Shown here piece by piece: positions 1 to 64,000 of a stretch of DNA of 64,000 bases. Positions within the stretch are counted from its first letter, which is position 1, and each line of letters begins with the position of its first letter. Under the pieces are notes generated by a model. It had not been told where the DNA came from, did no database searches, and worked only from the letters and a program-made list of their open reading frames with translations. Source of the DNA: Ancylobacter aquaticus (lineage in GTDB: Bacteria; Pseudomonadota; Alphaproteobacteria; Rhizobiales; Xanthobacteraceae); assembly GCF_004339465.1 (NCBI RefSeq), contig NZ_SMFY01000003.1, positions 248,001 to 312,000 on the forward strand, given 5' to 3'. The position numbers were made by a program, and so were the translations under genes.

Positions 1-762
1 GCCTATGTCACCTGGCTGGTGCAGCAGGGGCTGCGCATCGTGGCACCCTCGCTGCTCGACTGGTATCTGGTGCTCGCCATCCCCGTCGCCTTCCTCGTCA
101 CCGCCGCCATCGGCATCGCGCTGGAGGCCAGCCTGTTGCGCCATCTCTACAAGCGTCCGCTGATGAGCCTGCTCGCCACCTGGGCGGTCAGCCTGTTTCT
201 GATGAATCTGGTGCGCGTGGTGTTCGGCACCCAGAACCTGCAATTCGAGACGCCGTTCTATGTCACCGGCGGCGTGCCTGTGATCGGCGACTTCATCTTC
301 ACCTGGAACCGCATGTTCGCGATTGTCTTCGCCGTGGTGACGCTGGCGCTGACCTGGGGGCTGGTGCGGCGCACGCCGTTCGGCCTCAACATTCGCGCCG
401 TCACGCAGAACCGCGAAATGGCGGCCTGCATCGGCATCCCGACCCGGCGGGTGGACATGATGGCCTTCGGCCTCGGCTCCGGCCTCGCCGGTCTGGCGGG
501 CCTCGCTCTGTCGCCGATCTACAGCGTCAACCCGCAAATGGGCCAGAACTTCATCATCGACGCCTTCATGGTGGTGGTGCTGGGCGGGGTCGGCACCATC
601 GCTGGCACGGTAGTCGCGGCGCTCGGCATCGGCCAGATCAACGTGCTGATCGAGCCGCTCTGGGGCGCGGTGGCGGCGAAGGTGATCGTGCTTTTGATGA
701 TCATCGCTTTCCTGCAATGGCGGCCCGAGGGCCTATTCGCCGTCAAGGGGCGCCGCAAATGA
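1..762 (+). CDS. urtB: Urea/short-chain amide ABC transporter permease UrtB (5' end outside window)
   Basis: Inner-membrane permease of a LivH/UrtB-type importer. The frame is open from base 1, so the N-terminus lies upstream; 253 residues are visible. They form hydrophobic helices plus the cytoplasmic EAA-like stretch usual for LivH proteins (around the residues FGLNIRAV). The stop codon overlaps the start of the next permease (ATGA), which indicates translational coupling. Assignment to urea/amides rather than branched-chain amino acids rests mainly on the UrtD/UrtE-type ATPases and the amidase downstream. The substrate-binding protein must lie outside the window. Confidence 0.8.
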   Translation, partial: AYVTWLVQQGLRIVAPSLLDWYLVLAIPVAFLVTAAIGIALEASLLRHLYKRPLMSLLATWAVSLFLMNLVRVVFGTQNLQFETPFYVTGGVPVIGDFIFTWNRMFAIVFAVVTLALTWGLVRRTPFGLNIRAVTQNREMAACIGIPTRRVDMMAFGLGSGLAGLAGLALSPIYSVNPQMGQNFIIDAFMVVVLGGVGTIAGTVVAALGIGQINVLIEPLWGAVAAKVIVLLMIIAFLQWRPEGLFAVKGRRK

Positions 763-1856
763 GCCGCATCGGTCCCACGAGCCCCATCGCCCTCCTCATC
801 GGCCTCATCGTTCTCGTCGCGGCGGTCATGGCGGGGCTGTCGGGAACCGAACTCGCCCTGTCGCGCTACCTCGCCAACGCCATCGGCCAGCTTGCCGCCT
901 TCGCCGTGCTGGCGATCTCGCTGGATCTCATCTGGGGCTATCTCGGTATTCTCTCGCTCGGCCACGGGCTGTTCTTCGCGCTGGGCGGTTATTTCATCGC
1001 CATGTACCTGCTCAAGCATTCCTTTGAAACCACGGGCACGGTGCCGGACTTTCTGCAGTTCATGGGCTGGAAGGATTTTCCTTTCTACTGGGCAGGATTC
1101 GAGTTCTTCCCCTATGCGCTGATTGCCGCCGTGGTCGCCACCACGCTGATCGCGGGCGTGTTTGGCTATGTGTCCTTCCGCTCGCGGGTGGGCGGCGTAT
1201 ACTTTGCCATCATCACGCAGGCGCTGGTCTACGTCGCCATGCTGCTGATGTTCCGCAACGACACCGGCTTCGGCGGCAATAACGGCATGACCGGCTTCAC
1301 GGTCCTGCTCGGTTGGCCGATGGGCACATCCGGCATGATCACGGCGCTGGCCGTCGCCTCGCTTCTGGTGCTGGCGCTTGTGCTGGCGGGCTGCCGGTGG
1401 CTGGTCGGCAGCCGCTTCGGCGCGCTGATGCTGGCCACAAGGGACGATGAAACCCGCCTGCGGACGATGGGTTACGAGACGGTGCGGCTCAAGCTCATCG
1501 TCTGGTGCCTCTCCGCCGTCATCGCCATGCTGGCGGGCATGCTCTACGTCCCCCAGGTCGGCATCATCAATCCCCGCGTGCTCTCGCCCGAGCTGTCGCT
1601 CGAAATCGCGGTCTGGGTCGCCATTGGCGGGCGTGGGCATCTCGTGGGCGCGGTGGTCGGCGCGCTTCTGGTCAATGCGGTGAAGTTCTGGCTGTCCTTC
1701 GCCGCGCCGGACATCTGGCCGTTCATCCTGTCGGGGCTCATCGTCCTGGTGGTATTGGTCTTCCCCAACGGCTTGATGGATCTGGCGAAATTCAAGCTGG
1801 TGCGCCCCATGGGGGCGAAGCGGATCGCCGCCGATATAGGCGAGGCGCGACCATGA
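759..1856 (+). CDS. urtC: Urea/short-chain amide ABC transporter permease UrtC
   Basis: Second permease (LivM/UrtC family, 365 aa) pairing with UrtB to form the membrane channel. The start at MSRIGPTS is chosen because its ATG overlaps the urtB stop in an ATGA arrangement; an in-frame upstream start would lie inside urtB. The protein has about ten hydrophobic segments and the EAA-like loop with GALMLATRDDETRLR near residue 225. It ends in a basic tail and overlaps urtD by four bases, so urtB to urtE form one transcript. Confidence 0.85.
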   Translation: MSRIGPTSPIALLIGLIVLVAAVMAGLSGTELALSRYLANAIGQLAAFAVLAISLDLIWGYLGILSLGHGLFFALGGYFIAMYLLKHSFETTGTVPDFLQFMGWKDFPFYWAGFEFFPYALIAAVVATTLIAGVFGYVSFRSRVGGVYFAIITQALVYVAMLLMFRNDTGFGGNNGMTGFTVLLGWPMGTSGMITALAVASLLVLALVLAGCRWLVGSRFGALMLATRDDETRLRTMGYETVRLKLIVWCLSAVIAMLAGMLYVPQVGIINPRVLSPELSLEIAVWVAIGGRGHLVGAVVGALLVNAVKFWLSFAAPDIWPFILSGLIVLVVLVFPNGLMDLAKFKLVRPMGAKRIAADIGEARP

Positions 1857-2581
1857 GCCTGACCGCCCTTCTCGTCGACGGCCTCACCGTCCGCTTCGGC
1901 AGCTTCCGCGCCCTGGACGATCTCTCGCTCGCCATCGACTATGGCGAGGTGCGCGCCATTATCGGCCCCAACGGCGCCGGCAAGACGACGCTGCTCGACG
2001 TCATTTCCGGCATCACCCGGCCGAAGCAGGGGCGAGTGCTCTTTGACGGTGCCACCGACCTCACTGGTCTAAGCGAAGCCGCCATCGCCCGCGCGGGACT
2101 GCGCCGAAAGTTTCAAAAGCCGAGTGTTTTCGAGGGGTTGAGTGTTCGACAGCATATTGTCATCGGCGCCGATGTCGGCTTCCGTGCCCGTCTCGACGCC
2201 CCCGCACTGGAGGATCGCGTCAGTGAGGTGCTGGAAACGGTGGGGCTCGTCGACCAGTCCAGCCGGCTGGCCGGGGAACTCAGCCACGGCCAGAAGCAAT
2301 GGCTGGAGATTGGCATGGTGCTGGCCTCCGACCCCAAGGTGCTGATGCTCGACGAGCCGGTCGCCGGCCTCACCGATGAGGAGACCGAGCGCACGGCCGC
2401 ACTGGTTCGCGCGCTCAAGCGACCGGACCGCGCGATTGTGGTGGTGGAGCACGACATGGATTTCGTCGAGCGCATCGCCGACCGTGTCACCGTGCTGCAT
2501 GAGGGGCGCACGCTGTTCGAGGGATCGATGGACAAAGTCCGCGCCGACGCGGCGGTGGTCGAGGTCTATCTGGGGCGATGA
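1853..2581 (+). CDS. urtD: Urea ABC transporter ATP-binding protein UrtD
   Basis: Cytoplasmic ATPase of 242 aa (LivG/UrtD family). Visible motifs are Walker A GPNGAGKTT, the UrtD-typical RKFQKPSVFE segment after it, the signature LSHGQKQ, and Walker B VLMLDEPVAGL. The start MSLTALL is at the four-base overlap with urtC; upstream in-frame starts lie inside urtC. The RKFQKPSVFE string is what separates it from plain LivG, where the equivalent reads differently. It also overlaps urtE by four bases. Confidence 0.88.
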   Translation: MSLTALLVDGLTVRFGSFRALDDLSLAIDYGEVRAIIGPNGAGKTTLLDVISGITRPKQGRVLFDGATDLTGLSEAAIARAGLRRKFQKPSVFEGLSVRQHIVIGADVGFRARLDAPALEDRVSEVLETVGLVDQSSRLAGELSHGQKQWLEIGMVLASDPKVLMLDEPVAGLTDEETERTAALVRALKRPDRAIVVVEHDMDFVERIADRVTVLHEGRTLFEGSMDKVRADAAVVEVYLGR

Positions 2582-3276
2582 GCATGCGGTTTGCGGTGGA
2601 AGCCCTCGATCAGCATTACGGCTCGGCGCAGGTGCTGCGCCAGATCGGTTTCGAGATCGCGCCCGGCGAATGCCTGGCCGTGCTCGGGCGCAACGGCGCC
2701 GGCAAGTCGACCCTGCTGAAATGCCTCATGGGCCTTCTGGCGCCGAGCGCCGGGCGGGTGATGATCGACGGTGCCGACGCGACCGCCTGGTCGCCCCACA
2801 GACGCTCGCGCGCCGGCCTCGCCTATGTGCCGCAGGGGCGCGAGATCTTCTCCGAGTTGACGGTCGGCGAGAATGTCGAGGCCGCCGCCCGCGCCCACGG
2901 TACATTCGGCACGGCGGCCATGGACGAAGCGGTCGACCTGTTCCCGGTTCTGCGGGAGATGTGGAGGCGCCCAGGTGGCGCGCTCTCGGGCGGTCAGCAG
3001 CAGCAACTCGCGCTCGCCCGTGCCCTCGTCACCCAGCCAAAGCTGTTGATCCTCGACGAGCCCACGGAGGGCATCCAGCCGAACATAGTCGCCCTGATCG
3101 GCGAGGTGCTGCGGGCGCTGAAGGGCCGGCTCTCGATTCTGCTGGTGGAGCAATATCTCGACTTCGCCATCGACACCGCCGACGCTTTCATCATCCTCTC
3201 GCGTGGCGCGGTGGCCGAGACCGGCCGTGCCGAGACGATGACGCGCGAGCACCTCTCCCGCTTCATCGCCGTCTGA
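2578..3276 (+). CDS. urtE: Urea ABC transporter ATP-binding protein UrtE
   Basis: Second ATPase of the importer, 232 aa, LivF/UrtE family. Walker A is GRNGAGKST followed by LLKCLMGLL, then YVPQGREIF, the signature LSGGQQQQLALAR and Walker B LLILDEPTEGIQP. The start overlaps the urtD stop (ATGA). An amidase gene follows after only 33 bases on the same strand, suggesting that the imported compound is hydrolysed by a co-expressed enzyme. Confidence 0.88.
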   Translation: MSMRFAVEALDQHYGSAQVLRQIGFEIAPGECLAVLGRNGAGKSTLLKCLMGLLAPSAGRVMIDGADATAWSPHRRSRAGLAYVPQGREIFSELTVGENVEAAARAHGTFGTAAMDEAVDLFPVLREMWRRPGGALSGGQQQQLALARALVTQPKLLILDEPTEGIQPNIVALIGEVLRALKGRLSILLVEQYLDFAIDTADAFIILSRGAVAETGRAETMTREHLSRFIAV

Positions 3277-3309
3277 ACCCGTTTCCGCCGTCCAGCTCAG
3301 GAGTTCCCC

Positions 3310-4245
3310 ATGTCGCGCCGCTTCGAAATCCCCGCCACGCCGGAGAACATGGTGCTGGGCTATCTCGACAGCACCACGCCCCCGGTGCTGGAGGTGGCCT
3401 CGGGAGACGTGGTGACGCTGCATTCCTTCCCCGCTGGCGGCAAGGAGACGCTGCCGGACAATTTGCCGGTTCCGGCCGACTACATGGCCGCGCTCGACAC
3501 GCTGCCGCCGGGGCCGGGGCCCCATTTCATCACCGGCCCGGTCTATGTGCAGGGCGCCCAGCCAGGCGACACGCTGCAGGTGGACATTCTCGACGTGAAG
3601 GTGCGCCAGGACTGGGGCTTCGTCTCGATCCTGCCGCTGCTTGGCACGCTGCCGGACGAGTTCACCGACTACGAGACCATCCACCCCGTGGTCGACCACG
3701 CCAAAAATGTCTGCGTGATGCCGTGGGGCACGGAAATTCCGCTCGACCCGTTCTTCGGCATCATCGCCACCGCCCCGCCGCCGGCCTGGGGTCGCTGCGG
3801 TTCGCCGGTGCCGCGCGCCTTTGGCGGCAACATGGACAACAAGGAACTGCGCGCTGGCACCACGCTCTATCTGCCGGTGTTCAACGAGGGCGCGCTGTTC
3901 TTCGCCGGCGATGGGCATGGCGTGCAGGGCGATGGCGAGGTGTGTATTACCGCGCTGGAAACCGGCGTCACCGGCACGTTTCGCCTCACTTTGCGCAAGG
4001 ACATGCGACTCGACTGGCCCTTTGCCGAGAGTGCCACGCACCTGATGTCGATCGGCCTCGACGAGGATCTCGACGACGCCGCCAAGCAGGCGACGCGCGA
4101 AATGGTCAAGCATGTATGCGAGCGCACCAACCTCTCGCGCAACCAGGCCTACATGCTGTGCTCGCTGGCGGGAAACCTGCGGGTGACGCAGATGGTGGAC
4201 GGTAACAAGGGCGTCCACATGCTGCTGGCCAAATCGCTGCTCTGA
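3310..4245 (+). CDS. Acetamidase/formamidase family amidohydrolase
   Basis: Protein of 311 aa from the FmdA_AmdA family, which releases ammonia from formamide or acetamide. Family hallmarks are HFITGPVYVQGAQPGDTL near residue 75, the metal-site region FFGIIATAPP, FGGNMDNKEL, and the GDGHGVQGDGEV segment near residue 205. It lacks a signal peptide, so it is cytosolic. Its place right after urtE implies uptake-coupled hydrolysis of a short amide, as known for the fmd transport/amidase clusters of methylotrophs. Formamide versus acetamide cannot be decided here. Confidence 0.85.
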   Translation: MSRRFEIPATPENMVLGYLDSTTPPVLEVASGDVVTLHSFPAGGKETLPDNLPVPADYMAALDTLPPGPGPHFITGPVYVQGAQPGDTLQVDILDVKVRQDWGFVSILPLLGTLPDEFTDYETIHPVVDHAKNVCVMPWGTEIPLDPFFGIIATAPPPAWGRCGSPVPRAFGGNMDNKELRAGTTLYLPVFNEGALFFAGDGHGVQGDGEVCITALETGVTGTFRLTLRKDMRLDWPFAESATHLMSIGLDEDLDDAAKQATREMVKHVCERTNLSRNQAYMLCSLAGNLRVTQMVDGNKGVHMLLAKSLL

Positions 4246-4271
4246 AGGCGCCTCAACCCGCCGAGATCGAG

Positions 4272-4304
4272 ACGGCCCGACCGCGCCCGCGGCCGGGCCG
4301 TTTT
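4272..4304 (+). terminator. Rho-independent terminator after the amidase gene
   Basis: A perfect 8-bp stem (ACGGCCCG at 4272-4279 with CGGGCCGT at 4294-4301) is followed by a short T run. It lies 27 bases past the amidase stop and would end the urt-amidase transcript. Confidence 0.7.
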
Positions 4305-4552
4305 GTGATTGGGCGCCCACATTCTGAAAGTGGAGCGGCGGCCCAACCCCGCCGGGCGCATCGAAAAGGGTCATTCTTCCCTCCTGCCGCCGCCGGCTTA
4401 GGCGAAGGTCGCGTGCGTTCAGCGGATATGGCGATTCAGGCATGCCGCCCGGTGCGCCCTCTCGGAAGCCTCCCCCGGCCCGCGCCGTCTCGCGCGCGGC
4501 GGGGGCGGTGAAAACGGCGGAACCGCACGGTTTCTACCTGAGTGTAGTTATA

Positions 4553-4582
4553 AAATAGGCGCGCCTATTTATTGATCAATAA
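4553..4582. promoter_or_regulatory. Two abutting perfect palindromes, candidate activator site
   Basis: Bases 4553-4570 form an 18-bp perfect palindrome (AAATAGGCG and its complement). The 14-bp perfect palindrome TTATTGATCAATAA (4569-4582) starts in its last two bases. Both are AT-rich at their edges within an otherwise GC-rich gap. They lie about 200 bp upstream of a -24/-12 promoter, the usual distance for an enhancer-binding protein site. No such activator is encoded in the window. Confidence 0.5.
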
Positions 4583-4774
4583 CGACTTCTGTCGCCTCGC
4601 GACGGACCAGACGCGCGGTATTCCGTGCCCCGCCCTTCCGGCGATTTCACGCTTGCGGCGGTGGCTGCCCTTGCCGGTGTGCCCTTAAAAGGGCCGCACA
4701 GCAGAACTCAAACCATTGAAAAATAATGAATTTATTCTCTTCTGGGCTGGTTGGCCGGCACCCTTGGTGCCGCT

Positions 4775-4789
4775 TGGCATGCGGTTTGC
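4775..4789 (+). promoter_or_regulatory. Sigma-54 (-24/-12) promoter of the PotABCD-type operon
   Basis: TGGCATGCGGTTTGC matches the RpoN consensus TGGCAC-N5-TTGC in all but one position, with GG at 4776-4777 and GC at 4788-4789 exactly ten bases apart. A short dyad, GGCACC-CTT-GGTGCC (4757-4771), sits directly upstream. Predicted transcription would begin near 4801, about 97 bases before the ATPase gene. Confidence 0.65.
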
Positions 4790-4897
4790 GGAAGCCAGGG
4801 AGTACCCCTCGGGCGAATCCGGCAGATGCCTGAGGGCTGATGCGGCCGCGTGGGGAACGAATCGTTCGTCAGCGCGGCGATGTCTTGAGGAGGAACC

Positions 4898-6001
4898 ATG
4901 AAGCTTCCGGTGAGTGCCAGCGAGAGTTTCGTCGAGTTCGCCGGCGTCCAGAAGAGCTATGACGGAGAGGTGCTGGTGGTGAAGGACCTCAGCCTGCGCA
5001 TCCGTCGCGGCGAGTTCCTCACCATGCTGGGGCCATCGGGCTCGGGCAAGACGACGACGCTGATGATGCTCGCCGGCTTCGAGACGCCGACCTCCGGCGA
5101 CATCATGCTCGACGGCGCCCGCATCGATTCCCTGCCGCCTGAGAAGCGCAATATCGGCATGGTGTTCCAGAATTACGCGCTGTTTCCCCATATGAGCGTG
5201 GCGCAGAATGTCGGCTATCCCCTGAAAGTGCGGGGACGGCCGAAGGCGGAGATCACGGAGCGCGTCGCCAAGGCGCTCGACATGGTGCACCTCGGCAGTT
5301 TTGCCGCGCGCATGCCGGGCCAGCTCTCCGGCGGCCAGCAGCAGCGCGTGGCGCTTGCCCGGGCGCTGGTGTTCGAGCCCAAGCTGGTGCTGATGGACGA
5401 GCCCCTCGGCGCGCTCGACAAGCAGCTGCGCGAGCACATGCAGATGGAAATCCGCCATCTGCATGAGCGCCTCGGCATCACCGTGGTCTATGTCACCCAC
5501 GACCAGAGCGAGGCGCTGACCATGTCGGACCGCGTCGCCGTGTTCAATGCCGGCATCATCCAGCAGGTCGCCCCGCCGGCCGAACTGTATGAAAGCCCCG
5601 CCAATTCCTTCGTCGCCCAGTTCATCGGCGAGAACAACCGGCTTCCCGGCCGCATCGAGGCGGCAAACGGCACGCTGTGCTCGGTCGTGCTCGCCAATGG
5701 CGATGTCGTTACCGCCACCCTCACCGATGCGGCGCGGGTGGGCGAGGAATGCCTGCTCTCGATCCGTCCCGAACGGGTCAAGATCGCCCCGCCTGGCGGT
5801 CCGCTCGACAACCATTTCGAGGCAGTGGTCGCCGAGATGATCTACCTCGGAGACCATGTGCGCGTTCGCTGCGTGCTTGATAGCGGCGCCGATATGGTCG
5901 TGAAAATCGGCAATGTCGAGGACCGGCCGGTCTTCGCTGTCGGCTCCCGCATACCGCTGGGATGGCGCGCGCAGGATTGCCGCGCCCTTGATGCGGCCTG
6001 A
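4898..6001 (+). CDS. PotA-type ABC transporter ATP-binding protein
   Basis: ATPase of 367 aa for a spermidine/putrescine-type importer. It has Walker [10 protein letters not shown] near residue 46, the signature [13 protein letters not shown], Walker [13 protein letters not shown] and the switch histidine in VTHDQSEAL. The C-terminal third is a TOBE regulatory domain starting near residue 290. The start is set by a GAGGAGG ribosome site. It is the first gene of a four-gene operon (ATPase, binding protein, two permeases) controlled from the -24/-12 promoter, which points to nitrogen-limited expression. Confidence 0.88.
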
Positions 6002-6048
6002 CGCCTGACCCCAGACGCCTCCCGCCAACCGATCCAAAGGGAAAGTCC

Positions 6049-7113
6049 ATGCAGATGAAGTCGCTCGTGCCGCTCAAGTCGCTGACGTTGACCCTCTCCG
6101 CGCTCGCGTTCTCCGCGACCTGCGGCACGGCCTTCGCGGCGGACAGCCTCACCATCACCTCCTGGGGAGGCGCCTACCAGACCAGCCAGGAAGAGGCCTA
6201 TTACAAGCCCTACACGGCCAAGACCGGCACCAAGATCGTCCAGGAAGAGTATAACGGCGAGGCCGCGCGCATCCGCGCCATGGTCGAATCCGGCAACACG
6301 ACCTGGGATGCCGTCGATGTCGACGCCGCCACCGCCCAGCAGGGCTGCGACGAGGGGTTCCTGACGCCGATCGACTATTCCAAATTCGGAGGCGAGGCAG
6401 CCTTCGTGAAGGGCTCGACCTTCGAGTGCGGCATCCCGACCATCATCTATTCGACGATCTACGCCTATGACGCCGACAAGATTAAGGACGGCCCGACCAC
6501 CCTTGCCGGCCTGTTCGACACCAAGAAATGGCCCGGCAAGCGCTCGCTGCAGAAGACGCCCTTCGGCAATCTCGAATTCGCGCTGATGGCCGACGGCGTG
6601 CCCGCCGACAAGGTCTATGAGACGCTGAAGACCAAGGAAGGCGTCGATCGCGCCTTCAAAAAGCTCGACACCATCAAGGGCGACATCGTGTGGTGGGAGG
6701 CCGGCGCCCAGCCGCCGCAGCTTCTCGCCTCGGGCGAAGTGGTGATGGCGACCGCCTGGAACGGACGCATCTTCAACGCCAACAAGGTGGACAAGAAGAA
6801 CTTCAAGATCGTCTGGGACGGCCAACTGCTCGACTACGATCTGTGGGCGATTCCCAAGGGCGTGAAGGACCTCGACGCGGTCTACAAGTTCATCGAATTC
6901 GCCTCCAGCCCCGAGGCGCAGGCGGAGCAGACCAAGTACATCTCCTATGGCCCGGCGCTGCTCGCCGCCACCCCGCTGGTCTCGCCCGACATCCTCAAGG
7001 ACCTTCCGACCGCGCCCGACAATGCCAAGACCGCGCTCGCCAACGATCCGGTCTTCTGGGGCGACAACAAGGAAGAGCTGCTGAAGCGCTTCAACACCTG
7101 GATCGCGCAGTGA
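6049..7113 (+). CDS. PotD-type extracellular substrate-binding protein
   Basis: Periplasmic solute-binding protein of 354 aa. The Sec signal peptide is basic and then hydrophobic, ending at GTAFAADS (cleavage near residue 30). The mature start LTITSWGGAYQTSQEEAYYKPY is typical of the PotD/F superfamily. Conserved DLWAIPKG and EFASSPEAQAEQ segments lie near the C-terminus. Two downstream amine/amino-acid oxidases suggest that a polyamine or similar amine is the ligand, which is an inference from context. Confidence 0.87.
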   Translation: MQMKSLVPLKSLTLTLSALAFSATCGTAFAADSLTITSWGGAYQTSQEEAYYKPYTAKTGTKIVQEEYNGEAARIRAMVESGNTTWDAVDVDAATAQQGCDEGFLTPIDYSKFGGEAAFVKGSTFECGIPTIIYSTIYAYDADKIKDGPTTLAGLFDTKKWPGKRSLQKTPFGNLEFALMADGVPADKVYETLKTKEGVDRAFKKLDTIKGDIVWWEAGAQPPQLLASGEVVMATAWNGRIFNANKVDKKNFKIVWDGQLLDYDLWAIPKGVKDLDAVYKFIEFASSPEAQAEQTKYISYGPALLAATPLVSPDILKDLPTAPDNAKTALANDPVFWGDNKEELLKRFNTWIAQ

Positions 7114-7161
7114 TCGCGGGCGTCGCGGGGGCGCATCCCCGCCGCGCCACGATGTGACCGG

Positions 7162-7185
7162 CCGGCCCCTGCGGGGGCGGGCCGG
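7162..7185 (+). terminator. Attenuator-like hairpin between binding-protein and permease genes
   Basis: CCGGCCC (7162-7168) pairs with GGGCCGG (7179-7185) in a GC-rich hairpin without a T run. It lies in the 168-base gap after the binding-protein gene. Such hairpins commonly keep binding-protein messages more abundant than permease messages. Confidence 0.4.
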
Positions 7186-7281
7186 AAATGGCGGCCGGGG
7201 CTCTCGGTGTCCCGGCCGGAAACCGATCGCGCTGCCGTCCGTCGGACGGACGGCGCGGCACCAGCCGAGGGGGATCTCGAC

Positions 7282-8538
7282 ATGGCCGTGACCGCTCTGG
7301 AAGGCGATGCCGGACCCGATGTGGACCGCACCTCGCTCAAGACCAAGCTCAGGCGCGCCGAGCGCGTCAATCGCGTGCGCTCCTTCTCGCTTGTCGCTCC
7401 GCTGCTGCTGTTCGTGCTGGCGGTGTTCGCGCTGCCGATCGGGCTGATGCTGGTGCGTTCGGTCGAGAATACCGAGGTCCGCGAGACCATGCCCCGCACC
7501 ATCGCGGCGTTGGACGGATGGGACGGCCAGGCCACCCCCGGCGAGGACGTTTTCGCGGCCTTTGCCGAGGATCTGGTGCAGACGCAGAAGGAACGGACCA
7601 CCGCGCTGGTCGGCAAGCGCATCAACTACGAGGTGCCGGGCGCCCGCTCGCGCTTTCTCAAGGCCGGTCGGCTGATCGACGCCGGCGGCGGTGGGCCGTG
7701 GGGGGAGAAGTTCATAGCCAGCGATCCCGAATGGGGATCGGTGGAGTTCTGGGCGATCATGAAGCGGGCGGGCAACACGCTGACGCCCTATTATCTGCTC
7801 ACCTCGCTCGACCTGCGCCAGGACGCGGAAGGCGCCATCAGCCGCAATGCCCCCGACCAGTCGATCTTCATCGACATCTTCATCCGTACGATCTGGATCA
7901 GCCTGCTGGTGACGCTGGCGACCTTGGTGCTCGGCTATCCCGTGGCGCATCTGCTGGCGATCCTGCCGCCGGCCCGAGCCAATGTGCTGATGATCCTTGT
8001 GCTGCTACCCTTTACCACCTCGATCCTGGTGCGGACCACCGCGTGGATCGTGCTGCTCCAGAGCAATGGCGTGCTCAACGACATCCTGCTGGCGCTGAAC
8101 CTGACCACCGAGCGGGTGCAGCTGATCTTCAACCGTTTCGGCACCGTGCTGGCGATGACGCATATCCAGCTGCCCTTCACCATCCTGCCGATCTATTCGG
8201 TGATGAAGTCGATCCCCGCCTCGCATCTGCGGGCCGCGCGCTCGCTGGGCGCCGGGCCGCTGACCGCTTTCGTCTCCGTCTACATGCCGCAGACCCTGCC
8301 GGGCGTCGGCGCCGGCTGCCTGCTCACCTTCATCCTGTCGCTCGGCTACTACATCACCCCGGCGCTGGTCGGCGGGCCGCAGGACCAGATGGTCAGCTAT
8401 TTCGTCGCGCTCTACACCAATCGCGAGATGAACTGGGGGCAGGCCTCGGCGCTCGGCGCCATCTTGCTGCTGATAACTCTGGCGCTCTATGCGCTGTTTA
8501 ATCGTGTCGTCGGAATCGACAAGGTAAAGCTGGGCTGA
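7282..8538 (+). CDS. PotB-type ABC transporter permease with large periplasmic loop
   Basis: Permease of 418 aa. The ATG at 7282 is chosen because GAGGGGG lies just upstream; an in-frame GTG 75 bases earlier has no comparable ribosome site. After the first membrane helix (LLLFVLAVFALPIGLMLV) there is an unusually long soluble insertion of about 130 residues before the next helix, a form seen in a subset of PotB-like permeases. The EAA loop (HLRAARSLGAGPLTAF) is near residue 315. It pairs with the permease that follows after five bases. Confidence 0.85.
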   Translation: MAVTALEGDAGPDVDRTSLKTKLRRAERVNRVRSFSLVAPLLLFVLAVFALPIGLMLVRSVENTEVRETMPRTIAALDGWDGQATPGEDVFAAFAEDLVQTQKERTTALVGKRINYEVPGARSRFLKAGRLIDAGGGGPWGEKFIASDPEWGSVEFWAIMKRAGNTLTPYYLLTSLDLRQDAEGAISRNAPDQSIFIDIFIRTIWISLLVTLATLVLGYPVAHLLAILPPARANVLMILVLLPFTTSILVRTTAWIVLLQSNGVLNDILLALNLTTERVQLIFNRFGTVLAMTHIQLPFTILPIYSVMKSIPASHLRAARSLGAGPLTAFVSVYMPQTLPGVGAGCLLTFILSLGYYITPALVGGPQDQMVSYFVALYTNREMNWGQASALGAILLLITLALYALFNRVVGIDKVKLG

Positions 8539-8543
8539 TCAAC

Positions 8544-9371
8544 ATGCTGGCACCCTCTTATGCGACGCCGCGCGAAAAGCTCTTCTACTTCTTCTTCGCT
8601 CTTTTTTGCGGCGTGGTTTTCCTGTTCCTGATCGGCCCGATCCTGGTGATCATGCCGCTTTCATTTTCCAGTGAGCCCTGGTTCACCTATCCGCTGCCGG
8701 GCCTCAGCCTGCGCTGGTATATCGACTTCTTTACCGACGAGCGCTGGCGCATCGCGCTGCAGAACAGCGGCATCGTCGCGGTGTTCGCCACACTGATCGC
8801 CACCGGGCTCGGCACGCTCGCCGCGCTCGGCCTGTCGCGGGGCAATGTGCCCTTTGCCGGGCTTATCCTGTCGATCCTGATCTCGCCGATGATCGTGCCT
8901 GTGGTGATCGTGGCGGTGGCGATGTTCTTCGGCTTCGCCGCCGTGGGGCTGAACAATACCTATCTCGGCCTCATTCTGGCCCATGCCATTCTCGGCACGC
9001 CCTTTGTCGTCATCACCGTGACCGCGACGCTCACCGGCTTCGACCGCACGCTGACCCGCGCCGCCGCCTCGCTCGGCGCCTCGCCCTGGACGGCGTTCCG
9101 CACCATTACCCTGCCGTTGATCGCTCCGGGCGTGACGTCCGGCGCGCTGTTCGCATTCGTCACCTCCTGGGACGAGGTGGTGGTGGCGCTGTTCCTCGCC
9201 AGCCCGGACCAGCGCACCCTGCCGCGCCAGATGTTCTCCGGCATTCGCGAGCAGATCTCGCCGACCATCACCGCCGCCGCCACGCTGCTGGTCATCTTCG
9301 CGGCGCTGCTGATGCTGACGCTGGAGCTGCTGCGGCGGCGCTCGGAACGCCTGCGCGGCACCGGGGCCTGA
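8544..9371 (+). CDS. PotC-type ABC transporter permease
   Basis: Second permease of the importer, 275 aa with about six membrane helices. The EAA loop reads TRAAASLGASPWTAFRTITLP near residues 170-190. The N-terminal helix and short cytoplasmic tail are standard for PotC. The gene ends 12 bases before the end of a convergent oxidoreductase gene, so the two transcripts meet tail to tail with no clear terminator between them. Confidence 0.87.
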   Translation: MLAPSYATPREKLFYFFFALFCGVVFLFLIGPILVIMPLSFSSEPWFTYPLPGLSLRWYIDFFTDERWRIALQNSGIVAVFATLIATGLGTLAALGLSRGNVPFAGLILSILISPMIVPVVIVAVAMFFGFAAVGLNNTYLGLILAHAILGTPFVVITVTATLTGFDRTLTRAAASLGASPWTAFRTITLPLIAPGVTSGALFAFVTSWDEVVVALFLASPDQRTLPRQMFSGIREQISPTITAAATLLVIFAALLMLTLELLRRRSERLRGTGA

Positions 9372-9383
9372 CGCGGCGCGCCG

Positions 9384-10679
9384 TCAGCGGTCGAAAGTTT
9401 CGCGCAGCCGGTCCCATTTCAGCCGGGCCTTCACCGCCAGCGGCCAGGCGGCATGGCCGAGGATCGGCCGGATGCGGGTGACGGGGAGGTCGAGCGCCTC
9501 CCGTCCGCCGCCGGTGGCGTGCCGCGCCAGCATGCGGCCGGTCGCTGTCGCCATGGCAACGCCGCGGCCATTATAGCCGAGCCCGATGGTAAGCCCCGGC
9601 TCCGGTTCGTGCAGATGCGGCAGGACATCCCGGGTGACGGCGACCTGTCCGTTCCAGCGATGGGTCCATTCCACCGCCTTCAGCACCGGGAACAGCCGGG
9701 TGGCATGATCCACCAGCGCGCGAAAATCCTCCGGCGCGGTGGCCGGCCGCAGCAGGCTGCGCCCGCCCATGATGAAGCGGCCGGCATCGTCGAGACGGTA
9801 ATACGCATAGGACGACGACATCTCGTAGAGCACGACGCCGTTCGGCATGATGGGCGCCGCAAGATCGGGCGGCAGAGGCTCGGTGGCGGTGATCGAGGAA
9901 TAGACCGGGACCACGCTGCGCCGCAGCCCCGGCCAGAGATCGTCGCTATAGCCATTGGTGGCGAGGATCACCCGCTCGGCCCGCACAAGGCCGGTCGGCG
10001 TGGAAAGCTCCCACCCCCCGGCGCTGCGGGCGAGCCGGGTGGCCGGCGTGCCGGTGAAAAGGCGGGCGCCCGCCTTCTGTGCCGCCCTGGCGAGGCCGCG
10101 GCAATAGGCGAGCGGGTTCACCTGCCCGCCGCGCCGGTCATGGGCGCCGAGAAGATAGTCGCCGGTGCCGGTAAGGCAGGCCATCTCCTTGCGCTCGGCG
10201 ATCACCACATCGGCGCCCCGGCCCACCCATTGGCGCTGGAAGTCGCGCACATCCGCAGCCACACGCGCGGACAAGGCCGCGCGCAACGTGCCGCCACGCC
10301 GGGGGGCACAGTCGATGCCGTGGCGGGCGATGAGATCGAACACGAGGGCAGGGGCCTGATCGCCGAGGCGCACCATCCGCCCGCCGAGATCGGCGCCGAA
10401 AGTACGTTCCAGCTCGTCCGGTTCCCATTTGAGACCCGGATTGACCTGCCCGCCATTGCGCCCCGAAGCGCCCCAGCCGATCTGGCTGGCTTCCAGCACG
10501 ACGGTGTCGACGCCGGCCTCGGCGAGATGCAGCGCGGCGGAGAGGCCGGTGAAGCCGCCGCCGACGATCACGACCTGCGCGGTGATGTCGCCTGCAAGGG
10601 CAGCGGTCTCCGGCGGCGGGGGCGCCGTTTGCCGATAGAGCGAACGCGGCATGGGGCGACGGGCAAGGGTCTCGACCAT
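9384..10679 (-). CDS. FAD-dependent oxidoreductase, gamma-glutamylputrescine-oxidase-like (DAO family)
   Basis: Flavoenzyme of 431 aa. After a PRSLYRQTA N-terminus comes the dinucleotide-binding motif VVIVGGGFTGLSAAL near residue 35 and ASGRNGGQVNPG near residue 73, the layout of PuuB-type oxidases that act on substituted amines. The FAD-binding C-terminus GLGYNGRGVAMAT is intact. The start MVETLARR is chosen because upstream in-frame codons overlap the preceding gene. It is second in a minus-strand pair and adjoins an amine-type importer, so oxidation of the imported amine is likely. Confidence 0.8.
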   Translation of the reverse strand: MVETLARRPMPRSLYRQTAPPPPETAALAGDITAQVVIVGGGFTGLSAALHLAEAGVDTVVLEASQIGWGASGRNGGQVNPGLKWEPDELERTFGADLGGRMVRLGDQAPALVFDLIARHGIDCAPRRGGTLRAALSARVAADVRDFQRQWVGRGADVVIAERKEMACLTGTGDYLLGAHDRRGGQVNPLAYCRGLARAAQKAGARLFTGTPATRLARSAGGWELSTPTGLVRAERVILATNGYSDDLWPGLRRSVVPVYSSITATEPLPPDLAAPIMPNGVVLYEMSSSYAYYRLDDAGRFIMGGRSLLRPATAPEDFRALVDHATRLFPVLKAVEWTHRWNGQVAVTRDVLPHLHEPEPGLTIGLGYNGRGVAMATATGRMLARHATGGGREALDLPVTRIRPILGHAAWPLAVKARLKWDRLRETFDR

Positions 10680-10707
10680 CAGAGGTCTCCGCTCGGGGGT
10701 GACATCC

Positions 10708-12036
10708 TCACAGTCCGGCCATGGGGCGCGGGCGCGAGCCGTCGAAGAAGCGCGACAGGCGGTAGGGCTGCGGGTCGGCGATCGGCCGGGCGCCGGTGAC
10801 GAGATCGGCGACCAGATGGCCGGCGCCCGGCCCGATGCCGAAGCCGTGGCCGGAGAAGCCGGCGGCGACGACAAGGCCGGACACCGTGTCGACAGGGGAA
10901 ATGACCGGCACCGCATCCGGCGTTGCGTCGATGAAGCCGGCCCAGCTCTGCACCATCCGCGCTCCCGCGAAGGCGGGGAAGCGTCGCTGAAGCGCTGCGA
11001 ATGCCTCTGCGAGATAATGGTTGTCCGGGGCAGGATCGAGCACCCGCACCGCCTCGTAGACCGAAGGTTCATCGAAGGTGCGCCGCGCGCGCTCCCGCCA
11101 TTCGGTGACGAAGCGCGGGCCGAGGCGCAGCCGGACCGAGGCGAATTCCATCCGCAATGCGGGCAGGAAGTCGAAGGCGAAGCGGAAACTGTCCGGCACG
11201 ATCGGCACCACGTTCACATGGCCGTTGGCGATGGTGTAGCCGCCATCCTCCCGGCGCCGGAAGGCGAAATCATGGTCCCACAGCGCCGGTGTCGGGCCGC
11301 CCGCCACTGGCGAGGTGCGCAGCACGCTGGCGCGCACCTTCAACTGCGGCAGGTCGATGCCGACATCGCGCAGGATGCGCCGGGTCCACGCCCCGCCGGC
11401 GACCACGACATGGGGCGTGGCGATTCGCCCGCGCTCGGTGATAGCGGCGATCACCTTTCCACCGCCGGTCTCGACGCCCCGCACCGCGCAATCGGTGAGG
11501 ATGAGGGCGCCGCGCCGGCGCGCCGCCTCGGCGATGGCAGGCGCAGCCCGCTGCGGTTCCGCCCGTCCGTCGGAGGAGCACCAGAGCGCGGCGGGCGGGG
11601 GCCGGGTATCGCCGGGCATATGGTGCGCGAGCGCTGCGCCGGAGAGCATCTCGGCCTGAATGCCCGCCCCGGCGGCGTCCCTCACCCAGTCGGCGAAGGA
11701 GGCCTCCTTCTTCGCGTCATTGGCGGCGAAGAGAATGCCTGTGGTGGTGAAGCCGGTGGAGGCGCCGATATGCGCGTCCATGCCGCGCCACAGGCGCAGC
11801 GCCTCGCGGATCAGCTCGAACTCGCGCGGGTCACGCTTGGCCTGCCGGCACCAGCCCCAGTTGCGGCTGGATTGTTCGCCGGCAATGTGCCCCTTCTCGC
11901 AGAGAACGACCTTGAGGCCGCGTTCGGCGAGATAGAGCGCGCTGGTGGTGCCGATTATGCCACCTCCGACGATCACCACATCGGCGTCGGGCGGGCAGGT
12001 GGGGTCGGAAGCGACGGGTACGACCTGGGGTCCCAT
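10708..12036 (-). CDS. FAD-dependent oxidoreductase (DAO family)
   Basis: Flavoenzyme of 442 aa with VVIVGGGIIGTTSAL near residue 21 and the segment GEQSSRNWGWCRQ near residue 52, which is typical of sarcosine-dehydrogenase and opine-oxidase-like DAO enzymes. The C-terminus carries GFSGHGFGIGPGAG, the FAD-contacting loop. No signal peptide is seen. It is transcribed from a good -24/-12 promoter at 12102-12117 and precedes a second DAO enzyme by 28 bases. The exact amine or amino acid substrate cannot be told. Confidence 0.8.
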   Translation of the reverse strand: MGPQVVPVASDPTCPPDADVVIVGGGIIGTTSALYLAERGLKVVLCEKGHIAGEQSSRNWGWCRQAKRDPREFELIREALRLWRGMDAHIGASTGFTTTGILFAANDAKKEASFADWVRDAAGAGIQAEMLSGAALAHHMPGDTRPPPAALWCSSDGRAEPQRAAPAIAEAARRRGALILTDCAVRGVETGGGKVIAAITERGRIATPHVVVAGGAWTRRILRDVGIDLPQLKVRASVLRTSPVAGGPTPALWDHDFAFRRREDGGYTIANGHVNVVPIVPDSFRFAFDFLPALRMEFASVRLRLGPRFVTEWRERARRTFDEPSVYEAVRVLDPAPDNHYLAEAFAALQRRFPAFAGARMVQSWAGFIDATPDAVPVISPVDTVSGLVVAAGFSGHGFGIGPGAGHLVADLVTGARPIADPQPYRLSRFFDGSRPRPMAGL

Positions 12037-12101
12037 AGGGGCTAACTCGAACGGGGTAAGAACGCCCCGTCCTGCACACGCACAGCCGGGGCTCCAAGGT
12101 T

Positions 12102-12117
12102 AGCAAAAGCGGTGCCA
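12102..12117 (-). promoter_or_regulatory. Sigma-54 (-24/-12) promoter of the FAD-oxidoreductase pair
   Basis: Read on the minus strand, TGGCACCGCTTTTGCT matches the RpoN consensus almost fully, with GG and GC separated by exactly ten bases. Transcription would begin near 12091, about 55 bases before the first oxidoreductase start codon. Confidence 0.7.
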
Positions 12118-12177
12118 GTGGCGATGGCTCATTTCGCGCCATGCCCAATCGCGGCACCCTTGCCACCCGTTCGCGCC

Positions 12178-13767
12178 TCAGAACCCCATCGCTGCGCCGT
12201 CGCTGCGGGGGTCATTCGCCCCCTCCAGCCGCCCATCGGACTGGCGCACGATGGCCCCGGCATGGCCCATCATGGCGTCGAAGGGCGCCACCGTCTCCAC
12301 CTCGTGCCCAGCCGCGCGCAGCGCGTCGACGAGAGCCGGCGGGAAGCGGTCCTCCAGCTTCAGCGACACCGTTTCCGCGCCCCAGGTGCGCCCCAGAAGC
12401 CAACGCGGCGCGGTGATCGCCGCCTGCAGCTCCTGCCCGAACATCGCGTAGCGCGAGAACAGCGCGGCCTGCGTCTGCGGCTGACCCTCGCCACCCATGG
12501 TGCCGTAGACCATGTGACGGCCGTCCTCGAACTGCGCCATGGCCGGGTTAAGGGTGTGGAACGGCTTGCGGCCGGGCGCCAGCACGCGGGGGCTCTCGCC
12601 TTTGAGGGCGAAGCTTGAGCCGCGATTCTGCCAGACGATGCCGGTTTGCGGCAGCACGACGCCGGAGCCGAACTCGAAATAGATGCTCTGGATGAAGCTG
12701 ACCGCCAGCCCGTTGCCGTCAATGGCGCCGAGCCAGACCGTGTCGCCGGCCGACGGCGGCGCCGGCCAGGGCAGGGCGCGCGCGGGGTCGATGCGGGCGG
12801 CAAGGTCGTCGAGCGCGGTATCGGTCAGCCAGTCGCGCGGATCGCCGGTCATCGCGTCGGGATCGCCGATGAGGCAGTCGCGCACCAGAAAAGCCTGCTT
12901 GGTCGCCTCAACCAGTCCGTGCAGATGCGCGAAATCCTCGCCCTCCCTCACGCGGAGCCGGCTGAACAGAGCGAGGATCATGAGCGAGGCCAGCCCCTGC
13001 GTCGGCGGGGGGAAATTGTAGAGCCGCATGCCCGGAAGCTTCACCGACAGCGGCGCCACCCGGCTGGCCCGGCAGCCGGCGAGGTCTTCCAGTGTCACCG
13101 GCGAGCCGGCGGCCGCTAGATCATGGGCGATCTCGCGCGCCAGGGCGCCGCGATAGAAGCTCTCGGTGCCCTCATTGCCCAGCCGGTGCAGGGTCTCGCC
13201 CAGCGCCGGCAGCTTCAGGGTCGATCCGGTCGCCGGGGCGGCGCCGTTCACCAGGAAGGTGTCGGCGAAGCCCGAGACGTGGCCCAATTCGGGGCGCTTC
13301 TCCGCCGTCAGTTCGCTCTGGCTGGCGGTGACGGCGAAGCCGTTGCGGGCGTGCCAGACCGCGTCTTCGACGAGGCGCGACAGCGGTAGCCTGCCGCCGC
13401 GCTCGACGCTCAGCGCCAGCGCCTCGCCCCAACCGGCGATGGTGCCGGCGGTAGTGTTGGCAGCAAGCGGCCCGCGCTGGGGGATCGCCTCATGCCCGGC
13501 GTCGAAATAAAGCTCCGGGCTCGCCGCCCTCGCGGCCCGGCTGCAGGCGTCGATGGCGACGGGCTCCTCGCCCGGCGCGCCGATCAGCCAGAATCCGTCG
13601 CCGCCGATGGCGGTCATGTGGGGATAGACGACAGCGAGCGCCGCCGCCATGGCCATGGTCGCTTCCACCGCATTGCCGCCCTCGCGCAGCACGCGCAGCC
13701 CCGCCTCGCTGGCGAGATGGTGCGGCGATGTCACCATGCCACGGCGGGCACGAACGGTATTCAGCAT
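12178..13767 (-). CDS. Gamma-glutamyltransferase family protein
   Basis: N-terminal nucleophile hydrolase of 529 aa, GGT family. It opens with MVTSPHHLASEAGLRVLREGGNAVEATMA-type sequence (the conserved region that lines the glutamyl site). The likely autoprocessing threonine is Thr343 in GDTVWLG, followed by GNGLAVSFIQSI; this DTVW form belongs to the YwrD-like branch rather than the classic secreted GGT. No signal peptide is visible, so it is probably cytosolic. It starts 15 bases after the TRAP large permease stop and is therefore the last gene of the TRAP operon. Confidence 0.85.
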   Translation of the reverse strand: MLNTVRARRGMVTSPHHLASEAGLRVLREGGNAVEATMAMAAALAVVYPHMTAIGGDGFWLIGAPGEEPVAIDACSRAARAASPELYFDAGHEAIPQRGPLAANTTAGTIAGWGEALALSVERGGRLPLSRLVEDAVWHARNGFAVTASQSELTAEKRPELGHVSGFADTFLVNGAAPATGSTLKLPALGETLHRLGNEGTESFYRGALAREIAHDLAAAGSPVTLEDLAGCRASRVAPLSVKLPGMRLYNFPPPTQGLASLMILALFSRLRVREGEDFAHLHGLVEATKQAFLVRDCLIGDPDAMTGDPRDWLTDTALDDLAARIDPARALPWPAPPSAGDTVWLGAIDGNGLAVSFIQSIYFEFGSGVVLPQTGIVWQNRGSSFALKGESPRVLAPGRKPFHTLNPAMAQFEDGRHMVYGTMGGEGQPQTQAALFSRYAMFGQELQAAITAPRWLLGRTWGAETVSLKLEDRFPPALVDALRAAGHEVETVAPFDAMMGHAGAIVRQSDGRLEGANDPRSDGAAMGF

Positions 13768-13782
13768 GTCACGGAACTCCGG

Positions 13783-15108
13783 CTACCAGCCGATCGCCTT
13801 CGGCAGCCAAGTCGCTACCGCAGGGAAGGTGAAGAGCAGCGCCACGGCGCAGATCTGCAGGGCGATAAAGGGAATGACGCCCCGGTAGATTTCGGCGGTC
13901 GTCACCTCGGGTGGCGCCACCCCGCGCAGATAGAACAGCGCCCAGCCGAAGGGCGGGGTGAGGAACGAGGTCTGCAGCACGGTGGCAATCAGCGCGGCGG
14001 CCCAGATGAGGTCGACATTGGCGTTGATCAGCAGCGGCAGGAACATCGGTACAACGATGTAGCTGATCTCGATCCACTCGATGAAGAAGCCGAGCACGAA
14101 GATGATGAGCAGCATGAAAATGAGAATGCCATCGGTGCCACCCGGCACCATAGCGAAGGCGTCGTGCACCAGCCGCTCACCCCCGAGGCCCCTGAAGGTC
14201 AGCGCGAAAACCTGCGAGCAGATGAGCACGAAGAACATCATGGCGGTGATGCGCGCTGTGGTCTGCACCGTGTCGACCAGCGTCTTCAGCGTGAAACGGC
14301 GGGCGAAGGCGGCGACGAGAATAGAGCCGAGCGCACCCATGCTGGCGGCTTCCGTCGGCGCGGCGACGCCGCCGATGATAGAGCCGAGCACGGCGAGCAC
14401 GAGACCGATTGGTGGCAGGCCGACCTTCAGTGCCTTCAGCCACAGCTCGCCGCGCGGCATCGCCTGACGCTCCGCAAGCGGGATCGCGGGCACTTTTTCC
14501 GGCCAGATGACGCCGACCAGCAGCATGTACACGCAGAAGATGCCGGTGAGCATCAGTCCGGGCATGAGGGCGGCGGCGAACAGTGTGCCGACGGATTCGC
14601 CGAGAATGTCGGCGAGCAGGATGAGGATGGTCGAGGGCGGGATGAGCTGGCCGAGCGTTCCGGAAGCGCAGATGGCGCCGCAGGAGAGGCTGCGGTCATA
14701 GCCGCGCCGCAGGAGGGTAGGCAATGTGAGCAGGCCCAGCGTGACGATGGTGGCGCCGACAATGCCCGTGGTGGCGCCCATCAGCATGCCGACCAGCACG
14801 ATGCCGAGCCCCATGCCGCCGCGCAGGCTGCCCGAGAGATGACCGATCACCTCCATCAGCTCGTCGGCGAGGCGCGACTTCTCCAGCATCACGCCCATGA
14901 ACACGAAGAGCGGAATGGCGATCAGCGTGTAGTTGGCCGTGACGCCGTATATGCGCGCCGGCAGCAGGCCGAACAGCGTGGTGCCGAAGCCGAGCCAGCC
15001 GAAGAAGAAGCCACTAATCGCCAGAGTGAGGGCCACCGGCACGCCGATGAGCAGCATGACGAAGAAGGAGGCGATGCAGGCGATCGCCAGGATTTCATTG
15101 TACGGCAT
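13783..15108 (-). CDS. TRAP transporter large permease (DctM family)
   Basis: Ion-coupled membrane subunit of 441 aa with about twelve hydrophobic segments. Typical signs are the IGVPVALTLAISG start, IPLFVFMGVMLEKS near residue 60, GAICASGTLGQLIPPST near residue 145 and FFIEWIEISYI in the C-terminal part. The ATG at 15108 is chosen because it gives the normal DctM N-terminus; it overlaps the small permease gene by 14 bases. It works with the DctQ and DctP proteins encoded just upstream. Confidence 0.9.
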   Translation of the reverse strand: MPYNEILAIACIASFFVMLLIGVPVALTLAISGFFFGWLGFGTTLFGLLPARIYGVTANYTLIAIPLFVFMGVMLEKSRLADELMEVIGHLSGSLRGGMGLGIVLVGMLMGATTGIVGATIVTLGLLTLPTLLRRGYDRSLSCGAICASGTLGQLIPPSTILILLADILGESVGTLFAAALMPGLMLTGIFCVYMLLVGVIWPEKVPAIPLAERQAMPRGELWLKALKVGLPPIGLVLAVLGSIIGGVAAPTEAASMGALGSILVAAFARRFTLKTLVDTVQTTARITAMMFFVLICSQVFALTFRGLGGERLVHDAFAMVPGGTDGILIFMLLIIFVLGFFIEWIEISYIVVPMFLPLLINANVDLIWAAALIATVLQTSFLTPPFGWALFYLRGVAPPEVTTAEIYRGVIPFIALQICAVALLFTFPAVATWLPKAIGW

Positions 15109-15643
15109 TGGCAGGCACCTGCGCGGGAGGCTCGGCCTCCCCGCCGAGGAAGGGGAGGAGCGCGCGCAGCGTGGCAGCAAGGCTCTGGAGGAGCAGCAGC
15201 ACGAAGCCGGCCGGGATCATCGCCTTGATGATGAAGCGATAGGGTAGCCCTCCGGGATCGGGCGAGCCTTCGCCGATGCGGTAGGACTGCATCACGTAGC
15301 GCCAAGACAGGAAGATGATGATGACCGACAGCGCCACCACGCTCAGCGCCGAGAACAGGTCGATCCCTTGGCGCACGCGCAAGGGCAGGCGGGCATAGAG
15401 AATGTCTACCCGTACATGGCCTTCATGCTTGATCGTGTAGGCGATGCACAGCAGCGTCAACGGTGCCATCAGGTGCCATTCCAGCTCCTGCATCGCCACC
15501 GAGCCGGTGTTGAAGGCGTAGCGCATCAACACATTGCCGGCCATGACGAGGACGAGCGCGAAGCCCGTCCACGCCGCAACCCAGCCGCAGGCCTCGACGA
15601 TGGCGTCGAGGCCGCGGGCGCATTTTTCCAGTGCGGAGGTCAT
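15095..15643 (-). CDS. TRAP transporter small permease (DctQ family)
   Basis: Four-helix membrane subunit, 182 aa. MRYAFNTGSVAMQELEWHL near residues 40-58 is the standard DctQ signature and HVRVDILYARLP follows near residue 80. The ATG at 15643 overlaps the stop of the binding-protein gene by four bases, so the three TRAP genes are translationally linked. Confidence 0.88.
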   Translation of the reverse strand: MTSALEKCARGLDAIVEACGWVAAWTGFALVLVMAGNVLMRYAFNTGSVAMQELEWHLMAPLTLLCIAYTIKHEGHVRVDILYARLPLRVRQGIDLFSALSVVALSVIIIFLSWRYVMQSYRIGEGSPDPGGLPYRFIIKAMIPAGFVLLLLQSLAATLRALLPFLGGEAEPPAQVPANAVQ

Positions 15644-16734
15644 GAGCCCCTGCGGATCTGGGTCTGGTAGACGGCTTCCGAGAGGCCAGCCCACTGGCTG
15701 TGCTTTTCGGCGAAGGCGGTGAAGCTGTCATACACCTTCTTGATCTTCGGGTCGGAATCGGCGAGCTGCTGCAACGTGGTGGTCGTGACTTCGCGCAGCT
15801 TGTCGACCACCGGCTTCGGGTAGGGCCCGGCGATCACGCCCTGGTTCTGCACCAGATCGACCATCGCCTCGCCATTGGTCGCCTCGCACCAGGTGTGGCT
15901 GATGACGTTGCAGGCGGCGGCGGCGACGCGGACGATCTCCTTGAGGTCGTCGGGCAGCGAGTTCCAGGCGGTCTTGTTGACGATCAGTTCGGTGACATTG
16001 TTCGGCTCGTGCCAGCCGGTGGTGTAGTAATACTTGGCGGCCTTCTGCAGGCCGAGGCGCCGGTCCTGATAGGGGCCGACGAACTCGGCGGCGTCGATCA
16101 CGCCGCGCTCCAGCGCCGGGAAGATCTCGCCGCCGGGCAGCAGCTTCACGTCGACGCCGAGCTGGGAATAGACCTTCCCGGCGAGGCCGGGGATGCGCAT
16201 CTTGAGGCCCTTGAAATCCTCGACCTTCTCGATCGGATTGCGGAACCAGCCGGACATCTGCACGCCGGTATTGCCCAGCGGCATCGGCACGAGATTGAAG
16301 GGGTCGTAGAGCTCTTCCCAGAGCTGGAGGCCGCCGCCATGGTAGATCCAGGCGTTCTGACCCTGGAAGTTCAGGCCGAACGGCACGCAGGTGAAGAACT
16401 GCGCGGCAGGCACCTTGCCCGCCCAGAAATACGAGTTGGCGGCGTTCATCTCGACCGTGCCGGACGACACCGCATCGAAGCCCTCAAGCGCCGGAATCAG
16501 CTCGCCAGCCGCGAAATGCTGAATCTTGAGGCGACCGCTCGACATCTTGTCGACCAGCTCGCAGAAATAGGTCGGGCTGCCCGGGCCGGTGACATAGAAG
16601 GGCGCGCCGGGACCATAGGCATTGGTCATCTTCCAGCTGAACGTCTCCTGGGCGCGGGCGACGTGCGGCGCGGCGAGCGTGACGGCAGCGGCGGTGCCGG
16701 CAAGGCCGGCCCCCAGAAATCCACGGCGATCCAT
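15640..16734 (-). CDS. TRAP transporter substrate-binding protein (DctP family)
   Basis: Periplasmic binding protein of 364 aa. The start MDRRGFLGAG begins a twin-arginine type signal ending AAPHVARAQ near residue 30. The mature part contains FSWKMTNAYGPGAPF, GLKMRIPGLAGKV and the EIFPALERGVIDAAEFVGPY segment that carries the ligand-binding arginine/aromatic region of this family. The ligand is unknown; keto acids and amino-acid-like anions are usual for the family. The operon is DctP-DctQ-DctM-GGT and is divergent from the AraC-amidase fusion. Confidence 0.88.
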   Translation of the reverse strand: MDRRGFLGAGLAGTAAAVTLAAPHVARAQETFSWKMTNAYGPGAPFYVTGPGSPTYFCELVDKMSSGRLKIQHFAAGELIPALEGFDAVSSGTVEMNAANSYFWAGKVPAAQFFTCVPFGLNFQGQNAWIYHGGGLQLWEELYDPFNLVPMPLGNTGVQMSGWFRNPIEKVEDFKGLKMRIPGLAGKVYSQLGVDVKLLPGGEIFPALERGVIDAAEFVGPYQDRRLGLQKAAKYYYTTGWHEPNNVTELIVNKTAWNSLPDDLKEIVRVAAAACNVISHTWCEATNGEAMVDLVQNQGVIAGPYPKPVVDKLREVTTTTLQQLADSDPKIKKVYDSFTAFAEKHSQWAGLSEAVYQTQIRRGS

Positions 16735-17026
16735 GTTGTTCCCCTTGTCTGGATGGGGCGCTGCCTGAGCCTGCGGCGCGCCCTGATCAGGCTCAAGGAA
16801 ACGCTGCCCTGAGGGGAGGGGCAATGCCCCATTGGGGGCAATGGCGCAGCATGGCTGCTTCGCAATCTCCGCCGGCCGAGGCGTTATCGCAATGAAGCCC
16901 GTTAGTTACGGAGAAGTGACGCGATATTGTGCGGCCGTCGACCTCTGGAGCGCGACAAGTTTTTGTGCGCCGTTCGTCAAAGTGCTTCACTGCGAAGATG
17001 GCCACTCACCGTGTAGACCGCCGCAC
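16735..17026. promoter_or_regulatory. Divergent control region between TRAP operon and AraC-amidase fusion
   Basis: The 292-base gap contains a direct repeat GGGGCAATG at 16818-16826 and 16835-16843 (17 bases start to start), a dyad TGCCCC-ATTG-GGGGCA at 16825-16840 overlapping it, an inverted repeat GAGCCTG/CAGGCTC at 16767-16794 and the 10-bp palindrome CCTGATCAGG at 16782-16791. Direct repeats at this spacing are typical of AraC-family sites. The region lies immediately upstream of the TRAP binding-protein gene. Confidence 0.45.
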
Positions 17027-19381
17027 ATGAACCGCGCCGCTCCGATTTCGATCAACGCCTTTCCCGCCAGCAAGCAGGAAGCCGCCTGGCGCGAGACGCT
17101 GGCCGACCTCGCTCTAGTGGCGCGGATGCCGAAGGATGCGGTGTTCCATTTCGGCGAGGTGTCGATCAAGAGGTCGCCGACCCAGGCCACCTTCGCCCTG
17201 CTGCGCTCGCGGGCGCAGGACCTTTCCCCGCTGGTCGATGCCGAGCCGCAGATCCTGATCGGCTTCGTCAATTATGGCCGTGGCCACCTCACCGATTCCG
17301 GCCGCCGCGCGGCGGAGTTCGCGGATGGCGATCTGTGGGTCTGCGATCCGACGACGCGGTTCTCGGTGCAGTTCCGCAATGATTTCGAGTTGCTGCTGCT
17401 GCGCCTGCCGCGCGAGCGGCTGGTGGGGCGCCTTGGTCGCGCCGCCAGCGTGCCGACGTTGGTGCTCGGCGAATCCATTTCCGCGCTCGCCGCCCGCCCC
17501 ATGATGCGTGCCCTAGCGGCCCATTTCGCGATGATGGAGGATGGCGACGTGATGGCGGCCGAGCCGGCCATCACCGAACTTGTCCTTTCCGCCCTGCTGG
17601 CCGAGGCCCGGCCGGAGGAAGACAACGCTACTCAGGTTCAGGCCGCCCATTTCGCCCGGGTGTGCGGGCAGATCGAAGCGCGGCTGCGGGAGCCGGACCT
17701 TTCGGTCGCCGACATCGCCAAGGCCGAGGGCCTGTCGGCACGTTACATCCAGCGCTTGTTCGAGGGGCAGGACCGTTCCTTCTCCGACTATGTGCGCCAT
17801 CGCCGGCTGGAACAGTGCCGGCTCGATCTGGTCAACCCCCAGCATGCCGACCGTTCCATCGCCGAGATTGGTTTTCGCTGGGGTTTTGGCGATCAGGCGC
17901 ATTTCAGCCGGGTGTTCAGTGCCGCCTACGCCATTTCGCCGCGCGACTACCGCAAAACCGCCGGCTCGACCGTCGCGACCCGTTGGACGCGCGGGCGCCC
18001 GATGCATTCGGGCTCGCGCCCGGTGCGACCCGGTCCGCACGCCGCCGCTCCCGCCACCCCGGACGCTGTCGGGCTGGACACGACCCCGCCGGATGTCGCC
18101 ACCCCTGCGTCTCCGGAGGCGGGTGCGCCCGGCGAACACTATCTGGCTGTGACGCGCGACACGGTGCATTGGGGCTATCTCTCCCGCACCATCCCGCCGG
18201 TGCTGCGCGTGCGCTCGGGCGCCCGTGTCACGGTCGAGACCCTGACCCAGCACGCCTCGGACGATCCGGAGCGGATGATCCAGGGCGATGCCGGCGCCGA
18301 GAGCGTGTTTCGCTGGACGCGCGATTTCAAGGCGGTGGACCGGCGCGGCGCCGGCCCGGTCAACGCCTCCATTTTCGGGCGCGGGGCTGGCGAGGGTTTT
18401 GGCGTGCACATCTGCACCGGGCCGATCTTCGTCCACGGCGCCGAGCCGGGCGACGTGCTGGAGGTGGAGATTCTCGATCTGCGCCCGCGCCCCTGCGCCA
18501 ACCCGGCCTATACGGGGCAGGCCTTCGGCTCCAATGCCGCGGCGGCCTGGGGCTTCCACCATGACGATATTCTCGACGAGCCGCGCAAACGCGAGGTGAT
18601 CACGGTCTACCGCACCGACGCGGCCGGCGAGAGCGGCTTCGCCGAGGCGATCTATTCCTTCCGCTGGGTGCCGCAGACCGACCCGTTCGGCGTGCTGCAC
18701 GAGACGATCGACTATCCCGGCGTGCCGGTGGACCATGCCCGCATCGAGAAGCGCGAGGGCGTGCTCAAGGGCGCCCGCATCCCGGTGCGCCCGCATTTCG
18801 GCTTCATCGCGGTCGCCCCGCGCGAGACCGACATCGTCGATTCCGTGCCGCCCGGCTATTTCGGCGGCAATATCGACAATTGGCGGGCGGGAAAGGGCGC
18901 GAGTGTCTATCTCCCGGTGGCGGTGCCGGGGGCGCTGCTCTCGCTCGGCGATCCGCATCTGGCGCAGGGCGATGGCGAGATCAGCGGCACGGCGCTGGAA
19001 TGCTCGCTGACCGGGCAGGTGCGCCTCGTCCTGCACAAGCGCGGCGAGACGGAGAAGGTGTTTCTCAACGGGTTGGCGGCACCGCTCATCGAGACGCCGG
19101 ATGCCTGGCTGCTGCACGGCTTCAGCTACACCAACTATCTCAGGGAACTGGGTCGCAACGCCCAGTCCGAAGTGTTCAAGCGCTCCTCGCTCAGCCGGGC
19201 GCTACGCAGCGCCTTTCGTGCCACCCGCAACTTCCTGATGGAACGCTACGGGCTGGACGAGGACGAGGCGATTTCGCTGATGTCGGTGGCGGTCGATTTC
19301 GGCGTCACCCAGGTCGCCGACGGAAATTGGGGCATTCATGCCAGGGTGTCGAAGGCGATCTTCGAGCCGCCGGGTGAGTAA
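17027..19381 (+). CDS. AraC-type regulator fused to an acetamidase/formamidase domain
   Basis: A 784-aa protein with two complete parts. Residues 1 to about 200 resemble the ligand-binding half of AraC/XylS regulators; residues about 207-310 are a double helix-turn-helix domain (LSVADIAKAEGLSARYIQRL and IAEIGFRWGFGDQAHFSRVF). A Pro/Ala-rich linker (about 311-368) leads to a full FmdA_AmdA domain to the C-terminus, with HICTGPIFVHGAEPGD, HFGFIAVAPRE, FGGNIDNWRA and AQGDGEISGTALE. The ATG at 17027 is preferred; earlier in-frame starts lie in the control region. It is divergent from the TRAP-GGT operon and probably regulates it. Confidence 0.85.
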   Translation: MNRAAPISINAFPASKQEAAWRETLADLALVARMPKDAVFHFGEVSIKRSPTQATFALLRSRAQDLSPLVDAEPQILIGFVNYGRGHLTDSGRRAAEFADGDLWVCDPTTRFSVQFRNDFELLLLRLPRERLVGRLGRAASVPTLVLGESISALAARPMMRALAAHFAMMEDGDVMAAEPAITELVLSALLAEARPEEDNATQVQAAHFARVCGQIEARLREPDLSVADIAKAEGLSARYIQRLFEGQDRSFSDYVRHRRLEQCRLDLVNPQHADRSIAEIGFRWGFGDQAHFSRVFSAAYAISPRDYRKTAGSTVATRWTRGRPMHSGSRPVRPGPHAAAPATPDAVGLDTTPPDVATPASPEAGAPGEHYLAVTRDTVHWGYLSRTIPPVLRVRSGARVTVETLTQHASDDPERMIQGDAGAESVFRWTRDFKAVDRRGAGPVNASIFGRGAGEGFGVHICTGPIFVHGAEPGDVLEVEILDLRPRPCANPAYTGQAFGSNAAAAWGFHHDDILDEPRKREVITVYRTDAAGESGFAEAIYSFRWVPQTDPFGVLHETIDYPGVPVDHARIEKREGVLKGARIPVRPHFGFIAVAPRETDIVDSVPPGYFGGNIDNWRAGKGASVYLPVAVPGALLSLGDPHLAQGDGEISGTALECSLTGQVRLVLHKRGETEKVFLNGLAAPLIETPDAWLLHGFSYTNYLRELGRNAQSEVFKRSSLSRALRSAFRATRNFLMERYGLDEDEAISLMSVAVDFGVTQVADGNWGIHARVSKAIFEPPGE

Positions 19382-19442
19382 CCGCACGATCCGAACATGT
19401 AGAGCGACCCGATCAGATTGAATCGATCCGGTCGGCGCGGTC

Positions 19443-19721
19443 TCAGCGCTGCCGCTCCTGCGCGCGAAAACTCGGCAGGGCGCGCAGGGCGAAGGAGGTG
19501 AGGTGCTCGGGGTCGCGCAGCCCGGACTTCGCCCCTTCGAGAATGGCGAAGGCCAGAAGGCTGCGAATTCCCTCGCCGATGACCAGCCGTTCGGACACTT
19601 GGCCGCATGCCCGGGCGAACACGGTGTCGAGCAGGGCGACGTCCTCGGGTTCATAGGCGGCCCCGGCGAGCGCGTCGACAAACTCGGTCGGGTTGACGGT
19701 TTCGGACATCTCGAAAGACAT
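19443..19721 (-). CDS. Small hypothetical protein
   Basis: A 92-aa acidic, mostly helical protein of no family I recognise. The start MSFEMSET is supported by GGGAGGAG eight bases upstream. It is convergent with the AraC-amidase fusion gene and 61 bases from its stop. Codon usage is like its neighbours, so I take it as a real gene, but no function can be suggested. Confidence 0.5.
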   Translation of the reverse strand: MSFEMSETVNPTEFVDALAGAAYEPEDVALLDTVFARACGQVSERLVIGEGIRSLLAFAILEGAKSGLRDPEHLTSFALRALPSFRAQERQR

Positions 19722-20112
19722 GCGCAGGCTCCTCCCATGGAGTTTTGCGAAAGCGCAACGAGAACCGCCCCGTGATCTCTCAGTCGCCAGCCTGCTTGTG
19801 TTCACCGACGATGACAAAGTGTAACATGCCCGGCGTAACGCCGGTGGGCCTGAGATACCTCTACGGACCGGCACTGCGATTACCGGCGCTATCGCAAGCC
19901 GCGCGCCGGCCGTTCGCGGCCTTGTCGGCTATCCTGTTTAAAGAACAGCGAAACCGGTTGACCGTCAGCGGCATGGGCTGAGGTGATGGGCGCGCGGGTC
20001 ACGGCATTCGGCAATCTGGCCCGCCGCTTTTGCCAAGAAATTGATCCGGGTCCGCACGCCAGCGGCGGGAGCGCTCCGAACGGGCGGTGATGCGCAGGGA
20101 GCGCCGGCCCGC
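19722..20112. other. 391-base intergenic region
   Basis: No convincing gene. It holds the ribosome site of the small protein, a tight hairpin CCGGCG-TAA-CGCCGG at 19830-19844, and sequence downstream of the NADH dehydrogenase gene. No clear promoter motif was found. Confidence 0.4.
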
Positions 20113-21456
20113 TCAGTTCGGCGGATGCAGGCTCCGCCCGTCCCGCTCCAGCTCGCCCACGGGCGGGGTCTCGACATCGCCGGTGATCAGCCGTGCCGCG
20201 CGCTGATAGGTGACATAGTTCCACAGCCAGGACGTCGCGACGGCGATGCGGTTGCGGGCGCCGACGAGGAAATAGACATGCACGAGGCCCCAGAATATCC
20301 AGCCAAGAAACCCCGTTAGTTCAAAGCGTCCCAGCTTCACCACGGCGGCGTTGCGCCCGATGGTGGCGAGGTCGCCGGCGTGTCGGTAGCGGAAGGTGGG
20401 GGACGGGCTGCCGGCCAGTCGCGCCTTGATAACCCGGGCGACGTGATCGCCCATCTGCTTGGCGGCGGGCCCGATACCGGGCACCGGCTTGCCCTCGCTG
20501 TCTACGATCGCGGCGGCATCGCCGATGACGAAGATGTCCGGATCGCCCGGCACGCTGAGATCGGGCTTGACGCAGCACCGCCCGGCGCGATCGGCGTCGG
20601 CGCCGAGCCATTGCGCCGCCGGCGAGGCGCGCACCCCGGCCGCCCAGATCTTGGTCGAAACGGACACGCTCTTGCCCCCTTCGAGCGTGACGTGGTCAGG
20701 CCCGATGTCGATGACCGGCCGACCCGTGAGCACCTCCACGCCCATCGCCTCAAGCCGTTCGCGCGCATGGGCGGACAACCGCGCCGGCAGCGCCGGAAGC
20801 AGCTGCTCGCCCGCCTCGATCAGCAGGATGCGCGCGGTGCGCGGATCGACGCGCTTGAAATCGGGGGCCAGAGCGTGACTGGAAATCTCGGCGATGGACC
20901 CGGCAAGTTCGACCCCCGTGGGACCTCCGCCAACGATGGCGAAGGTCAGTAGCCGTCTACGGGTCTCCGGATCGGAAGCGACCTCGGCTCGCTCGAAGGC
21001 CAGCAGGATACGCCGGCGCAACTGGGTGGCGTCCTCGATATCCTTCAGCCCCGGGGCGTAGCGCGCCCATTCCTCATGCCCGAAATAGGAGTGCGTCGCC
21101 CCCGTGGCCAGAACGAGGAAATCGAAGGCAAGCGGGCCTTCGCTGGTGAGCAATTCGCGGCGGTCGCGGTCCACGCCCTCCGCCCGCGCCATCAGCATGG
21201 TGATGTTGGTCTGGCGGGAGAGAATGTGACGGATCGGCCAGGCGATATCGGCCGGCGAGAGCGTGGCGGTGGCGACTTGATAGAGCAGCGGCTGGAAACA
21301 GTGATAATTATGCCGATCGATCAGCGTCACATTCACCGGCGCCCGGGCAAGCCCTCGCGCGGCCTGCAGCCCGCCGAAGCCGGCGCCGACAATGACCACA
21401 TGGGGGCGGGTGGAAGGCGGTGTCTCCGTCGCCTCGCGCTCTGTCACGCTGTCCAA
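20113..21456 (-). CDS. ndh: Type II NADH:quinone oxidoreductase (NDH-2)
   Basis: Single-subunit, non-proton-pumping NADH dehydrogenase of 447 aa that reduces quinone at the inner face of the membrane. The FAD motif VVIVGAGFGGLQAARGL is near residue 20 and the NADH motif FAIVGGGPTGVELAGS near residue 172. HNYHCFQPLLYQVAT and VFVIGDAA-like IFVIGDAAAI are characteristic of NDH-2. The C-terminal stretch FLGWIFWGLVHVYFLVG is the membrane-anchoring region. It is followed upstream on the same strand by a PQQ dehydrogenase that feeds the same quinone pool. Confidence 0.88.
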   Translation of the reverse strand: MDSVTEREATETPPSTRPHVVIVGAGFGGLQAARGLARAPVNVTLIDRHNYHCFQPLLYQVATATLSPADIAWPIRHILSRQTNITMLMARAEGVDRDRRELLTSEGPLAFDFLVLATGATHSYFGHEEWARYAPGLKDIEDATQLRRRILLAFERAEVASDPETRRRLLTFAIVGGGPTGVELAGSIAEISSHALAPDFKRVDPRTARILLIEAGEQLLPALPARLSAHARERLEAMGVEVLTGRPVIDIGPDHVTLEGGKSVSVSTKIWAAGVRASPAAQWLGADADRAGRCCVKPDLSVPGDPDIFVIGDAAAIVDSEGKPVPGIGPAAKQMGDHVARVIKARLAGSPSPTFRYRHAGDLATIGRNAAVVKLGRFELTGFLGWIFWGLVHVYFLVGARNRIAVATSWLWNYVTYQRAARLITGDVETPPVGELERDGRSLHPPN

Positions 21457-21582
21457 CTCCGTTTGGCGATCGTCTCTTCGCCCTGTTCGTCGCGGGGCGA
21501 GGCATTCGCTGGGCGTGATAGTTTCGCGCGCGCCGAATGATACCGTCGCACGGATTTGGCGGCAATACGAAGGGCCGGCCGG

Positions 21583-23925
21583 CTATCGCGGCGGCAGCGT
21601 ATAAGCGATCACATGGTCGCCGGCCCTGGTGCCGATCGAGCCGTGGCCGCCGGCCACCTGGACGACGAACTGGCGCCCGCCCGCCTCATAGCTCATCGGG
21701 GTCGCCTGGCCACCCGCCGGAAGGCGCTGCTGCCAGAGCTGGGTGCCGGTGGTGACATCATAGGCGCGGATATAGTCGTCGATGGTGGCGGCGAGGAAGG
21801 CGACGCCCGAGGCCGTGAGCAGCGGCCCGCCAATGCCGGGAACGCCCATCGGGATCGGCGGCAGAGGGAACGGTCCCGCGTCGCGGATGGTGCCGTTCCT
21901 GTGCATCCAGGCCTTGGCGCCGGTCCTGAGGTCCACTCCCGCGACAAGACCCCAGGGCGGCGCCTGGCACGGCAGGCCGAGCGGCGAGACGAAGGGCCCC
22001 ATCCGCACGCCGTATTCGCCGCCGGCGTTCACGTTCAGCCCCGCCTCACCGGCATTCACCTGCTCGTCGGCGTCGATGTCGTCCGAGGGTACCAATTGTG
22101 AGGTGAAGGCGAGATAGGTCGGCATGCCGAACAGAATCTGGCGCACCGGATCGACCGCCACCGAGCCCCAGTTGAAGGTGCCGAAATTGCCGGGATAGAC
22201 CAGAGTGCCCTCCAGCGAGGGCGGTGTGTAGCGGCCCTCATAGCGCATCTGGCGGAACATGATGCGACAGGCAAGCTGGTCCAGCAGGCTCGCGCCCCAC
22301 ATGTCGCTCTCGCGCAGCGGCGCAGGGGAGAAGCTCAGCGCCGAAACCGGCTGAGTCGGCGCCGTCCAGTCCCCTTCGATAGCGCCGCCCGGCGCGGGGA
22401 CCTCGCTGACCGGAAGAACCGGCGCGCCGCTGCGCCGGTCGAGAACATAAATGTCGCCCTGCTTGGTCGCCTGCACCAGCGCGGGCGTAGTGCCTTCGGC
22501 GGTTGTCAGGTCGATGAGTACCGGCTGGGCCGGTACGTCCATGTCCCAGAGGTCGTGATGCACGGTCTGGAACACCCAGCGCACCGCGCCGCTCGCAATG
22601 TCGAGCGCGACGACCGAGGAGGAAAAGCGTTCCACCGCCGAGCTGCGGTCCATTCCCAGCTGGTCGGGCGTGGCATTGCCGAGCGGGATGTAGACGAGGC
22701 CGAGGGACGGGTCGGCGCTGAACACCGACCAGCTATTGGGAGAGTTGGCGGTGTAGGTCTCGTCCGGGCCAAGCGGCGTGGTGCGGTCGGGATTGCCGGA
22801 ATCCCACGCCCACAGCAGGTCTCCGGTCATCGCGTCATAGGCGCGGATGACACCGGAGGGCGATTCCATATCGTAATTGTCGTTCACCGAGCCGCCGATG
22901 ATCAGGCGATCATTCACGATCGTCGGCGGCGAGGTGGAATAATAGAAGCCGCTCTTCTGGTGGGGCATATTGGCCCACAGATTCACCGTGCCCTTGTCGC
23001 CGAAGTCGGAGCAGGTCGCGCCGGTCAGGGCGTCGAGCGCGATCAGCCGTGCATCGGAGGTGGGCAGATAGACCCGCGCCGTGCAGGCCGGGGCTGCCGC
23101 CATGTCGGTTTCGATGACGCTGGCGTCGCGGTAGTAGGACAGGCCGCGGCAGGTCTGGTGCTGGCGGTTGGGGTCGAGCCCGTCATTTGCGTCGAAACGC
23201 CAGCGCTCCTCGCCGGTCTCGGCGTCGAGGGCGATGGCGATATGGTGCGGGGTGCACAGGTAGAGCAGCGCCCCGATCTTGAGCGGCGTGACCTGATAGG
23301 TGGTCTCGGCCACGTCGTCGGGGCCGCGCACATCGCCGGTGCGGTAGGTCCACGCCACCTCCATCTGGCCGACATTCTCCGGCGTCACCTGCGCCAGCGG
23401 CGTGTAGCGCTGGCCGGCGAGCGTGCGGCCGTAATGGTGCCATTCGCCGTCGGGCACGTTTCCGGCGGGGATCGTCGCCCCGTCCGTCTGCGCCTGCAGC
23501 CGCCCCTCAATGGCATGCGGATCGCGCAGCATCGCTGTGCCGGCGACACCGATGCAGACCAGAAGCGTAACAGCAAGGGCGATCCGCGCGCCGTCCCAGC
23601 GGCGCTGTCCGCCCAGCGCCCACGGGGTCAGCAGCCACAGGCCGAGCAGGACCACCAGCCCGCCGCGCGTTGCTAGCGGCCACCAGTCAAGCCCCGTCTC
23701 CCACAGCGCCCAGCCCAGCGTTGCGGCCAGCGCCCCGGCAAAGACGAGGCGTGCCGCCGGACGGGCCCGCCCGACCAGGGTCGCGCAGAGGAGAAGTGCG
23801 AGGCCGAGCGCTGCATAGAACCAACTGCCGCCAAGGCTCACCAGCCATAGTCCGCCGCCGGCGAGACAAAGCCCGACGAGCGCGATCAGTATGGCTGTGG
23901 CCACAGTGAGAGTTGGGAAGCGCAT
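21583..23925 (-). CDS. gcd: Membrane-bound PQQ-dependent dehydrogenase, glucose/quinate/shikimate type
   Basis: Quinoprotein of 780 aa, close to the length of E. coli Gcd. Residues 1 to about 140 form five hydrophobic segments that bind ubiquinone; the rest is an eight-bladed propeller facing the periplasm. Typical sequence includes GEWHHYGRTLAGQRYTPL, VDLTTAEG-type and QPVLIDL near the middle, and GTRAGDHVIAYTLP at the C-terminus. The ATG at 23925 gives the usual short N-terminus before the first helix. PQQ biosynthesis genes are not in the window. Glucose is the best-known substrate of this family but quinate cannot be excluded. Confidence 0.85.
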   Translation of the reverse strand: MRFPTLTVATAILIALVGLCLAGGGLWLVSLGGSWFYAALGLALLLCATLVGRARPAARLVFAGALAATLGWALWETGLDWWPLATRGGLVVLLGLWLLTPWALGGQRRWDGARIALAVTLLVCIGVAGTAMLRDPHAIEGRLQAQTDGATIPAGNVPDGEWHHYGRTLAGQRYTPLAQVTPENVGQMEVAWTYRTGDVRGPDDVAETTYQVTPLKIGALLYLCTPHHIAIALDAETGEERWRFDANDGLDPNRQHQTCRGLSYYRDASVIETDMAAAPACTARVYLPTSDARLIALDALTGATCSDFGDKGTVNLWANMPHQKSGFYYSTSPPTIVNDRLIIGGSVNDNYDMESPSGVIRAYDAMTGDLLWAWDSGNPDRTTPLGPDETYTANSPNSWSVFSADPSLGLVYIPLGNATPDQLGMDRSSAVERFSSSVVALDIASGAVRWVFQTVHHDLWDMDVPAQPVLIDLTTAEGTTPALVQATKQGDIYVLDRRSGAPVLPVSEVPAPGGAIEGDWTAPTQPVSALSFSPAPLRESDMWGASLLDQLACRIMFRQMRYEGRYTPPSLEGTLVYPGNFGTFNWGSVAVDPVRQILFGMPTYLAFTSQLVPSDDIDADEQVNAGEAGLNVNAGGEYGVRMGPFVSPLGLPCQAPPWGLVAGVDLRTGAKAWMHRNGTIRDAGPFPLPPIPMGVPGIGGPLLTASGVAFLAATIDDYIRAYDVTTGTQLWQQRLPAGGQATPMSYEAGGRQFVVQVAGGHGSIGTRAGDHVIAYTLPPR

Positions 23926-24282
23926 GAAGCCAGCCTTTAGGTCCAGAGATACGGTGCGTGGCGCCCGACCCGGGACATAAAGACTGGCCGGAACCATCGC
24001 TCATCACGAAGGACTCGGCCCGAGGGAAGCCTGCGCGTGCGTTGGACTAACCGGCCGGCGGGCGATGCGTTCCCTTTCAGAGGCGCAAAGGGGGCGTGGC
24101 CTCGCGTCATACCCTCCGGCGCACAGCCGGATGACGGAGTTACCGCGACGGCGCGGGCGGGTTTGCTCAGGTTACTGCGGGTGTGGGGTGTCGTTTATTA
24201 GCCGGCGCGGGACCGAAGCCCGCGCCGGGATATCCAGCACAGAACAAGCCGCCTGTCCGCGTCTGCGGCGGCAACTGCCGCG
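23926..24282. other. 357-base intergenic region
   Basis: No convincing gene. It should contain the promoter of the PQQ dehydrogenase on the minus strand, but no clear consensus is visible. Near the other end lies the 10-bp stem hairpin at 24202-24228. Confidence 0.4.
24202..24228 (-). terminator. Strong hairpin downstream of the YciE-like gene
   Basis: CCGGCGCGGG (24202-24211) pairs perfectly with CCCGCGCCGG (24219-24228) around a 7-base loop. On the minus strand it lies 55 bases past the stop of the ferritin-like gene and is followed by TAATAAA rather than a T run, so terminator function is likely but not certain. Confidence 0.45.
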
Positions 24283-24780
24283 TCACGCCGCCTTGAGCGC
24301 CTTCTGGTTGGCGACCTGGTCGGCCAGCTTGGTGAGGGCGTCGTCGGTCATCGACTCTTCCTTCAGCGTGGCGTCCAGCAGCTTGACGGCGTCTTTCATG
24401 CCGAGAACCTGCGCCCAGCGCTTCAGCGTGCCGTAGCGGGCTATTTCATAGTGCTCCACCGCCTGCGCCGCAGCGGTGAGGCCGGCGTCGAGAGCGGGCT
24501 GGCCCTTGAATTCTTCGAGGATTTCCTCGCCCTCTTCAAGAATGCCCTCGATGGCGGCGCAGGTCTTGCCCTGCGGGCGCTTGCCGATGAGCTCGAACAC
24601 CTGCTGCAGGCGCTCGATCTGGCCTTCTGTTTCGTCGCGGTGCTTCTCGAAGGCCGCCTTGAGTTCCGGCGACTGTGCGCCGCGCGCCATTTTCGGCAGC
24701 GCCTTCAGGATCTTGCGCTCGGCGTAATAGATATCTTTCAGCGTTTCGTGAAACAGCGTTTCGAGGTTTTTCTCGGCCAT
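24283..24780 (-). CDS. Ferritin-like domain protein, YciE/DUF892 family
   Basis: Protein of 165 aa forming a ferritin-like four-helix bundle. It begins LETLFHETLKDIYYAERKILKAL, the hallmark of the YciE family, and carries further metal-ligand glutamates/histidines in FEKHRDETEGQIERL and VEHYEIARYG. The start MAEKNLE has GGAGAG seven bases upstream. Members are induced by stress in many bacteria, which matches the stress genes next to it, but the catalytic role is not established. Confidence 0.85.
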   Translation of the reverse strand: MAEKNLETLFHETLKDIYYAERKILKALPKMARGAQSPELKAAFEKHRDETEGQIERLQQVFELIGKRPQGKTCAAIEGILEEGEEILEEFKGQPALDAGLTAAAQAVEHYEIARYGTLKRWAQVLGMKDAVKLLDATLKEESMTDDALTKLADQVANQKALKAA

Positions 24781-24883
24781 TGTCGCTCTCCATTGCGTGA
24801 TGTCCCAAGCCTGCGCGGACAACCGCGCGCACCGCGCTTCGTTCCCGCCTTCGGGGTCGGCTTTTCACGCTGCGGGCGCCAAC

Positions 24884-24913
24884 TGATCCGCCTGCCGCGG
24901 CGGGCCGTACCCG
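24884..24913 (+). promoter_or_regulatory. RpoE/ECF11-type promoter of the DUF2177 gene
   Basis: TGATCC at 24884-24889 is followed after exactly 18 bases by TACCCG (24908-24913). The same TGATCC-N18-TA layout occurs at the two promoters of the rpoE-chrR divergent region. Transcription would begin near 24920, about 28 bases before the start codon. Confidence 0.6.
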
Positions 24914-24947
24914 GTTGCATCACCCGATCGCTCCAGGGGGCGCGCAC

Positions 24948-25349
24948 ATGCAGTTCATCGTCGCTTACGCATCGACAGGGCTTGTCTTCCTCGCGCTTGA
25001 CGCGCTCTGGCTGGGCTTCATGTCGAGCCGGGTCTACCGGCCGCTGATCGGCGAATTGATGGCCGAGCAGCCGAACTGGCCGCCGGCCGTTCTGTTCTAT
25101 GTGCTCTACATTGCCGGCGTGGTGGTGTTCGCGGTGCAGCCCGCGCTGGCCTCGGGCCGCTGGACCACGGCGCTGGCGCTCGGCGCTTTCCTCGGCCTGG
25201 TGGCTTACGGCACCTACGACCTCACCAACCATGCGACGCTGCGCAACTGGCCGGCGGCAATGACGGCGATCGATCTCGCCTGGGGAACGCTGCTCACCGC
25301 CCTCGCCACCACGGCCGGTATGCTGATCACCCGCGCCGTTATCGACTAG
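24948..25349 (+). CDS. DUF2177 family membrane protein
   Basis: Small inner-membrane protein of 133 aa with four hydrophobic helices and the family motifs LALDALWLG near residue 15 and GLVAYGTYDLTNHATLRNWP near residue 85. The ATG at 24948 begins the first helix and follows a GGGGG ribosome site; an in-frame upstream ATG would overlap the promoter region. DUF2177 genes recur with RpoE-controlled membrane-stress genes. Its 3' end overlaps the convergent DUF1295 gene by 11 bases. Confidence 0.85.
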   Translation: MQFIVAYASTGLVFLALDALWLGFMSSRVYRPLIGELMAEQPNWPPAVLFYVLYIAGVVVFAVQPALASGRWTTALALGAFLGLVAYGTYDLTNHATLRNWPAAMTAIDLAWGTLLTALATTAGMLITRAVID

Positions 25350-26145
25350 GCGAGCGGCGGGGCCAGCCGGGCCAGAAGGCGTTGACGCGGTGTTGGTAGG
25401 CTCGAAATGCCTCGCCCCGGGATCGCAGCATGTGCGCTTCCGTCGGGGGGATGCCGGACGCATGGACCAGCAGCACATACATCAGCGCGGGTGCGAGAAA
25501 GGCCGCGAAGCCCGGGAGATAGCTAAGGGACAGCGCGATGGCGGGATAGGCCATCCACCCAAGCCACTCGAAGAAGTAATTCGGGTGACGCGTCATTCCC
25601 CATAGCCCGGCGGCGCACACCCGACCGTGATTTTCCGGGTCGCTGCGAAAGCGCGCCAATTGCCGGTCGGCGATGGCCGCGCCTGCGACGGCGGCCAGGA
25701 ACAGCGCGGCGCCGAGTCCATCGCCCGCCCGCCAGAAGGGCAGGGGATTGTGCGCCGCCGCTGCGACGGCCACTGCCAGAGCAAGCCCGGCCAGAGCCTG
25801 GACCTGCAGGAACAGGAAAAGCCTTTTTGAAGCCGCCGCGCCCCATTGCCGGCGCAGGTCGGCATAGCGCAGATCGTCATGGCCGCGCAGCGTACGCCCA
25901 AGGATATGTGTGCCGAGCCGTGCCGACCAGAGCGCGACCAGCACTGCCACCAGAAGCTGGCGCGGCGCCCAGGGATCGCCGCCAAGCGGCATCAGCGCGG
26001 CGACTACGCCGGCGGCCCCGGTAGCATAGGACCACACCGTGTCCACCCAGCCATGATTGCCGCTGCGCTCGGCCGCCCACCACGCCGCCGCCATGGCAAG
26101 GCTGAGGCCGAGGGCGAGCGCGGCGAAGGGCGTGAGCAGCGTCAC
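25339..26145 (-). CDS. DUF1295 (steroid 5-alpha-reductase-like) membrane protein
   Basis: Integral membrane protein of 268 aa with six or seven helices. The C-terminal part carries the 5-alpha-reductase/methyltransferase-fold signature GLWGMTRHPNYFFEWLGW near residue 178 and EAHMLRSRGEAFRAYQ near the end. Family members reduce double bonds or bind NADPH at the membrane. It overlaps the esterase gene by four bases and is the last gene of the rpoE-chrR operon, so a role in lipid modification under oxidative stress is plausible. Confidence 0.82.
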   Translation of the reverse strand: MTLLTPFAALALGLSLAMAAAWWAAERSGNHGWVDTVWSYATGAAGVVAALMPLGGDPWAPRQLLVAVLVALWSARLGTHILGRTLRGHDDLRYADLRRQWGAAASKRLFLFLQVQALAGLALAVAVAAAAHNPLPFWRAGDGLGAALFLAAVAGAAIADRQLARFRSDPENHGRVCAAGLWGMTRHPNYFFEWLGWMAYPAIALSLSYLPGFAAFLAPALMYVLLVHASGIPPTEAHMLRSRGEAFRAYQHRVNAFWPGWPRRSPSR

Positions 26146-27023
26146 CGGCCTGCCTCGCGCTGCGACAGCTGGCGCACGAAGCCGGTCACATCGTCCAGCA
26201 CCGGGGCGACGAGGCGCAGCGGCGGGGAGAGCGCGCCCAGGATCAGCCGGTGGTCAGGCCTGTCATAGACCTTGAGCGTCGCCTCGCCGCCCTTTGCGCG
26301 GATGCGCGCGGCGAGGCGCTTGCTGTTGCCGGGATCGACGGTGGTGTCCCGGGCGCCGGTGGCGAGAAAGGCGGGCGGCGCCTCGCCGGTGACGAAGTTT
26401 ATCGGCTGGCTGCGCTCGCGCCCGGCCGGAGGACCGAAGATTTTCTTTAGCGTGGCGCTTTCCAGCGGCAGGAAATCATAAGGCCCGGCGAGCCCCACAA
26501 GCCCGGCCACGTCGCGGCGTGGATCGAGCCGCACAGCGCCGAGCCACTGCCGGTCGAAGGCGAGCATGGCGGCGATCTGGGCGCCGGCGGAATGACCCAT
26601 GAGGATGAGGCGGGAAGGGTCGCCACCATAGGCGGCGGCATTGGCGCGGGCCCATTGCACCGCCCGCGCACCATCCTCCAGAAACGCGGGAAAGCGCACC
26701 TCGGGATAGAGCCGGTAGTCGGGAATAACGACGACCATGCCCCGGGCGGCCAGCGCAGCGCCGACGAAGCGGTACATGGCGCGGTCGCCAGAATCCCAGC
26801 TACCGCCATAGAAGAACACCACCACCTGCAGGCCCTGCGTCGCGCCGAATGTCGGTGCGTAAACGTCCAGCCGGTGCCTCGGGCCATCGGCATAAGCGAT
26901 GTTCTCGGTGACGCGCACCGGCTCAAGCCGGGAGAGCGCGTTCAGCACGGCGGCTGGCCCCTCGGCGGCGCGGGCGGCGCCCGTGCTCAGCAGGGCGGCA
27001 ACCAGCAGAAGGGCGGCGCGCAT
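26142..27023 (-). CDS. Alpha/beta hydrolase (esterase, BD-FAE-like), exported
   Basis: Secreted or periplasmic hydrolase of 293 aa with a signal peptide ending GAARAAEG near residue 20. The oxyanion-hole motif is FFYGGSW near residue 70 and the nucleophile elbow is GHSAG near residue 144; a catalytic His lies near the C-terminus (PDHRLI). It follows the anti-sigma gene by three bases and overlaps the DUF1295 gene by four, so it is part of the rpoE-chrR operon. The ester substrate is unknown. Confidence 0.8.
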   Translation of the reverse strand: MRAALLLVAALLSTGAARAAEGPAAVLNALSRLEPVRVTENIAYADGPRHRLDVYAPTFGATQGLQVVVFFYGGSWDSGDRAMYRFVGAALAARGMVVVIPDYRLYPEVRFPAFLEDGARAVQWARANAAAYGGDPSRLILMGHSAGAQIAAMLAFDRQWLGAVRLDPRRDVAGLVGLAGPYDFLPLESATLKKIFGPPAGRERSQPINFVTGEAPPAFLATGARDTTVDPGNSKRLAARIRAKGGEATLKVYDRPDHRLILGALSPPLRLVAPVLDDVTGFVRQLSQREAGR

Positions 27024-27026
27024 CCG

Positions 27027-27701
27027 CTAGAGCCTGACGAAGGGCTGGACGAGCCGGCCGAAGAAGCCGTTCAGCCGCATGCTGCCCTCCAGCGCGGCGA
27101 GGCAGATGCACTCGCCATCGGGATCGACGATCGGCTGGTGCTCGATCTCCTGGTCCATCTCGCTGAGGTCGCCCGGCCCGTAGCGGCCGTAGCCATCGGA
27201 GAAGGAGCCGGAAATCACCTGGGTGAATTCGGTGCCGACATGGCCGTGATCGGGCATCTTGCGGCCGGGACCGATGCGCAGCAGCGTCAGCCGGGCCTGC
27301 CGATCTTCCGGCAGCTTCACCGCGCTCGCCCGCACGCCGAGGCCGATCCAACGCCAGGGGCCGATCTCGCAGTCGCGCAGCGCGGCGGGCAGGGGTACGC
27401 CGCCGGGCAGTGCCGCCGGCACCTCCGCCTTCGCGTCGCGCGCCAGAAACGGTGCCGCCGGGAGGGCGTGTTCCTGCGCGTCGATAGCGCGCAACGCGGC
27501 GGCAAAGGCATCGGGCGCCATGGGGGCCGGGGGCATCGCCTCCAGCAGCGCGCCGCCGACAGCGTCGAACTCGGCAAGGCGCGAACGGCAGCACGGGCAG
27601 CCGGCGAGATGCACCGCGAGCACCCGTGCCGGCCCGGCGGGCAGTTGCCCGGCGGCATAGCGCATCAGCGTTTCATCGGTCGCGTGATGACGGATCGTCA
27701 T
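27027..27701 (-). CDS. chrR: ChrR-type zinc anti-sigma factor with C-terminal cupin domain
   Basis: Protein of 224 aa that binds and holds its sigma factor inactive until singlet oxygen or peroxide triggers its loss. The N-terminal zinc site is His6, His31, Cys35 and Cys38 (HLAGCPCC), matching the numbering known in Rhodobacter sphaeroides ChrR. A cupin domain follows with PDHGHVGTEFTQVISG (HxHxxxE) and a later EIEHQP histidine. Its start overlaps the sigma gene stop by four bases, the standard arrangement for this pair. Confidence 0.92.
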   Translation of the reverse strand: MTIRHHATDETLMRYAAGQLPAGPARVLAVHLAGCPCCRSRLAEFDAVGGALLEAMPPAPMAPDAFAAALRAIDAQEHALPAAPFLARDAKAEVPAALPGGVPLPAALRDCEIGPWRWIGLGVRASAVKLPEDRQARLTLLRIGPGRKMPDHGHVGTEFTQVISGSFSDGYGRYGPGDLSEMDQEIEHQPIVDPDGECICLAALEGSMRLNGFFGRLVQPFVRL

Positions 27702-28261
27702 GATTGGCCTTCCAGCAGAACGCGCAGCCGCCCGAGGGCAAGGCGCACGCGGGATTTGACGGTGCCGAGCGGCAGGCCGAGCTCGCGGGCGATCTCCGAA
27801 TGCGCCTTCTCGCTGAAGAAGGACAGGCGCAGCACGGTGGCCTGTTCGGCGGAGAGCGTCTTCAGCGCCTCGCGCACCCGGGCCTCGCGCTCCGCTGTCA
27901 GCAGCAGCGTCTCACCTGAGGGCGCGGTCTCGATCTCGCCTTGCTCGTCCTCGCCGACGGCGGCAGTCCTGATCCGCCGCAGGTGATCGATTCGCAGATT
28001 GCGGGCGATGGTGAATATCCATGTCGCCGCCCCGGCCCGCGCGGGGTCGAAATAGGACGCCTTGCGCCAGACTGAGAGCATCACCTCCTGGGCGATCTCC
28101 TCCGCCGTATTGGACGGCAGTCCGGACTTCCTCAGAAAGGCGTTCAGGCGCGGGGCAAAATAGCTGTAGAGGCGCGCATAGGCCTGCCGGTCGCGCTCGG
28201 TGGCGACCATGCCGATCAGCCGCGCCAGCTCTGCGCCGTCCGGCACGCCATCGTCTTTCAT
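27698..28261 (-). CDS. rpoE: ECF11-type RNA polymerase sigma factor RpoE
   Basis: Extracytoplasmic-function sigma factor of 187 aa. Region 2 has FAPRLNAFLRKSG and EEIAQEVMLSVWRKASYFD with TWIFTIARNLRIDHLRR; region 4 has LSAEQATVLRLSFFSEKAHSEIARELGLPLGTVKSRVRLAL. The ATG at 28261 (MKDDGVPD) is chosen because a consensus GGAGGTGA lies ten bases upstream and because an autoregulatory promoter at 28351-28380 would start transcription at the alternative ATG (28345). It is co-transcribed with chrR. Confidence 0.9.
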   Translation of the reverse strand: MKDDGVPDGAELARLIGMVATERDRQAYARLYSYFAPRLNAFLRKSGLPSNTAEEIAQEVMLSVWRKASYFDPARAGAATWIFTIARNLRIDHLRRIRTAAVGEDEQGEIETAPSGETLLLTAEREARVREALKTLSAEQATVLRLSFFSEKAHSEIARELGLPLGTVKSRVRLALGRLRVLLEGQS

Positions 28262-28350
28262 CAGTCGCGTCACCTCCGGCCTCCGCCGCAGGGGCGAGGC
28301 CGCGCGTGGCTCTGCGGTTCGGGCATGTTCGAGCGAGGCATTCATGAACC

Positions 28351-28380
28351 CTTCTACGCACCGGCTTTGCCGCCGGATCA
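28351..28380 (-). promoter_or_regulatory. RpoE-type autoregulatory promoter of rpoE-chrR
   Basis: On the minus strand TGATCC (28380-28375) is followed after exactly 18 bases by TAGAAG (28356-28351). Predicted start is near 28344, leaving an 83-base leader before the sigma factor. The layout equals the known R. sphaeroides RpoE consensus as I remember it (TGATCC with a TAAGA-like -10). Confidence 0.7.
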
Positions 28381-28392
28381 TCCGCCCGCGAG

Positions 28393-28422
28393 TGATCCAG
28401 CGCCGTGCCGGCGACGTACACA
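28393..28422 (+). promoter_or_regulatory. RpoE-type promoter of the flavin oxidase-DUF1365-cfa operon
   Basis: TGATCC at 28393-28398 is followed after 18 bases by TACACA (28417-28422). It is back to back with the rpoE promoter, so the two -35 boxes are only 12 bases apart. Transcription would begin near 28429, about 56 bases before the first start codon. Confidence 0.65.
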
Positions 28423-28484
28423 GTAGACAACCTTCGCCTGCCGCTCCACCGCTCTGGATTTTCTGTGCCCATGAGTAACCGGCC

Positions 28485-29834
28485 ATGAACATTCGTCAGG
28501 ACTTCGTGCCCGGCTCGCCGCTTTCCATCGCCGTCATCGGTGCTGGAATCTCGGGCCTGTCCACAGCCTGGCTGCTCGCCAAGCGCCACGACGTGACGCT
28601 GTTCGAGGCCGAGGATCGGCTTGGCGGCCATTCCAACACGGTGATGGCGCAGGGCGTCGCGGTCGATACCGGCTTCATCGTTTTCAACGAGAAGACCTAT
28701 CCCAACCTCACCGCGCTGTTCGCCCATCTCGGCGTGGCGACGCAGGCTTCAGAAATGTCGTTCGCGGTGTCGCTGGATGGCGGCCGGCTGGAATATTCCG
28801 GTTCCGGGCTGCGCGGCCTGTTCGCCCAGCCGCGCAATCTCGCCTCGCCGCGCTTCGCCGCGATGCTGGCCGACCTGTTGCGCTTCTACCGCAACGCGCC
28901 GCGCGATCTGGCCGGCATGGGCGATGAGAGTCTCGACGCCTATCTCGATGCCCATCGCTACGGAGCGGCGTTCCGCCACGATCACCTCTACCCGATGGCG
29001 GCGGCGATCTGGTCGACGCCGGCCGCCGATGTCGGGCGCTATCCCGTGGCGGCCTTCGTGCGCTTCTGCGCCAATCACGGCCTTCTCCAGCTGACTGATC
29101 GCCCGGTCTGGCGCACCGTGACGGGCGGCAGTCGCAGCTACGTCGCGGCCTTGCGCGCGGATTTTGGCGGCCGCGTCATTGCCGGCGGGCCGGTGCGGGC
29201 GGTGCGCCGCGGGGCGGGCGGCGTGAGCGTTATCGACGCCTCCGGCGATGAGCGGCGATTCGATCATGTGGTCATCGCCACCCATGCCGATCAGGCGCTC
29301 GCCCTTCTGGAGGGCCCGAGCGCGGGGGAGCGGAACCTGCTCGGTGCCTTCCGCTACAGCCGCAACGAGGCGGTGCTGCATGCCGATACCCGGCTGATGC
29401 CACGACGCCGGGCGGCGTGGGCGGCGTGGAACTACCTTGCCGACAGGCGCGCCGGCGAAAAGCTGTGCGTCACCTATTGGATGAACCGGCTGCAGGACCT
29501 GCGGCAGGACCGGCCGCTCTTCGTCACGCTGAACCCGGTGGAGCCGCCCAAGGAGGCCTGCGTCTTCTACCGCGCCAGCTATGAGCATCCGCTGTTCGAC
29601 AGCGGGGCGATGGCGGCTCAGGAGCGCCTCTGGTCGCTGCAGGGTGAGGGCGGGGTGTGGTATTGTGGCGCCTATTTCGGCGCCGGCTTCCACGAGGACG
29701 GGTTGCAGGCCGGTCTTGCGGTAGCCGAGGCGCTGGGCGGAGTACGGCGTCCATGGACGGTGGCAGATGAATCCGGCCGCATCGCCCTGCCGCGCGACAG
29801 CGCCGGGACGCGCCGACCGGAGCGCGTGACATGA
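28485..29834 (+). CDS. Flavin-containing amine-oxidase-like protein (cyclopropane/furan fatty acid gene set)
   Basis: FAD protein of 449 aa. The N-terminus has AVIGAGISGLSTAWLLA near residue 17, followed by DRLGGHSNTV and VAVDTGFIVFNEKTYPNL, the hallmark of the FAD protein that is always found with DUF1365 and a cyclopropane synthase. The C-terminus WYCGAYFGAGFHEDGLQAGL contacts FAD. In R. sphaeroides the equivalent gene set is needed for furan fatty acids, with this protein probably acting as the desaturase; I rely on memory for that assignment. It overlaps the DUF1365 gene by four bases. Confidence 0.82.
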   Translation: MNIRQDFVPGSPLSIAVIGAGISGLSTAWLLAKRHDVTLFEAEDRLGGHSNTVMAQGVAVDTGFIVFNEKTYPNLTALFAHLGVATQASEMSFAVSLDGGRLEYSGSGLRGLFAQPRNLASPRFAAMLADLLRFYRNAPRDLAGMGDESLDAYLDAHRYGAAFRHDHLYPMAAAIWSTPAADVGRYPVAAFVRFCANHGLLQLTDRPVWRTVTGGSRSYVAALRADFGGRVIAGGPVRAVRRGAGGVSVIDASGDERRFDHVVIATHADQALALLEGPSAGERNLLGAFRYSRNEAVLHADTRLMPRRRAAWAAWNYLADRRAGEKLCVTYWMNRLQDLRQDRPLFVTLNPVEPPKEACVFYRASYEHPLFDSGAMAAQERLWSLQGEGGVWYCGAYFGAGFHEDGLQAGLAVAEALGGVRRPWTVADESGRIALPRDSAGTRRPERVT

Positions 29835-30613
29835 GCGAGGCCTCGGCGCTCTATGCCGGCTCGGTGATGCATGTGCGGCTGAAGCCGCGCCGGCACCGGC
29901 TGGCCTATCGCCTGTTCTCGCTGCTGCTCGACCTCGACGAAGTGGCCGGGCTGGACGCGAAGCTGCGCCTGTTCTCGCGCAACCGTTTCAACGTGTTCAG
30001 CTTTCATGACCGCGATTATGCCGATCCCGAGGCGGGACCGCTCAAGGCGCAGGTGGAGCGCCTGCTCGGTGCCGCCGGGCTGGAGACCGATGGCGGGGCG
30101 ATCCGGCTGCTCACTCTGCCGCGCCTGTTCGGCTACGCCTTCAATCCGCTGAGCGTCTATTTTTGCCATCGGCGCGATGGGTCGCTGGCGGCGCTGCTCT
30201 ACGAGGTCCACAACACCTTCGGCCAGCGCCATTCCTACCTGATTCCGGTCGCGGCGGGGGCGCTCGCCCCCCTGCGGCAGAAGGCGGAGAAGCGCTTCTA
30301 CGTTTCGCCGTTCATGGATATGGGCCTGACCTATTCCTTCCGCGTTACCCCGCCCGGAGAGGAACTGCGCATCGCCATCCTCGCCAGCGACGCGGAGGGG
30401 CCGGTGCTGAGCGCGGTGCAGACCGCCATCCGTCGCCCCCTGAACGACCGCCAGCTTTTGCGGGCGATGCTGAGCTATCCGCTGCTGACGCTGAAGGTGA
30501 TCGCCGGCATCCATTGGGAAGCGCTGTGGATCTGGGCCAAGGGCGTTGGCCTGCGCCCGCGCCCCAAGGCGCCCGACTCGCCCGTCAGCATTTCGCCCGC
30601 GCACCGACCCTGA
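29831..30613 (+). CDS. DUF1365 domain protein
   Basis: Protein of 260 aa with the family motifs MHVRLKPRRHRLAYR near residue 14, LPRLFGYAFNPLSVYFCH near residue 95 and EVHNTFGQRHSYL near residue 122. No signal peptide is seen. The family is always next to flavin amine-oxidase-like and cyclopropane-synthase genes, and in R. sphaeroides it belongs to the furan fatty acid set. It overlaps the gene before it by four bases and lies 12 bases before the methyltransferase. Confidence 0.83.
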   Translation: MSEASALYAGSVMHVRLKPRRHRLAYRLFSLLLDLDEVAGLDAKLRLFSRNRFNVFSFHDRDYADPEAGPLKAQVERLLGAAGLETDGGAIRLLTLPRLFGYAFNPLSVYFCHRRDGSLAALLYEVHNTFGQRHSYLIPVAAGALAPLRQKAEKRFYVSPFMDMGLTYSFRVTPPGEELRIAILASDAEGPVLSAVQTAIRRPLNDRQLLRAMLSYPLLTLKVIAGIHWEALWIWAKGVGLRPRPKAPDSPVSISPAHRP

Positions 30614-30625
30614 GGAAAGAGCCGC

Positions 30626-31891
30626 ATGCCGCGTGACGCCGACACCGTTGCCCATCACTCCACCGACGTGCCCAGCACAGGCGATGCGCCGGCCGCGCGT
30701 GCCGGTGGCACCAGCTTGCGACATGGCTGGCGCGAGGCGGTGCTGGCGCGGCTGCTGCGCCAGCTGGCGGTGGGCAGCCTCATTGTGGTGACGCCCGAGG
30801 GCCGCCGCCTCATCGGGCGCGGGCCTCGTCCCGGGCCGGAGGCGACGCTGGTGCTGCATCGCTGGCGCGCGCTGCGCCGGCTGGTTACCGGCGGCGACAT
30901 CGCGTTCTCCGACGCCTTCATCGCCGGCGACTGGTCGAGCCCGGACCTGCCTGTTCTCATCGAGCTTGCCGCCCACAATCTGCCGGTGCTCGCCGGGCGG
31001 ATCGACGCGCTGGGGCCGGTGCGGCTGTGGAACCGGCTGCGCCATGGACTGCGCCGCAATTCCCGGACCGGCAGCCGCCGCAACATCGCGTTCCACTACG
31101 ACCTCGGCAACGCGTTCTATCGGGCGTGGCTGGATGCGGGCATGAGCTATTCCTCTGCCATCCGCGTCGAACCCGGCCAGACGCTGGAAGCGGCCCAGCA
31201 GGCCCGCCTGACGCATATCGTCGACATGCTGGAGGTCCAGCCCGGCCAGAGCGTGCTCGAAATCGGCTGTGGCTGGGGCGCTCTCGCCGCCGAACTGGCA
31301 CGTGCGGAAGCGACGGTGACGGGCATCACCTTGTCGCGCGAGCAACTCGCCTACGGGCAGGCGATGCTTGCCGCCGATCCCGCGCTGGCGGAGCGCGCCG
31401 AGTTGCGCCTGCAGGATTATCGTGATGTATCAAGCCGTTACGACCGGGTCGTCTCCATCGAGATGCTGGAGGCGGTGGGCGAAGCCTACTGGCCGACCTA
31501 TTTTGCCAAGCTGCGTGCCTGCCTGAACGAGGGCGGAACAGCGGTGCTGCAGGTCATCACCATCGCCGAGGACCGCTTCGACGGCTACCGCCGCAACACC
31601 GATTTCATCCAGCGCCACATTTTCCCCGGCGGCATGTTGCCGACCAAGGCGCATATCACCGAGCACGCGAGTGCGGCGGGGCTGGAACTCGTTGAAACGC
31701 AATGCTTCGGCATCGGCTATGCGCAGACGCTGGCGCACTGGCGCGCGCGCTTTCTGGCGGCCTGGCCGCAGATCGAGCCGCTGGGATTCGACGCCGATTT
31801 CCGGCGCCTGTGGGAGTATTATCTCGCCTATTGCGAAGGCGGCTTCCGCGCCGGCGTCATCGATGTCGGGCTGTACCGGCTGAAAGGCTGA
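30626..31891 (+). CDS. Cyclopropane-fatty-acyl-phospholipid synthase-like SAM methyltransferase
   Basis: Methyltransferase of 421 aa that modifies the double bond of membrane phospholipid acyl chains. The N-terminal lipid-binding part is followed by NIAFHYDLGNAFYRAWLD near residue 152 and the SAM motif VLEIGCGWGALA near residue 210; YFAKLRACLNEGG and QRHIFPGGMLP are also standard. A GAGGAAAG ribosome site supports the start. It may make cyclopropane or, as in the Rhodobacter furan pathway, an 11-methyl fatty acid. The gene ends the RpoE-controlled operon. Confidence 0.88.
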   Translation: MPRDADTVAHHSTDVPSTGDAPAARAGGTSLRHGWREAVLARLLRQLAVGSLIVVTPEGRRLIGRGPRPGPEATLVLHRWRALRRLVTGGDIAFSDAFIAGDWSSPDLPVLIELAAHNLPVLAGRIDALGPVRLWNRLRHGLRRNSRTGSRRNIAFHYDLGNAFYRAWLDAGMSYSSAIRVEPGQTLEAAQQARLTHIVDMLEVQPGQSVLEIGCGWGALAAELARAEATVTGITLSREQLAYGQAMLAADPALAERAELRLQDYRDVSSRYDRVVSIEMLEAVGEAYWPTYFAKLRACLNEGGTAVLQVITIAEDRFDGYRRNTDFIQRHIFPGGMLPTKAHITEHASAAGLELVETQCFGIGYAQTLAHWRARFLAAWPQIEPLGFDADFRRLWEYYLAYCEGGFRAGVIDVGLYRLKG

Positions 31892-32022
31892 GGGTCGGGG
31901 GGGGGCGCCCGCCGACTGCCGAGGACGCTGCCGCCGCTGCTGCAATGTCAGGCTGCCGATCGGGCTTTTCGCTGCAGCCTCGCGTCGTCCGGCCGGCCGT
32001 GTCACATGCCTGCGTCACCTGC

Positions 32023-32562
32023 CTACGTCACCTGCCGCTTCTCCAGCTTGCGGGCGAGCGTACGCCGGTGCATGCCAAGCCGGCGCGCGGTCTCGGAAAT
32101 GTTGAACTCGGTTTCGACAAGCGTCTCGTGAATGCGCTCCCATTCGAGGTTCTTCAGCGAGGTCGGCCGCCCGGCCAGTGGCACCGAGACATCGCCCTCG
32201 ACCCGCCCAAACGCCTTTTCGATATCGTCGGCATTGGCCGGCTTGGGCAGGTAATGGCAGGCGCCGAGCTTGATCGCCTCCACCGCCGTGGCGATGCTGG
32301 CGAAGCCGGTGAGCACGACGATCCGCATCGTGGGGTCATGGGCGTGCAGCGCTTTCACGCAGTCGAGCCCGGATTCGCCGGCGAGCTTGAGGTCGACCAC
32401 CGCATAGGCCGGGCGGGTGTGCGCCAGCAGCGCCGCCACCTCGGCCAGCCCGGCGCAACTTGTCACCTCATAATCACGCCGCTCGAAGGAGCGCTTGAGG
32501 GTGCGGGCGAAGGTGGCGTCATCCTCGACGATCAGCAGCGGGCCGGCGGGGGCAGAACTCAT
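32023..32562 (-). CDS. RegA/PrrA/ActR-like response regulator
   Basis: Response regulator of 179 aa. The receiver begins PLLIVEDDATFARTLKRSFER; the phosphorylated aspartate is in AVVDLKLAGESGLD near residue 56, with TGFASIATAVEA and a conserved lysine in YLPKPAN. The C-terminus is a Fis-type helix-turn-helix (NISETARRLGMHRRTLARKL), as in RegA/PrrA. It is more diverged from RegA than orthologues usually are, so it may be a paralogue. It overlaps the kinase gene by four bases. Confidence 0.85.
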   Translation of the reverse strand: MSSAPAGPLLIVEDDATFARTLKRSFERRDYEVTSCAGLAEVAALLAHTRPAYAVVDLKLAGESGLDCVKALHAHDPTMRIVVLTGFASIATAVEAIKLGACHYLPKPANADDIEKAFGRVEGDVSVPLAGRPTSLKNLEWERIHETLVETEFNISETARRLGMHRRTLARKLEKRQVT

Positions 32563-33839
32563 GGCCGGCCTCCCGAAAGCCCGATGAGCGGCAAAGTGAG
32601 CCGGACGCAGGCGCCCCCTTCGGCCCGCCGGCCTGCTTCCACCGCGCCGCCCAGCCGGCGCAGCACGTTGACGACGAGGAACAGGCCGAGCCCGGCCCCG
32701 GCGCGCGCCTTGGTGGAGCGGTAGGGCTTTCCCAGTTCCGCCGCGAATTCGGGGGGGAAGCCGGGGCCACGGTCGCTGACCTCGACGCACAGCGTGTCGC
32801 CCTGGCGCCGCGCCACCAGCCCGACCCAGAGGGGCGAGGCTTCCAGCGCATTGTCGAGCACGTTGACGATCACCTGCCTGAGGGCGAGGTCGGAGATGAC
32901 GGGCTCGTCGGGCGCGAAGGCGTTCTCGTAGTCGAAGGCAACAGGCGCCCGCAACGACCGCCAGTCCGCCACCGCCTCGTCGAGAAAGGCGCGCACGCCG
33001 GTGCGGATGGTGCCTTCGCCGCGCGCCTCGCCCGAGGAGAGCAGGATGCCGGTGACGATGGATTTGCAGCGGGCGAGCTGCGCCTGCATGTCCGTCATGT
33101 CCTGCGCGAGTTCGCTGTTGCGGGCGAGCGCGGGCATCTTCTCCCAGTCATTGAGGATGACCGAGAGGGTGGAGAGCGGCGTGCCCAGCTCATGCGCCGC
33201 GCCGGAGGCCAGCAGCCCCATGCGGACCACATGTTCCTCTTCCGCCGATTGCTGGCGCAACTCGGCAAGCCGGGCGTCGCGCCGGCGCAGATTGGCGTTG
33301 ATACGGGTGATGAACGCCACCAGCAGGCAGGCCGACAGTGCGAAGCAGATGAACATGCCCTGTACGTGCAGGTTCCAGAACCCGGCCAGATGGCTGTGCG
33401 GCATCGGCAAATCGCGGTGGAAGGCGGTGAGGCCGATAAAGCAGGCGCTGGTGATCGCCACCAGCGTCCACACCGACCACGTCTCCAGCAGGATGGCACC
33501 GAGGATGACCTGCAGGAGGAACAGCGAAATGAACGGGTTCAGCGCCCCGCCGCTGAGATAGAGCTGCACGGTGAGCGCGCCGACATCCAGCAGCAATTCG
33601 AGGAACAGCTCGGTGTTCGTCACCCGCTCGCGGTGGCGATAGCGCAGCAAGCTTACGAGATTGAGGCCGACCAGAAAGGCGATTACCGCCAGCATCTCGA
33701 TCAGTGGCAGGGCAATCGCGAGTTCGACATGCACGAACCAGATGGTGACAAGCTGGCCGATGGCCGCGATCCAGCGCAGCTGGATGAGCAGCAGCAGGTT
33801 CTTCCTGTCGCTCGCGTCGCCGGTCGATTCCAAAGCCAA
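32559..33839 (-). CDS. RegB-like redox-sensing histidine kinase
   Basis: Membrane kinase of about 426 aa with six hydrophobic segments. It carries the ubiquinone-binding motif GGALNPF, the H box GAAHELGTPLSTL, and a cysteine 42 residues after the phospho-histidine (QLARCKSIV), the position of the redox-active cysteine of RegB. The ATP domain has VLDNALEAS and GAGLGLFLVVN. No ATG fits; TTG at 33839 or 33833 after GGGAG is the best start, and a further-upstream ATG at 34070 would add an atypical Arg-rich stretch. No senC gene is adjacent. Confidence 0.8.
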   Translation of the reverse strand: MALESTGDASDRKNLLLLIQLRWIAAIGQLVTIWFVHVELAIALPLIEMLAVIAFLVGLNLVSLLRYRHRERVTNTELFLELLLDVGALTVQLYLSGGALNPFISLFLLQVILGAILLETWSVWTLVAITSACFIGLTAFHRDLPMPHSHLAGFWNLHVQGMFICFALSACLLVAFITRINANLRRRDARLAELRQQSAEEEHVVRMGLLASGAAHELGTPLSTLSVILNDWEKMPALARNSELAQDMTDMQAQLARCKSIVTGILLSSGEARGEGTIRTGVRAFLDEAVADWRSLRAPVAFDYENAFAPDEPVISDLALRQVIVNVLDNALEASPLWVGLVARRQGDTLCVEVSDRGPGFPPEFAAELGKPYRSTKARAGAGLGLFLVVNVLRRLGGAVEAGRRAEGGACVRLTLPLIGLSGGRP

Positions 33840-34149
33840 TCCTGACGTCTCCCGCCGCGTATCGCCTGCCCAATGGGCGGGTTTCGGGGCCTTGTCCAGC
33901 CCGTGGCCGTAACGCCGGAACCGCCCCGACGCCGGCGCGCGGCGCGGGCACAGATTTACCCGTGTGCCGCTTCTAGGACGCGCACGCCGTGGGGCCGATT
34001 GGGCATTCTGTCCAAGGCGGGCCCTGCGCGCCGGCCGCGCCTCGAGATTGCGATTTCCGCCTGCCTGCATGGCGGGGGTGCCGCGTGCGAGCGGGAGCCG
34101 CTTGCGCGCCGTGAGAGGGCGCTGTTTTATGCCGCTGTCGATGCACCCA
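33840..34149. other. Upstream region of the RegB-like kinase
   Basis: About 310 bases between the likely kinase start and the riboswitch. The first part is open in frame with the kinase back to 34070 but has unlike composition. No clear promoter or repeat was found. Confidence 0.35.
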
Positions 34150-34366
34150 TCGATTCTTCATGGTGTCCGGCTGGGGAGACCCTTCCGGATGAAACGGGAA
34201 CGGGGTAGGGCGCGATGGACCGCGAGGTCCCTCGCCCGAAGCCTCGACCGCCCCCGCGACTGTAAGCGGCGAGCGGCCTTCCATCGAGCCACTGGAACGA
34301 GCCCCGAAGGGCGAGGACCGGGAAGGCGGAAGGCATGCCGTGACCCGCGAGTCAGGAGACCGGCCA
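34150..34366 (+). promoter_or_regulatory. Adenosylcobalamin riboswitch
   Basis: The region has the conserved blocks of the B12 riboswitch in order: GATGAAACGGGAAC near 34191, CCCCGCGACTGTAAGCGG (the core) near 34253, GCCACTGGAACG near 34286, GGGAAGGCGGAAGGC near 34320 and GACCCGCGAGTCAGGAGACC near 34343. It lies about 50 bases upstream of a CbiM-like permease gene, so high cobalamin would shut off cobalt uptake. Confidence 0.92.
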
Positions 34367-34417
34367 TGTGGATGAATCCCATGCGCGCCGTCGGGTGAGA
34401 CGGCACAGGAGAACATC

Positions 34418-35095
34418 ATGCATATCGAACCCGGCCTCGTGGCCGAAGGAAAGATCTGGCTCAGCTATGTGACGGCGGCCGGTGCCGGCGCCTATACGCT
34501 CAAGCTCGCGGCCGACGCGATGCGCGAGCGCGGCGTCGTCTCGCTCGTCGTCCGCAGCCTGTTCACGACCGCTCTCGTCTTCTGCTTCTTCGAGATGCTG
34601 CCGCACCACCCGGTCGGCGTCTCCGAGGTGCATCTCATCCTTGGCTCGACGCTGTTTCTTATCTTCGGCGTCGCACCGGCGGCCATCGGGCTGGCGGCCG
34701 GCCTCGCGCTGCAGGGCATCTTCTTCGCGCCGTTCGACCTGCCGCAATACGGCATGAACGTCACCACCCTGCTGGTGCCGCTGTTCGCGCTCACCGCGCT
34801 GGCGGGCCGCATCATCGCGCCCGCCACGCCCTATGTGGAGCTGAAGTACCGGCAGGCGCTGGCGCTCTCGACCACCTACCAGGCCGGAATCGTGGTGTGG
34901 GTGGCGTTCTGGGCGTTTTACGGCCACGGCTTCACCGTGGAGAACGCCTCGTCGATCTTCTCCTTCGGCGCCGCCTACATGCTGGTCATCATCGTCGAGC
35001 CGCTGGTCGACCTCGCCGTGCTGGCCGCCGCCAAGGCGCTCAGTGGGCTGCGCGGGACACCGCTGTTCGAGCGGCGCCTCTACGACGCGGCGTGA
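34418..35095 (+). CDS. CbiM-like cobalt/nickel energy-coupling-factor permease
   Basis: Integral membrane S-component-like protein of 225 aa with six or seven helices. It begins MHIEPG, where Met1-His2 is the metal-binding N-terminus of CbiM/NikM proteins; a further conserved histidine lies in EMLPHHPVGVSEVH near residue 60. A good ribosome site (AGGAGAA) precedes the ATG. Control by the B12 riboswitch points to cobalt. The ATPase and T-component partners are not in this window. Confidence 0.82.
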   Translation: MHIEPGLVAEGKIWLSYVTAAGAGAYTLKLAADAMRERGVVSLVVRSLFTTALVFCFFEMLPHHPVGVSEVHLILGSTLFLIFGVAPAAIGLAAGLALQGIFFAPFDLPQYGMNVTTLLVPLFALTALAGRIIAPATPYVELKYRQALALSTTYQAGIVVWVAFWAFYGHGFTVENASSIFSFGAAYMLVIIVEPLVDLAVLAAAKALSGLRGTPLFERRLYDAA

Positions 35096-35104
35096 CGCCC
35101 TGAG

Positions 35105-35127
35105 CCGGGAGGCCGCGCGCCTCCCGG
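35105..35127 (+). terminator. Hairpin after the CbiM-like gene
   Basis: CCGGGAGG (35105-35112) pairs perfectly with CCTCCCGG (35120-35127), ten bases past the stop. There is no T run. Confidence 0.45.
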
Positions 35128-35150
35128 GTACCCCGTCCTGACCGTCGGGC

Positions 35151-35171
35151 CCTTGGACAAACTGTCCAGGG
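35151..35171. repeat. Inverted repeat upstream of the DUF2946 gene
   Basis: CCTTGGACA (35151-35159) and TGTCCAGGG (35163-35171) form a nine-pair dyad with one G-T pair and a three-base loop. It lies about 70 bases before the DUF2946 start, so it is either a second terminator stem or an operator for the copper genes. Confidence 0.4.
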
Positions 35172-35239
35172 GTCAGGCTTTCGTCAGCCCTGTGCGAGCC
35201 CCCGGCGGACTGCCATGATCCGCCGGGGGAATCGTCGCA

Positions 35240-35635
35240 ATGGCAGGGGTTTCAAGACGGTATGGGCTTGGCGTGGGCGCGCTTGCGCTGGCGCTGGCCT
35301 ATGCGCTCGTCCTGCAATTGCTGCTCGCCAGCGTCTTCGCCGGACGCGCTGCGGGCGACCCACTCTCCCCCTCTGTCCACGCGATCTGCCTCAGCGGCGC
35401 CGCATCGACCTTTCCTGGAACGGATGACGGGGGTGGGGCCCATGTTCCCCACTGTCCGCTCTGCACGCTGCGTCTCAATGCCATCCTGCCGCCGCTGATC
35501 GAGGCGGGGGAGGCGATGGTGCGGCCCGCCCTGCCGGCCGTCTGGGCGCCGGATATCCGCGCCCCGCGTCCCGTTTCCTTTGCCCGCTCCGCGCATCATC
35601 CGCGCGGGCCGCCGCGGGCGCTTTCTATCGTCTGA
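35240..35635 (+). CDS. DUF2946 family protein
   Basis: Short protein of 131 aa with one N-terminal membrane helix (ALALAYALVLQLLLASVF) and a CxxC-type metal motif in HVPHCPLCTLR near residue 70, a family hallmark. DUF2946 genes are commonly found beside copper-related TonB-dependent receptors, as here. The likely location is the periplasmic side of the inner membrane. A function in copper binding is inferred from context only. Confidence 0.75.
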   Translation: MAGVSRRYGLGVGALALALAYALVLQLLLASVFAGRAAGDPLSPSVHAICLSGAASTFPGTDDGGGAHVPHCPLCTLRLNAILPPLIEAGEAMVRPALPAVWAPDIRAPRPVSFARSAHHPRGPPRALSIV

Positions 35636-35747
35636 CCACGGCGCCGCTTCGCGCAGCGCCCTCTTCTGAAAAACCGGAACCACCGAACGGGGGCGCCTGT
35701 CTGGCGTGCCGACCGGTAGGTGCGTTCCGCAGACCGATGGAAACGCC

Positions 35748-38030
35748 ATGCAGCCCCCGATTCCCTCTTCCCGCACGCCGTCATGGCGTTCTCCCTGTCG
35801 CCCCCTGCTGCGCCGCTCGACGGCGCTGACCGGCCCGGCCCTCGCCTTGCTGTGCCTTCCCGCACTGGTCGCGACCGCGCACGCGCAGGGCGCGGTGCCC
35901 GACGGCGCGAGCGACGAACAGTTGCCGACCGTCACCGTGGTTCGCCCGGCCGACAGCGTCGCCCGGTTGGGGCCGCTGGGTATTTCCTATGAAAGCTTCG
36001 TGCCCGCCGATACCGGGACGATCTCCGCCATCGAGGCCAATAACGCGACGCTGTGGACCAGCGATTCCGGTTCGCTGATCGACGCCGTTCCGGGTGGCGC
36101 CTCCTGGGGGGCGGGCGGGGTGTCGAGCCTGCCGGCGGTGAACGGCATGAGCGCGGACCAGGTGCAGGTGTCGATCGACGGCATGCTGTTCGGCCCGGCC
36201 TGCCCGAACATGATGAATCCGCCACTCTCCTATGTGAACCCGGCGATGATCGGGCAGGTCAAGGTCTACTCCGGCACCGCGCCGGTGAGCCTGGGCGGCG
36301 ACTATACTGGCGCGCGCATCGACGTGAGCGTCGCGCCCCCGACCTTTACCGACAGCCCGGAGGTGGTCTTTTCCGGCAGCGTCTCCGGCTATTACCGCAG
36401 CAATGGCAACGTGGTCGGCGTCGACGTGAATTTGAACGCCGCCAACGATGTCGGCAGTGTCAACTACACCGGCGGCTGGGTGCAGGCCGACGACTACACG
36501 TCGGGCGATGGCACGACCATCAAATCCACCCTGTACGAGACGCAGAACCACGCCCTGAGCCTGTCGCGCAAGCTTGACGACGGCCTCGTGACCTTCCAGC
36601 TCGGCGGGCAGTTCATTCCGTACCAAGGCTATGTCAACCAGTACATGGACATGGTCGACAACAAGAGTTTCTTCGTCAACGGAACGCTTGAGAAGAACTT
36701 TGAGTGGGGCCAGCTGGAAGCCAACGCCTTCTACAACAATGTGCGCCACACCATGGGCTTCATCGCCCCTGACAAGACCGGCGACATGCCGATGGACACG
36801 CAGTCCAGCGACATGGGCTACCGGGTGAGGGCCACGCTGGAGCCGACCGGCATCGACATCGTGCGCCTCGGCAACGAGCTGTATTACAACCAGCTCGACG
36901 ACTGGTGGCCCCCCGTCGAGGGCTCGATGATGATGGGCCCGGACACGTTCTGGAACATCAATGACGGCCAGCGCCTGCGCGTCGGGGTGTTTGCCGAGTG
37001 GGAGCGCGTGCTCTCGCAGGAATGGACCGCCATTCTCGGCGCGCGCAGCGACGTGGTGTGGATGAACACCGGCGACGTGCAGGGCTACAACGCGATGATG
37101 TACGGCGCGGAAGCCGCCGCCTTCAACGCGCTGGACCATGCCCGCACCGACATCAACATCGACGGCTCGGCGATCCTTCGCTACCAGCCGGACGAGGCGC
37201 GGCAGCTGGATTTCGGTTTCGCCCGCAAGACCCGTTCGCCCAATCTCTACGAGCGCTATTCATGGTCGACCAACGCCATGGCGATGAGCATGATCGGCTG
37301 GTTCGGCGACGGCAACGGCTATGTCGGCAATATCGACCTGGAGCCGGAAAAAGCCCACACGGCGAGCCTCACCGCCACCTGGCGCGACCCGGTGCGCCAG
37401 GCATGGGAATTTCGCGTCTCGCCCTATGCCAGCTATGTCGAGGACTATATCGACGTGCGCCGCTGCGCCCTGCCGGGGTGCCTCGCCAGCCTGCCGGACA
37501 ACCTCACCGCCACCGAGGGGTTCGTCTATCTGCAGTTCGCCAATGACGACGCCTATCTCTATGGCGTGAACATCGACGGGCGGCTGAACCTCTGGGAGAA
37601 CCCGACCTATGGCCGCGGCGTCTTCCGCGGCAATCTGAACTTCGTGCGCGGGCAGCGGGTCGATGGGGTAAATCTGTACCACATCATGCCAGTCAACGCG
37701 ACGCTGGCGCTCGACCACATCCTCGGCGACTGGACCACGACTGCCGAGGTGCAGCTGGTCGGCGCCAAGACCGAGGTGAGCGAGGTGCATAACGAGCTGG
37801 AGACGGACGCCTATGCGCTGTTCAACCTGCGCACCAGCTACCAGCAGGGACCGATCAAGCTCGACCTCGGCATCGAGAACGTCTTTGACACCGAGTACGA
37901 CCTGCCGCTCGGCGGCGCCAATCTGGTGAACTACCAGGTGTCGTCGATGATGGGCACCTCGCCGGCCTGGGGCTATGGCGTGGCGGGACCGGGTCGCTCG
38001 GTCAACGCCCGGCTGACCGTGTCGTTCTGA
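35748..38030 (+). CDS. OprC/NosA-like TonB-dependent copper receptor
   Basis: Outer-membrane receptor of 760 aa with a long basic signal peptide ending ATAHAQ near residue 47. The plug carries GPACPNMMNPPLSY: Cys152 and Met156 match the CxxxM copper site of OprC, and His334-x-Met336 (RHTMGF) in the barrel matches its HxM pair at nearly the same spacing. The C-terminus ends in aromatic F (LTVSF) as expected for a barrel. The ATG at 35748 is chosen because it gives a normal signal peptide. It probably imports copper. Confidence 0.83.
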   Translation: MQPPIPSSRTPSWRSPCRPLLRRSTALTGPALALLCLPALVATAHAQGAVPDGASDEQLPTVTVVRPADSVARLGPLGISYESFVPADTGTISAIEANNATLWTSDSGSLIDAVPGGASWGAGGVSSLPAVNGMSADQVQVSIDGMLFGPACPNMMNPPLSYVNPAMIGQVKVYSGTAPVSLGGDYTGARIDVSVAPPTFTDSPEVVFSGSVSGYYRSNGNVVGVDVNLNAANDVGSVNYTGGWVQADDYTSGDGTTIKSTLYETQNHALSLSRKLDDGLVTFQLGGQFIPYQGYVNQYMDMVDNKSFFVNGTLEKNFEWGQLEANAFYNNVRHTMGFIAPDKTGDMPMDTQSSDMGYRVRATLEPTGIDIVRLGNELYYNQLDDWWPPVEGSMMMGPDTFWNINDGQRLRVGVFAEWERVLSQEWTAILGARSDVVWMNTGDVQGYNAMMYGAEAAAFNALDHARTDINIDGSAILRYQPDEARQLDFGFARKTRSPNLYERYSWSTNAMAMSMIGWFGDGNGYVGNIDLEPEKAHTASLTATWRDPVRQAWEFRVSPYASYVEDYIDVRRCALPGCLASLPDNLTATEGFVYLQFANDDAYLYGVNIDGRLNLWENPTYGRGVFRGNLNFVRGQRVDGVNLYHIMPVNATLALDHILGDWTTTAEVQLVGAKTEVSEVHNELETDAYALFNLRTSYQQGPIKLDLGIENVFDTEYDLPLGGANLVNYQVSSMMGTSPAWGYGVAGPGRSVNARLTVSF

Positions 38031-38038
38031 GAAACCCC

Positions 38039-38067
38039 GCCGGCCGGGCCTCGCGCGCCCGGCCGGC
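38039..38067 (+). terminator. Hairpin after the TonB-dependent receptor gene
   Basis: An 11-bp perfect stem (GCCGGCCGGGC at 38039-38049 with GCCCGGCCGGC at 38057-38067) lies eight bases past the stop. No T run follows. Confidence 0.5.
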
Positions 38068-38184
38068 GCCGCAGGGGCGAGGCGTGGCGGCTGGCCTCGC
38101 CCGCCGTCTTTGCCTAAAGAGGGGTGGACCCACGGTCGCTTTCGGCCGATAGAACGAAAAAACGACGTGTGAGGAGCGCCTGCG

Positions 38185-39435
38185 ATGGAAGCTTCCCGGC
38201 AAGGTCCCGTGGAGGGGCCGCTGAGCGGCATCCGTGTGATCGAACTCGGCAATCTCATCGCCGCGCCCTTCGCCGCGCGGCTGATGGCGGAGTTCGGCGC
38301 CGAGGTCATCAAGGTGGAGGCGCCCGGCGAGGGCGACCCCTTGCGCAAATGGCGCAAGCTGCATGAGGGCACCTCGCTCTGGTGGTACCTCCAGTCGCGC
38401 AACAAGAAATCCGTCGCCATCAATATGCGCCTGCCCGAGGGGCAGGAGGTGGTGCGCCGCCTTGTGCGCGACGCCGATGTGCTGATCGAGAATTTCCGCC
38501 CCGGCACGCTGGAGCGCTGGGGCCTCGGCTGGGAGGCGCTCAAGGCGATCAACCCCAACCTCGTCATGGTGCGCATCTCCGGCTTCGGCCAGGATGGGCC
38601 CTATCGCGAGCGGCCCGGCTTCGGCGCGGTGGGCGAGGCGATGGGCGGCATGCGCTTCACGACGGGCGAGCCGGACCGGCCGCCGGCGCGCACCGGCATC
38701 AGCATCGGCGATTCGCTCGCCGCCCTGCACGCGGTGATGGGCGCGCTGATGGCGCTGCTGCACATCAAGTCCGGGCGCGGCACCGGACAGGTGGTGGACG
38801 TCTCGCTGTTCGAGAGCGTCTTCAACATGATGGAAAGCCTCGTTCCCGAATTCGACGCCTTCGACTTCGTCCGCACCCGTTCGGGCGGCGCGTTGCCGGG
38901 CATCGCACCCTCGAACTCCTACCCGACAGCCGAGGGCAGCTATGTGATCGTCGCCGGCAATGGCGACGGCATCTTCCGCCGGCTGATGGGGGCGATCGGG
39001 CGCGACGACCTCGCCGGAGACCCCAGCCTCGCCTCCAATGACGGGCGGGTGGCGCGTGTCGAGGAGATCGACGGCGCGATCACCGCCTGGACCCGCCGGC
39101 ATTCGCTGGACGAGGTGACGGCGGCGCTCGATGCCGCCGAGGTGCCGAACGGACGGATCTATTCGGTGGCCGACATTGTCGACGACCCGCAATATCTCGC
39201 CCGCGAGATGATCCTTCCTTCCACGTTGCCGGACGGGCTTGAGGTGAAGATGCCCGGCATCGTGCCCAAGCTCTCCGCCACGCCCGGCGCGGTGAACTGG
39301 GTCGGGCCGCGGCTTGGCGAACACACGGCGCCGGTGCTGGCTGCGCTCGGCTATGGCGAGGAAGAGATCGCGGCGCTGGTCGCGGCGGGGGCGGTCGCGC
39401 AGGCGCCGGACGCTCCGGCGGGAGAGCCCGCATGA
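38185..39435 (+). CDS. Class III CoA-transferase (CaiB/BaiF family)
   Basis: CoA-transferase of 416 aa that moves CoA between acyl groups through an aspartyl-CoA intermediate. It has IRVIELGNLIAAPFAARLMAEF-type start, LIENFRPGTLERWGLG near residue 102, and the catalytic aspartate in GRGTGQVVDVSLFES near residue 206. It is the first gene of a five-gene operon and overlaps an HMG-CoA-lyase-like gene by four bases, so it probably activates an imported organic acid to its CoA ester for cleavage. Confidence 0.87.
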   Translation: MEASRQGPVEGPLSGIRVIELGNLIAAPFAARLMAEFGAEVIKVEAPGEGDPLRKWRKLHEGTSLWWYLQSRNKKSVAINMRLPEGQEVVRRLVRDADVLIENFRPGTLERWGLGWEALKAINPNLVMVRISGFGQDGPYRERPGFGAVGEAMGGMRFTTGEPDRPPARTGISIGDSLAALHAVMGALMALLHIKSGRGTGQVVDVSLFESVFNMMESLVPEFDAFDFVRTRSGGALPGIAPSNSYPTAEGSYVIVAGNGDGIFRRLMGAIGRDDLAGDPSLASNDGRVARVEEIDGAITAWTRRHSLDEVTAALDAAEVPNGRIYSVADIVDDPQYLAREMILPSTLPDGLEVKMPGIVPKLSATPGAVNWVGPRLGEHTAPVLAALGYGEEEIAALVAAGAVAQAPDAPAGEPA

Positions 39436-40376
39436 GGGCCGGCCCTCCCCCGCGCGTGTTCGTCCAGGAGGTGGTGACGCGCGACGGCTTGCAGATCGAG
39501 CCGCGCTTTCTGCCGACCGAGGACAAGGTCGCGCTCATCGACGCGCTGTCGCAGACCGGCGTCGCCAAGATCGAGGTGACGTCCTTCGTCTCGCCGCGCG
39601 CCGTGCCCAACCTTGCCGATGCGCGGGAAGTGGCGCGCGCCATCAGGCGGTGGCCTGAAGTAACCTATGTCGCGCTGGTGCCGAACCTGCGCGGTGCGCA
39701 GGCGGCGCTGGAGGCCGGGATGGACGAGCTGAACCTCGTCCTGTCGGTGAGCGAGACCCACAACCTCGCCAATATGCGGATGACCACCGCGCAGTCGCTG
39801 GACGGTTTCCGCGCCATCGCGGCGCTGGCGACCGGCACGCAAACGAGCCTCAACGGCTCGATCGCCACCGCCTTCGGCTGCCCGTTCGAGGGCATGCAGC
39901 CGGCGGAAAAGGTGCTCGCACTGGCGCAGGCCTATCTTGAGGCGGGGCTGCATTCGGTGACGCTGGCCGACACGACAGGCATGGCCAATCCGCGCCAGGT
40001 CTCCGCCCTGGTGAGCGCGTTCAAGGGGCGGTTCGGCGCGGTGCCGCTGACGCTGCATTTCCACAACACGCGCGGCATGGGTCTCGCCAATGCGCTGGCG
40101 GCGCTGGAGGCGGGGGCAGACCGCTTCGACGCCTCGCTGGGCGGCATTGGCGGCTGTCCCTTCGCGCCGGGAGCCACCGGCAACATCTCCACCGAGGACC
40201 TCGTCCACATGCTGGACGAGATGGGCGTCGACACCGGGGTCGACCTGTCCGCCCTGCTTGCGCTGGCGCGCAGCCTGCCGGCGCTGCTCGGCCACGACAT
40301 TCCCGGACAGGTCGCCAAGGCCGGGCGCAGCGGCGATCTTCACCCCGTGCCGGCGCCTCTGCGCGCCGCCCAGTAG
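39432..40376 (+). CDS. Hydroxymethylglutaryl-CoA lyase-like protein
   Basis: TIM-barrel lyase of 314 aa from the HMGL family, which cleaves 3-hydroxyacyl-CoA esters to a ketone or keto acid and acetyl-CoA. The catalytic TRDGLQ is near residue 16, the metal-ligand HFHNTRG near residue 213 and the cysteine loop GGIGGCPFAPGATGN near residue 237, as in human and bacterial HMG-CoA lyases. All key residues are present, so it should be active. HMG-CoA is the model substrate, but close relatives act on other hydroxy acids. Confidence 0.85.
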   Translation: MRAGPPPRVFVQEVVTRDGLQIEPRFLPTEDKVALIDALSQTGVAKIEVTSFVSPRAVPNLADAREVARAIRRWPEVTYVALVPNLRGAQAALEAGMDELNLVLSVSETHNLANMRMTTAQSLDGFRAIAALATGTQTSLNGSIATAFGCPFEGMQPAEKVLALAQAYLEAGLHSVTLADTTGMANPRQVSALVSAFKGRFGAVPLTLHFHNTRGMGLANALAALEAGADRFDASLGGIGGCPFAPGATGNISTEDLVHMLDEMGVDTGVDLSALLALARSLPALLGHDIPGQVAKAGRSGDLHPVPAPLRAAQ

Positions 40377-40385
40377 GACGACAGG

Positions 40386-41279
40386 ATGGCAGGACAGCTC
40401 ATCGACGCCGCCGGAAAGCCGACACCTGCCGAAACGGCGCAGGCGGGACGCCCGATTTCGGACGGTCCGCTGGCGGTGGCGCTCGACGACATCGCCATCA
40501 GCTTCGCCGTCAAGGGACGGCCGGTGTTCAACGCGGTGGCGCCGACCTCGCTGCATGTGAACGAGGGCGAGTTCGTCGCCATTGTCGGCCCCACCGGCTG
40601 CGGCAAGTCCACCTTGCTCAACGCCACGGCGGGCCTGCTGGCGCCGGCGGGCGGCACGGTGTCGATCTTCGGCGAACCGCTGGTGGGCCTCAATGCGCGG
40701 GCCGGCTACCTCTTCCAGCAGGACGCGCTGATGCCGTGGAAGACGGCGCTCGACAATGTGGCGATCGCGCTGGAGATCGGCGGGATGCGCCGGGGCGAGG
40801 CGGTGGCGCAGGCGCAGGACTGGCTGAAGCGGGTGGGCCTCGCCCGCTTCACCGAGCGCTACCCGCACGAGCTTTCCGGCGGCCAGAGGAAGCGCGTGGC
40901 GCTGGCCCAGATGCTGATCCGCCAGCCGAAGATCCTGCTGATGGACGAGCCCTTCGGCCCGCTCGACGCGCAGACGCGGCAGATCATGGGCACGCTGCTG
41001 CTGCGGCTGTGGGCGCAGGACCGCAAGGCGGTGCTGTTCGTCACCCATGACCTCGAAGAGGCGATCGCGCTGTCCGACCGCGTCGTCATCATGTCCGCCG
41101 GGCCGGAGGCGCGGATCATCGGCGACTACCCGATCGACCTCGCCCGACCGCGCGACGCGGCCGAGATCAGGCTCGACCCGCGCTTCCACGCGCTGCACCG
41201 GATGATCTGGAACCAGCTCAAGGCCGAGGTCGCCAAGACGTATGGCGACGACATGGACGGCGTGGAGGCCACCTCATGA
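40386..41279 (+). CDS. ABC transporter ATP-binding protein (nitrate/sulfonate/taurine type)
   Basis: ATPase of 297 aa with Walker A GPTGCGKST near residue 70, signature LSGGQRKRVALAQ, Walker B ILLMDEPFGPLD and switch FVTHDLEEAIAL. The first 40 residues are an extra hydrophilic extension. It belongs to the SsuB/TauB subgroup. It starts nine bases after the lyase gene and overlaps the permease gene by four, so the importer is co-expressed with the CoA-transferase and lyase. Confidence 0.87.
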   Translation: MAGQLIDAAGKPTPAETAQAGRPISDGPLAVALDDIAISFAVKGRPVFNAVAPTSLHVNEGEFVAIVGPTGCGKSTLLNATAGLLAPAGGTVSIFGEPLVGLNARAGYLFQQDALMPWKTALDNVAIALEIGGMRRGEAVAQAQDWLKRVGLARFTERYPHELSGGQRKRVALAQMLIRQPKILLMDEPFGPLDAQTRQIMGTLLLRLWAQDRKAVLFVTHDLEEAIALSDRVVIMSAGPEARIIGDYPIDLARPRDAAEIRLDPRFHALHRMIWNQLKAEVAKTYGDDMDGVEATS

Positions 41280-42070
41280 AGCTGCACCCCGTCAAGTTGC
41301 TCTTCCTGCAGATCCTCGTCGCCGTGGTGGTGCTCGCCATCTGGCACATCGGCGCCACGGTGCCGATCGGCGGCGACTACCTGCTGCCCGAGTTCTTCTT
41401 TTCCAAGCCGCTCGACGTGCTCTCCAGGGTGGTCGAGCTGTTCGTCTCGGGCACCATCTGGAAGCACCTCTGGATCACCCTGACCGAGACCGTGCTGGCC
41501 TTCATCATCGGCTCGGTGGGCGGCGTCGTCATCGGCTTCTGGTTCGCCCGCAAGCCGGTGGTGGCGGCGGTGTTCGACCCCTATGTGAAGATGGTCAACG
41601 CGCTGCCGCGCGTGGTGCTGGCGCCGATCTTCATGCTGTGGCTGGGCCTCGGCATCTGGTCGAAAGTGGCGCTGGGGGTGACGCTGGTGTTCTTCATCGT
41701 GTTCTTCAACGTCTATCAGGGCGTGAAGGAGGTGAGCCCCGTCGTGCTGGCCAATGCGCGCATGATGGGGATGAACGAGCGCCAGCTTTTCCGCAACGTC
41801 TACTGGCCCTCCGCCATGTCGTGGATGTTCTCCTCGCTGCACACGGCGGTGGGCTTCGCGCTGGTGGGTGCGGTGGTGGGCGAATATCTGGGCTCGGCGG
41901 CGGGGCTCGGCTATCTCATCCATCAGGCGGAGGGGGTGTTCGACGTAACCGGCGTGTTTGCCGGCATGTTCATCCTCGCTGCCTTCGTGCTCGTCATCGA
42001 CTGGTTCGTGACGCGGGTGGAAAATCGCCTGCTGGTGTGGCGCCCGCAGGCGGCGAGCGAACAGAACTGA
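41276..42070 (+). CDS. ABC transporter permease (nitrate/sulfonate/taurine type)
   Basis: Permease of 264 aa with six hydrophobic segments and the EAA loop VLANARMMGMNERQLFRNVYWP near residues 155-178. It belongs to the SsuC/TauC subgroup and forms the channel of the importer whose ATPase and binding protein flank it. Confidence 0.87.
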   Translation: MKLHPVKLLFLQILVAVVVLAIWHIGATVPIGGDYLLPEFFFSKPLDVLSRVVELFVSGTIWKHLWITLTETVLAFIIGSVGGVVIGFWFARKPVVAAVFDPYVKMVNALPRVVLAPIFMLWLGLGIWSKVALGVTLVFFIVFFNVYQGVKEVSPVVLANARMMGMNERQLFRNVYWPSAMSWMFSSLHTAVGFALVGAVVGEYLGSAAGLGYLIHQAEGVFDVTGVFAGMFILAAFVLVIDWFVTRVENRLLVWRPQAASEQN

Positions 42071-42100
42071 ACTCAACGACAACAAACGGGAGGAAGTGCC

Positions 42101-43114
42101 ATGAAGATGCGTACCCTGCTGCTGGCGGCATGCCTGCTCATTCCCGCCCTCGGTGCCGCAAAGGCCGGCGAGATCGAGAAGCCGAACCTGACGCTCGGCG
42201 TCGGCGGCAAGCCGCTGCTGTATTATCTCCCGCTGACGCTGGCGGAACGGCTCGGCTACTTCAAGGAGGAAGGGCTGACCGTCGAGATCAACGATTTCGG
42301 CGGCGGCTCGAAATCGCTGCAGGCGCTGATCGGCGGCTCGGTGGACGCGGTGGCGGGCGCCTATGAGCACACGATCCGCATGCAGGACAAGAAGCAGGAC
42401 ATCCGCGCCGTCATCGACCTTGGCCGCTATCCCGGCATCGTCGTCGGGGTGAGCAAGCGCAAGGCGGACACCATCAAATCGGTCGCCGACCTGAAGGGCG
42501 CCAAGATCGGCGTCACCGCGCCGGGCTCCTCCACCTATATCCTCGTGCAGTACCTGATGATGAAGAACGGCATGTCGGCCGACGACGCCTCCTTCATCGG
42601 CGTCGGCAGCGGGGCCTCGGCGGTGGCGGCGATGCAGAAGGGCGAAATCGACGCCATCTCGCATCTCGACCCGGTCATCTCCAAGCTGCAGGACATGGGC
42701 GAACTGAAGATCCTCGTCGACACCCGCACCACTGCCGGCACCGAAGCGGTGTTCGGTGGCCAGAACCCGGCGGCGGTGCTCTACTTCAAGGAGAGCTTCA
42801 TCAAGGCCAACCCGAATACCGTGCAGGCCATGACCAACGCTTTCTACAAGACGCTGAAATGGCTGGAGAAGGCGACGCCCGAGGAAGTGGCGGCGGCCGT
42901 GCCGCAGGAATACTGGCTCGGCGACAAGGCCCTCTACATCAAGGCGTTCAACGCCTCGCGCGAATCCTATTCGACCGATGGCAACATCAACGAGGCGAGC
43001 ATGAAGAGCGCGCTGAACCTCATCACCACCACCGACCCGAAGATCGACCCGGCGAAGATCGACCTGTCGAAGACCTTCGATGGCTCCTTCCTTGCCAAGG
43101 CGAAGGGCCAATAG
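42101..43114 (+). CDS. NMT1/THI5-type substrate-binding protein
   Basis: Periplasmic binding protein of 337 aa with a Sec signal ending LGAAKAGEI near residue 22. The mature part begins LTLGVGGKPLLYYLPLTLAERLGYF, typical of the NMT1-like/SsuA fold, with GGGSKSLQALIGGSVDAVAGAYEH following. The C-terminus is FLAKAKGQ. Relatives bind sulfonates, aromatic acids and pyrimidines; the linked CoA-transferase and lyase suggest an organic acid here. Confidence 0.85.
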   Translation: MKMRTLLLAACLLIPALGAAKAGEIEKPNLTLGVGGKPLLYYLPLTLAERLGYFKEEGLTVEINDFGGGSKSLQALIGGSVDAVAGAYEHTIRMQDKKQDIRAVIDLGRYPGIVVGVSKRKADTIKSVADLKGAKIGVTAPGSSTYILVQYLMMKNGMSADDASFIGVGSGASAVAAMQKGEIDAISHLDPVISKLQDMGELKILVDTRTTAGTEAVFGGQNPAAVLYFKESFIKANPNTVQAMTNAFYKTLKWLEKATPEEVAAAVPQEYWLGDKALYIKAFNASRESYSTDGNINEASMKSALNLITTTDPKIDPAKIDLSKTFDGSFLAKAKGQ

Positions 43115-43161
43115 AGCCCTGTTGCCTCGCCAAGGCCAAGGGGCAGTAGCGCTGAGGTCGA

Positions 43162-43215
43162 GGGAAGGGCCGGTTCGCCGGCCTTTCCCGGAAGGGCCGG
43201 CCCGCCGGCCTTTCC
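43162..43215. terminator. Tandem bidirectional terminator hairpins
   Basis: Two near-identical hairpins lie back to back between convergent genes: 43162-43189 (GGGAAGGGCCGG, TTCG loop, CCGGCCTTTCCC) and 43190-43215 (GGAAGGGCCGG, CCCG loop, CCGGCCTTTCC). UUCG tetraloops stabilise RNA stems. The second ends at the MocR stop codon. Confidence 0.65.
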
Positions 43216-43216
43216 C

Positions 43217-44782
43217 TCACGCGGCGGTGGCCGGCACGGCGCCGCCGGCGAGTTCCACCAGCACCTTGCGCAGCCGTTCCACCCCGGCGTCGATCTGGGC
43301 TGGCGCGAAAGGGCTGAAGCCGAGCGTGATGTAGTCGTCGACATCGGTCTCCGGATGCCGCGCCAGCGCCGAGAGCGGCATGATCTCCAGCCCCGCCCGC
43401 GCCGCCGCGCGCGCCAGCGCCTGGGCGCTGAGGCCGGGCGCGAGGCGGGCGACGATTTCCATGCCGGTGTCGGTGGGCTGGGCGCTCATGAACGAACTGA
43501 GACGGCTCCCCACGCGCGCCAGCAGATGCGCCTGGCGCTGCGCATAGAGCTTGCGCATCTTGCGCACATGGCTGGCGAAATGGCCTTCCTGCATGAAACG
43601 GGCGACCAGCACCTGTTCGAGGATCGGCGAATAGCGCCCGACCACGGTGCGGGCCGACACGAACGATTCCACAAGCGGCCCCGGCACGATGGCGAAACCG
43701 AGCCGCAGGGCGGGGAACAGCGTCTTGCTGAAGGTGCCGAGATAGAGCACGTGGCGTCCGCGATCCAGAGCGTAGAGCGCGGGCAGCGGCCGGCCGGCAT
43801 AGCGGAACTCGCTGTCGTAATCGTCCTCGATGATCCAGCCGCCGGTGCGCTCGGCCCAGTCGACCAGCGCCTTCCGCCGCTCCAGCGACAGTGACATGCC
43901 GAGCGGGAATTGCTTGGAGGGCGAGACATAGGCCATGCGCGCATGGGGTGCGCGGGCAAGGGCGCGATCGACATCGAGCCCGTCTGCGTCCACCGCCACC
44001 GGCACCGGGGTGGCGCCGGTGGCGATGGTCGAGGCGTAGATCCCGTCATAGCCTGGGTCTTCGCAAATGACCTCGTCCTCCGGCATCAGCAGCAGGCGGC
44101 AGGCGAGGTCGATGGCCTGCTGCGCGCCGGCGAAGACGATGACGTTGTCGGCCGAGCATTCGATGCCGCGCCCGGAGGAGACGTGGCGGGCGATAGCCTC
44201 GCGCAGCGGCGCATAGCCCTGCGGATCGCCTTCGCCCATCAGATGGTTGGCGGTGTCGGGATCGAGCTGGCGGTAGAGGTCGGCGGCGAGCTTGGCCCAG
44301 AGCTGCACCGGAAAGGCGTCGAGCGCGGGGAAATTCGAGCGGAACGTCACCGGGCGGCGCATGTGGCGCAGCGTGCGCGGCGCGTGGGCAAGGGCGCCGC
44401 CGAACGCGGCGGGCATGTCTTCCGGCGCCTCGATCGCCACCTCCATCTCGGCGCTGCGGTCGAGGCTGCCGGCCGCGCGGATGGCGGGATTGATGCGCGG
44501 CGCCGCCGGCACGATCACCTCCGCCGGCGGCTCGCGCGAGACATAGGTGCCCGAGCCCGACAGGCCTTCCAGATAGCCCTCCGCCGCCAGCTGCTCGAAG
44601 GCCAGCATGATGGTGTTGCGCGAGACGCCGAGCGACTGGGCGAGATCGCGCGTCGAGGGCAGCCGCTGGCCGGGCTTGATCGTCCCCGCGACGATCTCCG
44701 CCGCGAGCCCCTCATGGATCTGCCGGTACAGCGGTGAATCCGGCCGGCGTTCGAGCTTCAGGCCCAGCGCATCGAGCAACAC
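43217..44782 (-). CDS. MocR/PdxR-type regulator (GntR helix-turn-helix plus aminotransferase domain)
   Basis: Regulator of 521 aa. Residues 1-80 are a GntR winged helix (PLYRQIHEGLAAEIVAG, RLPSTRDLAQSLGVSRNTIMLAFEQL), then a fold-type I aminotransferase domain. The PLP lysine is in LGTFSKTLFPALRLG and PLP contacts include YVSPSKQFPLG. The start GTG at 44782 is preferred since GGAGG lies seven bases upstream; an ATG at 44833 has none. It follows the second PotABCD-type operon by 86 bases on the same strand and probably controls it or the neighbouring aminotransferase using a PLP-linked amino compound as signal. Confidence 0.88.
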   Translation of the reverse strand: MLLDALGLKLERRPDSPLYRQIHEGLAAEIVAGTIKPGQRLPSTRDLAQSLGVSRNTIMLAFEQLAAEGYLEGLSGSGTYVSREPPAEVIVPAAPRINPAIRAAGSLDRSAEMEVAIEAPEDMPAAFGGALAHAPRTLRHMRRPVTFRSNFPALDAFPVQLWAKLAADLYRQLDPDTANHLMGEGDPQGYAPLREAIARHVSSGRGIECSADNVIVFAGAQQAIDLACRLLLMPEDEVICEDPGYDGIYASTIATGATPVPVAVDADGLDVDRALARAPHARMAYVSPSKQFPLGMSLSLERRKALVDWAERTGGWIIEDDYDSEFRYAGRPLPALYALDRGRHVLYLGTFSKTLFPALRLGFAIVPGPLVESFVSARTVVGRYSPILEQVLVARFMQEGHFASHVRKMRKLYAQRQAHLLARVGSRLSSFMSAQPTDTGMEIVARLAPGLSAQALARAAARAGLEIMPLSALARHPETDVDDYITLGFSPFAPAQIDAGVERLRKVLVELAGGAVPATAA

Positions 44783-44868
44783 GTCGTGTCCTCCGCGGTT
44801 CAAGCCCCCTGGCCCCCGCGCCGGCTGACGCAATCGCCGTGCCAGAATCCGCCGCGCCGGCGGGAAGG

Positions 44869-45699
44869 CTACACTGCCCGCGCGCGCTCCGGCCGATGGC
44901 CGAAGCGTGCCTTGCCGGTGAGCATGAGCACGAACATGACGCCGAGGCCGAGAATGACGACGAGATTGACGGCGGTGGCCAGCGCGTAGAGCTCGGGCTT
45001 CACCCCATAGCGCAGCGCGCCCCAGGCGACCGAGGGAAGGGTCGGCGTCGCGCCCAGCAGGTAGAAGGAAATCTCCAGATTGTTGAACGCCATGATGAAG
45101 GTGACGACGAAGGCGCCGAGAAGGCCGGGCCAGATCAGCGGCAGCGTCACCTCGAAGAAGGTGCGCAGCGGCGAGGCGCCGAACACCATGGCCGCATCGT
45201 CCAGCCGCCAGTCATAGCGGTAGAGCTGCGTGGCCATGATCAGCAGGGCATAGCTGAAGCAGTGCACCGCATTGGCGAGGATGGCGGAGACGAGGTTGCC
45301 CTGCAGTTGCAGCAGCAGCCCGTTGAAGATCAGCGAGGCGATGCCGACGAGCACCTCGGCGACAAAGAGCGGCGCGATGAACAAAGCGAGGTACAGCCCC
45401 GCCCGTCGCCCGGCATGGCGCATCAGCCCCAGCGTCGCCGCCGCCGCCAGCACGGTGGCGAGTGCCGCCGCGCCGATGCCGAGCACCAAGCTGTTGAAGA
45501 AGGCGGTCTGGTACAGCGAGTTGCCGAACAGCCGCCCGAACGTGTCGAGCGTCCAGCGCGGCGGGTAGGGGAAGGTGTGGTTTCGGGCGAAGGAGCCGAG
45601 GCCGATGTGAAGGATGGGGAGATAGAGGAAGAGATAGGAGAGGATGAGCGTCGCCAGCAGCGTGTACGTGCCGAGCCTTCTGGTGAGGGTTCCGCGCAT
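44869..45699 (-). CDS. PotC-type ABC transporter permease
   Basis: Permease of 276 aa with six helices and the EAA loop DDAAMVFGASPLRTFFEVTLP near residue 178. The ATG at 45699 overlaps the preceding permease stop by one base (TGATG); longer in-frame forms run into that gene. Part of the SBP-ATPase-permease-permease operon at 44869-48932. Confidence 0.86.
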   Translation of the reverse strand: MRGTLTRRLGTYTLLATLILSYLFLYLPILHIGLGSFARNHTFPYPPRWTLDTFGRLFGNSLYQTAFFNSLVLGIGAAALATVLAAAATLGLMRHAGRRAGLYLALFIAPLFVAEVLVGIASLIFNGLLLQLQGNLVSAILANAVHCFSYALLIMATQLYRYDWRLDDAAMVFGASPLRTFFEVTLPLIWPGLLGAFVVTFIMAFNNLEISFYLLGATPTLPSVAWGALRYGVKPELYALATAVNLVVILGLGVMFVLMLTGKARFGHRPERARAV

Positions 45700-46559
45700 C
45701 AGCCCCTCCCGAAGCCGGTGAAGCCGGTGCGGCGCAGATCGACCCGCATGCCGACCAGAAGCACAGCGATGATGGAAGTGAGGAACAGCACCACGCCCAT
45801 GGCCGCGCCCAGCGCCCAGGTGCCGGATTCGCCGAACTGCTGGGCCATCGCCATGCCGTAAAGCGTGCCGTTCGCCCCCCCGAGGAAGCGCGGGACCAGC
45901 GTCGCGGACAGGCAGGGGATGAAGCACAGCACGAAGCCGATCAGCGTGCCGAACAGATTCAGCGGCCATGTCACCTCGACGAAGGCCCGCAGCGGGCTGG
46001 CGCCGAAGATCTTGGCGGCGTCGATCAGCCGCGCGTCGAAGTTCAGCAGCGACAGGTAGATCACCGTCACCACGATCGGCAAATAGAGGTAGACGAGGCC
46101 GATGGCGCTGGCGACGTTGGTGTACATGATGAAGCGCAGCGGTGCGCTGCCGAGCGCCATCAGCACCGCGTTGATCAGCCCGACCGGCCCCAGCAGCCCC
46201 TGCAGCGCGATGACCCGCAGCACCTCGCCGGTGAGGAACGGCACGGCGAAGGCGAGGGTGAGCAGCAGCCGGTAGCGCCCGCCATAGAGGATGATGGCGT
46301 AGCTTACCGGCCAGGCGATGAGGATGCACACCAGCGAGACCACGCCCGCCATCACCAGCGAGCGGATGAGGAAGGTGACATAGGCGCCGCCCGTCGCCAG
46401 CGTGATGTAGTTGCCGAGATTCCAGTCCTGCACGATGTGGTAATTTTCGGTGCGCCAGAAGCTGAGCACCACCATCGAGAGCAGCGGCAGCACGAACAGC
46501 GCCAACAGGAACACTGTCGGCACGCCGAGGAGCGCGCGTCCGGCCCAGCGCCCTTTCAT
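45699..46559 (-). CDS. PotB-type ABC transporter permease
   Basis: Permease of 286 aa with six helices. It lacks the big periplasmic insertion seen in the permease at 7282. The EAA loop is LIDAAKIFGASPLRAFVEVTWP near residue 178. The gene overlaps the ATPase gene by four bases and the other permease by one, so all are translationally coupled. Confidence 0.86.
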   Translation of the reverse strand: MKGRWAGRALLGVPTVFLLALFVLPLLSMVVLSFWRTENYHIVQDWNLGNYITLATGGAYVTFLIRSLVMAGVVSLVCILIAWPVSYAIILYGGRYRLLLTLAFAVPFLTGEVLRVIALQGLLGPVGLINAVLMALGSAPLRFIMYTNVASAIGLVYLYLPIVVTVIYLSLLNFDARLIDAAKIFGASPLRAFVEVTWPLNLFGTLIGFVLCFIPCLSATLVPRFLGGANGTLYGMAMAQQFGESGTWALGAAMGVVLFLTSIIAVLLVGMRVDLRRTGFTGFGRG

Positions 46560-47635
46560 GACGGGCGCTCCCCGTCCATGTCGAACAGGTCGATGTCCTC
46601 CGGGTTGAGATGGGCGATCACCGCCTCGCCGGAGAGAAAGGCGCGCTCCGAGCGCGGGCGGCTGGCATTGAGCTCGCGATCCCCGAAGGCGAGGATGTAG
46701 TCGGCATAGGCGCCGCGCAGGATGACGTCCTTCACCGTGCAGGCAAGGCGATTGGCGCCGTGGCTGGCGCCATCCGTGCCGTCGTCGGGCGCCAGGCGCA
46801 GCTTCTCGTTCTTGATGAAGAGCTGCACCGCGTGGCCGGCTGTCAGCGGGGCGGGAAGCGCGAGGATGGTGCCGCAGCGCGTCGCGACGTGCCGGCCGGC
46901 GGCGTCCACCGTTCCCTCGAAGCGGTTCGAGCGGCCGACGAACTGGGCGATGAAGGCGGTCTTCGGCCGGTCATAGATGTCGGTGCGGGCGGCGAAATCC
47001 TCGATGCGTCCCTTGCGTACCACGGCGATGCGGTCGCTCATCGAGAGCGCCTCTTCCTGATTATGGGTGACATAGATGAAGGGGATGCCGAGCGCCGACT
47101 GGTGGCGGCGGATCTCGACCTCCATCTCCTGGCGCAATTCGCGGTCGAGATTGGCCAGTGGCTCGTCGAGCAGCAGCGCCTTGGGGCGCCCCACCAGCCC
47201 CCGCCCCAGCGCCACGCGCTGCTGCTGGCCACCGGAAAGCTGGTTCGGGTAGCGCTTTTCCAGCCCGCCGAGCGAGAGGATGCCGACCACCCAGGCGACC
47301 CGCTCGGCGATCTCGGCGGCGGGCAGCTTCATCATCCGCAGCGGAAAGGCGAGGTTCTCGGAGACGGTGCGATGGGGGAAGAGCAGGAATTCCTGGAACA
47401 CCATGGCGACGCCCCGCTTGTGCGGCGGCAGGTCGGTGACGTCTTCGCCGTCGATGAGCACGCGCCCGGTGGTGGGCTTCTCCAGCCCGGCGATGATGCG
47501 CAGCAGGGTCGTCTTGCCGGAGCCGCTGGGGCCGAGCAGCGAGACAAACTCGTTCTTGCCGATGCCCATGGTCACGCGGTCGACCGCCCAGATGCTGTCA
47601 TACTGGCGCGAGACCCCGTCGAGGGTAATGTACAC
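46556..47635 (-). CDS. PotA-type ABC transporter ATP-binding protein
   Basis: ATPase of 359 aa with Walker [10 protein letters not shown] near residue 35, signature [15 protein letters not shown], Walker B LLLDEPLANLD and VTHNQEEALSM. A TOBE-like domain follows from about residue 280. It belongs to the spermidine/putrescine-type importer in this operon. Confidence 0.87.
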   Translation of the reverse strand: MYITLDGVSRQYDSIWAVDRVTMGIGKNEFVSLLGPSGSGKTTLLRIIAGLEKPTTGRVLIDGEDVTDLPPHKRGVAMVFQEFLLFPHRTVSENLAFPLRMMKLPAAEIAERVAWVVGILSLGGLEKRYPNQLSGGQQQRVALGRGLVGRPKALLLDEPLANLDRELRQEMEVEIRRHQSALGIPFIYVTHNQEEALSMSDRIAVVRKGRIEDFAARTDIYDRPKTAFIAQFVGRSNRFEGTVDAAGRHVATRCGTILALPAPLTAGHAVQLFIKNEKLRLAPDDGTDGASHGANRLACTVKDVILRGAYADYILAFGDRELNASRPRSERAFLSGEAVIAHLNPEDIDLFDMDGERPS

Positions 47636-47711
47636 GTAGCGGGCTCCCCGGAATGTCAGGTCGGAAGGACAGGGCGGGCGGCCGGCGCGGGTGCCACGGC
47701 CGCCCGCGCGC

Positions 47712-48932
47712 TCAGGCGGCCTGCATCCGCGACCACACCCGCTCCCATTTCTCGGTCGAGGAGGGCTGGTCGAACATGTACATCTTGGAGAGTTCGCCGG
47801 TGCGGTCCATCAGATAGAGGGCCTGCTCCTCCGGGGTCGACAGGGCGCGAATGTCGATGGTGGTCGAGCAGCCGCTGGCGAGCGCGACCTTCTTCATCGT
47901 CTCCGGCGTGATCATGGTGTCGATGAAGCTCTGGCAGACATCGAGCGTCGCCCCGTCCGGCACGCCGGAGGAAACCAGCCAGGTATCGACCCAGCCGAGC
48001 CCGCCCTCCTTCGGCACCAGCGTGTGGGCGAAGGTGGTGTCGATCTCGCCCTTCGCCTTCTTGGCCAGCAGCAGGCGATAGGTCTGGGCGAATTCCGGCG
48101 CCGCGACGATGGCGCCGCTTTCCAGAAGCTGGGCCAGCGTGGCGTTGTCCTGGTAGCGGGTCAGCAGCAGCGGCTTCTGCTCGATCAGCAGCTTCTCGAC
48201 GCCGGCCAGTTCCTCGTCGGTGAGATCATAGGGGTTGAACGGCTTGCCGTTCGGGCGCGGCTTGTCGATCGTGCCCATGCGGGTGGCGACGAGAATGCCG
48301 GCCAGCGCGATGTTCTCCTCGAAGCGGGCGCTGGTGGAGAGGCGACCGGCATAGGCCGGGTCGAACAGAAGCTCGATGCTGGCGGCTTTCTCGGCCGGCA
48401 CCACGTCGGCATTGTAGGTGGTGCCGTAGCTGCCCCAGCAGAAGGGCACGCCAAAATCGCTACCGGTCGTCGCGTCGGTCAGCAGCTTGAACTCGGCCGG
48501 CTTGAACACCGGGAACAGGTGCTGAGTGGCGGGGATCTTCGCGTAGTCGACGGTGCGGATCAGCTTTTCGCGGAAATACAGGCTCGGCCAGAAGCCGTCC
48601 GCCTGGACGAGGTCGAAATCCTTGGTGCCGCCAACGCGCAGCTTGTTATAGGCCTCGGAATTGCCGTCGAAGAAGGTGGGCGAAAACGTCACGCCGTGCT
48701 TTTCCTCGAAGGCGGCAATCACGTCGGGCAACAGGTAGCCTTCCCACATCAGCGCGCGCAGCTGGGTGGGCGCGGCGGAGGCAGGGCGGATATAGGGCGC
48801 GGCAAGGCTCGCCACCGCGCCGGCGGCGATCGTCTTGAGGACGGTGCGGCGGCCGACGGAAAGTCCGGCGCGCGGCGTGCTGTCCGGCGTGTCCTGCGAG
48901 ACGCCAGCGGAAATCGGCTCGTGCGGCTTCAT
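47712..48932 (-). CDS. PotD-type extracellular substrate-binding protein (Tat-exported)
   Basis: Solute-binding protein of 406 aa. A long N-terminus carries a twin-arginine signal (VGRRTVLKTIAAGAVA) ending RPASAAP near residue 54. The mature start LRALMWEGYLLPDVIAAFEEKHG is PotD-like, with DLVQADGFWPS near residue 110. The ligand is unknown; an adjacent class IV aminotransferase hints at an amine or amino acid. Confidence 0.85.
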   Translation of the reverse strand: MKPHEPISAGVSQDTPDSTPRAGLSVGRRTVLKTIAAGAVASLAAPYIRPASAAPTQLRALMWEGYLLPDVIAAFEEKHGVTFSPTFFDGNSEAYNKLRVGGTKDFDLVQADGFWPSLYFREKLIRTVDYAKIPATQHLFPVFKPAEFKLLTDATTGSDFGVPFCWGSYGTTYNADVVPAEKAASIELLFDPAYAGRLSTSARFEENIALAGILVATRMGTIDKPRPNGKPFNPYDLTDEELAGVEKLLIEQKPLLLTRYQDNATLAQLLESGAIVAAPEFAQTYRLLLAKKAKGEIDTTFAHTLVPKEGGLGWVDTWLVSSGVPDGATLDVCQSFIDTMITPETMKKVALASGCSTTIDIRALSTPEEQALYLMDRTGELSKMYMFDQPSSTEKWERVWSRMQAA

Positions 48933-49012
48933 GTGTCTGTCCCCTCATTGTGTGTGGCGTTGACCATCGGCAGGAATCGCCCGACCCGTCGTCGTCTCCC
49001 GGTGAGCGCCGC

Positions 49013-49035
49013 CCCCGGGCGATTCGCCCCCGGGG
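49013..49035 (-). terminator. Hairpin downstream of the aminotransferase gene
   Basis: CCCCGGG (49013-49019) and CCCGGGG (49029-49035) form a 7-bp stem in the 128-base gap between the aminotransferase stop and the binding-protein gene. There is no T run; attenuation is possible. Confidence 0.3.
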
Positions 49036-49060
49036 TCCGGCTCCGTGCAGTGGCGCGTGC

Positions 49061-50005
49061 TCAGGCGGCGACGGCGAAGGGGTTCTCGGCATCGGCATAG
49101 TTGACCGGCGTCATGTGCCAGCCCTCCTTGTGCTTGCGCCAATAGGTCTCCTTGATCTTCGCGCTGATCGGGCCGGGGCGGTCATTGCCGTAGATCCGCT
49201 CATTGACCCGCGAGCAGGGCATGACGCCGCCGGCGGTGGTGGTGGTGAACACCTCGTCGGCGTCCATCAACTCCTCGAAGGTGATGGGGCCGACGATCGG
49301 CTCCAGGCCGAGCTCGGGGCAGATGTCGAGCACGGCGAGACGGGTGATGCCGCGCAGCGCGCCACGATCGGGGGTGATGACCTTGTTGTCCTTCACGATG
49401 AACACATTGAAGCCGGCGCCCTCGGTCAGGTAGCCGTCGGCGTCGAGCAGGATGGCGGTGTCGAAGCCCTTGTCCTTGGCCTCGAACATGCCGCGCGTGA
49501 AGTCGCGCCACATGTAGTTCTTCAGCGTCGGGTCGAGCGAGTTCTGCGAGATACGGGGCACCTGCGCGACCAGCAGATGGGCGCCGCGCGCCTGCACGTC
49601 GGGCTTGATCACGTCCACCCATGGCACGGCATAGGCGATGAAGGTGTTGTCGCAGTCGTCCGGGTCACGCGAGCCATAGACGCGCGGGATGCCACGGGTC
49701 GAGATCATCGCCACGAAGGCGTCCTTGAGACCGGAGAGGGCGACCACCTTGCCGAGGATCGCCCGCATCTCCTCGCGGCTCACGCCCGGGTTCAGCCGGT
49801 AGCCTTCCAGCGAGCGGTGGAAACGGTCGAGGTGATCTTCCAGGCGGAAGAAGCCGCCATCGGTGACATGGACCACGTCATAGGTGACGTCGGAATGGGT
49901 GAAGCCCCAGTCGCCGACCGGGACCTTGGCCTCCGAGATCGGGACAAACTGGCCGTTGATGTAGGCGGCGCCTTTCGAGAAGTCGGTCTTCGCCTCTGTC
50001 ATCAT
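49061..50005 (-). CDS. Class IV aminotransferase (PLP-dependent, D-amino acid/amine transaminase type)
   Basis: PLP fold-type IV transaminase of 314 aa. The N-terminus GDWGFTHSDVTYDVVHVTDG carries the class IV start; the PLP lysine is in PTLKNYMWRDFTRG near residue 169 and the PLP-contact glutamate in YLTEGAGFNVFIV near residue 202, with TTTTAGGVMP later. The family covers branched-chain, D-amino-acid and R-amine transaminases; the motif pattern does not match BCAT well. The ATG at 50005 follows GGAG. It is next to an amine-type importer and a MocR regulator. Confidence 0.83.
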   Translation of the reverse strand: MMTEAKTDFSKGAAYINGQFVPISEAKVPVGDWGFTHSDVTYDVVHVTDGGFFRLEDHLDRFHRSLEGYRLNPGVSREEMRAILGKVVALSGLKDAFVAMISTRGIPRVYGSRDPDDCDNTFIAYAVPWVDVIKPDVQARGAHLLVAQVPRISQNSLDPTLKNYMWRDFTRGMFEAKDKGFDTAILLDADGYLTEGAGFNVFIVKDNKVITPDRGALRGITRLAVLDICPELGLEPIVGPITFEELMDADEVFTTTTAGGVMPCSRVNERIYGNDRPGPISAKIKETYWRKHKEGWHMTPVNYADAENPFAVAA

Positions 50006-50134
50006 GTGCACTCCAGGCAGGATCGTTGCGCCATTGCGGGGTGCAGCGTGGCCCGGCGGCCGGCGATCACAAAGGGCCGCTTGCCTGAAAAATGACAGTG
50101 CCAATTTTGCGGGCAGTCGCCCGAGGGGCCGTGT

Positions 50135-51373
50135 TCAGATGATGCCGGCGGCGCGCAGCGCGTCCCGCTCGGCAGCGCTCAGGCCGAGCCGGGTCTCCAG
50201 CACCTCGTCCGTGTGCTGGCCGAGCCATGGCGGGGCGGTGGGCTGGCCATGCGGGGAATCGCTCAGCCGCAGCGGGCTGCGCACCCCCGGCGCGCTGCCG
50301 CCGAGCGCATGCGGCAGGCTCATGGCGAGACCGCGCGCCAGCGCCTGCGGCTCGGCGAAGGCCTGCGCGATGGTGTTGATCGGCCCGGCCGGAATGCCGG
50401 CGGCATCGAGCATGGCGAGCCATTCGGCGGTGGTCTGCCGCTTGAGCGCTGCCGCGATGGGCGGGATCAGCGCCTCGCGATGGGCGACGCGCTCGCGATT
50501 GGTGGCGAAGCGCGCATCGGCGGCAATCTCGGGCAGGTCGGCGAGGCGGCAGAAGCGGGCGAACTGCGCGTCATTGCCGACCGCAAGGATCAGATGGCCG
50601 TCCGAGGTCTCGAAGGCCTGGTAGGGCACGATATTGGGATGGGCGTTGCCGAGACGGCGCGGCGCGGTGCCGCCGACCAGAAAGTTCAGCGCCTGATTGG
50701 CGAGGCTCGCCACCGCCACGTCGAACAGCGCGATGTCGATATGCTGGCCGCGCCCGGTGCGGTGGCGCTGCTCCAGTGCCGCCAATATGGCGATGGTGGC
50801 GTTCAGCCCGGTGAGGATATCGACCAGCGCGACGCCGACCTTCTGCGGCTCGGTGTCCGGGCTGCCTGTCACCGACATGAGGCCGGACATGCCCTGGATC
50901 ATGAAATCATAGCCGGCGCGGCCGGCCTCCGGCCCATCCTGCCCGAAGCCGGTGATCGAGCAGGTGACAAGGCGCGGGTTGAGCGCCATGAGGCTTTCAT
51001 GATCGAGCCCGTAGCGCTTCAGCCCGCCGACCTTGAAATTCTCCACCACGACATCGCTTTGCTCCGCGAGGCGCCGGATCAGCGCCTGCCCCTGCGGCGT
51101 CGCCATGTCGATCGCCACCGAGCGCTTGTTGCGGTTGGCGGCAAGGAAATAGGCGCTTTCGCGCGTTGGCCGGCCCTCGCCATCGGCCAGCCAGGGCGGG
51201 CCCCAGCCGCGCGTGTCGTCGCCCTCGCCCGGCTTCTCGACCTTGATGATGTCGGCACCGAGATCGCCCAGCGTCTGCGTCGCCCAGGGACCGGCCAGCA
51301 CGCGGGAGAGATCGAGGACCCGGATTCCGGCAAGGGCCTGCGCGTCGGGTCGGGCCATGTCGTCGTCGGTCAT
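50135..51373 (-). CDS. Class III CoA-transferase (CaiB/BaiF family)
   Basis: CoA-transferase of 412 aa with IRVLDLSRVLAGPWATQTLGDLG near residue 18, NRNKRSVAIDM, VVVENFKVGGLKRYGL and the catalytic aspartate in GRGQHIDIALFDV near residue 185. The start MTDDDMARP at 51373 is chosen because the longer frame upstream has unlike composition. It lies 129 bases upstream of the aminotransferase on the same strand and may act in the same pathway. It is a distinct gene from the CoA-transferase at 38185. Confidence 0.86.
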   Translation of the reverse strand: MTDDDMARPDAQALAGIRVLDLSRVLAGPWATQTLGDLGADIIKVEKPGEGDDTRGWGPPWLADGEGRPTRESAYFLAANRNKRSVAIDMATPQGQALIRRLAEQSDVVVENFKVGGLKRYGLDHESLMALNPRLVTCSITGFGQDGPEAGRAGYDFMIQGMSGLMSVTGSPDTEPQKVGVALVDILTGLNATIAILAALEQRHRTGRGQHIDIALFDVAVASLANQALNFLVGGTAPRRLGNAHPNIVPYQAFETSDGHLILAVGNDAQFARFCRLADLPEIAADARFATNRERVAHREALIPPIAAALKRQTTAEWLAMLDAAGIPAGPINTIAQAFAEPQALARGLAMSLPHALGGSAPGVRSPLRLSDSPHGQPTAPPWLGQHTDEVLETRLGLSAAERDALRAAGII

Positions 51374-51502
51374 CGGGAAGGTCCTGCGGCGGGGCGGCGC
51401 GCACGATAGCCGCCTCGGCCGGGCGGCGCCATCGGGAGGGGACGCGCGACGTGGCGAAGGAAAGGCCCGCCCGCGCGCAGGCCCTGCAACGGCTGCTTTT
51501 CC

Positions 51503-51531
51503 TTGACAGGACAGGCTTCGCTTTGTAAGGA
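51503..51531 (+). promoter_or_regulatory. Sigma-70-type promoter of rplU-rpmA
   Basis: A consensus TTGACA at 51503-51508 is followed after 17 bases by TAAGGA (51526-51531). The leader before rplU would be about 100 bases, as is usual for this operon. Confidence 0.5.
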
Positions 51532-51640
51532 GCCGGACTGCGTCGTGGGAACCTGTGTCCCGTGCGCTTATTTCAACCGACCGAAAGAAGCCGGTCCAGG
51601 CGGCAACGCCGGAGACCGGCATCGAACGAAAGGACAAAAC

Positions 51641-51949
51641 ATGTTCGCGGTCATTAAGACGGGTGGCAAGCAGTATCGCGTTGCCCCCGATGCGCTCGTT
51701 ACCGTCGGCAAGATCGAGGCCGAGGCGGGTTCTTCGCTGACCCTGCCGGTTCTCATGCTCGGCGGCGACAGCCCGAAGGTCGGCGCTCCGCTGGTCGACG
51801 GCGCTTCCGTCACGCTTGAGGTGGTCAAGCACACCCGTGGCGCGAAGGTTATTGCGTTCAAGAAGCGTCGCCGTCAGAATTCGCGTCGCAAGATCGGTCA
51901 CCGTCAGGACTTCACCGTCGTGCGCGTGACCTCGATTCTCGGCGCCTGA
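51641..51949 (+). CDS. rplU: 50S ribosomal protein L21
   Basis: Ribosomal protein of 102 aa that binds 23S rRNA. It begins MFAVIKTGGKQYRV and contains VKHTRGAKVIAFKKRRRQNSR-type sequence near the C-terminus, both diagnostic. The ATG at 51641 gives the usual N-terminus. Followed by rpmA, as in most bacteria. Confidence 0.97.
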   Translation: MFAVIKTGGKQYRVAPDALVTVGKIEAEAGSSLTLPVLMLGGDSPKVGAPLVDGASVTLEVVKHTRGAKVIAFKKRRRQNSRRKIGHRQDFTVVRVTSILGA

Positions 51950-51978
51950 GACCGCCAGCTAGGAAATAGGAGAGCAAG

Positions 51979-52248
51979 ATGGCTCATAAAAAGGCAGGCG
52001 GTTCCTCCCGCAACGGTCGCGACTCGGCCGGTCGTCGCCTCGGCGTCAAGAAGTTCGGCAGCGAGAAGGTCATCGCTGGCAACATTATCGTGCGCCAGCG
52101 CGGCACGACCTGGCATCCCGGCACCAATGTCGGCATGGGCAAGGACCATACCCTCTTTGCGCTGACCGAAGGCCGCGTCGAGTTCCGAGCTAAAGCCAAT
52201 TCGCGCACGTACGTATCCGTCATTCCGGCCGCCAAGGCCGCCGAATAA
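51979..52248 (+). CDS. rpmA: 50S ribosomal protein L27
   Basis: Ribosomal protein of 89 aa near the peptidyl-transferase centre. [20 protein letters not shown] is diagnostic and there is no N-terminal cleavage peptide of the Firmicute type. A ribosome site (AGGAGAGC) precedes the ATG. It forms an operon with rplU. Confidence 0.97.
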
Positions 52249-52338
52249 AGCCGGTGAGGGTTCTTGGAAATCCCCCCGGTCTCGCCCGACCGGAAGGATT
52301 TCCCGAACGTCCCTAGAGGACACCCGGGGTACCCGACA

Positions 52339-52363
52339 GGGGAGGCGAGGAAACCGCCTCCCC
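52339..52363 (+). terminator. Terminator after rplU-rpmA
   Basis: A 9-bp perfect stem (GGGGAGGCG at 52339-52347, CGCCTCCCC at 52355-52363) is followed by a T-rich stretch. It would end the ribosomal protein transcript before the acetyltransferase. Confidence 0.6.
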
Positions 52364-52392
52364 TTCGTCGTTCTGGTCCCAGGAGCCCTCAG

Positions 52393-53064
52393 ATGACCAT
52401 TGTCGAAGCGACCCTCGGGTCACCCCTCGTCGAGAGCAGTACCGCCGTCCTCGAAACCGGCCGCCTTGTTCTGCGCGCGCCTCGGATCGAGGACATGACG
52501 TGGATCGCCGAGCTTGCCGACAACCGCAAGGTGGCGGAGATGACGGCAAACATTCCCCACCCCTACGGCATGGCGGACGCGGCGTCCTTCGTCGCCAATC
52601 TGCCGGGTGGGCCGGAGGCGGCGACCTTCGCCATCTTCCTGAAGAACGAGGCGACGCTGCGTCTGCCCGGCGCCAACGGCTTCGGGCCGGCGATCCCGGT
52701 CGGCATGTGCGGCTTCAACCGCCGCGACGAGGACGCGCCCGAGATCGGCTACTGGCTCGGCGAGCCCTATTGGGACCACGGGATCGCCACCGAAGCCGTG
52801 CGGGCGCTGATCGACCACGCCTTTGGCGACCGCAAGCTGAACGCCCTCGCGGCCTCGGCCCGTGTCGTCAACCCGGCCTCGCGCGGCGTGCTGGAAAAGT
52901 GCGGCTTCCAGTGGACCGGCGTCGGCCTCGCCAAGGTGCGGGCGATGGGCGCCTCGGTGCCGGTGGACCGCTTCCGGCTGGAGCGGCGGCTGTGGACCTC
53001 GCTGCGCGCCTGGGGCGCCACCCAGCCCGCGCGCCTGCACGCGCTTGACGCCGTCCGGCATTGA
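52393..53064 (+). CDS. GNAT family N-acetyltransferase (RimJ/RimL type)
   Basis: Acetyltransferase of 223 aa. The N-terminal strand LETGRLVLRAPRIEDM is RimJ/RimL-like; the acetyl-CoA site is in GIATEAVRALIDHAF near residue 135 and the NPASRGVLEKCGF motif near residue 162. It is the usual gene between rpmA and obgE in many Hyphomicrobiales. The target amine (protein N-terminus or small molecule) is not known. The ATG at 52393 is just past the terminator stem; an in-frame earlier start would overlap it. Confidence 0.87.
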   Translation: MTIVEATLGSPLVESSTAVLETGRLVLRAPRIEDMTWIAELADNRKVAEMTANIPHPYGMADAASFVANLPGGPEAATFAIFLKNEATLRLPGANGFGPAIPVGMCGFNRRDEDAPEIGYWLGEPYWDHGIATEAVRALIDHAFGDRKLNALAASARVVNPASRGVLEKCGFQWTGVGLAKVRAMGASVPVDRFRLERRLWTSLRAWGATQPARLHALDAVRH

Positions 53065-53123
53065 GCCGGCATTTTTGCTATCCTGTCCGGGTTCCCGCCG
53101 CTGCGGGGACCCTGCAACATTGA

Positions 53124-54167
<1,044 letters not shown>

Positions 54168-54280
54168 GGCGGCGACCTCTCCCCGGCGGGGCGAGGTAAG
54201 GGCCCTTACAATTCCCGCGCGCGGACGGGCGAAACCGCGTATGTAGCGCGCCGTCTCTCCTCTGATCGAAGCCCGCCGCG

Positions 54281-55471
54281 ATGACCCTTCCCACCGACGC
54301 CGATGCCGCCGAAAACGCCCTTGCCCTGCCCGAGGCCGCTCGCGCCCCGGCGGCGCCGCAGCTCGGCGCCTTCCGCCGCATCGTGGTGAAGGTCGGCTCG
54401 GCGCTGCTGGTGGATTCTTCGCGCGGCGCCTTGCGCCATGCCTGGCTGGCGGCGCTGGCGGAGGATGTGGCGCAGCTCCATCGCGAGGGCAAGGAAGTGC
54501 TGGTGGTCTCGTCGGGGGCCATCGCGCTGGGGCGCAACGTGCTCAAGCTGCCCAAGCGCCCGCTGAAGCTGGAGGAAAGCCAGGCCGCCGCCGCTGTCGG
54601 CCAGATCGCGCTGGCGCGGGCCTGGTCGGAGGCGCTGGCCCATGAGGGCGTGGCCGCCGGGCAGATCCTGATCACGCTGGGCGACACCGAGGAGCGGCGG
54701 CGCTATCTCAACGCCCGCTCGACCATCGCCAAGCTGTTGGAGCTGAAGGTCGTCCCCGTCATCAACGAGAACGACACGGTGGCGACCTCGGAAATCCGCT
54801 ATGGCGACAATGACCGGCTGGCCGCCCGCGTCGCCGGCATGACCAGCGCCGATCTGCTCATCCTGCTCTCGGATATTGACGGGCTCTACACCGCCCCGCC
54901 GAACGAGGACCCCAACGCCACCCTCATTCCCGTGGTGCCGCGCATCACGGCGGAAATCGAGGCCATGGCCGGGGGCGCCGGCACCGAGCTGTCGCGCGGC
55001 GGCATGAAGACCAAGGTGGAGGCGGCCAAGATCGCCACCACCGCCGGCGCGCATCTCGTCATCGCCTCCGGCAAGGTGAAGAACCCGCTGCGCGCCATCG
55101 AGACCGGGGCGCGCTGCACCTGGTTTCTCGCCCCCGCCAACCCGGTGGCCTCGCGCAAGCGCTGGATCGCCGGCGCGCTGGAACCGCGCGGCACGCTGCA
55201 CCTCGACGCCGGCGCGGTTGCCGCCTTGCGCCGTGGCTCCTCGCTGCTGCCGGCGGGGGTCAAGCGGGTGGAAGGCGATTTCAGCCGGGGCGACGCGGTG
55301 ATTTTGCGCGGGCCGGACGGTGCCGAGATCGGGCGCGGGCTGGTGGCCTATGACCACGACCACGCCGAACGCCTCAAGGGCCGCTCATCGGACGAGATCG
55401 TCACGATTACTGGGTTTGAAGGCCGCGCGGCGATGGTGCACCGGGACGATCTGGTGCTGGGGGGAGGGTGA
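54281..55471 (+). CDS. proB: Glutamate 5-kinase
   Basis: First enzyme of proline synthesis, 396 aa. The amino acid kinase domain has [13 protein letters not shown] near residue 30, [13 protein letters not shown] near residue 77, PVINENDTV near residue 160 and [14 protein letters not shown] near residue 240; a C-terminal PUA domain starts near residue 300. The protein has about 25 extra N-terminal residues. proA normally follows in this gene order but is not here; instead an AT-rich foreign gene begins 44 bases downstream. Confidence 0.95.
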
Positions 55472-55515
55472 GGCTAGTGTAGTCTCTGCCAGCCCTCTCT
55501 CAGAAGCACTTTCCG

Positions 55516-56562
55516 ATGTTTAAATCAAAAACCATTTTTGTAGTGGGCGCGGGCGCCAGCAAAGAGGCTCGTCTTCCAACCGGAGAAGATCTAAAAGATA
55601 TAATCGTAAGAATGCTGCTTACTAATGTTGAAAGAAACGTCCATATTTTCAATGGAGATGTGCGAATTGCAAGATTTCTTCAATTGTATTCGCGTCAAGA
55701 AGGTTTATCAAGCTTTTCCGATTTTCTTCTGTCTACAAGACATATTACGGAAGCGTTGCCCGTATCATTATCTATAGATAATTTTCTCGATGCTCATGCC
55801 GGAAACAGAGCATTAGAGCTTTGTGGCAAAATGGGAATAGTGGCTGCTATATTGGATTCGGAGGCATCCAGTAAATTTGTAAATAATGATAGTCACGATG
55901 ATAGATTTTTACTGAGCTACCTATCGGGTACATGGTATGTAAAGTTTTTTCAGCTTCTTACTGAGGGAGTATCAAAAGATAATATAGATAATATATTTGA
56001 AAATGTTTCATTCATTATATTTAATTACGACCGCTGCATAGAGAGATTTCTCGTTGAAGCGCTCTTTGTCTATTACAAGATAGATCGATCTTATGCTGAG
56101 TTTCTAGTATCAAAACTTGATATATTTCATCCGTATGGCACTGTCGGAGATCTTCCTTGGCAAAATCGATCTGGGTCGGTTAATTTCGGAGATAAAAGTG
56201 TAGATATATATAAAATATCTGCAAAAATAAAGACGTTTACTGAACAAATGTATAATTTAAATAATCTTAATTCCATCAGAGATAATATTATAAATTCCAA
56301 TACTATTATATTTCTCGGATTTGCGTTCCATCCAATGAACATGGAAATTATGTCAGTAGAGAATCCGTCCAAGATAAATAGAATATTTGCAACAACTTTT
56401 AAAATGTCAGACGCCGATGAATTTGTTGTCGAGCAAAATATTTGGAGAATGCTTGGGCGAAAAAATATAAGTGCCTTTCATAGGAAGGCATTCAAGCCGC
56501 AAATGTCAAATAGTACGTGTGTTGACTTTTTTAACAGGTACATGAGAAGTCTGGCCTCGTAG
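55516..56562 (+). CDS. SIR2-like domain protein on an AT-rich island
   Basis: Protein of 348 aa. It starts IFVVGAGASKEARLPTGEDL, the nucleotide-binding GAGAS loop (residues 11-15) of SIR2-like NAD-binding proteins. Asn170-Tyr171-Asp172 (IIFNYDR) and His205 (FHPYGTVGD) fit the catalytic Asn and His positions of defence-type SIR2 NADases, and FLGFAFHPMN near residue 266 matches the GxGxxD-like end strand. There is no membrane segment. Base composition and codons (AT-rich, many ATA, AGA, TTT) are entirely unlike the GC-rich neighbours, so the gene is recently acquired. Likely an NAD-dependent defence effector without a recognisable partner gene; this function is inference. Confidence 0.75.
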   Translation: MFKSKTIFVVGAGASKEARLPTGEDLKDIIVRMLLTNVERNVHIFNGDVRIARFLQLYSRQEGLSSFSDFLLSTRHITEALPVSLSIDNFLDAHAGNRALELCGKMGIVAAILDSEASSKFVNNDSHDDRFLLSYLSGTWYVKFFQLLTEGVSKDNIDNIFENVSFIIFNYDRCIERFLVEALFVYYKIDRSYAEFLVSKLDIFHPYGTVGDLPWQNRSGSVNFGDKSVDIYKISAKIKTFTEQMYNLNNLNSIRDNIINSNTIIFLGFAFHPMNMEIMSVENPSKINRIFATTFKMSDADEFVVEQNIWRMLGRKNISAFHRKAFKPQMSNSTCVDFFNRYMRSLAS

Positions 56563-56637
56563 CTAGGGTCTGCATTCTCACTTGTCGTCGAGAAAACGTG
56601 ACCATCGCTCGCCTCCGCCCGCCCTATCTTCTGCGGC

Positions 56638-57654
56638 ATGCACCGTCGATCCCTGCTTGCCGCTCCGCTGCTTCTGCTCGCCCCGCGCCTTGCGCGCGCT
56701 CAGGCTGAGCCCCCGCCCGAATCCTCCACGCCCGCGCTGAACGCGGTGCTCGACCGCGCCGGCGGGCTGGAGCCGTTGCGCACCGTGCTGGTCGCCAAGG
56801 ACGGCGAGACGCTGGCCGCGCGGGGTTATTCCGGCGGGCGGGTGGACCGGCCGACCAACATCAAGTCGGCCTCGAAAAGCATCCTCGCCATTCTGGCCGG
56901 CATCGCCATCGACAAGGGCGTGCTGGAAGGGGCGGAGCAGAAGATCGCGCCGCTGCTGAAGGCGGATTTGCCCGCCGACCCCGACCCGCGCCTTTATGAG
57001 ATCACGCTCGGCAACCTTCTCTCCATGCAGGCGGGGCTGGAGCGCACCTCCGGCGCTTATTATGGCGCGTGGATCGCGAGCCCGAACTGGGTGCGCGCCG
57101 CGCTGGCGCGGCCCTTTGTCGACGCGCCCGGCGGGCAGATGCTCTATTCCACCGGCTCCTCGCACCTCGTCTCGGCGATTTTGACGCGGGCGAGCGGGCG
57201 CTCGACGCTGGCGCTGGCGCGGGACTGGCTCGGGCCCATCGAGGGGTTTTCCATCGCCAGCTGGGAGCGCGACCGGCAGGGGGTGTATTTCGGCGGCAAC
57301 CAGATGGCGATGCGGCCTACCTCGCTGCTCGCCTTCACTGAAACCTGCCGCAACGGGGGCCGCAACGGCAAGGGCCAGCAGGTGATCCCGGAAGCGTGGA
57401 TCGGCGCGTGCTGGCAGGCGCGCACCGCCTCGCGCTTCACCGGCGACGCCTATGGCTATGGCTGGTTCACCCGCGAGATCGACGGGGCGACCGCCCATTA
57501 TGGCTGGGGCTATGGCGGGCAGATGCTCTATGTGGTGCCCGCGCGCGGGGTCTCGCTGGTGATGACCTCCACGACAGACGCGCCCTCCGGCCGCACCGGC
57601 CACCGCGACGATGTGCACGCGCTGGCCGGAGAAATCCTCGCCGCGCTGGGGTGA
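56638..57654 (+). CDS. Serine hydrolase of the beta-lactamase/penicillin-binding fold
   Basis: Exported enzyme of 338 aa with a short signal ending RLARAQAEP near residue 23. The catalytic SxxK is SASK in KSASKSILAIL near residue 78; the second motif is YSTGSSH (Y-S-T) near residue 171 and the third region is HYGWGYGGQM near residue 289. This is the class C/EstB-like layout, so the protein may be an esterase or peptidase rather than a true beta-lactamase. It stands alone between the AT-rich gene and an ABC operon. Confidence 0.8.
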   Translation: MHRRSLLAAPLLLLAPRLARAQAEPPPESSTPALNAVLDRAGGLEPLRTVLVAKDGETLAARGYSGGRVDRPTNIKSASKSILAILAGIAIDKGVLEGAEQKIAPLLKADLPADPDPRLYEITLGNLLSMQAGLERTSGAYYGAWIASPNWVRAALARPFVDAPGGQMLYSTGSSHLVSAILTRASGRSTLALARDWLGPIEGFSIASWERDRQGVYFGGNQMAMRPTSLLAFTETCRNGGRNGKGQQVIPEAWIGACWQARTASRFTGDAYGYGWFTREIDGATAHYGWGYGGQMLYVVPARGVSLVMTSTTDAPSGRTGHRDDVHALAGEILAALG

Positions 57655-57782
57655 GGCGGGCGCCCGTTTCGCGTGCAGTGCGGCAGGAAGCCGTGCCGAA
57701 AAGCGCGGCAGCGGCGGGGCGGCGTCGGGATTCGACAAGGGTACGGTCGGATTTGTGCAACGCAGCAACGGCGGCGCGGCGC

Positions 57783-57798
57783 TGGCATGCTTCGTGCT
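57783..57798 (+). promoter_or_regulatory. Sigma-54 (-24/-12)-like promoter of the third PotABCD-type operon
   Basis: TGGCATGCTTCGTGCT has GG at 57784-57785 and GC at 57796-57797, ten bases apart, and the -24 half TGGCATG equals that of the promoter at 4775. The -12 half is GTGC rather than TTGC. Start of transcription near 57809 would leave about 28 bases before the start codon. Confidence 0.55.
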
Positions 57799-57837
57799 CC
57801 CCTTTAGGCGATGCATCGCCATTCCGAGGGGAACGCC

Positions 57838-59010
57838 GTGACGAAGAAGACCGAGCCGACCAATTCGTCCATCGAGACGCTGCTCGCCGCGCGCAGCTTC
57901 ACCCGCCGCGTGCTGTTCAAGGGCGCGCTCGCCGCCGGCGCCATGACCGCCGCCGGCCCCTATCTGGTGCGCGACGCGTTCTCCTCCTCCGGCGAGCTGA
58001 ACCTGCTCAACTGGGCGGACGAGCTGCCGGACCCGGTGATCCCCGAATTCACCAAGAAGACCGGCATCAAGGTGAACTCCACCCCGTTCTCGCAGAACGA
58101 GGAGCAGATCAACAAGCTGCAGGCCACCGAGGGCGACGGCTTCGATTTGTGCGCCCCCACCCGCGACCGCGCGCCCCAGTTCCAGGAGCTGGACGTGCTG
58201 GCGCCCTACGACCTCTCCAAGCTGAAGCTCGACCAGGTGCTGCCGGCCATGATGGAAGGCTCCACCAGCGTGTGGACCTGGGATGGCGGGCTGTACCATG
58301 TGCCCCATTGCTGGGGTTCGGAAGCCATCGCCTGGCGTACCGACCTCGCCAAGCTGGAATACCCGACGCTGAGCTACGGCACGCTGTGGTCGCCGGAGTT
58401 CAAGGGCAAGATGCAGGGCCGCCCGCACTCGCTGCTGCTCGGCATCGGCCTGTGGTGGGACAAGACCGGCAAGCTGCCCTCCAACCGCATGCTCGACGCC
58501 TTCAAGGACGAGGCGACGATGAAGAAGATCTACGACCCGATCCTCGAATTCGCCGTCGCCAACAAGGCGCAGGTCAAGCAGTTCTGGGATTCGGCCGACA
58601 ACACCAAGTCCGGCTTCATGGAGAATGGCTGCGTCATCGGCCAGACCTGGGACGGCCCGCCCCTGTCGCTGAAGAAGGACGGCAAGCCGGTCGCCTATAT
58701 GGCGCCGCAGGAAGGCGCCATCACCTGGATCGACGGCTGGTCGATGACCAAGGCGGCGAAGAACACCGCACAGGCCTATGAGTTCATCAACTTCATCCAC
58801 ACGCCGGAAATCTCGGCCATGGTCGCCAATGGCTCGGGTTACAACCCTGTCGTGAAGGGTTCGGACGCCTTCCTCTCCGAGGTCGCCAAGAAGAACTTCG
58901 CCGAGGCCTATCCCGGCAACGCGCTCGACAACCTGTGGAGCCGCCCGCCGGAGCCGTCGTGGTACGCCGAGCTGCGCACCCAGTACGCCGAGAAGTTCAA
59001 GGCGGCGTGA
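57838..59010 (+). CDS. PotD-type extracellular substrate-binding protein
   Basis: Solute-binding protein of 390 aa with a twin-arginine-like signal (ARSFTRRVLFKGALAAGAM). The mature part has LNLLNWADELPDPVIPEFTKKTG near residue 57 and GWSMTKAAKNTAQAYEFINF near residue 300, typical of PotD/PotF. The GTG at 57838 is chosen because GAGGGG lies six bases upstream; an ATG nine codons earlier has no ribosome site. It is the first gene of the third importer. The ligand is unknown. Confidence 0.85.
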   Translation: MTKKTEPTNSSIETLLAARSFTRRVLFKGALAAGAMTAAGPYLVRDAFSSSGELNLLNWADELPDPVIPEFTKKTGIKVNSTPFSQNEEQINKLQATEGDGFDLCAPTRDRAPQFQELDVLAPYDLSKLKLDQVLPAMMEGSTSVWTWDGGLYHVPHCWGSEAIAWRTDLAKLEYPTLSYGTLWSPEFKGKMQGRPHSLLLGIGLWWDKTGKLPSNRMLDAFKDEATMKKIYDPILEFAVANKAQVKQFWDSADNTKSGFMENGCVIGQTWDGPPLSLKKDGKPVAYMAPQEGAITWIDGWSMTKAAKNTAQAYEFINFIHTPEISAMVANGSGYNPVVKGSDAFLSEVAKKNFAEAYPGNALDNLWSRPPEPSWYAELRTQYAEKFKAA

Positions 59011-59047
59011 GGCACGGGGCGGCCGCGCGCCGTCCCTTTTCCTCGCC

Positions 59048-59217
59048 AGCCCGGACGCGCCGGCGGTGCGATCCGGGCTGCCAGGGGTAAGGGAGCGATC
59101 CCGGCTCTGCGGCGTCGCCTTCGGCCGGGATGACGGCGTCCTCGTCGACCGCCTGCCGTCTCCGCCCATCGTCACACGCTTCCCGATCGCCGCTGGTGCG
59201 GCGTCGGGGATGACGGC
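59048..59217. repeat. Cluster of three REP-like palindromes
   Basis: Three imperfect hairpins occupy the gap between the binding-protein and ATPase genes: 59048-59079 (AGCCCGGA with TCCGGGCT), 59098-59131 (ATCCCGGC with GCCGGGAT) and about 59182-59211. The last two both end in GGGATGACGGC, at 59127-59137 and 59207-59217, exactly 80 bases apart. They look like the CGTCATCCCGG-type extragenic palindromes known in Hyphomicrobiales. Confidence 0.6.
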
Positions 59218-59239
59218 AACCAACTGAACGGAAATCCGC

Positions 59240-60319
59240 ATGGCCGCTGCCGTCGAGCTTGAGGGCGTCAATGTCACCTTCGGCGATTTCGTCGCCGTGA
59301 AGGACGCGAACCTCACCATCGAGCCGGGCGAGTTCTTCTCCTTTCTCGGCCCGTCCGGCTGCGGCAAGACCACGCTGCTGCGCACGATCTCCGGCTTCAT
59401 CGAGCCCACGCGCGGCACGGTGCGGATCGGTGGTGCCGACATGAAGGGCATCGGCCCCAACAAGCGGCCGACCGCGCTGATCTTCCAGAACCTCGCTCTG
59501 TTTCCGATGATGACGGTGGCGGAGAATATCGGCTACGGCCTGCGCGTGCGCGGCGTGCCCCGGCACGAGCGCGACGAGAAGGTGAAGAACCTGCTGATCC
59601 AGGTCGCGCTCGCCGAGCACGGCCACAAGAAGGTGTCCGAGCTTTCCGGCGGCCAGAAGCAGCGCGTGGCGATTGCCCGCGCGCTGGCGGTGGAACCCTC
59701 CGTGCTGCTGCTCGACGAGCCGCTCTCGGCGCTCGACCTCAAGCTGCGCCAGCACATGCGCGCCGAGCTTCGCGCGATCCAGAAGCGGGTCGGCATCACC
59801 TTCATCTACATCACCCATGACCAGGGCGAGGCGCTGACCATGTCGGACCGCATCGCCGTGATGAATGCCGGCGTGATCGAGCAGGTGGGTGACGGGCGCG
59901 CCGTCTATGCCGAGCCGCGCACGCCGTTCGTCGCCGCCTTCGTCGGTGAGAACAACCAGATCCGTGGCCGCATCACCGCCCGCGACGGCGCGATGGCGAC
60001 GCTGGACACGCCGCTCGGCACGCTCAGCGGCCGCAACCCGGTGGCGCTGGACGTTGGGCAGGAAGCCCTGCTGTTCGTGCGGCCGGAGGCGATGCAGCTG
60101 CGCGCCAACGGCACCACGGTCGGCTTCGCCGGCGAGACGCTGGATGTCGCCTATGAGGGCAGCGTGACCCATGTGACGCTGCGGGTGAAGACCGGCCAGA
60201 AGGTGATGGCGAGCCTCGGGGGCAACCCCGGCCTCGCCTTGCCGACCCCGGGGGAGCATCTGCACCTCGGCTTCCGGCCGGAGGACGCGCTGCTGCTGGC
60301 GCGGCCGGAAAGGCACTGA
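59240..60319 (+). CDS. PotA-type ABC transporter ATP-binding protein
   Basis: ATPase of 359 aa with Walker A GPSGCGKTT near residue 38, signature LSGGQKQRVAIARAL, Walker B VLLLDEPLSALDLKLR and ITHDQGEALTM; the TOBE domain follows from about residue 285. It is separated from its binding-protein gene by the REP-like cluster and sits two bases before the permease gene. Confidence 0.88.
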   Translation: MAAAVELEGVNVTFGDFVAVKDANLTIEPGEFFSFLGPSGCGKTTLLRTISGFIEPTRGTVRIGGADMKGIGPNKRPTALIFQNLALFPMMTVAENIGYGLRVRGVPRHERDEKVKNLLIQVALAEHGHKKVSELSGGQKQRVAIARALAVEPSVLLLDEPLSALDLKLRQHMRAELRAIQKRVGITFIYITHDQGEALTMSDRIAVMNAGVIEQVGDGRAVYAEPRTPFVAAFVGENNQIRGRITARDGAMATLDTPLGTLSGRNPVALDVGQEALLFVRPEAMQLRANGTTVGFAGETLDVAYEGSVTHVTLRVKTGQKVMASLGGNPGLALPTPGEHLHLGFRPEDALLLARPERH

Positions 60320-60320
60320 G

Positions 60321-61331
60321 ATGAGCGGCAGCCTCGCCTTCGTCTTCGGCCTGCCGCTGGCGGTGGTCGTGTTCTTCTTCGGCCTTGCCGCTTATGAGCG
60401 GCGCACTGGCGTGGCGACCGGGGGCGGTTTCTTCCAGCGCAACGGCCTTCCCATCGGGCTCTATCTCGTGCTGGCGGTCGGCTTCTGGGCCTTCTTCATC
60501 ATCCTGCTGCCGCAGCTCGCCATGGTGGACATGTCGTTCCGCCCGAAGCTGCCGCCGTCCCAGATGGGCGGGCCGAAGGATCTCTACACGCTGGAGAATT
60601 ACCGCTACTTCCTGTTCGGCTCGACCACCTCGACGGAAGAATGGAACTGGCTGCACATCAAGGCCTTCTTCCTCACCATCGGGGTGAGCATCGTCATTAC
60701 CCTGATCAATTTCGCCATCTGCTACCCGCTGGCCTTCCACATGGCGCAATCGGCCACGGCGGCGCGGCTGCGGGTGCTGCTGCTGCTGCTGATCCTGCCC
60801 TATTGGGTGAACGAGATCCTGCGCGCCTTCGCCTTCCGGGTGCTGCTGTCCTCGGGTGGCATCATCAACCAGATGCTGATGGGCGGCGGGCTCACTTCCG
60901 AGCCGATCGACTTTCTCGGCGCCGATGTCGGGCTCTATATGGGCCTTTCCTACGCCTATCTCTTGATGATGATCTTCCCGCTCTACAACGCCATCGAGAG
61001 CCTCGACACAAACCAGGTCGAGGCCGCGCGGGACCTTGGCGCACCTTGGTGGCACATCCACGCCTTCATCGTGCTGCCGCACGCCAAGCCGGGCATCGCC
61101 TCGGGCTGCACGCTGGTGTTCATGCTGACGGCTGGCGCGCTCGCGGCGCCGCTGGTGCTGGGCGGGCCGCGCACGCTGTGGTTCACGCCCATCGTCTATG
61201 ACCGCTTCTACCAGGCGTTCAACTGGCCGCAGGGGGCGGCCTATGCCTTCATCCTGCTGGTGAGCTGCATCCTCTTCGTGCTCGTGGTGCTGAAGGCGTT
61301 CCGGCTCAGCCTTGGAGAAATCACGCGATGA
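60321..61331 (+). CDS. PotB-type ABC transporter permease
   Basis: Permease of 336 aa with an extra N-terminal helix (ALAFVFGLPLAVVVFFFGLA-like) before the normal six. The EAA loop is VEAARDLGAPWWHIHAFIVLP near residue 235. It begins directly after the ATPase stop and overlaps the second permease by four bases. Confidence 0.86.
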   Translation: MSGSLAFVFGLPLAVVVFFFGLAAYERRTGVATGGGFFQRNGLPIGLYLVLAVGFWAFFIILLPQLAMVDMSFRPKLPPSQMGGPKDLYTLENYRYFLFGSTTSTEEWNWLHIKAFFLTIGVSIVITLINFAICYPLAFHMAQSATAARLRVLLLLLILPYWVNEILRAFAFRVLLSSGGIINQMLMGGGLTSEPIDFLGADVGLYMGLSYAYLLMMIFPLYNAIESLDTNQVEAARDLGAPWWHIHAFIVLPHAKPGIASGCTLVFMLTAGALAAPLVLGGPRTLWFTPIVYDRFYQAFNWPQGAAYAFILLVSCILFVLVVLKAFRLSLGEITR

Positions 61332-62215
61332 AGCCGGGTCCGTTCCAGCGGGTGATGTTCGCGCTCTATGCGGCGGTGTTTTTCCTCTATCTGCTCGGCC
61401 CGCTGGCGGTGATGGCGGTTTCCGCCTTCAACACCCCGCAATACCCGCAGGTCTGGCCGATCGAGGGGGTGACGCTGGACTGGTTTTCGGCGCTGTTCGC
61501 CGACCAGGACATGATGACCGGGCTGAAGATGAGCCTGTGGATCGGGCTGCTGGTGGTGTGCATCTCGGTGCCGATCGGGCTGGCCGGCGCCATCATCATG
61601 ACGCAGATCCAGCCGCGCGTGCGCTCGCTCTATTACCTCGTCGTGGTCTCGCCCGTGCTCACCCCGGGCATCATCATCGGCATCTCCACCGTGGTGTTCT
61701 GGCGCCAGTTCACCGGGCAGACCGGCACGCGCTTCCTCTATGACGGGGTGGTGCTGACCGTGCTCGGGCAGGCGAGCTTCATTTCCGCCTATTGCATGCT
61801 GATCATCCTCGCCCGCCTGCAGCGTTTCGACCGTTCGCAGGAGGAAGCGGCGCTTGACCTCGGCGCCAGCTACCCGCAGGTGTTTCGCCACATCCTGCTG
61901 CCGTTCCTCAAGCCGGCGCTGGCCTCGGCGGCGATACTGGCCTTCCTCTCCTCGTTCGAGAACTACAACACCACGACCTTCGCCATTCTTTCCGACAAGA
62001 CGCTGACCACGGTGCTGGCCGGGCGGGTGCGGCAGGGTTCCACGCCGGCGATCTCGGCGCTGGCGGTGGTGATCGTGGCGGTGACGATTATCGGCGCCAT
62101 CGCCTATGAGATCGCCAAGCGGCGCACCGACGCGGCGGCGGCCCGGCGCCAGCGCGCGGCGCTGGAGGCCGAGGAAGCCGAGCTTTCCGGCACGCCGGCG
62201 GCGGCGATGGGGTGA
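61328..62215 (+). CDS. PotC-type ABC transporter permease
   Basis: Permease of 295 aa with six helices and the EAA loop EEAALDLGASYPQVFRHILLP near residue 175. The last 30 residues are a charged Ala/Arg-rich cytoplasmic tail (AAARRQRAALEAEEAE). It ends the third PotABCD-type operon and is convergent with a hydrolase gene. Confidence 0.87.
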   Translation: MKPGPFQRVMFALYAAVFFLYLLGPLAVMAVSAFNTPQYPQVWPIEGVTLDWFSALFADQDMMTGLKMSLWIGLLVVCISVPIGLAGAIIMTQIQPRVRSLYYLVVVSPVLTPGIIIGISTVVFWRQFTGQTGTRFLYDGVVLTVLGQASFISAYCMLIILARLQRFDRSQEEAALDLGASYPQVFRHILLPFLKPALASAAILAFLSSFENYNTTTFAILSDKTLTTVLAGRVRQGSTPAISALAVVIVAVTIIGAIAYEIAKRRTDAAAARRQRAALEAEEAELSGTPAAAMG

Positions 62216-62258
62216 GGCGCGCCGGCCCTCGCGGAATTGCGGGCGGCACCAAACGGAA

Positions 62259-62282
62259 CGGCCGCCCCGCGAGGGACGGCCG
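62259..62282. terminator. Bidirectional hairpin between convergent genes
   Basis: CGGCCG at 62259-62264 and 62277-62282, with CCC/GGG extending the stem inward, forms a hairpin in the 91-base convergent gap. There is no T run. Confidence 0.4.
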
Positions 62283-62306
62283 CAGCGTTGAGGGCGATAT
62301 GCCTGC

Positions 62307-63143
62307 TCAGCCCTTGATGAAGGCGAGAATGTCCGGGTTGACGATGTCGGCATGGGTGGTGAGCATGCCGTGCGGGAGGCCCGGATAGACCTTCAGCGTG
62401 GCGTCCGGCAGCAGCTTCGCCTGCAGCGCGCTGGCGTTTGCGTGCGGCACGATCTGGTCGTCATCGCCCTGCAGCACGAGGGTCGGGACGGTCATCGCCT
62501 TGAGGTCTTCGGTCTGGTCGGTCTCGGAGAAGGCCTTGATGCCCTCGTAATGCGCCTTGGCGCTGCCGACCATGCCCTGGCGCCACCAATTGTCGATCAC
62601 GCCCTGCGAGACCTTGGCACCGTCGCGGTTGAAGCCGTAGAACGGGCCCGAGGCGACATCGATGTAGAACTGGGCGCGGTTGGCGGCCAGCGCGGCGCGG
62701 AAGCCGTCGAACACCTCGATCGGCAGGCCGCCGGGATAAGCTTCTGTCTTCAGCATGATCGGCGGCACGGCGGCCACCAGAACGGCCTTGGCGACGCGGC
62801 CCTGCGGCACGCCGAATTTGGCGACATAGCGCGCCACCTGGCCACCGCCGGTGGAGTGGCCGATATGCACGGCGTTCTTCAGGTCGAGATGCTCGACCAC
62901 GGCCGAGACGTCAGCGGCGTAATGGTCCATGTCATGACCCTCGCTCACCTGCGCGGAAAGGCCATGGCCGCGGCGGTCGCTGGCGACGACGCGAAAGCCC
63001 TGGCCGAGGAAGTACAGCATCTGGGTGTCCCAGTCGTCGGAGGACAGCGGCCAGCCATGATGGAAGACGATGGGCTGGGCGTCCTTCGGACCCCAATCCT
63101 TGAAGAAGATCTCGACGCCGTCCTTGGTGGTGACGTAACCCAT
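62307..63143 (-). CDS. Alpha/beta hydrolase, cofactor-free chloroperoxidase/arylesterase type
   Basis: Hydrolase of 278 aa. The oxyanion-side motif is FHHGWPLSSDDWDTQ near residue 26, the nucleophile elbow GHSTGGG near residue 95, the catalytic Asp in LQGDDDQIVP and the His in GLPHGM near residue 258. The family was named for haloperoxidase activity, but the natural role is usually esterase/perhydrolase. The ATG at 63143 gives the standard MGYVTTKDG start; upstream in-frame sequence is unlike protein-coding DNA. Confidence 0.87.
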   Translation of the reverse strand: MGYVTTKDGVEIFFKDWGPKDAQPIVFHHGWPLSSDDWDTQMLYFLGQGFRVVASDRRGHGLSAQVSEGHDMDHYAADVSAVVEHLDLKNAVHIGHSTGGGQVARYVAKFGVPQGRVAKAVLVAAVPPIMLKTEAYPGGLPIEVFDGFRAALAANRAQFYIDVASGPFYGFNRDGAKVSQGVIDNWWRQGMVGSAKAHYEGIKAFSETDQTEDLKAMTVPTLVLQGDDDQIVPHANASALQAKLLPDATLKVYPGLPHGMLTTHADIVNPDILAFIKG

Positions 63144-63446
63144 GGTTCCGATCCTTTTGCTGAAGCAGGCGAGTGGGAAAAAGCGGTTTCGTTCGATGTC
63201 CGGCCTGAAGGCGCGGGGGAGCGCGCCTGCTAGGATGGGGCCTTTACGCGGCACCTGTGAGACGCCGCGCGAGGGGCGCGGGGAGCGCTCTCCAGATAGG
63301 GCCGAAGCGGGAAGGAGGGCGTTTCCCGCCGCCTGCGCCAGCCATGACCAGCACGTTAACCCAGGGGCCGGCAGGCGCAATCAAGACAAAAGTGTCGGCC
63401 CCCATTACCTTGGAGTGGTGCTTTAATACCGAAGTATGGGTTCGGC
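63144..63446. other. 303-base intergenic region
   Basis: Gap between the chloroperoxidase-like hydrolase and the bicupin gene on the same strand. It must hold the hydrolase promoter, but no convincing motif, hairpin or small gene was seen. Confidence 0.35.
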
Positions 63447-64000
63447 TTAGCGCGGCGGAATGCCGGGCTGGAGGCCGACCTGCCCGCGCGGGAAGCGGGC
63501 AATGATCGCGGGGTCGATGTTGAGGTGCTGGGCGACGAGTTCCGGTGGCGCGTGGGCCAGCCAGTCGGCGAGGTCGACCTCCTGATATTCGGGCGCGCGG
63601 AACACGGCGAGCACCTGCACGTCCTCGTCGCCGGTGTTCTCGATATAGTGACCCTGGCTTTTGGGCACGACGCCGAGATCGCCGGCCTGGAAGTCGATGG
63701 TCTGGGCGCGCGGGCCGGTGTTGAACACCGTCATGCGGCCGCGTCCCTTGATCCAGTACTGCCACTCATCGGCGTTGGGGTGCCAGTGCATGCGCCTGAG
63801 GCCGCCGGGCCGGATGGTCTCGATGGCGGCGGCGATGGTGGTGGAGGCCTTGAAGGTGCGGCTGTCGGCGAGGTGAACTTCACCCGCCTCGTTCTTCTTC
63901 ACCGGGGTGGTGGCGGTGAGCGAGAAGGTGAAAGGCTCGGCGGGCGAGCGGCCGGTGGCGACGGCGGCCTGGTCAATGGCGAGCGGCGGCGGCTCCTTGC
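63447..64000 (-). CDS. Bicupin oxalate decarboxylase family protein (N-terminal part outside window)
   Basis: The frame is open to the window edge, so only the C-terminal 183 residues are seen. They contain the second cupin of the OxdC family: MHWHPNADEWQYWIKG gives the metal ligands His, His and Glu with OxdC spacing, and VPKSQGHYIENTGDEDV supplies the fourth His. The preceding stretch PAEPFTFSL matches the linker of OxdC proteins. The product would convert oxalate to formate and carbon dioxide, although the active-site lid lies in the part not visible. Confidence 0.8.
   Translation of the reverse strand, partial: KEPPPLAIDQAAVATGRSPAEPFTFSLTATTPVKKNEAGEVHLADSRTFKASTTIAAAIETIRPGGLRRMHWHPNADEWQYWIKGRGRMTVFNTGPRAQTIDFQAGDLGVVPKSQGHYIENTGDEDVQVLAVFRAPEYQEVDLADWLAHAPPELVAQHLNIDPAIIARFPRGQVGLQPGIPPR

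Follow-up and report, generated by a model that had tools for sequence, protein, structure and literature searches.

A conserved AraC-type regulator carrying a whole acetamidase/formamidase domain as a candidate sensor in amide uptake and hydrolysis

Introduction

The recruitment of whole enzymes into regulatory proteins gave rise to MocR/GabR, PutA, BirA and Ada, which combine enzyme and regulator in one chain and of which some still catalyse. To our knowledge, none of them uses the acetamidase/formamidase (FmdA_AmdA) domain. In one group of AraC proteins, the GATRs, an enzyme-like part stands where the N-terminal sensor would be and takes up the effector. Regulators of the FeaR/CuxR type have, as far as we know, no amidase domain, and we know of no AraC protein whose chain includes a close paralogue of a stand-alone enzyme encoded alongside it.

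The nearest described kind to the protein reported here is the GATase-1-like AraC group, with which it has the logic in common but not the domain. The enzyme-like part of the GATRs GbdR and CdhR is glutamine amidotransferase-1-like. CdhR is reported to lie divergent from its catabolic operon and to bind direct repeats that precede the caiX promoter (PMC5806209). Our fusion has another enzyme fold, keeps an ordinary N-domain and adds a whole amidase at the C-terminus. No earlier account of an AraC plus FmdA_AmdA architecture was found among the papers listed from the open-licence literature, which is weak evidence that none exists.

Architecture of the fusion

The window is a stretch of 64,000 nucleotides of Ancylobacter aquaticus. 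At 17027-19381 of its forward strand, a single stop-free frame encodes a protein of 784 amino acids, delimited from its translation, Pfam, phmmer and orthologues; the extension of this open reading frame (ORF) upstream to 16832 is mechanical. The original prediction of an AraC regulator and a whole amidase in one frame is borne out by this intact protein and by its coverage with Pfam families and with the solved structure 3b9t.

The N-terminal residues 1-200 (17027-17626, forward strand) form a cupin-like AraC_binding_2 domain resembling that of FeaR and CuxR. Its Pfam match at residues 73-190 is marginal (28.6 bits against a curated cut-off of 27), its predicted fold is confident, and the solved CuxR structure (5nla) matches residues 40-314. 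An HTH_18 DNA-binding domain follows at residues 230-310 (17714-17956, forward strand), with 66.2 bits against a Pfam cut-off of 33.6, as in AraC/XylS proteins. These N-terminal 310 residues look like a regulator of the FeaR/CuxR kind and FeaR gives the best NCBIfam score, yet this score (128.1 bits) stays below the FeaR equivalog cut-off of 199 (NF007243). No GATase family was among the Pfam matches of the protein at E <= 0.001.

The FmdA_AmdA domain occupies residues 369-780 (18131-19366, forward strand) and carries Q408 and D765; it is supported by Pfam, phmmer and Foldseek. PF03069 matches residues 460-765 with 95.7 bits against a cut-off of 27, which places the domain in the family, and the score for the FmdA equivalog NF045496 is 63.1 bits against an NCBIfam cut-off of 500. 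The domain is complete, since the phmmer match to 3b9t spans residues 365-779 (5e-167). This acetamidase/formamidase of Methylobacillus flagellatus is 56% identical to the fused domain along its length and has the same fold. It differs in being a stand-alone protein, with a Tat signal by its title, and in reading HH where the window protein has QH at 408.

The linker between the two halves had been put at about 55 residues, and about 52 were found (residues 313-364, 17963-18118, forward strand), all predicted to be disordered with pLDDT below 50. Comparison of fused ORFs singled out within it an RGRP peptide at residues 322-325 (17990-18001, forward strand). An AlphaFold2 model built from 46 input sequences (mean pLDDT 81.7, pTM 0.70) consists of the cupin-like N-domain, the HTH helices, the disordered segment 313-364 and the amidase fold. 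Foldseek ranked 3b9t at the top for this model (TMt 0.92), with CuxR (5nla) leading among regulators.

Distribution

The fusion was searched for in 151 genomes, 30 of them in the genus of the window (its own genome counted) and 121 outside. HTH and amidase share one open frame in 28 of the 30 genus genomes, the exceptions being G003 and G023; in three of the 28 (G005, G017 and G025) the alignment begins only near residue 100. Close orthologues with the same open frame, at 81-100% identity, occur in 20 genomes, own included. A second fusion at 47-52% identity is present in 15 genomes of the genus, and 6 of the 121 outside genomes have fusion rows (G039, G052, G053, G054, G127 and G147).

A set of loci was also assembled by scanning one genome per species with peptides of the window protein and keeping the best 79 of 147 relatives; this set overlaps in species with the genus genomes. 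A fused ORF is present in 72 of these best 79 loci. The fused ORFs extend over Ancylobacter, Rhizobiaceae, Devosia, Roseibium, Parvibaculum, Novosphingobium, Sphingomonas, Asticcacaulis and Betaproteobacteria, and in 9 plasmid records 80% or more of the query is found at one place. The seven fetched loci L098, L100, L103 and L106-L109 carry a close standalone amidase without the fusion.

A read-through, frameshift or mis-assembled join was rejected, the same frame being open in the orthologues and in the 72 kept loci. The protein is thus not a simple read-through of two genes, as had been anticipated from the window, and its homologues do not exist only as two separate genes. One contig (LNEV01000002.1) carries two distinct fused regulators at a distance of about 23 kb (L043 and L054), one with a divergent amidase and the other of the TRAP-GGT type described next.

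Neighbouring genes

In the window, an operon lies divergently on the reverse strand, and its proposed TRAP-GGT identity is substantiated by Pfam matches to DctP, DctM and G_glu_transpept. It comprises the TRAP substrate-binding protein DctP (15640-16734, its start set by inspection at the methionine of MDRRGFLGAG), a small membrane subunit which is DctQ-like by position and hydrophobicity only (15095-15694, start uncertain), the large subunit DctM (13783-15180, start uncertain) and a gamma-glutamyltranspeptidase, GGT (12178-13767). An FAD-dependent oxidoreductase recognised by Pfam (DAO; 10708-12036, reverse strand) may belong to the same operon. By tblastn, DctP, DctQ, DctM and GGT were recovered, running away from the regulator, at 14 of 14 loci of the window clade, which comprises 12 Ancylobacter-type loci and two outside the genus, Rhizobium halophytocola (L042) and a MAG (L054).

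No neighbouring amidase was found within the window-clade loci. The window does contain, as predicted, a second protein of the family (PF03069) at 3310-4245 on the forward strand, behind ABC-transporter genes. It is distant and unlike the close partners found elsewhere, falling in the tree outside the clade of fused and close standalone domains. Its candidacy as the partner of the fusion is unsupported: it lies about 12.8 kb off, and the only candidate operator of the window is at 16956. This amidase probably belongs to a separate system.

Other lineages present a different setting. Outside the window clade, 48 fused loci from the best 79 of 147 offered at least 2.5 kb on both sides, with ORF ends set mechanically. 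A separate FmdA_AmdA ORF is found in 41 of them, within 500 bp in 25, and 17 of these 25 partners have at least 50% identity. The loci are related, so that partner counts, like the operator counts below, are not independent events. The window genome holds only seven proteins of the family in 4.8 Mb, two of them fused, and such adjacency is therefore far from chance. The many fused homologues beside TRAP or amide genes that the original prediction called for were thus found.

Three arrangements recur. In the first, a divergent amidase has an ERRxFLKS-type N-terminus which looks Tat-like by eye (for example in L041, L049 and L056). In the second, the fusion closes an operon of SBP-3, ABC permease-ATPase and amidase genes (L112, L114 and L128); the amidase directly upstream of the fusion is shorter and has no Tat-like N-terminus, and RidA is next in L112 and L114. 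The third, which some of the loci from Parvibaculum and from sphingomonads show, associates an amidase of about 38% identity with Rieske, LigB or MFS genes. The second fusion of the window genome, about 47% identical, itself stands in an SBP, ABC permease-ATPase, amidase and fusion operon (L128:4359-10737).

Descent and constraint

The amidase domains were placed in a tree by a quick method (LG+G4; 109 rows, near-copies above 92% dropped) comprising 61 fused, 27 close standalone and 21 distant amidases, with long branches among the distant rows. In this quick tree all 61 fused domains fall on one side of a single branch (SH-aLRT 99). Distances between HTH domains agree with those between amidase domains (Mantel r 0.81, reached in 0 of 2000 permutations; Spearman 0.59). 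The simplest reading of these sequences is a single fusion event and shared inheritance of the two parts thereafter.

The amidase domain is the most conserved part of the protein and the N-domain the least conserved of its folded parts, with mean pairwise identities of 64% for the amidase, 52% for the HTH, 27% for the N-domain and 21% for the linker (residues 319-365). Median dN/dS in the window clade, in the same order, is 0.137, 0.130, 0.238 and, for linker residues 319-365, 0.477, indicating that the fused amidase domain is still under selection. The linker is free to vary except for the peptide R-G-x-P (RGRP in the window), which all 102 fused ORFs contain, a count that takes in near-copies. 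The variable residue is R in 28 of 46 sequences of alignment A1 and otherwise W, K, L, S, M or V. With R it resembles an AT-hook core, which could add a DNA contact; the peptide may serve in DNA contact or in docking.

The amidase core

Among the 27 close standalone amidases 146 columns are invariant, and for 47 of these the conservation extends to 95% or more of the 21 distant amidases. The window protein retains the shared residues of the family, with GGNxD, GDxHxxQGDGE, E658, H461 and D765. No statement of the metal or catalytic residues of FmdA_AmdA proteins was found among the papers listed from the open-licence literature, or by a word search of PMC5052560. Over the 61 fused domains, 28 of the 47 shared columns never change. 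Residues H461, D476, E523, N615, D617, D642, H644, D649, E651, E658 and E689 are kept in 61 of 61, and H590 is likewise constant. Exceptions include Q647, replaced by L in 3 domains, V764, replaced by A in 31 with a gap in 1, and D765, the one exception among the acidic shared residues, replaced by N in 13 with a gap in 1. Six of the 146 columns are replaced in at least 30 fused domains (K387, H408, D531, Y629, S650 and V764), some swaps, such as S650G and Y629L, yielding letters found in distant family members too.

Residues 408 and 765 stand apart as a pair. H408 and D765 are both present in 27 of 27 close standalone amidases and in 18 of 21 distant ones. The fused domains read Q/D in 46 cases, H/N in 12, and Q/N, Q/gap and H/D in 1 each, so that the pair is broken in 60 of 61, through H408Q or D765N, against 0 of 27 close standalone amidases. 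Among 351 sufficiently variable column pairs, 408/765, a pair picked after looking at the data, ranks first by the number of fused rows in which just one residue of the two is changed (59, with both changed in 1). D765N occurs mainly in one lineage, and the changes may therefore amount to only two or three events. Different lineages have thus lost this conserved pair through different changes. A full decay of the catalytic site, as a proof of sensing, was looked for and not found, and only the 408/765 pair fits it. As the best hint here of altered hydrolysis, this pair tends towards a reading in which the domain binds but its hydrolysis is changed or absent.

Candidate operator

A conserved box of 28 bp at 16954-16981 (forward strand), identified by alignment and by a matrix scan with permutation control, is a candidate operator. 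Its sequence is GACAAGTTTTTGTGCGCCGTTCGTCAAA, made of the repeats GACAAG and GTCAAA 22 bp apart with TTTTGTGCG between them; two CAAR repeats thus recur at 22-bp spacing. AraC/XylS regulators bind direct repeats spaced by roughly two turns of the helix close to the promoter they control, and the box is a candidate for such a site. It lies in the shared intergenic region, upstream of both genes, 45 bp from the fusion start codon and some 220 bp from dctP, and forms one near-invariant block upstream of the gene in the alignment of the window with 14 clade members. Under the strict pattern, the box occurs once in the window and nowhere else in its own genome. A relaxed pattern gave 16 matches in that genome against 43 for a reversed control, and is uninformative on a wider regulon because the control exceeds it.

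A matrix built solely from the 15 window-clade sites was run on 58 other fused loci. In 17 of the 58 the best match lay no more than 450 bp ahead of a fused or amidase gene, where 3.2 were expected by area; for 200 column-permuted matrices of unchanged base composition the mean was 4.6 and the maximum 13. The other 41 best matches lie outside these first target regions. Upstream regions of SBP genes, chosen after seeing the matches, bring the count to 19 of 58 (permuted mean 5.8, maximum 14). Since the matrix itself selected the sites behind the consensus, only the permutation controls count.

Five plasmid loci have a box match before the amidase or ABC operon, ranking best in L110, L111 and L114, second in L113, and fourth and weak (5.5) in L112. 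In the Roseibium-type operon of L093 a box precedes the SBP gene. Matches are weak in L086 (3.6) and L091 (6.1), and no convincing box was found in L104 and L105 or at the second fusion of the window genome (best 1.3, before the SBP gene). Among the seven standalone-only loci, only L103 exceeds the shuffled maximum (7.8), with a match past the gene. Upstream of the ABC-amidase-fusion operon of a Neorhizobium plasmid (L114:3410-3459), two boxes overlap as a 22-bp tandem of three half-sites. A shorter conserved stretch at 16921-16937, TGACGCGATnTTGTGCG, lies about 33 bp upstream of the window box in several Ancylobacter loci and is perhaps an additional half-site.

Discussion

We consider it probable that the fusion is a regulator of amide uptake and hydrolysis which senses the amide through its amidase-derived domain. 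A complete AraC/XylS regulator, with cupin N-domain and HTH, would have gained once, at its C-terminus, a whole FmdA_AmdA domain that is a paralogue of the amidase the regulator family often adjoins. An amide or its product would enter through the neighbouring transporter and bind the amidase-derived pocket, where the altered His-Asp pair would let binding outlast or replace cutting; that this domain binds a ligand and that its hydrolysis is reduced we infer, as we do the identity of the amide. The ligand would change the seating of two protomers on the direct-repeat operator (two CAAR repeats 22 bp apart that flank TGTGCG), and the changed seating would switch the neighbouring amidase or transporter genes. 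Both DNA binding at the candidate box and activation rather than repression are presumed here. In the window clade, control would fall on the divergent TRAP-GGT operon and, probably, on the regulator gene itself. Against this reading count the 28 of 47 shared core columns left unchanged, with acidic, His and Asn residues all kept except D765, so that catalysis may persist, and the lack of an amidase neighbour within the window-clade loci.

These same observations bear on a bifunctional protein, whose working amidase domain would make the regulator destroy its own inducer and so limit itself, or would supply the amidase of the pathway where a partner is absent. The original prediction had left the domain as a sensor or as such an inducer-destroying enzyme; the fusion on which this choice rested proved real and conserved, and the choice itself meets a core that is mostly kept with the pair at 408/765 broken. 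We regard a bifunctional protein as unlikely. The eleven acidic, His and Asn positions and H590 unchanged in every fused domain speak for it, as do the dN/dS of 0.137 in a clade devoid of a neighbouring amidase and the S650G and Y629L letters shared with distant relatives, but most loci outside the window clade (41 of 48) have a dedicated amidase, Q647 has become L in 3 of 61 domains, and the His408-Asp765 pair, intact in every close standalone amidase, is broken in nearly all fused ones. Slightly less likely again, in our estimation, is a regulator bearing a catalytically working but slowed copy of its own pathway's enzyme as a self-timing switch. If this were true, the amide would be recognised by starting to cut it, the protein would be active only while the substrate lasts, and its timing would depend on the swapped His-Asp pair. 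The fused copy of the window clade would then have replaced the stand-alone enzyme, leaving one polypeptide as both regulator and amidase.

It is decidedly improbable that the cupin N-domain senses the effector while the role of the amidase domain is limited to oligomerising or positioning the protein. The protein does have an AraC_binding_2-like domain, which could sense, as in many AraC proteins, and several FmdA_AmdA entries are four-chained, which may or may not reflect an oligomer. However, among the folded parts conservation is lowest in the N-domain and highest in the amidase domain, and a scaffold would have no use for core residues that all 61 domains preserve. As for an artefactual join of two neighbouring genes by read-through, frameshift or mis-assembly, its probability is negligible: the frame stays open in the 20 close orthologues (own included, 81-100% identity) and in 72 of the 79 kept loci, and the R-G-x-P peptide persists in the linker of all 102 fused ORFs. 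The sensing of an amide by the amidase-derived domain remains the most probable reading.

Many soil and water bacteria have a regulator with a complete copy of an amidase, often beside its free-standing sister enzyme, which suggests a switch that senses its target compound with a borrowed enzyme. This natural case, where the extra domain of the regulator and the neighbouring enzyme are paralogues, makes the enzyme-to-sensor question directly testable, since the core is nearly all kept and one His-Asp pair is broken. The predicted operator links the regulator with amidases and with ABC or TRAP transporters. An annotation rule also follows, since the names given in five plasmid records go no further than 'acetamidase/formamidase family protein' or 'AraC family transcriptional regulator'. 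On a Caballeronia plasmid (L113:1-1491), nitrile hydratase genes lie close to the fusion-amidase-ABC cluster, hinting that a nitrile may be the source of the amide there.
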